IMG/VR virus record: IMGVR_UViG_3300046804_001017
Location: 1-23,986 of that record
DNA length: 23,986 bases
From: a virus
Direction: 5' to 3' (one strand)
The notes under the pieces: model-generated
Database searches by the model: none
Told to the model about the DNA's origin: nothing
What the model saw: only the letters and a program-made list of their open reading frames with translations
Part shown: positions 1 through 23,986 of the stretch, piece after piece
How the letters are laid out: every line of letters begins with the position of its first letter
Numbering within the stretch: position 1 is the stretch's first letter
Program-made: the position numbers and the translations under genes

Positions 1-1
1 T

Positions 2-967
2 GGAACATACACTGGATTTTCTATCGGTGGAAACATCAAGACATGGGATGATGCATATAATGAAGAGATGGATAAGTCTATTCGTGTTATTAAGGAATAT
101 GATTTATTTGAACTTTCATTAGTTGATTCACCAGCAAATCAGTTTGCAAATATTGTATCTATTGAAAAGCAAGACGGTCATAATGTAATTGGCGGTTTAA
201 TTTCAAAGGTAGATACAGAAAATATTTTTTATGATTCAGAATCAGGTCTAGTAATAGTATCAGACTCTGAATCAGTTAATCATCCAGTTACTGAAAAACA
301 GATGAAGAACATTGGTTTTGTAGAAAAGAATGATAACGAAAAAGCAGAAATGATAAAATTCTTAGTTGATAGTGCTAAAGGCATTAGTACAATTAAGATG
401 ACAAAGGAGGTAAACCCTATGACAGAAGCAGCAGAAGTATTAGATAATACTAAAGTTGAAAATGTAGAGGTTGCTCCAGAGGCACAGCCAGCAGAAGTTG
501 AAGAAACTGCTGCAGTCGCTGAAGAAGCAGTAGTTGCTGATGAAGCACCTATTGCAGATGCAGTTGATGGTAGTGCAGATTCTCCTGTTGCAGAAGAAGC
601 AGCAGTAGAAGAAGAGGCAGTAGATACAGCAGTTGATGCTGTAGCGGAAGTTAAGGAAGAAGTTGCTAAGGCAATTGCTGGAATTAACGAGTCTCTTACT
701 AATGCCTTTGGCGATCTCGCTGCAACTATTAAGTCTCTTAATGAGCAAGTAGCAGCAGTAACAAAGTCCGTTGATAATATAACAAGTGAGGTTAATAATA
801 TCAAAGGTAACTTTAATGAGTTTGGAAAGCGAGTAGACCAAGTTGAAAAAGACACTGCTTTCCGCAAGTCTGGCGATCTAGGCGAGATCGTGCAGTTTGA
901 ACCCGTAACGGTTCAAAAATCCCTATGGGGCGGACGTTTCCTCACAAATGCCGACCTATTTAACTAA
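2..967 (+). CDS. Capsid maturation protease-scaffold fusion (5' truncated)
   Basis: The reading frame is already open at base 2, so the true start lies upstream and the ATG at 68 is internal. The first about 60 visible residues carry GTYTGFSIGG and ELSLVDSPAN, which resemble the closing strands of HK97/XkdF-type prohead proteases; the catalytic His/Ser part is mostly outside the window. From about the ATG at 419 the protein becomes Ala/Glu/Val rich, then a predicted coiled coil, ending in a more conserved-looking tail (SLWGGRFL) that may contact the capsid protein. The role would be to shape the procapsid and cleave scaffold and capsid during maturation. It lies directly upstream of the major capsid gene, as expected. 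The protease assignment rests on the C-terminal motif only; the scaffold assignment rests on composition and position. Confidence 0.8.
   Translation, partial: GTYTGFSIGGNIKTWDDAYNEEMDKSIRVIKEYDLFELSLVDSPANQFANIVSIEKQDGHNVIGGLISKVDTENIFYDSESGLVIVSDSESVNHPVTEKQMKNIGFVEKNDNEKAEMIKFLVDSAKGISTIKMTKEVNPMTEAAEVLDNTKVENVEVAPEAQPAEVEETAAVAEEAVVADEAPIADAVDGSADSPVAEEAAVEEEAVDTAVDAVAEVKEEVAKAIAGINESLTNAFGDLAATIKSLNEQVAAVTKSVDNITSEVNNIKGNFNEFGKRVDQVEKDTAFRKSGDLGEIVQFEPVTVQKSLWGGRFLTNADLFN
403..410 (+). promoter_or_regulatory. Strong internal Shine-Dalgarno for nested scaffold
   Basis: AAAGGAGG lies inside the protease reading frame, 8 nt before the in-frame ATG at 419. A near-perfect anti-16S match in the middle of an ORF is unlikely to be chance and is the main evidence for a separate scaffold product. 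Confidence 0.7.
419..967 (+). CDS. Nested capsid scaffold protein (in-frame internal start)
   Basis: An ATG at 419 is in frame with the protease ORF and is preceded by AAAGGAGG at 403-410 with an 8-nt spacer, among the best ribosome sites in the window. It would make a free 182-residue protein beginning MTEAAEVLDN: an acidic, Ala/Glu-rich first half, then a heptad-like coiled coil (about residues 80-150 of the short form) and a C-terminal SLWGGRFL segment. This matches the lambda C/Nu3 arrangement, where scaffold is translated from inside the protease gene. The start sits exactly where the protease-like part ends. Function is inferred from composition, position and this precedent; no similarity search was possible. 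Confidence 0.65.
   Translation: MTEAAEVLDNTKVENVEVAPEAQPAEVEETAAVAEEAVVADEAPIADAVDGSADSPVAEEAAVEEEAVDTAVDAVAEVKEEVAKAIAGINESLTNAFGDLAATIKSLNEQVAAVTKSVDNITSEVNNIKGNFNEFGKRVDQVEKDTAFRKSGDLGEIVQFEPVTVQKSLWGGRFLTNADLFN
874..917 (+). repeat. Two tandem perfect inverted repeats upstream of capsid gene
   Basis: CGATCT at 874-879 pairs with AGATCG at 885-890 (5-nt loop). Immediately after it, TTTGAACC at 896-903 pairs with GGTTCAAA at 910-917 (6-nt loop). Both lie inside the last codons of the scaffold and end about 78 nt before the capsid start. They could be an mRNA-stabilising or processing element, or a weak terminator (the second is followed only by AATCCC). They may also be chance within coding DNA. 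Confidence 0.4.
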
Positions 968-994
968 GGTATATATCACTAGGAGGTGAACAAT

Positions 995-2155
995 ATGTCG
1001 GAACAAAATAACACAGATATCGTAAAGAACTATCCAGGTTCTCCAACCGAATCACACGCCCATAATGGCGATGGTGCATTTGCATCAGGTGGAATCGGTG
1101 GAGCAACTACAACAGATTCAAACGGTAATCTCTCTCCTGCAGCGTCGCTTGGTAACATTGCAACAGCAGCATGGGGAACAACATCTGGAGCAAACGCTGT
1201 AAATCCAACTGGAACCCCAGGTGGTATTCTAGCACCAGAGCAGGCTCGTCGATTCATCGACTACGTGTGGGATGCAACAGTTCTCGCTAAAGATGGACGT
1301 AGAGTTACAATGAGAGCAAACACCATGGAACTTGAGAAAGTTAACGTTGGTGAGCGTGTAATCCGTGCTGCTGCACAAGCACAGCCTGATTTCACAAACG
1401 CAGGTGCAACCTTTACTAAGGTTGAGTTGACAACAAAGAAGATCCGTTTGGATTGGGAAGTTTCAACAGAAGCACTTGAAGACAATATTGAAGGTGGAGC
1501 ACTTGAAGATCATCTAGTTCGCTTGATGACCAATGCTTTCGCTAACGATATTGAAGATCTTGCTATCAATGGTACAGGAACAGGCAATGACCCATTCCTT
1601 TCAATCATGACAGGATTCGTTCCACGCATTAATCAGGTACAGGGTAACGATGCTCACGAAGCAGCAGTTACAGTAACTGACAATGAGTGGACACCATCAG
1701 TAATGCAGGACATTATCTTGGCAATGCCACGTAAGTACCGTGCACTTAAGTCAAACCTTAAGTTCTACGCAGGTACAGACGCATTCCAGGGTATCGTCAA
1801 GAACAACGGTACACTTGCAGATGCAATTGCAGAAGCAGTTTCAGGTCAGATCCCAGGAAGCACACAGGCTAACCGCCAGGCTTACCTTGATGGCGCTGGT
1901 CAGACATTTGGTGATGCTCGTACAACTCGTGTTCTCGGCATTACAGTCCAAGAAGTTCCTTACTACCCAGCAGGTTATGTCGATTTGACATTCCCAGCAA
2001 ACCGTGTATGGGGCTTCCAGCGTGATATCACAGTAAACCGTGAATATGTCGCTAAGAAGGACACCATCGAATACACAGTATTCGTACGCTTTGGTATTCA
2101 GTGGGAAGAGTTGGATGCAGTTGCTTACGCAGATGCAGACGCTACAGATTCCTAA
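995..2155 (+). CDS. Major capsid protein (HK97-fold)
   Basis: This 386-residue protein should form the icosahedral shell. The N-terminal about 75 residues are Gly/Ala/Ser/Asn rich and look disordered. A folded part follows, starting around GGILAPEQARRFIDYVW, with DWEVSTEALEDN and NGTGTGNDPF, a pattern typical of HK97-type capsid proteins (long helix, P-domain and A-domain loops), ending in an R-IQWEELDAVAYADADA-like tail. The start at 995 is preferred over the GTG at 986 because that GTG lies inside the ribosome site AGGAGGTG (981-988), which is 6 nt from ATG 995. Position after protease/scaffold and before connector genes fits. Codons are enriched in CGT, AAC and ATC compared with most neighbours, consistent with very high expression. 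The family assignment is strong from context and length, though made by eye. Confidence 0.9.
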   Translation: MSEQNNTDIVKNYPGSPTESHAHNGDGAFASGGIGGATTTDSNGNLSPAASLGNIATAAWGTTSGANAVNPTGTPGGILAPEQARRFIDYVWDATVLAKDGRRVTMRANTMELEKVNVGERVIRAAAQAQPDFTNAGATFTKVELTTKKIRLDWEVSTEALEDNIEGGALEDHLVRLMTNAFANDIEDLAINGTGTGNDPFLSIMTGFVPRINQVQGNDAHEAAVTVTDNEWTPSVMQDIILAMPRKYRALKSNLKFYAGTDAFQGIVKNNGTLADAIAEAVSGQIPGSTQANRQAYLDGAGQTFGDARTTRVLGITVQEVPYYPAGYVDLTFPANRVWGFQRDITVNREYVAKKDTIEYTVFVRFGIQWEELDAVAYADADATDS

Positions 2156-2175
2156 TTAATATCCAATAATGATTG

Positions 2176-2203
2176 AGGAGGGCAGCGTAAAAACTGTCCT
2201 CCT
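2176..2203 (+). terminator. Terminator-like hairpin after the capsid gene
   Basis: AGGAGGGCAG (2176-2185) pairs with CTGTCCTCCT (2194-2203), a 10-bp stem with one G-U pair around an 8-nt loop. The bases after it (TAGTCATATT) are not a clean T-run, so termination may be partial or the hairpin may protect the 3' end of the capsid message. Confidence 0.55.
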
Positions 2204-2214
2204 TAGTCATATTC

Positions 2215-2223
2215 TGGTATAAT
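2215..2223 (+). promoter_or_regulatory. Extended -10 promoter (connector genes)
   Basis: TGGTATAAT gives a perfect TATAAT (2218-2223) with the upstream TG of an extended -10. No good -35 is seen: at normal spacing it would fall in the right arm of the capsid hairpin. Predicted start is near 2229-2231, giving a leader of about 18 nt to the ATG at 2248. Confidence 0.65.
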
Positions 2224-2247
2224 TACAAATGAACATAGGAGATTTAT

Positions 2248-2625
2248 ATGACAATGGAAGAATTAGCAGAAAAAAATATTGCAGATTTAAGAGCATATGC
2301 TAAAGAAAATAACATTGATCTCTACGGTACAAAAACAAAAATAGAAATTCTTGAAGTGCTTGCAAGTTTTGTGGGGGAAAGACCAAAGCCAAAACAGCCT
2401 AAAAAGCCAAAGACTATAGTTGAACCAGTGGTAGAGAAAATAGAAGAAGTAGATATGACAGATAAAGTAGCATTATATTCAACAAGAAACATACATTGGG
2501 GAAGCCTAGGTGCTCTCAAAGTAGGTTACAATATCGTCTCAAAGGAGGCATCGGAAAAGATGGTTACTCATAAGGCAGTACGCATAGCGTCACCTGAAGA
2601 AGTAGCATCATACTACGGTAAATAA
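2248..2625 (+). CDS. Capsid-linked protein with Rho_N/HeH (SAP-like) domain
   Basis: A 125-residue protein in three parts. Residues about 4-41 (IADLRAYAKENNIDLYGTK, then IEILEVL) form a helix-extended loop-helix of the Rho_N/HeH/SAP type, usually nucleic-acid binding. Residues about 45-70 are a Lys/Pro- then Glu-rich linker (KPKQPKKPK). Residues about 71-125 (KVALYSTRNIHWGSLGALKVGYN and on, ending EEVASYYGK) are a compact domain of the type found next to capsid genes in many actinophages. An AGGAG lies 6 nt before the ATG. Position between capsid and adaptor suggests a head-associated or connector role, perhaps touching packaged DNA. That role is inference. Confidence 0.65.
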   Translation: MTMEELAEKNIADLRAYAKENNIDLYGTKTKIEILEVLASFVGERPKPKQPKKPKTIVEPVVEKIEEVDMTDKVALYSTRNIHWGSLGALKVGYNIVSKEASEKMVTHKAVRIASPEEVASYYGK

Positions 2626-2627
2626 TT

Positions 2628-3626
2628 ATGCAGATTCTTAGACTTCCCCCATACCCGCTTTCTGTTACCTATACTGTGCCAGACGCCAATACAGAGTATG
2701 TTCTTGTCATTGAAGACACAGCAGAGCAGTCGGAACTAGTCGTATATCTTACATCAAATGGTAACTCAGAGATTACCTACTCATTGTCTGGAGATTTTAT
2801 TAAGTATGATAAGTCATATGCTCTTACAGTATATGAAGATCTTATGGAGAGCGGAGATGTGATTGGGGACCGTGGAGATATTGTTGTACAAGACAATTTA
2901 GATATTTCACGTCCATATATTAACCCAACAGAATATGCAGCAACATTTAATGCTACAACAGCAACAGAAATTGCTAAATATGAAGAATATGAAAACCTTG
3001 CTAGAGTAATTATTGATAGCATTACTGGTGGATTTTATTATTCAAGAAAATTTATTGAGCCAGTAGGACAAGAGACTGACTATATGCCAGTTTGGGATAA
3101 GGTTGAAAAACTTCTTAAGGTTTATGAAAATGCAATATTAGTTTATGACACATCAGATGCTGATGGTCCAGCGCTAGGTGAGTGGAACTATCTACTTACA
3201 AAAGATAAAACAGCAATCATTAAGGATCCAGTTGCAGCAACAGAAGGTTACAACCGTTCTGAGCGTAAACCAGCAAGAATCCCTGTTGCAACATCAGATT
3301 CATTTACGCTATTTGACACAGAAGATAGTGGAAATGTAGCAACAATTACACCTGGAGTAACATTCCCTGCAGGAACAGATTATATTTTCTTGGCAGAGGT
3401 AGGCTATAAGGTTGTACCATATGATATTCAAGATGCAACAAAAATGCTTATTGAGGATATTAAGTGTGGTAAATTAGATTATTATAAGAGATATGTAAAG
3501 AACTATAGTACAGATCAATTTAAGATTGAATACGATAAGCGTATGATTGATGGTACAGGAAATATAATTGTAGATAAAATTCTTAGTAAGTATGTAAATT
3601 CAATTACTCGTCCAGGAGTTTTGTAG
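2628..3626 (+). CDS. Head-to-tail adaptor protein
   Basis: A 332-residue protein at the usual place for the connector adaptor, the ring that docks under the portal. The C-terminal third (from about VPYDIQDATKMLIEDIKCG, then YYKRYVKNYSTDQFKIEYD) is helical with the acidic/aromatic pattern of gp6/gp15-type adaptors. The N-terminal about 100 residues are a beta-rich extra domain (LPPYPLSVTYTV and on) not found in the short adaptors of model phages, which are about 100 residues. The ATG follows the previous stop by 2 nt with no strong Shine-Dalgarno, so it is probably translated by coupling. The assignment rests on order and the C-terminal pattern. Confidence 0.65.
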   Translation: MQILRLPPYPLSVTYTVPDANTEYVLVIEDTAEQSELVVYLTSNGNSEITYSLSGDFIKYDKSYALTVYEDLMESGDVIGDRGDIVVQDNLDISRPYINPTEYAATFNATTATEIAKYEEYENLARVIIDSITGGFYYSRKFIEPVGQETDYMPVWDKVEKLLKVYENAILVYDTSDADGPALGEWNYLLTKDKTAIIKDPVAATEGYNRSERKPARIPVATSDSFTLFDTEDSGNVATITPGVTFPAGTDYIFLAEVGYKVVPYDIQDATKMLIEDIKCGKLDYYKRYVKNYSTDQFKIEYDKRMIDGTGNIIVDKILSKYVNSITRPGVL

Positions 3627-4078
3627 TGGATCAATGCTGTCCAGAAACAGACTTTATGTATCCAATGAAGGCTGATATCTATTACCCAGTTATTACACAG
3701 ACTGACTATGGTCAGGCTACTAAGAAGTGGGTTTTGGATAGGGTTATTATTCTTAATGCTACACCAGTTGGCGGAGCAGGGCAAGAAGATATTAAGCCAG
3801 AAATATTGTTACAATATGAGAATAAACTAATAGGCAGAATAAAAGAAGATCCAAGAATATCAACAAGCAATGGAAGTAATGCCATAACAAATATACTTAT
3901 TGCAAATATTAGAAATGCACAGGATAACCTTATTTATAAAGAAACAGCAGGTGTCCGTGCTGGACGTGGAACTATTTATGAACTTGGAACAGTAGAGCCA
4001 ATGACTGGTCCTTTTGGTTCTGTTGACTACTATAAAATGCTGCTCCGTAGAGCAGAAAATCAAACTGTAGGTGACTAA
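3626..4078 (+). CDS. Head closure (stopper) protein
   Basis: A 150-residue protein with a GTG start whose first base is the last base of the upstream TAG. AGGAG (3614-3618) lies 7 nt before it. The content is mostly beta strand (DIYYPVITQTDYGQATKKW, later RAGRGTIYELGTVEP and FGSVDYYKMLLRRAE). Its size and place, after the adaptor and before the neck protein, fit a head closure protein of the SPP1 gp16 kind that seals DNA in the head and receives the tail. Cys at residues 4 and 5 is unusual but has no evident metal-site partner. Function is inferred mainly from gene order. Confidence 0.6.
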   Translation: MDQCCPETDFMYPMKADIYYPVITQTDYGQATKKWVLDRVIILNATPVGGAGQEDIKPEILLQYENKLIGRIKEDPRISTSNGSNAITNILIANIRNAQDNLIYKETAGVRAGRGTIYELGTVEPMTGPFGSVDYYKMLLRRAENQTVGD

Positions 4079-4755
4079 TGAAAGTTAGTTTAGATCCAAA
4101 AAGTTTTGAAAAACAGATAGAAAATATTATTCAATATTCTTTTGGATTTTTAGATGGTGTTAAAAAGGGTAAAAAAGTATTTTTAGATAATCTTGGTAGA
4201 GGAACAATAGAGGCTTTAGCACTATATGTGGATTCATCAGCAAGAGGAAACCCAAGCGCCTTACATCATGTTTATGAATGGTATCAAACAGGAAGCCCTA
4301 GTGCAAGGTTATTTGATTTAGATTATACTGTTAGTAATAATGGTTTAACTTTTAGTTCAAACTTTAAGCAATCAAGAACTTTAAAAGAAGACTCAAATCA
4401 ACCATTTTATAATAAAGCATATATTATGGAAAATGGAATACCAGTTACAATAACACCTAAAAGATCTTCAGTTTTAGTTTTTGAAGAAGGTGGAAAAACA
4501 ATTTTTACAAAAGGATCGATTACAGTAAGAGATCCAGGCGGAAGCGATGTTCAGAATGGCTTTGAAAGAACTATAGATGAATTTATGACAAGATATTTTA
4601 AACAATCATTTTTGAGAGCAAGCGGTATTTATAACTATATTAGCAAACCAGTTCTATATAAAAAATATATTAAGGCAGGCTCAAAATCAGGAAAATCAAA
4701 GGGTATTGACGTAGGATATAAATGGATCGCTAATGCAAAGGTTGGTGTAGAATAG
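4078..4755 (+). CDS. Neck / tail-completion protein (HK97 gp10-like)
   Basis: A 225-residue protein whose ATG shares one base with the preceding TAA (TAATG), indicating coupled translation. Visible segments include LHHVYEWYQTGSPSARLFDL, a strand-rich middle (PFYNKAYIMENGIPVTITP, VLVFEEGGKTIFTK) and a helical end (FERTIDEFMTRYFKQSFLR). This arrangement and position match HK97 gp10-like neck proteins that bridge head and tail. The last about 35 residues are Lys/Gly/Ser rich. Codons here are A/T-ending (many AGA, ATA, TTA), unlike the flanking capsid and major tail genes, consistent with low copy number. Family assignment is tentative. Confidence 0.6.
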   Translation: MKVSLDPKSFEKQIENIIQYSFGFLDGVKKGKKVFLDNLGRGTIEALALYVDSSARGNPSALHHVYEWYQTGSPSARLFDLDYTVSNNGLTFSSNFKQSRTLKEDSNQPFYNKAYIMENGIPVTITPKRSSVLVFEEGGKTIFTKGSITVRDPGGSDVQNGFERTIDEFMTRYFKQSFLRASGIYNYISKPVLYKKYIKAGSKSGKSKGIDVGYKWIANAKVGVE

Positions 4756-4759
4756 GACT

Positions 4760-5353
4760 ATGGGACTAAACGTAAATGACTATACAGGCTTTCCGCCTAC
4801 ATTCTTAAATGCTTATATTATTGATGAACTAAAGCAGTTTGACGATAGAAATGGAAACCCTCTCATACCTTCTGGACCGCTTCCATTTGAGCCAATGTTT
4901 CCAGCAAATAATCCAACTAACATGGAAGATATTTATAATGATGAGATTTTTATTAGAAATAACCCAACTGCGCTTTCTATTGTTTTTGACAGGCTTGTAA
5001 GGTTTAGACCAAATGCCTTTTATAGACACAAGCGTGAGCAGTTAGTGTACTTTATATATTGCCCAGATCTAACTAAACTATTTGATGCAACACGCATCAT
5101 TATAGACTGTCTTGATAGAGAGGATGCCGCAGCACAGGACCTAAATGCCTGGGTAGCCAATAATACTCTTTTAGACAGCAAGGGCAATACTATAGAACCA
5201 AACGTATTCTTTCACAACATAAAGGTTTATCAGGCAGATGAGGCAAGAGATATAGCAGAACTGGCCTCAGCCAGAACCCTATTCTTAAATAAACTAGTAA
5301 TTGAGTATGACTATCATACAAAAGATACAGTTTCTCCCAGCCGTTATACTTAA
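4760..5353 (+). CDS. Tail terminator protein
   Basis: A 197-residue protein just before the major tail gene, the usual site of the tail terminator that caps the growing tube and joins it to the neck. The N-terminus (FLNAYIIDELKQF) is helical. The centre (HKREQLVYFIYCPDLTKLFD, then ATRIIIDCLDREDAAAQDLN) has the alternating strand-helix pattern of gpU/gp17-like terminators. The C-terminus (TLFLNKLVIEYDYH) is a strand. The start is 4 nt after the previous stop with a short AGGA upstream. The stop lies within the first copy of a direct repeat ahead of the next promoter. Confidence 0.65.
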   Translation: MGLNVNDYTGFPPTFLNAYIIDELKQFDDRNGNPLIPSGPLPFEPMFPANNPTNMEDIYNDEIFIRNNPTALSIVFDRLVRFRPNAFYRHKREQLVYFIYCPDLTKLFDATRIIIDCLDREDAAAQDLNAWVANNTLLDSKGNTIEPNVFFHNIKVYQADEARDIAELASARTLFLNKLVIEYDYHTKDTVSPSRYT

Positions 5354-5371
5354 AAAGGCTGTTATACTTAA
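5343..5371 (+). repeat. Tandem 11-bp direct repeat before major tail gene
   Basis: GTTATACTTAA occurs at 5343-5353 and 5361-5371, 18 bp start to start. Each contains TATACT. Only the second has a TG placed for an extended -10. The first overlaps the stop codon of the tail terminator gene. It could be a binding site pair or simply a duplicated promoter element. Confidence 0.5.
5360..5368 (+). promoter_or_regulatory. Extended -10 promoter of major tail gene
   Basis: TGTTATACT has TG, one base, then TATACT (5363-5368). No clear -35 is seen at 16-18 bp. The leader to the ATG at 5421 would be about 45 nt and contains the ribosome site AGAGGTGA ahead of the start. Placement before a structural gene with optimised codons supports it. 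Confidence 0.5.
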
Positions 5372-5420
5372 TATTGAGGAAACACCGCCAAATTTCATAT
5401 AAAGAAAAAGAGGTGAAAAT

Positions 5421-6059
5421 ATGGCATATAGTCGTGGTACATCGACCAACATTATTGTTGGTGCAGCGGCACTTTTCGTTGCAGATACAACCCTAACTCC
5501 AGGTACTCTTGAGGCGTTTGATACTGAAGTATCATTTAGAGAAACACTCTCAAATGATGCAGCATATACAAACGTAGGTTACACCATGAACGGTCTTGAA
5601 TTGCAGTTCCAACCAGACTTCGGTGAAGTTCAGGTAGACCAAATTCTTGACGTTGCTAAACTTTACAAGCAGGGTATGCAAGTTAATCTTGCAACTGCTT
5701 TCGCTGAAGCAACTTTGGAAAATCTCCTTCTTGCTTTGGCATTTGATTCATCAGAACTTACTGGTTCAAAGGCATCTAACGCAGGACAGGTATTGAACCT
5801 TTCTGCAGGTGATATCGGTGAATGTCCAGTAGAGCGTGGAATCGTTGCTGTTGGACCAGGCACAGGTGACTGCGTAGACTCTCCATATGTGGAGCGTGTT
5901 TACACAGCATACCGTGCACTCTCAATTGAGAATGTAACTGTTTCAGCAAAGCGTGACGAAGCATCAATGTTCGAAGTTTCATTCCGTCTTCTTCCAGAAG
6001 ATACTTCAGGCTCATATGGTAAGATCGTTGATCGTACTTTCGGAGATCTACTTTCTTAA
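5421..6059 (+). CDS. Major tail protein (tail tube)
   Basis: A 212-residue protein that should stack into the tail tube. It is strand-rich, with GYTMNGLELQFQPDFGEVQV and QILDVAKLYKQGMQVNLATA near the middle and a C-terminal strand pair (ALSIENVTVSAKRDEASMFE, VSFRLLPED) typical of tube-protein folds. It lies between the tail terminator and tail chaperone genes and before the tape measure, the standard place. The ribosome site AGAGGTGA lies just upstream. Codons such as CGT, AAC and GTT are favoured and ATA is rare, as in the capsid gene, indicating strong expression. An intrinsic terminator follows directly, isolating it as its own transcript block. Confidence 0.85.
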   Translation: MAYSRGTSTNIIVGAAALFVADTTLTPGTLEAFDTEVSFRETLSNDAAYTNVGYTMNGLELQFQPDFGEVQVDQILDVAKLYKQGMQVNLATAFAEATLENLLLALAFDSSELTGSKASNAGQVLNLSAGDIGECPVERGIVAVGPGTGDCVDSPYVERVYTAYRALSIENVTVSAKRDEASMFEVSFRLLPEDTSGSYGKIVDRTFGDLLS

Positions 6060-6079
6060 TTATTTTAAGAATCAGCATG

Positions 6080-6112
6080 GCCCATCTCTTAGGAGGTGGG
6101 CTTTGTTGTTTT
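6080..6112 (+). terminator. Rho-independent terminator after major tail gene
   Basis: A 9-bp stem (6080-6088 with 6093-6101, GCCCATCTC with GAGGTGGGC, one T-G pair) around a TTAG tetraloop is followed by TTTGTTGTTTT. It is a canonical intrinsic terminator and the clearest in the window. Confidence 0.88.
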
Positions 6113-6113
6113 A

Positions 6114-6122
6114 TGGTAGAAT
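6114..6122 (+). promoter_or_regulatory. Extended -10 promoter giving near-leaderless transcript
   Basis: TGGTAGAAT (-10 TAGAAT at 6117-6122) begins 2 nt after the terminator T-tract. Nine bases separate the -10 from the ATG at 6132, so a start 6-8 nt after the -10 leaves at most about 3 nt of leader. No Shine-Dalgarno precedes the ATG. No -35 is apparent. Confidence 0.6.
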
Positions 6123-6131
6123 AGAATTTCT

Positions 6132-6827
6132 ATGGCAACTACAGTATATAATACACAAATAATACAATTATTTGATGGAACAGAATTAGAGATAGTACCA
6201 CTAAAGATTAAATATCTTCGTGAGTTTATGATAGTTTTTAATAATATTAAAGATGCCAAAGATGATAATGAAGCCATGCAGGTTCTTGTAGAATGTACAA
6301 GGGTTTGTATGAAGCAATACTATCCAGAGATATCGGGTTCTTTTGAACAGGTTGAAGATAATGTAGATATGCCAACTATATATAAGGTGTTAGATGTTGC
6401 TGCTGGAATTAAAATTAATAAGGCTTCAAATGAACCAGTTAAAGATCAGGCTGAAAAAAGTGGAGACACCTGGGAAACTCTTGATTTAGCAAAACTTGAA
6501 TCAGAGGTTTTTTTGTTGGGTATTTGGAAAGACTATCAAGAATTAGAGAAGTCAATGTCTATGCCAGAACTTCTGGCTACCTTAGAGGTAAGTAGAGAAT
6601 TAGACTATACAGAAAAGAAGTTCTTGGCTGCCATTCAAGGGGTTGATCTGGATGCACAGTCTCAACCAGAAAAGGGTCAGCAAGAGTGGGAAAATCTCAA
6701 GGCTAGAGTATTTAGCAAGGGTAAAACTAATGACGCCAATGATGTATTATCTTTGCAAGGACCAAAAGCAAAGAGTTTAGGGTTCGGAATCGGGAATGGT
6801 CTTGATTACGAAGATTTAACAAAATAA
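6132..6827 (+). CDS. Long tail assembly chaperone (G-T type fusion)
   Basis: A 231-residue protein. Residues 1-100 (DGTELEIVPLKIKYLREFM, LVEC, DMPTIYKVLDVAAGI) are clearly paralogous to the short gene at 6869. About 38 of 95 positions are identical by eye with a single one-residue gap. Residues about 105-231 are an extra domain including SMSMPELLATLEVSRELDYT and FLAAIQGVDLD, of the kind seen in the frameshifted T part of actinophage chaperones. Such proteins coat the tape measure during tail assembly and recruit tube subunits. Here the long form is a complete gene; no slippery site is needed. It has its own weak-looking promoter, no Shine-Dalgarno, and many ATA and AGR codons, suggesting low expression. 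Confidence 0.75.
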   Translation: MATTVYNTQIIQLFDGTELEIVPLKIKYLREFMIVFNNIKDAKDDNEAMQVLVECTRVCMKQYYPEISGSFEQVEDNVDMPTIYKVLDVAAGIKINKASNEPVKDQAEKSGDTWETLDLAKLESEVFLLGIWKDYQELEKSMSMPELLATLEVSRELDYTEKKFLAAIQGVDLDAQSQPEKGQQEWENLKARVFSKGKTNDANDVLSLQGPKAKSLGFGIGNGLDYEDLTK

Positions 6828-6844
6828 GCGTTTTATGCTATAAT
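6816..6844 (+). promoter_or_regulatory. Strong promoter with -35 and extended -10 (short chaperone, tape measure)
   Basis: TTAACA (6816-6821), a 17-bp spacer and TGCTATAAT (-10 TATAAT at 6839-6844) make the best sigma70/SigA-type promoter in the window. The -35 lies inside the last codons of the long chaperone. Predicted start is near 6851, leaving about 18 nt that carry AGGAGG 5 nt before the ATG at 6869. It probably drives the short chaperone, tape measure and tail-tip genes. Confidence 0.8.
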
Positions 6845-6868
6845 TGATTTAACTTATAGGAGGAACAA

Positions 6869-7192
6869 ATGGCAACAACCACGCATGAGGCTGAAAAAGT
6901 CACTCTCATTGATGGAACTATTATCAACGTTCGTCCACTTAAGATCTCACTTCTTCGTCCATTTATGAAGAAGTTTGAAGGGGTGGCAAAAGTTGCGGAA
7001 GATAACGAGAAGTCTATGACTCTACTCGTAGAATGTGTTCAAATCGCTATGGAGCAGTACAAGCCAGAATTAGCAGGAGACATTCAAAAGTTGGAAGAGG
7101 TGCTTGACCTTCCAACAGTATACAAGATTGTAGAGGCAGCATCAGGTATTAACTTGACAGCAATCTCAGACGTTCTTAGTACACAAGAATAA
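6869..7192 (+). CDS. Short tail assembly chaperone (G type)
   Basis: A 107-residue paralogue of the N-terminal part of the preceding gene: it shares MATT, DGT, PLKI, LR-FM, DNE, LVEC, QY-PE, PT-YK and GI in the same order, and ends where the long protein's extra domain begins. Chaperones of this class are needed in excess over the long form. The sequence agrees: consensus-like promoter, AGGAGG (6858-6863) 5 nt before the ATG, and optimised codons (both Arg are CGT, no ATA among nine Ile), in contrast to its long neighbour. It lies just before the tape measure gene, as such chaperones do. No downstream frame extension or slippery sequence is seen. Confidence 0.75.
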   Translation: MATTTHEAEKVTLIDGTIINVRPLKISLLRPFMKKFEGVAKVAEDNEKSMTLLVECVQIAMEQYKPELAGDIQKLEEVLDLPTVYKIVEAASGINLTAISDVLSTQE

Positions 7193-7217
7193 CTATATAA
7201 TAAAAGAGGTGTGATAG

Positions 7218-10200
7218 ATGGCTGATGTTAATGCCAATATTGGCGTAAATATTGACACGTCATTAGCATTAGCACAACTTAAGTCTCTTCAGAGGCAGAT
7301 ATCACAGTTCCATACATCTATAGCAAGATCCAGCGAAACTGCTGCCCTTGCTCAGAAGTCTCTGCAGAAGAACTTCCTAAATAGCGTAAATGCTATTGGG
7401 TCGTTCTCTGCTGAACTTCGAACAGTAAAAACAACTACAGAATCATTTACAGCATCTCTTGAGGGCAATAAGTTCTCAATGCGAGAATATTTCCGTTATG
7501 CTGGCGGTGCTACAAAAACCTTTGGTCGTTTATTTAAATCAGAGTTTGACACAATTGGCAAGGTAGCAGAAGAACGTGTTAAAAGATTACAAACCCAATA
7601 TATTAAAATGGGTCGTGATGCTAGTGGAGCAATGCAGGCAATCTCCATTACACCAACATCTTTGGACATGGAAAACTATGGTACTAAAACAGCCATAGCA
7701 GCACAGAAACAAGCACTGTTTAATCAATTAATGAAACAAGGTTCTACCAACCTTTTAAATTTTGGTAAAAATACACAATGGGCAGGACGCCAACTTATGG
7801 TTGGTTTTACTATCCCGCTTGCCATGGTTGGATCTGCAGCAACAAAAACTTTCATGGATATGGAAGCCCAGGCACTTAAGTTTAAGAAGGTTTATGGAGA
7901 TTTATTTACTCCAAAGGAAGAAACACAACAAGCATTAGATAATATTATGGAACTTGGTAAACAGTTTACTAAGTATGGAGTTGCTGTTTCTGATACTGTT
8001 GGTTTGGCAGCAGATGCTGCAGCAGCAGGTTTTAGTGGACTTGATCTACAGAGACAGACCACTGAAGCAACCAGGTTGTCTGTTCTTGGACAGATTGATA
8101 ATCAAAAAGCACTTGAAACAACAATATCTTTACAAAATGCATTTGGAATGTCAAGTGATAAATTAGCAGATAGCATTAACTTTTTAAACGCAGTAGAAAA
8201 CCAAACAGTTGTATCTCTTGATGATATTACTACTGCTATTCCAAAAGTTGCTCCAGTTATTCAACAACTTGGCGGAGATGTAAAAGATTTAACATTCTTC
8301 TTGGCAGCAATGAAAGAGGGAGGAATCAATGCTTCAGAAGGTGCAAACGCACTTAAGTCTGGTCTTGCTGCACTGATTAATCCAACAGGCAAAGCATCTG
8401 CAATGCTTGCACAATTTGGAATTAATGCTAATGAGATTGTTACAAAAAATAAAGGTAATCTTAAGGCTACAGTTATAGAATTTGCAACAGCGCTTAATCA
8501 GTTAGACCCATTAAATAGGGCACAAGCAATTGAGCAAATGTTTGGCAAGTTCCAGTTTGCTCGTTTATCTACACTATTTGCAAACGTTGCTAAAGATGGA
8601 AATCAGGCAGCCCGTGTTCTTAATTTAGCAAACGCATCTGTTGAAGAACTATCTGCTTTATCTGAACAAGAATTAGGAATGACTGCAGATTCAGCAATGA
8701 ATAAATTTAAAAAGACTGTTGAAGATTTAAAGGCCGCCCTTATTCCAGTTGGTAAATCATTCCTTGAAGCGGTAACTCCTATTGTAGAGTTTGTTGGCGG
8801 CATTCTTGAAAAGTTTGCAGATCTTTCTTCTGGAACTAAAAAAGCAATAACACTTATGGTTACTGTTATTGGTGGCCTTGGACCTATATTGCTTATGACT
8901 TTTGGTTTGCTTGCTAATGGCGTAGCAAATATAATTAAACTATTTTTAACACTTCGTAATGGATATTTAAGATTAACTGGACAGTCTCAAGTTCTTGGAG
9001 AACAAACTCAATATCTTACAGCAGAACAGATTGACGCTGCAGCAGCATCGCATTCACTTAACCAAGCACATGCAACTCTAACACAACAGTTTACTGCAGA
9101 AGCATCAGCAGTTAATCAACTTATAGCAGCATATCAAGCAGCAACAAGAGCGGGAGCAGCATTTGCAGCCGCTAATCCTGGAGCAATGCTTCCAAGACCA
9201 CGAGGGTATGCTGAAGGAGTTATTAGTGTTCCAGGAAATGGTAAAGGCGATACAGTTCCTGCGATGCTTACCCCAGGAGAAGCAGTTATTCCTGCAGCAA
9301 TGGCAAAGAAGTATGCACCACTTATTAATGGAATGATTGCTGGAAATATTCCAGGATATGAATCAGGGCTTAAAGTAGCAGGTATATCAGCACCACCAGG
9401 AACACAGTTTGGGCATATAACAACAACTGTAGAAACAACAGTAGGGGCATTCTTAGCATCATTAAAAAATATGTCAGCAGACATGCAAGAGCAGCACCGC
9501 TCTACAATTCATTATTTACAACAACTTGCAGATCTTGGACTTCAAACAAAGAAATTAACAACATATAGTGGTCTAGGTGCATTCCAAGGAGAAGCATTAA
9601 ATGAAGCATTAGGTAAGGGTGGAAGACAAGTTCCAAAGGCTATGATTCTTAAGGATATGGCAGAGATTGGAATTAAACGTTGGGAACCAGCACTTGCAAT
9701 TGGTGGAGCAAAACTAGAAGAAGTTAATACTGAATTAGTTGCATATGAAACATCATTAATAGAAGCAATAAACGATTTTAAGAATATGCACGGCAAAACA
9801 ACAATGTCTGGTCAAGAACTTGAAGCGCTTGAAAAAAGTATTAGAGAAACTCTTCCAGCATCATCAAAATTAAAACAAGCACTTGATCTTGCAGCAGATA
9901 CAATTACAGAATTTAGAGTTTCATTAAATAAAGCAGACTTTGAACAAATTGCAAAGGTAGCACCAGGCGCAATTGTTCCTGGGGTTCCTGGACAAGCATC
10001 TTCTGGCGGAGTAATGATTACTGGAGTTTCTGGTAAGCAAAGAAAAGTAAGAGGTAAGGGAGATAATCTTAAGGCAAGAGTTCCAGGGGGCATGGGTACC
10101 TATTCCGCTATTGCCGCAGCAGAAGCAACAGATTTAACAAATGATTTAATTGTAGCAACAGCAAGAGCAGCAGGAACTCAATCTCCATCAAAGAAAACAA

Positions 10201-13200
10201 TTCCAATTGGAGAAGATATTGCAAGAGGCCTTGAAGTTGGAATGTCAAATCGTAAAGATGATGTTGCAACAGCAGGATCAAACCTTGGAAAGGCTGCTAC
10301 ACAAAGCACAAGCCGTGGAGCAAGAACAGGTGTTATTAGTCCAGATCAACCTTATAAAATTGAAAAAACACGAGGTGGTGTAACTGTAGGAGAAGTAGCA
10401 GGAAGAGCACCTATAAGTCCAGATATAAAGCAAAAGGCTATTGAAAATGCAAAAATTACTCAAACTGCTACTGATAGATTAAAAGGTCTTGATAGAAATA
10501 TTATGGGAGCATCTTTTGCTATATCCAGTTTATCTGCATTAGCATCAATGTCTGGTGGAGCCCTTGGAAATATGGCTGGGGTAATTTCTAAAGTTACTGG
10601 AGCCTTATTTGCACTACAAGCAATTACTGGTTTACTTACACAAACAAATATGCTTGCACTTGTTCAAAAAAGAGCAGAAGCATCAGGGCTTATTGCTGGC
10701 AATGTTCTTACAAAAAAGATGGGCTTAAATACAACACTATTTTCTGGTGGAATAAAGAAACTTCTTCCTAATTTATTAAACTTTGGAAAGGTGCTTGCAA
10801 GATTCCTTGGTCCAGTTGGACTAGCAATTACAGCAATAACTGCAACAGTATCTATTATTAAACTAGTAAATGCTGCAAGAGAACGTGAAAAATTAAAAAT
10901 TGAAGGTCTTGGCAACGCAGCATTTATTGCTGGAGATAAACTAAAAACTCTTGGTGATTTCTTTGGAATAGTTCCACAAAAATTTGGTTTTGAAAATCTG
11001 CCAAAGGGGGCAGGTAAAGGTTTAACTGTAGGTGCAACACAAGCAGCAAAAGTTGCTGAACTAAGGGGAACTGAAGGATTTCAAAAAGATTTTGGAAAAG
11101 ATATACAGTCATTAAAGGCTGCATCAAACAAACAAGCAGAACTTGTATTTAAATCTTTAATAGTTCAATTGCGTGGAAGAGGTTTTGCAGAAGACCAGGT
11201 AAAAACAATTATTCAAGCACTACAAGAAGAGTCTGGCAAAACAGACGTAAAAATTGATTTTAAGTCTCTTAAGTTAAATACTAAAGAAGGTCAAAAAGAA
11301 CTTAAAGCAACAGTTGGAACTATGCTTAATTCTTATTCAAAACAATTTTCAAAGGGATATTCTTCTAGCGTTGGCTCAGCAGTAAGTTATGCAACAGGAC
11401 AAACAGTAACATGGGTTAATGAAAATCTTTCTAAAGGTCTTGAAAAATCAATTAATACTACATCAAAATCAATTACAGGTTTAATTGGTGGAATTGAAGC
11501 AGACTTAAAGGCTGGAAGAATTAGTGCTGCAGAATTTTCTGAAGCATTTGGAATAATAAATACAAAAATAGCATCAATGCCACCTGCATCAGGAATGCTA
11601 TTGATTGATTCAATATTAAAAACAATGGGTCCAGATGCTGTTAAGGCTGGTAAAGGTTTTACAAATGTATCCGATAGACTATTAGTTCTTCAGGCAGTAT
11701 CTTTAGGGGCAATAGGGCCAGATAGTCCACTTATAAAAGGACTAAGAAATATTGCAGACCCAGAAGCATATGCAAAAGCAAAGGCTGGAATTGAAAGTTT
11801 AATATCATCTAAGTTAGTTGATCAAGCAAAAGCCGCTGCTGCAGAAATTAAAGCATTTCAAGAAACCGCTAATGCAACTACTGAAAAAAGTCCATTTCAA
11901 TTAGCAGTTGATCAACTTAAACAACAAAGATCAGAGATGCTTAATACTGTTAAATCTTATGGAATGTTAAGAAAAGCAGGAGTAGGTGCTGGCAAAGCAT
12001 TTGCAATAGCAAAAGATCCAATTTTGGCTGCTGCGTTGGCAAGTACTAAGGTTGGAACTCAAAAATGGAAAGATTTAATTAAGTTAATTAAAGAAACTGA
12101 TGCAGCATTGATAAAAAGTAAACTTACTGAACTAAGTGCTGATATAGATTATACAAAACAGTTTACTGCCATTGTTCCAGTACTTAAAAAAGCAGGGCTA
12201 AATGCAGAAGAAATTCAAAATATTTTTGCAGATCCAGCATTTGCACAACAGTTTATTAAAAACATAAAAAATGGCAAAGTCAATATGGAAGAGTTAAATA
12301 AGATTATTACCAAAACTATGCAAGATAGAAATGCTAAACTTTCATTTGAGACTTCTTTAAAAACAGATGATGAATTATTTAATGATGCTATGGATAAAGC
12401 AAATGATATGTTTAATAAAATTCAAGCAGGCATAGAAGTACAGTACGCTGGACAGATTAAAGCAGGAGAAGATGCTGTAACTAAAGCACAAAATAATATT
12501 GATACTATTCAAAAAGAAATTGATGGAATTCAAACAAAAATTAATGAAAAACAACGTGATATTGAAATTAATATTACTAGAAAAATTGAAGAATATCAAG
12601 CATCAATTGATAAACTTCAAGAATCTATAAAAGAAAGATTTGATCTTCCACTTGCTAAACTTTCTGATGAAGGAGATATTTTATCAAATACATTATCTTT
12701 AATTGATCGTCAAGAATCTGCAATCAATAAAAAATATGATCAACAGGCTGCAGCACTCACAAAAATTTCTGAGATTAACTCTGAAATTGCTGGACAACAA
12801 AAGCAACAGTTAGGTTTAGCAGATGCACTTTCTCGTGGTGATATAGCAGCCGCTGCTGCCGCAGCACAAGAAATGAGAGCAACTGCAGCAGCAGGTGCAC
12901 AAGGAAGACAAACTGGAATTCTTGAGGCTGCTCGTACTGCAGAACTTGCTGGAGTCACAGTTAATGGAATGACAAGAGCACAAATTGAAGAGCGTCAATT
13001 TCAGATATCACAACAAAGTTTTGCATTACAACAACAACGTAAAATTGTTGAGCAACAAATTGCAGATATTGAAGCAAAGCAAATTGCACCATTAACTGCA
13101 CAAAGAGTTATTGCTGAAAAAGCAATTCGTGATGAAGAAGATAAAATTTATCAAATACAAGTTAGTAGACTAGTTCCTGCTCAAGCAGCATTAACAAAGG

Positions 13201-13970
13201 CTGAAGGTTTACTAAAGGCTACACAAGATAAACTAAAGGCTGATCTTGATATTATTGAGCAAGATAAAAAATATTGGGCTGATGCTAAGGTTGCAAGAGA
13301 TTTAGCAACCATTGATCAAGAAGAGTATAAGAAAGTTTTAACTGAAACATCTTCTGTAGCAAAAGGTGTACTTGATAAAATTCTTGCACTTAATACAACA
13401 GTAAGAACAACACACATTATTAATACTGTTTATACATCATCAGGAAGCACAAGTTCGATTGGAACGCCATTTGGACAGGCAGGTTCATCGGGAAGCACAG
13501 GAGCAACTGGAACACCATTTGGACAGGCAGGTTCATCGGGAACTACAAAGAAGATGTATGGTGGAAAGATTATGCCAATGAACTATGGTGGAATGGTTCC
13601 TAAATATATGGGTATTGGTGGTAAGGTTGGCTCTGATACAGTTCCTGCCATGCTAACCCCTGGCGAATTTGTAATGAATAAGGCTGCAACTAAACGTTTT
13701 GGTCCAATGTTAGAAAATATGAATAATTCTAAGTATCCATCTATGATTAAAGATTTGACTCCAACAACCTATACAAATGTTAATTCATCTATGGTAACAC
13801 CTATTGTTAATAATATATCTACAAGTGTCAACGATAACTCTAGCACCATGTATAATTATAATGTAGGAATTAATGTTAATGACTCTAATGCAAGTTCTAA
13901 TGATATTGCAAGGGCAGTTATTGGTCAAATTAAATATATTGATTCCCAGAGAATTAGAGGACAAAGATAA
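7218..13970 (+). CDS. Tape measure protein
   Basis: At 2250 residues it is the largest gene here and sets tail length; at about 0.15 nm per residue the tail would be some 340 nm. Residues about 200-420 resemble the TP901-type tape measure core (FMDMEAQALKFKKVYGDLF, AADAAAAGFSG, MKEGGINASEGANALKSGLA). Hydrophobic, membrane-prone segments lie at about 543-580, 1096-1140 and 1196-1217. The recurring tape measure motif DTVPAMLTPGE occurs twice (678-688 and 2140-2150), and QSPSKKTIPIGEDIARGLE lies near 988. Residues about 1745-2050 are a long coiled coil. GTPFGQAGS is repeated with a 16-residue period at 2082 and 2098. No peptidoglycan hydrolase domain is evident. Start ATG has AGAGG 8 nt upstream. 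The last base of the stop is the first base of the next ATG. Confidence 0.92.
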   Translation: MADVNANIGVNIDTSLALAQLKSLQRQISQFHTSIARSSETAALAQKSLQKNFLNSVNAIGSFSAELRTVKTTTESFTASLEGNKFSMREYFRYAGGATKTFGRLFKSEFDTIGKVAEERVKRLQTQYIKMGRDASGAMQAISITPTSLDMENYGTKTAIAAQKQALFNQLMKQGSTNLLNFGKNTQWAGRQLMVGFTIPLAMVGSAATKTFMDMEAQALKFKKVYGDLFTPKEETQQALDNIMELGKQFTKYGVAVSDTVGLAADAAAAGFSGLDLQRQTTEATRLSVLGQIDNQKALETTISLQNAFGMSSDKLADSINFLNAVENQTVVSLDDITTAIPKVAPVIQQLGGDVKDLTFFLAAMKEGGINASEGANALKSGLAALINPTGKASAMLAQFGINANEIVTKNKGNLKATVIEFATALNQLDPLNRAQAIEQMFGKFQFARLSTLFANVAKDGNQAARVLNLANASVEELSALSEQELGMTADSAMNKFKKTVEDLKAALIPVGKSFLEAVTPIVEFVGGILEKFADLSSGTKKAITLMVTVIGGLGPILLMTFGLLANGVANIIKLFLTLRNGYLRLTGQSQVLGEQTQYLTAEQIDAAAASHSLNQAHATLTQQFTAEASAVNQLIAAYQAATRAGAAFAAANPGAMLPRPRGYAEGVISVPGNGKGDTVPAMLTPGEAVIPAAMAKKYAPLINGMIAGNIPGYESGLKVAGISAPPGTQFGHITTTVETTVGAFLASLKNMSADMQEQHRSTIHYLQQLADLGLQTKKLTTYSGLGAFQGEALNEALGKGGRQVPKAMILKDMAEIGIKRWEPALAIGGAKLEEVNTELVAYETSLIEAINDFKNMHGKTTMSGQELEALEKSIRETLPASSKLKQALDLAADTITEFRVSLNKADFEQIAKVAPGAIVPGVPGQASSGGVMITGVSGKQRKVRGKGDNLKARVPGGMGTYSAIAAAEATDLTNDLIVATARAAGTQSPSKKTIPIGEDIARGLEVGMSNRKDDVATAGSNLGKAATQSTSRGARTGVISPDQPYKIEKTRGGVTVGEVAGRAPISPDIKQKAIENAKITQTATDRLKGLDRNIMGASFAISSLSALASMSGGALGNMAGVISKVTGALFALQAITGLLTQTNMLALVQKRAEASGLIAGNVLTKKMGLNTTLFSGGIKKLLPNLLNFGKVLARFLGPVGLAITAITATVSIIKLVNAAREREKLKIEGLGNAAFIAGDKLKTLGDFFGIVPQKFGFENLPKGAGKGLTVGATQAAKVAELRGTEGFQKDFGKDIQSLKAASNKQAELVFKSLIVQLRGRGFAEDQVKTIIQALQEESGKTDVKIDFKSLKLNTKEGQKELKATVGTMLNSYSKQFSKGYSSSVGSAVSYATGQTVTWVNENLSKGLEKSINTTSKSITGLIGGIEADLKAGRISAAEFSEAFGIINTKIASMPPASGMLLIDSILKTMGPDAVKAGKGFTNVSDRLLVLQAVSLGAIGPDSPLIKGLRNIADPEAYAKAKAGIESLISSKLVDQAKAAAAEIKAFQETANATTEKSPFQLAVDQLKQQRSEMLNTVKSYGMLRKAGVGAGKAFAIAKDPILAAALASTKVGTQKWKDLIKLIKETDAALIKSKLTELSADIDYTKQFTAIVPVLKKAGLNAEEIQNIFADPAFAQQFIKNIKNGKVNMEELNKIITKTMQDRNAKLSFETSLKTDDELFNDAMDKANDMFNKIQAGIEVQYAGQIKAGEDAVTKAQNNIDTIQKEIDGIQTKINEKQRDIEINITRKIEEYQASIDKLQESIKERFDLPLAKLSDEGDILSNTLSLIDRQESAINKKYDQQAAALTKISEINSEIAGQQKQQLGLADALSRGDIAAAAAAAQEMRATAAAGAQGRQTGILEAARTAELAGVTVNGMTRAQIEERQFQISQQSFALQQQRKIVEQQIADIEAKQIAPLTAQRVIAEKAIRDEEDKIYQIQVSRLVPAQAALTKAEGLLKATQDKLKADLDIIEQDKKYWADAKVARDLATIDQEEYKKVLTETSSVAKGVLDKILALNTTVRTTHIINTVYTSSGSTSSIGTPFGQAGSSGSTGATGTPFGQAGSSGTTKKMYGGKIMPMNYGGMVPKYMGIGGKVGSDTVPAMLTPGEFVMNKAATKRFGPMLENMNNSKYPSMIKDLTPTTYTNVNSSMVTPIVNNISTSVNDNSSTMYNYNVGINVNDSNASSNDIARAVIGQIKYIDSQRIRGQR
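13461..13535 (+). repeat. 48-bp-period direct repeat in tape measure (GTPFGQAGS units)
   Basis: Two near-identical 33-bp units start at 13461 and 13509 and differ by one base in the shared part. They encode GTPFGQAGSSG twice. A third, diverged copy of the same peptide lies in the gene at 18927. Confidence 0.8.
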
Positions 13971-14611
13971 TGGCAACAGCAGCATATTTAACTGGAAGAC
14001 GTAGATATCAAAGGCCACAGGCCATCCTTTGGTCTGAGAACGCTGGTACTCTTCAGAGTGGACTTTATGTACCAACAGGTTATGAAATAGGCGCAGATGC
14101 CCCAGAGGGGACTGATACAGCCCTTCTAGACCAGTTTATGATTCTATCTGACGATAATCGAGGGGAACTTCAATTTAATCCAACAAGAATTGAACAACGT
14201 CAAAGAACTATTAATGGAAGAATGAGATCTTATCATATTGCTGATAAACTATCTATGTCTTTATCTTGGAATATGCTTCCATCTAGAGGTTTTTATTTAC
14301 CTCCAGATTTTAATGTAACTACAGGGGCATCTCCATATAAGAATATTGCTAATCAAGAGTTTACATCAGATGGTGGTGCTGGTGGAGTAGAAATTTTAGA
14401 TTGGTATGAAAATCATAAAGGTTCCTTCTGGATGTTTCTTGCATATGATAAATATAACAATTTTGGAAGTGACAGCGCAGCATATGGTCATCTAGCACAA
14501 TATAATCAAATAATGGAAGTTTATTTTGCTGATTTTAATTATACAGTTGTAAAACGTGGTGGAAGTAACTTCGATTTTTGGAATATATCGGTAACTCTGG
14601 AAGAGGCTTAA
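13970..14611 (+). CDS. Probable distal tail protein
   Basis: A 213-residue protein directly after the tape measure, the usual site of the distal tail protein that closes the tube and starts the tail tip. The N-terminus is basic (RRRYQRPQ). The C-terminus has EVYFADFNYTVVKRGG and FDFWNISVTLEEA, a strand pair reminiscent of tail-tube/distal-tail folds that often end in a V-LEE-like strand. The middle holds SFWMFLAYDKYNNFGSD. The start overlaps the tape measure stop by one base (TAATG), so the two are translationally coupled. Assignment is mainly positional; another minor tail role is possible. Confidence 0.55.
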   Translation: MATAAYLTGRRRYQRPQAILWSENAGTLQSGLYVPTGYEIGADAPEGTDTALLDQFMILSDDNRGELQFNPTRIEQRQRTINGRMRSYHIADKLSMSLSWNMLPSRGFYLPPDFNVTTGASPYKNIANQEFTSDGGAGGVEILDWYENHKGSFWMFLAYDKYNNFGSDSAAYGHLAQYNQIMEVYFADFNYTVVKRGGSNFDFWNISVTLEEA

Positions 14612-14612
14612 A

Positions 14613-17600
14613 TTGTTTGTTAACGAAGCCTTAAAAACACACTTAGAAACATCTTCTACTATTCAACTTGAGTCATTAGTTTTGGCTGAGTGGAATATGA
14701 ATATGCCAGATAATATTTTTAAATTAGGAAACTATAGATATAGACCAACTACGGCAGGTTCAGTATATTATAATTTACCAAATACTTTTGATATTTTGGA
14801 TACTGGTAATTTCTATACTGGTGCAACAGATGCAGATATTATTGTTGATGGTGGTTTTGATAATGAAGATATTCCACAGTCTTTTACATCAACTAACCAA
14901 AAAATGAAAATGATATATTCATTAGAAGATTGTATTAAACCATTTAGGCCAAGATCTGGAATAAATAAACCTCTTTATTTTAATAATAAATACCTACCTA
15001 ACTCTGGCGCTAATATGGCTGAACGACCAAGATATTATATGCCTTCAAGATATGATCAGTTTAAATACTGGACTTCTTATAGAACAGAAAGTAGTGTTGA
15101 AAGGGGCATTGCAAAAAATAAATCAAATTCATTATTTTATATTGATGATGCCGTACCATTTGTTGTTTATAAAGAAAAGGTACCAGCAAATAGGCTTGTA
15201 ATAAAAATGCAAACAAATGTTGGAGATGTTGATTTAGGACCATTTAAGAATGGTTCAGTATCTTTCAATGATCCATTTTTTGGTACTGCCAATAAAACAA
15301 CGCCTACAAGATGGAAAATACAATATCTTAATGAAAATAATTGGGTAGATGCTTATGTATTTACAGAAAATGATACTCGTTCAGATGGTAGTGCAATAAT
15401 TGGTTCAGATGGTTATGTAGAACTAGAGTATGGCTTAATAATCCCAGAAGAATATGCAAGTTCATTTATTTTTGCTGAGAGATATGCATCAGCAACATTG
15501 CTTCCAGATACATCGCTTGAAGGGTATGCCTATTTAGTAGTTGAAAATGAAAACGACAGAGGAACTTTTTATATCTGGATAGATGGAGAATATGAAACAT
15601 TTACTCCAGAATATGGATGGACGCTTGGATCTGAGTCAATTACAAATAATTCAGGGTTTGTAACTGATCTTACATCTCCAGATTCATTTTTAGATACAGT
15701 AGCAGGTGGAACATCATATAGAGAATTTCAATATATTCGTGGAATAAGACTTGTTGTAGATACAATGAATAAATTTGATTCAACATTTGATCTTATTGAA
15801 ATGTCTCCTAGATTAATTGTAGATATTTCTGACAAGGTAATTGATTTTAAAATTACAAAAACCCTTTCTGATATCGGAGTAACATCTTTACCTGTAGGGC
15901 AGTTACTTGCTTCAAACGGATCACTAACCATATTTGATGATGACCAAGCATTTAATGAAGAAAATACAACAAGTATTATTTCTGGATACTTAACAAAAAA
16001 TATTAAGTTTAATTTTTATGAAACAATACTTGATGTTGATGGCTATGACTATTTTGTACCAATTAAAACATTATACTCAGAAGGTTTTCCGCAGGCCGAT
16101 ATAACTGCTGGAACAATATCAATAAATTTAAGAGATTTTTTCTTCTTCTTAGAATCAATGCCAGCACCTAGACTTCTTACAACGCAAACATCTTTAAGTT
16201 ATGCAGTTACACTACTTCTTGACTATATTGGTGTTAGTAATTACACCTTCAAGAGAGTTACTAATGAATCAGATCCAATAATCCCATTTTTCTTTGTAGC
16301 ACCAGATCAAAATGTTGCACAGGTTTTAAATCAATTGGCTATTGCTACTCAGACAGCAATGTTTTTTGATGAATATAATAACTTTGTTGTAATGAGTAAA
16401 GACTATATGATGCCAACCTCAACTCAAAGGTCTACTGATTTTATTATTAGTGGCTCAAATAACCAAACCGATACTGGAGTAATTGAAAATTCATCATCTG
16501 GTAATTTGCCAAACATTATCTCTATTGCATCACAAGATAATAAAATTTATAATGATGGAAAGATTAATTATACTGCTAGATATATTCAAAGGTCATACGG
16601 AGTTATTCGTGATGCACATAAACTTGATCGTGATAAAACTTGGGTATACAAGCCATCACTTTTATGGGAATCGGCGGGTACTGAAAATCTTAAAACAATT
16701 AATGAAGTAGCAGCAAAACAATCAGCCTATAGTCTATCTGCAATCCCTATTAATTCAGATGTTCCAAATACCCCGCCAGTTGTAATACAGAACGTTATGA
16801 CAAACAATGTTATAGACCTTGGTGAAGGCGTATACTGGCTAACTAGATATCAAGGATATTTCTATTCAAATGGAGAAGTTATTAGGTTTGATGCAGCACA
16901 GTTTAATATCACTGGAACTGGAAATGTTTGGATATCAAGCAATCAAGAGTATCAAAAATATTTTGCATCGCTACCATTTAATGGCAAAATATACCCAACT
17001 GGTTTAGTTAGAATTTATGCTGTTCCATACTATGAAACTGTAGATGGAATAACAAGAATGCAAAATGGTGCAGTAGTAGAGCATGGTCGTGCACAGTTTG
17101 GTACTCAGATAACATCACATACTGCTGGAATTGATCCGTATTGGTCAAATAATGATTATGTTCGTGGCTGTGATATGCAAACCCAATATCTATTTACTAC
17201 ACAACTAGATTCAGATGTTACACTGCCAGCAACAACTGTTGGGGCAGCAGGAGTTAATAATACAACTGCAAAGCAAACAACAAGAAATGGTGTTATTAAA
17301 AACTTTATGGCAACTAATTATTTGACAGAAACTGCCGTCAATAATCTTAGATCAACAGAAAGTGGAACTATTCAATCTTCAGCACTAGTTATGAATGGTC
17401 CATCTTTTAAAACAACAGAAACCCCGTTAAACTTTGTTTCATATGTTTATAAAAATTTAAATAATGCTTATAAACATTTTGGAACTAGAATGCGTATTGT
17501 TGGAAAGATTGAAAATAGCACAACCAGAACACAAACCCCTATTGGCAGTACAACATATTTTCAGGCTCCAGGAACACAGCCAAACCAAAATGTTAATATT

Positions 17601-18923
17601 GGAGGAGGGTCTGGAGGAGTTGCTGTATTGCTTAATCCAGAAACAAATAATGGATACTACTTTGAAATAGTTGCACTTACAGAAGACAATATTAATTCTT
17701 ATCTTAAATTAAATACTAGAGGTGAAGCAGAAATATCAATCAATAATATTGTATTCTATAAAATTAAAAAAGAGTCCTCTTCTAATAATGCTATTCCAGT
17801 AAAACTTTGGGGAGGCCTTTCAAAAATTCTTGTTGATGATGGAAGATTTACAGGTCAATATAGAGTTAGTGGGGAAGAGAATCCAACAGTATATGATTTA
17901 TCTGTAGAGTATCAAGATATTGGAAAAATTAGAAGATTTTATTTATACATAAACAATAAACTTATAAAGATAGTTGATGATACAGATCCACTTCCAATTT
18001 ACAATAATATGGCCTTATTTACTCGTGGTTCATCAAGAGTTATGTTTGAAAACATATATGCATTATCAGAAAATTATTCACAAAATAGTGTATTTACAGT
18101 TGGTCAAACTCTTTCAAACGCTTTTGGTGATAGCCAAATTGATGCCAACGAATCATTTAGAAAATATGCAATGAGCGGAATGGTTCAGTCAACCTATCTT
18201 TCTGGAGTTAGTGCACAAGAACCACCTAAGTATAATATGTACTTTGAAGAGTTTGGAACAATTATGCGTGAGGCAGCATACTTTGATGTTAAATATGATC
18301 GTGCATACCCTGCTCTTTATGCACAACTATCCCCTACATTTAATAGAATTAAAGGCTATACAACTTCTGGATTTCAGGCAGATTCTTACGGTGCTGAGTT
18401 TTTAATCTTTAACTCAACTGATTCATGGCTAAATCTTGATGAGACTAGTGGTAACTTCTTAAGAATTCAGGGTATAACATTTACTCAAGATACAACTCAT
18501 GAACTAACTGTAGATGAATATTTCCAGAAGCGAGGAAACCTATCAGACCCAGAGTTTAAGGGTAGTGCAATAGCGTACTCACCACTAGTAGAAAAGTCTA
18601 AATATGATGAAATTAGACAAAGTAGAATGGTTTATGGCAAGAATGAATTTGCTATAGATAGTATTTATATTCAAACCCAAGATGATGCTGAAGCACTAAT
18701 GGGTTGGATTATTAATAAAGTTATGCATCCTAAAAAGTCAATTGGAGTTAATATGTTCTCTATTCCAACACTTCAACTAGGAGATATTGTAACTGTTAAT
18801 TATAAAGATAGTGCTGGTTTAGATCTTGTTACCCCTTCAACTTCAAGGTTTGTAGTATATAATATAGAGTATACAAGAAATAATAGTGGTCCAAGTATGA
18901 CAGTATATTTGAGTGAGGTTTAA
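14613..18923 (+). CDS. Large tail-hub / minor tail protein
   Basis: A 1436-residue protein with a TTG start one base after the previous stop; GGAAGAGG (14599-14606) lies 6 nt before it. The N-terminal part includes MIYSLEDCIKPFRPRSGINK (about residues 100-119). Residues about 526-601 (TSLSYAVTLLLDYIGVSNYT, AQVLNQLAIATQTAMFFDEY) look like the helical/strand core of a gp27-type baseplate hub. Residues about 1013-1155 are a likely concanavalin/LamG-like beta-sandwich (RRFYLYINNKLIKIVDD), a fold often used to bind sugars. The C-terminus (LQLGDIVTVNYKD, then FVVYNIEYTRNN) resembles the closing strands of tail-hub proteins. It probably forms the tip through which the tape measure and DNA exit, and may touch the cell surface. 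No hydrolase motif is recognised. Domain calls are by eye. Confidence 0.65.
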   Translation: MFVNEALKTHLETSSTIQLESLVLAEWNMNMPDNIFKLGNYRYRPTTAGSVYYNLPNTFDILDTGNFYTGATDADIIVDGGFDNEDIPQSFTSTNQKMKMIYSLEDCIKPFRPRSGINKPLYFNNKYLPNSGANMAERPRYYMPSRYDQFKYWTSYRTESSVERGIAKNKSNSLFYIDDAVPFVVYKEKVPANRLVIKMQTNVGDVDLGPFKNGSVSFNDPFFGTANKTTPTRWKIQYLNENNWVDAYVFTENDTRSDGSAIIGSDGYVELEYGLIIPEEYASSFIFAERYASATLLPDTSLEGYAYLVVENENDRGTFYIWIDGEYETFTPEYGWTLGSESITNNSGFVTDLTSPDSFLDTVAGGTSYREFQYIRGIRLVVDTMNKFDSTFDLIEMSPRLIVDISDKVIDFKITKTLSDIGVTSLPVGQLLASNGSLTIFDDDQAFNEENTTSIISGYLTKNIKFNFYETILDVDGYDYFVPIKTLYSEGFPQADITAGTISINLRDFFFFLESMPAPRLLTTQTSLSYAVTLLLDYIGVSNYTFKRVTNESDPIIPFFFVAPDQNVAQVLNQLAIATQTAMFFDEYNNFVVMSKDYMMPTSTQRSTDFIISGSNNQTDTGVIENSSSGNLPNIISIASQDNKIYNDGKINYTARYIQRSYGVIRDAHKLDRDKTWVYKPSLLWESAGTENLKTINEVAAKQSAYSLSAIPINSDVPNTPPVVIQNVMTNNVIDLGEGVYWLTRYQGYFYSNGEVIRFDAAQFNITGTGNVWISSNQEYQKYFASLPFNGKIYPTGLVRIYAVPYYETVDGITRMQNGAVVEHGRAQFGTQITSHTAGIDPYWSNNDYVRGCDMQTQYLFTTQLDSDVTLPATTVGAAGVNNTTAKQTTRNGVIKNFMATNYLTETAVNNLRSTESGTIQSSALVMNGPSFKTTETPLNFVSYVYKNLNNAYKHFGTRMRIVGKIENSTTRTQTPIGSTTYFQAPGTQPNQNVNIGGGSGGVAVLLNPETNNGYYFEIVALTEDNINSYLKLNTRGEAEISINNIVFYKIKKESSSNNAIPVKLWGGLSKILVDDGRFTGQYRVSGEENPTVYDLSVEYQDIGKIRRFYLYINNKLIKIVDDTDPLPIYNNMALFTRGSSRVMFENIYALSENYSQNSVFTVGQTLSNAFGDSQIDANESFRKYAMSGMVQSTYLSGVSAQEPPKYNMYFEEFGTIMREAAYFDVKYDRAYPALYAQLSPTFNRIKGYTTSGFQADSYGAEFLIFNSTDSWLNLDETSGNFLRIQGITFTQDTTHELTVDEYFQKRGNLSDPEFKGSAIAYSPLVEKSKYDEIRQSRMVYGKNEFAIDSIYIQTQDDAEALMGWIINKVMHPKKSIGVNMFSIPTLQLGDIVTVNYKDSAGLDLVTPSTSRFVVYNIEYTRNNSGPSMTVYLSEV

Positions 18924-18926
18924 TAA

Positions 18927-19859
18927 ATGCCAATAGCAGATATAGATCCATCAGACGCAAAACTTATATCTCAAGCAAGAGCAGCGGCTGCAGCAAAATC
19001 ATCAACGCAAAGTAGTGGAACTCCATTTGGTCAAGCAGGCTCTGCTTCAGATCAAGCAGCAATTAAACAAGCAGAAGCACTAAAAGCAAAACTAGAAGCA
19101 AATCTTGCAGAAGCATTGAAAACTCAAGTTGCAACTGCAGCAGCACAGGGTGCTACTGGAGATTACTCTAATATGAGTTCTATCATGAAAAATCCTGAAG
19201 CATATCAGGCTTTTAAGGATGCTCGTTTAGAAAGAGTTAAAGAAACAAGAATTGCTAATACACCAATTAAGCAATCAACCATAACACAAAATGTTCCATC
19301 AAGTACTGGAAGTAGTACATATGGTGGAGGAGGTCCAGCCCCAACACCAACAATAAGTCCAACCCCAACACCAGCAACTCCATCAACTATAACTCCAATA
19401 GTACAAGCCCCACCAGCACCACCAGTAAAAACAGCACCAATAGATACAGTTTTATTTAATGATGATGAAGTTCCAATTGAGGTTATGAGTGACCTTATAT
19501 TTGAGGATATTGGTGGACATGAATTAATTAATATTGCTCGTAATGATATTATTAATGGTCAAGACATATCATATCAACCAATCAAAAATTTAACATCTTT
19601 ACAACAACAATATAATCCCAATAACATTTTAAGCGTACAGTCTACATCAGATAAATATTTTTCTAATTTTGCTATTAAACTAGAAAATAAAACGCCTAAT
19701 GTTGGAAATGGTCCTTTTGGATCAAATGTTTATATTGACCCACTGACTGGAAATATGGTTATTGATGCTATAAATCTTGAGACTGATGAGCAAATAGAGG
19801 TAGAAATTACCCTAAGTGGTACAATATATGAGGCAGATTTAACTGGGAGCGAATCATGA
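18927..19859 (+). CDS. Minor tail protein with Pro/Ala-rich linker
   Basis: A 310-residue protein. Residues 1-130 are Ala/Lys/Gln rich and helical (QAEALKAKLEANLAEALKTQ), with the motif GTPFGQAGS at residues 31-39, also found twice in the tape measure. Residues about 132-175 are a Thr/Pro linker (PAPTPTISPTPTPATPST). Residues about 180-310 form a compact domain beginning VPIEVMSDLIFEDIGGHELI and containing NIARNDIINGQDISYQPIKN, a pattern I associate with minor tail proteins of actinophages. The gene is 3 nt after the hub gene and overlaps the next by 4 nt (ATGA), so it belongs to the same tail-tip operon. The precise role is unknown. Confidence 0.6.
   Translation: MPIADIDPSDAKLISQARAAAAAKSSTQSSGTPFGQAGSASDQAAIKQAEALKAKLEANLAEALKTQVATAAAQGATGDYSNMSSIMKNPEAYQAFKDARLERVKETRIANTPIKQSTITQNVPSSTGSSTYGGGGPAPTPTISPTPTPATPSTITPIVQAPPAPPVKTAPIDTVLFNDDEVPIEVMSDLIFEDIGGHELINIARNDIINGQDISYQPIKNLTSLQQQYNPNNILSVQSTSDKYFSNFAIKLENKTPNVGNGPFGSNVYIDPLTGNMVIDAINLETDEQIEVEITLSGTIYEADLTGSES
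19017..19043 (+). repeat. Third copy of the GTPFGQAGS-coding motif
   Basis: This stretch encodes the same nine residues as the two units in the tape measure at 13461 and 13509, with several synonymous differences. Conservation at protein level despite DNA drift suggests selection on the peptide. Confidence 0.6.
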
Positions 19860-21001
19860 TTACTAATACTGGAAAGTCTATTATTGGCAAATACCTGCTT
19901 GGGCAGGCACCAGCATATGCCTCTTATCTTGCAATTGGTTGTGGTCCTACACCACTTGCTACTGGAGATACTCCAGGAGATTTTTCTACAAAACAAAATT
20001 TAGACTTTGAAATGTTTCGTATTCCTATTTCTTCCAGGGGATTTGTAAATGAATCAGGCGTATCAAAGATAGTACTAACAGCAGAACTACCAACAGAAGA
20101 AAGATATGAGATTACAGAGGTTGGTATTTATTCAGCAGGATCAAACCCATCTGCTGGTGCATATGATAGTAAAACTGTATTTGCATTTACAACTGGAGAA
20201 AACTGGCAGCATCACACAGCAGTAGCAGCAACAGCAATTGATACAGTATCTGCTCCACTTGATGACCCTGAAGATAATAATATTATTGCTATTGCAGATC
20301 CAGTATTTCAAACAAACGCAGATAATGCTATTTTTTATAAACCATCTCGTGCAGACAGATATGAGAGATGTAGGTTTTTAAATAATACAATTTTGATACA
20401 AGGTGACGATGCAGATATAACAATTAGCGAAGATAGCGGTCCAACGTTAGATCATTTTGTTATAGAGGCTGGATCAAATCATATTCATCTAACTGGAGCA
20501 AATGTTGATTTTACAAGAAACTCTCCAATTGATGAATTAAGACTAGCATTTTCTTTAATAAGTAAAGATGGAGATTCGGTATCTGTTCCAGATACAGTTA
20601 GAATACTTGTTGATTTTTCTTCTACAGATGCAGGAAGTGGAGAATTTGCAAGGTTTGAAGCAGAATTAATTAATGGTGTTGGCACAGGACAATATGACTT
20701 TACAACCAATAGATACTTTGTAATATCAAAACAACTTCAAGAACTTTATACAACTGCAAACTTTACTTGGAATGCAGTTACTGTAGTAAAAATTTATGCT
20801 TGCGTTATTGATGCTGGAGTGCCTTCCGAAGACTACTATATTGGTCTTGACGCTATTAGACTTGAGAATATTGCAACAGTTAGCCCTATTTATGGTTTAA
20901 CAGGATATTCAATTATTCAAAATACAGATGCTGAAACAGTGGTTAAGTCTCCAAATACTAGTAATTATGTAGAGTTTAGATTTTCTATAGGTGTTACATA
21001 A
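19856..21001 (+). CDS. Minor tail protein, probable baseplate/receptor-binding component
   Basis: A 381-residue protein starting within the ATGA overlap with the previous gene. The first about 130 residues (NTGKSIIGKYLLGQAPAYAS, YLAIGCG, EERYEITEVGIYSAG) look like an attachment domain common to tail-tip proteins, with strands ending in GIYS. The rest, from about FYKPSRADRYERCRFLNNTI to the end, is strand-rich and resembles a jelly-roll or carbohydrate-binding-like module (DELRLAFSLISKDGD, YYIGLDAIRLENI). Together this fits a baseplate or receptor-binding protein, but no motif proves ligand binding. The stop overlaps the next start by one base. Confidence 0.55.
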   Translation: MITNTGKSIIGKYLLGQAPAYASYLAIGCGPTPLATGDTPGDFSTKQNLDFEMFRIPISSRGFVNESGVSKIVLTAELPTEERYEITEVGIYSAGSNPSAGAYDSKTVFAFTTGENWQHHTAVAATAIDTVSAPLDDPEDNNIIAIADPVFQTNADNAIFYKPSRADRYERCRFLNNTILIQGDDADITISEDSGPTLDHFVIEAGSNHIHLTGANVDFTRNSPIDELRLAFSLISKDGDSVSVPDTVRILVDFSSTDAGSGEFARFEAELINGVGTGQYDFTTNRYFVISKQLQELYTTANFTWNAVTVVKIYACVIDAGVPSEDYYIGLDAIRLENIATVSPIYGLTGYSIIQNTDAETVVKSPNTSNYVEFRFSIGVT

Positions 21002-21762
21002 TGACTGTTGATCCAGGTATTAAAAAAGCAAAAATTGGCATAGAGGAACTTCCTCCAATTAGTAGCGAAACACAGGGATATAGTATAAGATATAGGGTAA
21101 TATCTGAAGATAAAAACCGTGTATCACATTGGTCTCCACTATACCTTGTAAAACCAGAATACACATATGTTCCTGGATCAATTAAGTTTTCTTCATCAAA
21201 TCAGGTAGCAAACATAACCTGGGATTCTGTAACTGTTTTAAAAGATACAGCAACTATACAAGAAATTAATAATAAAGTATTGGCATCTAATATTGCAACG
21301 CTAACAACAGTTGGCGCACACTATATGAAGGTTGGCGACTGGGTTACTGTTTCTGGAGTAGATGCTACATTTAACGGTACATATGAAATAACAGCAGTAA
21401 CTGCAAATACTTTTAGTTACTATAAAAATAATGGAAATATTGCATCAAGTGCCGTAACTCCACTAGGAACATATAAAAGAAATTCTATAATTCAAAAAGC
21501 ACATGAGTATGATATTTGGCTTCGTTGGGATAGAAATGATGGTGGAGATTGGGTTTATAAACAAAGAATAGATGGGACTAATATTTCTTTTCCTCATCAA
21601 TCAATTTATACTATTAATGATGTTGTTCAATCACAAGCACCAAATAGACTTAGTATTGAGGTATTTCTAAAAGGATATCCAATAACAAGAGCAGATGGAG
21701 TTCCTTTAGCAACAGGTACACCATTTTTAAAAGTTTATAGGTTGCTAAATGAGACCATCTAG
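21001..21762 (+). CDS. Fibronectin-III-like minor tail protein with inserted beta domain
   Basis: A 253-residue protein coupled to its upstream gene (TAATG). Residues about 22-75 (GYSIRYRVISEDKNRVSHWS, then VANITWDSV) and about 165-200 (HEYDIWLRWDRNDGGDWVY) read as strands of one FN3-like sandwich. Between them, residues about 95-150 (LTTVGAHYMKVGDWVTVSG, then FNGTYEITAVTANTFSYY) are a separate small beta module seen in other phage tail proteins. A tail-tip or fibre decoration role is likely. The stop (21760-21762) lies next to a new extended -10 promoter, so the operon from 6816 may end near here, although no terminator hairpin is visible. Confidence 0.55.
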   Translation: MTVDPGIKKAKIGIEELPPISSETQGYSIRYRVISEDKNRVSHWSPLYLVKPEYTYVPGSIKFSSSNQVANITWDSVTVLKDTATIQEINNKVLASNIATLTTVGAHYMKVGDWVTVSGVDATFNGTYEITAVTANTFSYYKNNGNIASSAVTPLGTYKRNSIIQKAHEYDIWLRWDRNDGGDWVYKQRIDGTNISFPHQSIYTINDVVQSQAPNRLSIEVFLKGYPITRADGVPLATGTPFLKVYRLLNETI

Positions 21763-21771
21763 TGATATAAT
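21742..21771 (+). promoter_or_regulatory. Extended -10 promoter for a leaderless transcript
   Basis: TGATATAAT (-10 TATAAT at 21766-21771) begins one base after the preceding stop. A TTGCTA at 21742-21747 (18-bp spacer) is a weak -35. Eight bases separate the -10 from ATG 21780, so transcription should begin at or just before the A of the start codon. No Shine-Dalgarno is present. Confidence 0.7.
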
Positions 21772-21779
21772 GGATATAT

Positions 21780-22223
21780 ATGGCTAAAGTACCGCTTCCA
21801 GAACGAGGTCAACCGTTAGACGTTACATACGTTTACCAGTTGGCTAATGCTGTTAATGACCTGTCAACACAGGTTTCATCTGCAACCTATAATTATACAA
21901 CTGTAGATACCATAAGTGCAGGAAAGCAAAGCATTAAAACCTCCGAGGCTCGTATGATCGGCGGGTATGTAGAGGTAGCAAATAACAGTACAGTAACAGC
22001 ATCATCTGAAAAAACATTTTCTTATGATTTTCCAAGCGATTTTAAGTATCAACCAATAGTAACTGCAACTGCAGTAAACATAGGAAACACTCCTGCTGGA
22101 CAAAATGTAACTGTTATATTAAAGACAGTCACTACATCAAGAGTAGAGGGCATTGTTAGATTTGGTGCATCTGGAGATTTATCTCTTGCAGTAAATTTAA
22201 TTATTATTGGTATTCCAAACTAA
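21780..22223 (+). CDS. Small tail-tip / fibre protein
   Basis: A 147-residue protein, probably translated from a leaderless message. The N-terminal about 40 residues (PLPERGQPLDVTYVYQLANA) look like a short attachment helix. From about residue 55 it is a beta-sandwich: MIGGYVEVANNSTVTASSEK, FKYQPIVTATAVN, SRVEGIVRFG and a C-terminal LAVNLIIIGIPN. This end resembles lectin-like tips of fibre proteins in environmental phages, where it may contact the host surface. It closes the structural block; the next genes are regulatory/replicative. Function is inferred from fold impression and position. Confidence 0.5.
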   Translation: MAKVPLPERGQPLDVTYVYQLANAVNDLSTQVSSATYNYTTVDTISAGKQSIKTSEARMIGGYVEVANNSTVTASSEKTFSYDFPSDFKYQPIVTATAVNIGNTPAGQNVTVILKTVTTSRVEGIVRFGASGDLSLAVNLIIIGIPN

Positions 22224-22235
22224 ACAAGGTGGGTT

Positions 22236-22427
22236 ATGATTATTTGCAAAAAATGCAAAGGTCGTATGTTTGTTGATAGACAATACAATACAACTGAGCA
22301 TATGGAAACTTTTTGTATACTATGTGGTTCACGTATTTTTTTTCACCCACCTTCAGAAAGTGAGCAAGGTAGATGGATACTGCAAAAGGAAAAATCCAGA
22401 GCCAGCAATACAATAACGAGCCTGTAA
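22236..22427 (+). CDS. Small zinc-ribbon protein
   Basis: A 63-residue protein with paired CKKC (Cys4, Cys7) and CILC (Cys27, Cys30), spaced CX2C-X19-CX2C, a clear four-cysteine zinc ribbon. After residue about 35 it is polar and without evident structure. AAGGTGG precedes the ATG. Its last 55 bp overlap the start of the HTH gene in another frame, suggesting co-translation. Such small ribbons in phages often bind nucleic acid or polymerase, but nothing here identifies the partner. Confidence 0.65.
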   Translation: MIICKKCKGRMFVDRQYNTTEHMETFCILCGSRIFFHPPSESEQGRWILQKEKSRASNTITSL

Positions 22428-22915
22428 TAAAAGGAAACCAAAAGGTTTGGTTTTTAAACGGGGATCTTGTAAGGTTATATCATAGTTCACGCTCTACTGG
22501 AATGGTAACTGTTTATAATATTAATAAAGATAGAATTGAAACATGTCTTCGTTCTGACTTTAGAAAAAATAGACAAAGGGCATACACTATAGCAGAAACT
22601 GCAATACTTGTCAATAGGCATCGCAAGTATATGCCAAGTTTAATTAAACGAGGAGTCATACCTCCTCCAGTTGGTTCAAGCATTGGTGGTAAAACTGGTT
22701 TTCAAATTAGGGCTTACTATTCAGAAGATCATGTAAGAGAAATTCGTGCTATACTTGCAAGTATACATATTGGACAACCAAGAAAAGACAAATTAATAAC
22801 AAATAATATGACTCCTACAAGTCAAGAGTTGACACGGCGAATGGGAGACGGTATACTTACATATACGAAAACAGAAGATGGACGATTTATCCCAGTATGG
22901 GGTGAGTCTATATAA
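22373..22915 (+). CDS. HTH (MerR-like) DNA-binding protein
   Basis: A 180-residue protein. Residues about 28-66 (NGDLVRLYHSSRSTGMVTVY and on) form a small conserved-looking N-terminal region. Residues about 70-99 (YTIAETAILVNRHRKYMPSL, then IKRGVIPPP) are a winged HTH of the MerR/excisionase kind. They are followed by AYYSEDHVREIRAIL and HIGQPRKDK, an Arg/Lys segment that could grip the minor groove. No in-frame ATG, GTG or TTG lies between 22373 and the Met at residue 44, and a start there would remove most of the conserved region, so the overlapping ATG 22373 is kept; AAGGT just upstream is a weak ribosome site. Location at the junction of late and replication genes suggests a transcription regulator. 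Its target is unknown. Confidence 0.65.
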   Translation: MDTAKGKIQSQQYNNEPVIKGNQKVWFLNGDLVRLYHSSRSTGMVTVYNINKDRIETCLRSDFRKNRQRAYTIAETAILVNRHRKYMPSLIKRGVIPPPVGSSIGGKTGFQIRAYYSEDHVREIRAILASIHIGQPRKDKLITNNMTPTSQELTRRMGDGILTYTKTEDGRFIPVWGESI

Positions 22916-22934
22916 TTTAGAAATGGGTGGGTTA

Positions 22935-23144
22935 ATGGAAAACGATTCAACAAAAGTAAATGTAACACTTGGATATACATTAAATCTAGGTAATTTTCAG
23001 TCACTAAGGCTTGATTTAGGTGTTATTGATAGCAAGCGTGATGGCGAAAGCACAGAGCAGGCATTTGAACGTGTCTATAAATTTGTGGAAGATAAACTTA
23101 CAGAGAAGATTAAAGAAGCACAAGAAGAAGCATCTGAGGGTTAA
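22935..23144 (+). CDS. Small conserved-looking protein of unknown function
   Basis: A 69-residue protein starting MENDSTKVNVTLGYTLNLGN. The frame is open upstream to an ATG at 22878, but that start overlaps the HTH gene. ATG 22935, preceded by GGGTGGG, is preferred. The first half is strands (KVNVTLGYTLNLGNFQSLRL, then DLGVIDS), and the second is an amphipathic acidic/basic helix (FERVYKFVEDKLTEKIKEAQ). I do not recognise a family. It ends 2 nt before the next gene, and proteins of this look sit near replication genes in other phages, so a replication-associated role is a guess. Confidence 0.6.
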   Translation: MENDSTKVNVTLGYTLNLGNFQSLRLDLGVIDSKRDGESTEQAFERVYKFVEDKLTEKIKEAQEEASEG

Positions 23145-23146
23145 TC

Positions 23147-23455
23147 ATGGCTGATCGCAAAGACCGTATGGCTTTGCTCAGTAGGTATAGCAAACTGCAT
23201 ACTGTAAAGTATGAGCAAAAACCATCTATTAACTTAAATGTTGAACAGTGGGCTGCAGATGCCTTAGTAGAGTCTTATGGAATTGTTCAATGCTATGAAC
23301 TTCTTGAATATTATTTCAGCATTGCACAAGAACCATCATGGAACTATTTTGCGTATAATGCAGAAAAAATTCTTAATAGTAAGAAAGAATATATTTTAGA
23401 TTTAGAAGAACGCAGAGAGCGCAGAGAATTAGCAAGGAAGTGGCTTAGTGAATAA
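23147..23455 (+). CDS. Small protein encoded next to DnaB helicase (possible loader/partner)
   Basis: A 102-residue, mostly helical protein. Residues about 28-75 (NLNVEQWAADALVESYGIVQ, then CYELLEYYFSIAQEPSWNYF) look like a compact helical domain, ending in a charged helix (LEERRERRELARKWLSE). The DnaB-like gene starts at its last codons (GTG at 23448, overlap 8 nt), which implies tight co-translation and probably a physical partnership. Phage helicase loaders and replisome organisers often sit here, but I see no ATPase motif and no recognised loader signature. Treat the function as a hypothesis. Confidence 0.6.
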   Translation: MADRKDRMALLSRYSKLHTVKYEQKPSINLNVEQWAADALVESYGIVQCYELLEYYFSIAQEPSWNYFAYNAEKILNSKKEYILDLEERRERRELARKWLSE

Positions 23456-23986
23456 TACAGAGGCAAGAGTAATATCAGCATTACTACAAGACAAACAGAT
23501 GCATGTTTTATTACAGGCTAATGTAGAAACACTTCTTAGAACGCATACAGATGTTTGGAACTTTATTCGTTTATATTTTGATAATAATGGCACAGTTCCT
23601 CCAGCCTCACTTGTTATAGAGAAGTTTAGAGACTTTCAGCCAGTAGATGGTGTAGGGGCTACAAAGCACCACTTAGAAGAGTTACAAACCGAATACCTAA
23701 ATGATAGCCTTAAAGACATTCTAAGGTCTGCTGCAGGAGAAGTTCAAAGTGGCGAGGGTACAAAAGCACTAGATGAGTTGATTACTAAAACTTCTGAACT
23801 AAAGAAGAATACATCTGCTATCCGTGATATTGATGCTACAGACTTAGACTCAGCAGTAGCATACTATGAGAATGTTCAAAAGATGAAAGAGACTGGACAG
23901 ATTGGAATTAAAACTAATCTTCCAGGTTTTGATAATTACCTACCTTCTGGAATTATGCCTGGTCAATTAGGAGTATTCTTAGCATA
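23448..23986 (+). CDS. dnaB: DnaB-like replicative helicase (3' truncated)
   Basis: A GTG start overlaps the previous stop by 8 nt, with AGGAAG just upstream. The 179 visible residues run to the window end. The N-terminal part (about 1-115, EARVISALLQDKQMHVLLQA and on) is a helical domain like the DnaB N-terminal domain. Residues about 150-179 (GIKTNLPGFDNYLPSGIMPG, then QLGVFLA) match the opening of the RecA-like ATPase fold (substrate loop T-x-FD-x-L-x-G, then Q-x-x-x-FLA). The Walker A should come immediately after the window. It would unwind DNA at the phage fork. This marks the change from structural to replication genes. Confidence 0.85.
   Translation, partial: MNNTEARVISALLQDKQMHVLLQANVETLLRTHTDVWNFIRLYFDNNGTVPPASLVIEKFRDFQPVDGVGATKHHLEELQTEYLNDSLKDILRSAAGEVQSGEGTKALDELITKTSELKKNTSAIRDIDATDLDSAVAYYENVQKMKETGQIGIKTNLPGFDNYLPSGIMPGQLGVFLA

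Follow-up and report, generated by a model that had tools for sequence, protein, structure and literature searches.

Duplicated genes, in place of a probable ancestral frameshift, for the short and long tail assembly chaperones in one branch of a phage family

In the window, by which is meant the entire 23,986-nucleotide stretch of viral DNA analyzed here, the short (N) and long (N-T) tail assembly chaperones are very probably the products of two separate genes, a duplication having replaced the frameshift by which such pairs are made and gene expression now setting the ratio of the two proteins. Few recoding events in phages are as widely conserved as the frameshift of the tail chaperone genes. 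The two-gene arrangement characterizes one large branch of this environmental phage family, whose relatives make both forms from a single gene by the frameshift. A more specific account, which is also favored here and with less assurance, holds that the frameshift was replaced once within a single phage family by duplication, in-frame fusion and re-engineered initiation, that the minor form is expressed from a leaderless promoter devoid of a -35 element, and that transcription and initiation together set the ratio. The locus had been singled out in a sequence-only reading of the window, the account of which was found to be largely right.

The chaperone locus and its two proteins

All features of the locus lie on the plus strand. 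The upstream neighbor of the chaperone genes encodes a major tail protein of the Ig-domain type (5421-6059; phrog_2175, E 1.7e-32), and its position is that of the major tail protein gene in Streptomyces phages. An intrinsic terminator at 6079-6112, composed of a hairpin at 6079-6102 and a T-rich tail (-23.4 kcal/mol, z -4.4), separates this gene from the chaperone genes and lies directly upstream of the -10 element of the long gene. The hairpin had gone unremarked in the sequence-only reading. The long chaperone, a protein of 231 residues encoded by 6132-6827, contains an N (G-like) domain delineated by positions 6132-6434 and, in frame with it, a T domain delineated by 6471-6824. The short chaperone, encoded by 6869-7192, has 107 residues and consists of N alone. 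Both open reading frames are present exactly where they had been placed. The gene for the tape measure protein, the expected partner of the chaperones, follows directly at 7218-13970, as in Streptomyces phages; at 2250 residues its product is very long, which implies a long tail. Elsewhere in the window, amid the head and connector genes, positions 2248-2625 encode a 125-residue protein whose N terminus bears a Rho_N/SAP-like motif (PF07498, E 5e-5, narrowly below the cut-off).

The two chaperones had been judged by eye to be paralogues, with 38 of 95 positions identical in their N parts. An alignment with BLASTP bears this out, with 41 of 101 positions identical, 68 of 101 similar, one gap, and an E value of 1e-29. 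Residues 1-101 of the long protein match phrog_10504 (E 7e-26), as does the short protein, and residues 131-198 match phrog_10474 (E 8.5e-14). The N and T domains are homologous to annotated chaperones of the Stanwilliamsviridae type. The C-terminal part of the long protein, which had been proposed to be a T domain, is homologous to the T half that the Stanwilliamsviridae encode by frameshift in the -1 frame (tblastn E down to 8e-19). No Pfam family was found for either protein, and a nucleotide search of the phage records gave no match.

Models of the two proteins were prepared with AlphaFold2, with mean pLDDT values of 73.7 for the long and 74.6 for the short protein, the alignment for the latter being drawn from outside the annotated phage records. 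In keeping with the chaperone assignment of the sequence-only reading, both models match tail assembly chaperones among the predicted viral structures of BFVD. Both match the chaperone A0A6J5QVP5 (8e-5 for the long model, 1e-6 for the short), and the long model further matches the EfaCPT1 "tape measure chaperone frameshift protein" (0.025) and the chaperone of Arthrobacter phage Kitkat (0.029). The first solved structure listed for both models is the HK97 tail assembly chaperone, 2ob9, with weak Z scores of 4.3 and 4.4 (below 5). A Foldseek search against the PDB gave nothing significant, and a sequence search of the solved structures gave no credible match. On the basis of homology, and of its placement between the major tail protein and tape measure genes as in the Stanwilliamsviridae, the locus is assigned to the Stanwilliamsviridae type of chaperone and, because T is in frame, is placed outside of the frameshift class.

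Two exclusive arrangements across the family

A search of 50,697 phage records by tblastn returned 128 records for the N part, namely those of 127 Streptomyces phages and one weak match in a Bacillus phage (E 0.02), and 130 for the T part, from 127 Streptomyces and three Rhodococcus phages, each with the match at a single place. In the Streptomyces and Rhodococcus phages, N and T are separate open reading frames between the major tail protein and tape measure genes, with T in the -1 frame relative to N as judged by translation of the DNA. This split arrangement, with one N only, occurs in about 130 Streptomyces and Rhodococcus phages and in many IMG/VR contigs. The two frames frequently carry the annotation of tail assembly chaperone, and the records of Patelgo, Sham, and Francesca give them as a joined (frameshifted) gene. 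In many Stanwilliamsviridae records, for example those of Wofford, Karimac, Lululemon, and Blueeyedbeauty (L172, L173, L003, and L169 in our set of loci), the -1 frame is a "hypothetical protein"; on the basis of its frame, position, and homology it is the frameshifted half of the chaperone.

The Stanwilliamsviridae, which include the Streptomyces phages Moab, Patelgo, Lululemon, BillNye, and others, provide a close comparison. Their N and T are homologous to those of the window, and the gene order is the same, with the major tail protein followed by a terminator, the chaperones, and the tape measure protein. They differ in that there is one N gene, which has a Shine-Dalgarno sequence, T is reached by a -1 frameshift, and there is no second N.

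Hidden Markov models of N and T were used to sort 255 distinct loci from IMG/VR contigs, annotated phages, and the window, related sequences included. Among the loci with enough flanking DNA to judge, 128 have N and T in one open reading frame, and every one of these (128/128) has a second N just downstream. The remaining 114 judgeable loci are split, always with T in the -1 frame, and a second N is found downstream in none (0/114). Clustering at 80% leaves 45 fused and 47 split clusters and the exclusion unchanged. The two states are mutually exclusive, and the recurrence of the duplicate in all 128 distinct fused loci is far beyond chance. The search of related phages for the same duplicate, which the sequence-only reading had put forward as a check, found it in these loci. 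An assembly artefact was considered and ruled out, since the arrangement recurs in more than 100 distinct loci whose sequences have diverged. The 50,697 records yielded no cultured phage of the fused class, and two scans of GTDB genome contigs gave no host or prophage relative. The GC content fails to separate the classes (medians of 0.37 and 0.39). In one split locus, L265, the N open reading frame is broken in two.

Start signals, codon use, and ancestry

The short gene is preceded by a promoter at 6816-6844, in which TTAACA (6816-6821) and TATAAT (6839-6844, preceded by TGC) are separated by 17 nucleotides, and by the Shine-Dalgarno sequence AGGAGG at 6858-6863. These elements had been described in the sequence-only reading and were found as such, the promoter with 11 of 12 matches. 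The promoter begins within the 3' end of the long gene and is the sole promoter-like site on the plus strand of 5900-7400. Throughout the family, TGnTATAAT precedes the short gene in 114 of 117 cases, and 78% score at least 9 of 12 promoter matches. The short gene retains the ancestral -35 and TGnTATAAT elements together with a strong Shine-Dalgarno sequence.

The long gene begins quite differently. Its extended -10 element, TGGTAGAAT (6114-6122), reads TG-n-TAGAAT, with the hexamer at 6117-6122, and leaves 9 nucleotides to the ATG at 6132; neither a Shine-Dalgarno sequence nor a -35 element is present in the window. The weaker -10 and the missing Shine-Dalgarno sequence, both pointed out beforehand, hold across the family. 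The median pairing energy with the anti-Shine-Dalgarno sequence is -1.1 kcal/mol for the long genes as opposed to -10.2 kcal/mol for the short and split genes, whose upstream regions are of the leadered type. The long promoters have 2.0 of 6 matches to a -35 element against a background of 2.6, and are accordingly without one, and their -10 hexamers are mixed. A terminator-like hairpin lies upstream of 97% of the long and 95% of the split genes, as compared with 9% of the short genes and 10-14% of shuffled sequences.

Given that terminators leak, a longer transcript extending through the terminator could conceivably serve as the message of the long gene, with TGnTANNNT being incidental. This is improbable in light of how tightly that element is placed: of 118 distinct long genes, 106 have it 5-9 nucleotides ahead of the ATG. 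Within 3-12 nucleotides of the start it is found in 92% of the long genes as compared with 4% of shuffles, and at the starts of the short, split, major tail protein, and tape measure genes it occurs in 0-1%. In addition, the long genes combine TANNNT near the start with the absence of a Shine-Dalgarno sequence. A TANNNT element about 10-12 nucleotides upstream of the start, with no Shine-Dalgarno sequence, is the published mark of leaderless genes, which are common in Actinobacteria (PMC3160421). The long mRNA of the window is accordingly predicted, from its sequence, to be leaderless or to carry a leader of 0-3 nucleotides. The start of the long gene would then be of the leaderless type, a refinement of the earlier observation, which had gone no further than the missing Shine-Dalgarno sequence.

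Codon use follows the same division. Codon adaptation, scored with the major tail protein genes as the reference and with relatedness among the loci left in, is 0.62 for the short gene and 0.49 for the N part of the long gene, the short gene outscoring the long one in 40 of 42 pairs (Wilcoxon p 9e-12). The contrast of poorer codons in the long gene and better ones in the short gene, first drawn from the window, is borne out by the family as a whole and not by the window alone. In the split class the corresponding values are 0.63 for N and 0.53 for T, so that codon adaptation in the N half of the long gene has, since the duplication, dropped to that of the rarely translated T. This half, at 6132-6434 in the window and likewise in other long genes, is also much richer in A+T, with a median GC content of 0.29 against 0.38-0.39 in T and the short gene; the family medians for third-position GC are 0.19 and 0.27-0.32, respectively. 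The features that had been proposed to set the rates, namely the -10 element, the Shine-Dalgarno sequence, and the codons, hold family-wide, and from them the ratio of the two proteins would follow.

In a tree of the T domains, which is based on a short alignment and has many open forks, the fused loci are nested within the split ones with two changes of state, as compared with 31 in shuffles. In the tree of the N domains, the long copies form one clade (100/94) and the short copies another (99/98). The short clade is positioned among the split-class N genes, and the long clade, on a long branch, falls outside of the group that holds the short one. Forcing the two into a single clade costs 1.1 log units (p-AU 0.47). 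The nesting and the clade structure are consistent with a single switch from frameshift to duplication, the simplest history being that a frameshifting ancestor underwent one duplication; the long branch leaves room for the long N to be older. A far earlier duplication followed by losses was considered in view of that branch and set aside, a single clade of long and short copies not being rejected.

Since duplicated genes often diverge, the short protein might have taken on another role, as a regulator or a different chaperone, with the long protein alone doing the chaperone work. This is quite unlikely. The short protein is the conserved copy, with a median pairwise identity of 0.67 that is close to that of T (0.68), and it is the long N that has diverged (0.52). 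Moreover, the short gene groups with the N genes of the frameshift class, has kept its promoter and start signals, and is missing from none of the judgeable fused loci.

Loss of the slippery site and the proposed replacement

A canonical X XXY YYZ heptamer is found in frame in 74 of 83 distinct split overlaps, at or beside one conserved place. Most of these heptamers are CCCAAAC, CCCAAAT, or GGGAAAC, and four are AAATTTG. The nine remaining overlaps, of the Streptomyces-phage type, have CCCGGAA at that place, which is not a standard X XXY YYZ heptamer, and the shift site of these loci may be of another type. The N/T overlaps with CCCGGAA are those of L003, L167, L168, L172, L173, and L186-L189, and the isolates among L003-L173 belong to the Boydwoodruffvirinae where classified.

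The fused junction, examined in 137 genes, has no conserved heptamer, and CCCAAAY and GGGAAAC, the ancestral sites, are gone from its reading frame. The proposal that the duplicated locus does without a frameshift is upheld, its split relatives having a slippery site, and the account in the sequence-only reading passes both of the refutation tests set for it, this one and that of the T domain. In the window, T is in frame with N in one open reading frame rather than behind a lambda-type slippery site. A GGGAAA sequence at the fused junction was rejected as a candidate, for it derives from the TGGGAAA of a WE motif and is in the wrong frame. The only heptamer in this region of the window is an in-frame T TTT TTG (6505-6520) inside the EVFLLG motif of T.

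Slippage-type recoding can also serve to make a truncated form, as in dnaX. The long gene might in like manner still yield a truncated short form, through a frameshift or through slippage during transcription, with T TTT TTG (near 6510) or the A-run (near 6463) as the site and the duplication a mere addition. In-frame heptamers do occur in 49 of the 137 junction regions, and TTTTTTG is present in 28 genes, that of the window included. They are unconserved, however, and 88 of the 137 regions have no heptamer. A slip at TTTTTTG would lead to a stop inside T and hence to no protein of N alone, and with the ancestral heptamers out of frame, this explanation is very unlikely.

We propose instead that duplication replaced the frameshift. 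The ancestor, as in the Stanwilliamsviridae, would have made both forms from one gene by a -1 frameshift at CCCAAAY or GGGAAAC. A tandem duplication of this gene would then have arisen in one lineage, the upstream copy losing the slippery site and having N joined to T in frame, and the downstream copy being reduced to N with the ancestral promoter and Shine-Dalgarno sequence retained. The ratio formerly given by slippage would now be given by expression. According to this scheme, the long protein would be made from an extended -10-only promoter behind a terminator, from a leaderless message with poor codons, and the short protein from a consensus promoter with a strong Shine-Dalgarno sequence and good codons. 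Transcription from the long promoter probably continues into the short gene as well, the interval between the two showing no terminator. By analogy with lambda, the abundant short form would coat the tape measure protein, and the scarce long form would recruit the major tail protein.

In lambda, tail assembly depends critically on a 30:1 ratio of gpG to gpGT; the tape measure protein is bound by gpG in large and by gpGT in small numbers, and the major tail protein by T (PMC5009743). The window resembles the gpG/gpGT system in having a short N and a long N-T form beside the tape measure gene, but in lambda both arise from a single gene by a -1 frameshift. The two forms share N as they do in lambda, in the window by homology rather than by identity.

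The products of T4 genes 26 and 51, which we take to be a short and long chaperone pair, are paralogues (both PF12322, with E values of 9e-64 and 4e-52, and 2e-6 to each other), and their genes are divergently transcribed. T4-like phages resemble the window in having one short gene and one long fusion gene with no frameshift; they differ in being myoviruses with another protein family, PF12322, to which the window proteins have no match at E 1. PMC10885494, citing Vladimirov, Gautam and Davidson 2022, reports such a short gene and long fusion gene without frameshift for the T4-like phages, and duplicated short and long chaperones are accordingly known already. In the available descriptions of the Microbacterium phages of Cluster EA, some subclusters likewise lack an evident frameshift, but a fused long gene with a duplicated short gene is not described there. 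As far as the literature was searched, what is new here is that the switch took place within one family, apparently a single time, and that the minor gene has an apparently leaderless start.

Through these results, phrog_10504 and phrog_10474, two unnamed protein families, gain a likely function, and annotators are cautioned against forcing a frameshift join at fused loci. Both mechanisms occur in one family, with strict exclusion and a direction of change that can be read. This touches on the question of whether phages need the slip itself or the ratio alone, and suggests that recoding can be replaced by duplication of a gene and tuning of its start signals. If so, the sister lineages that survive with the old mechanism would make the cost and benefit of frameshifting directly testable.
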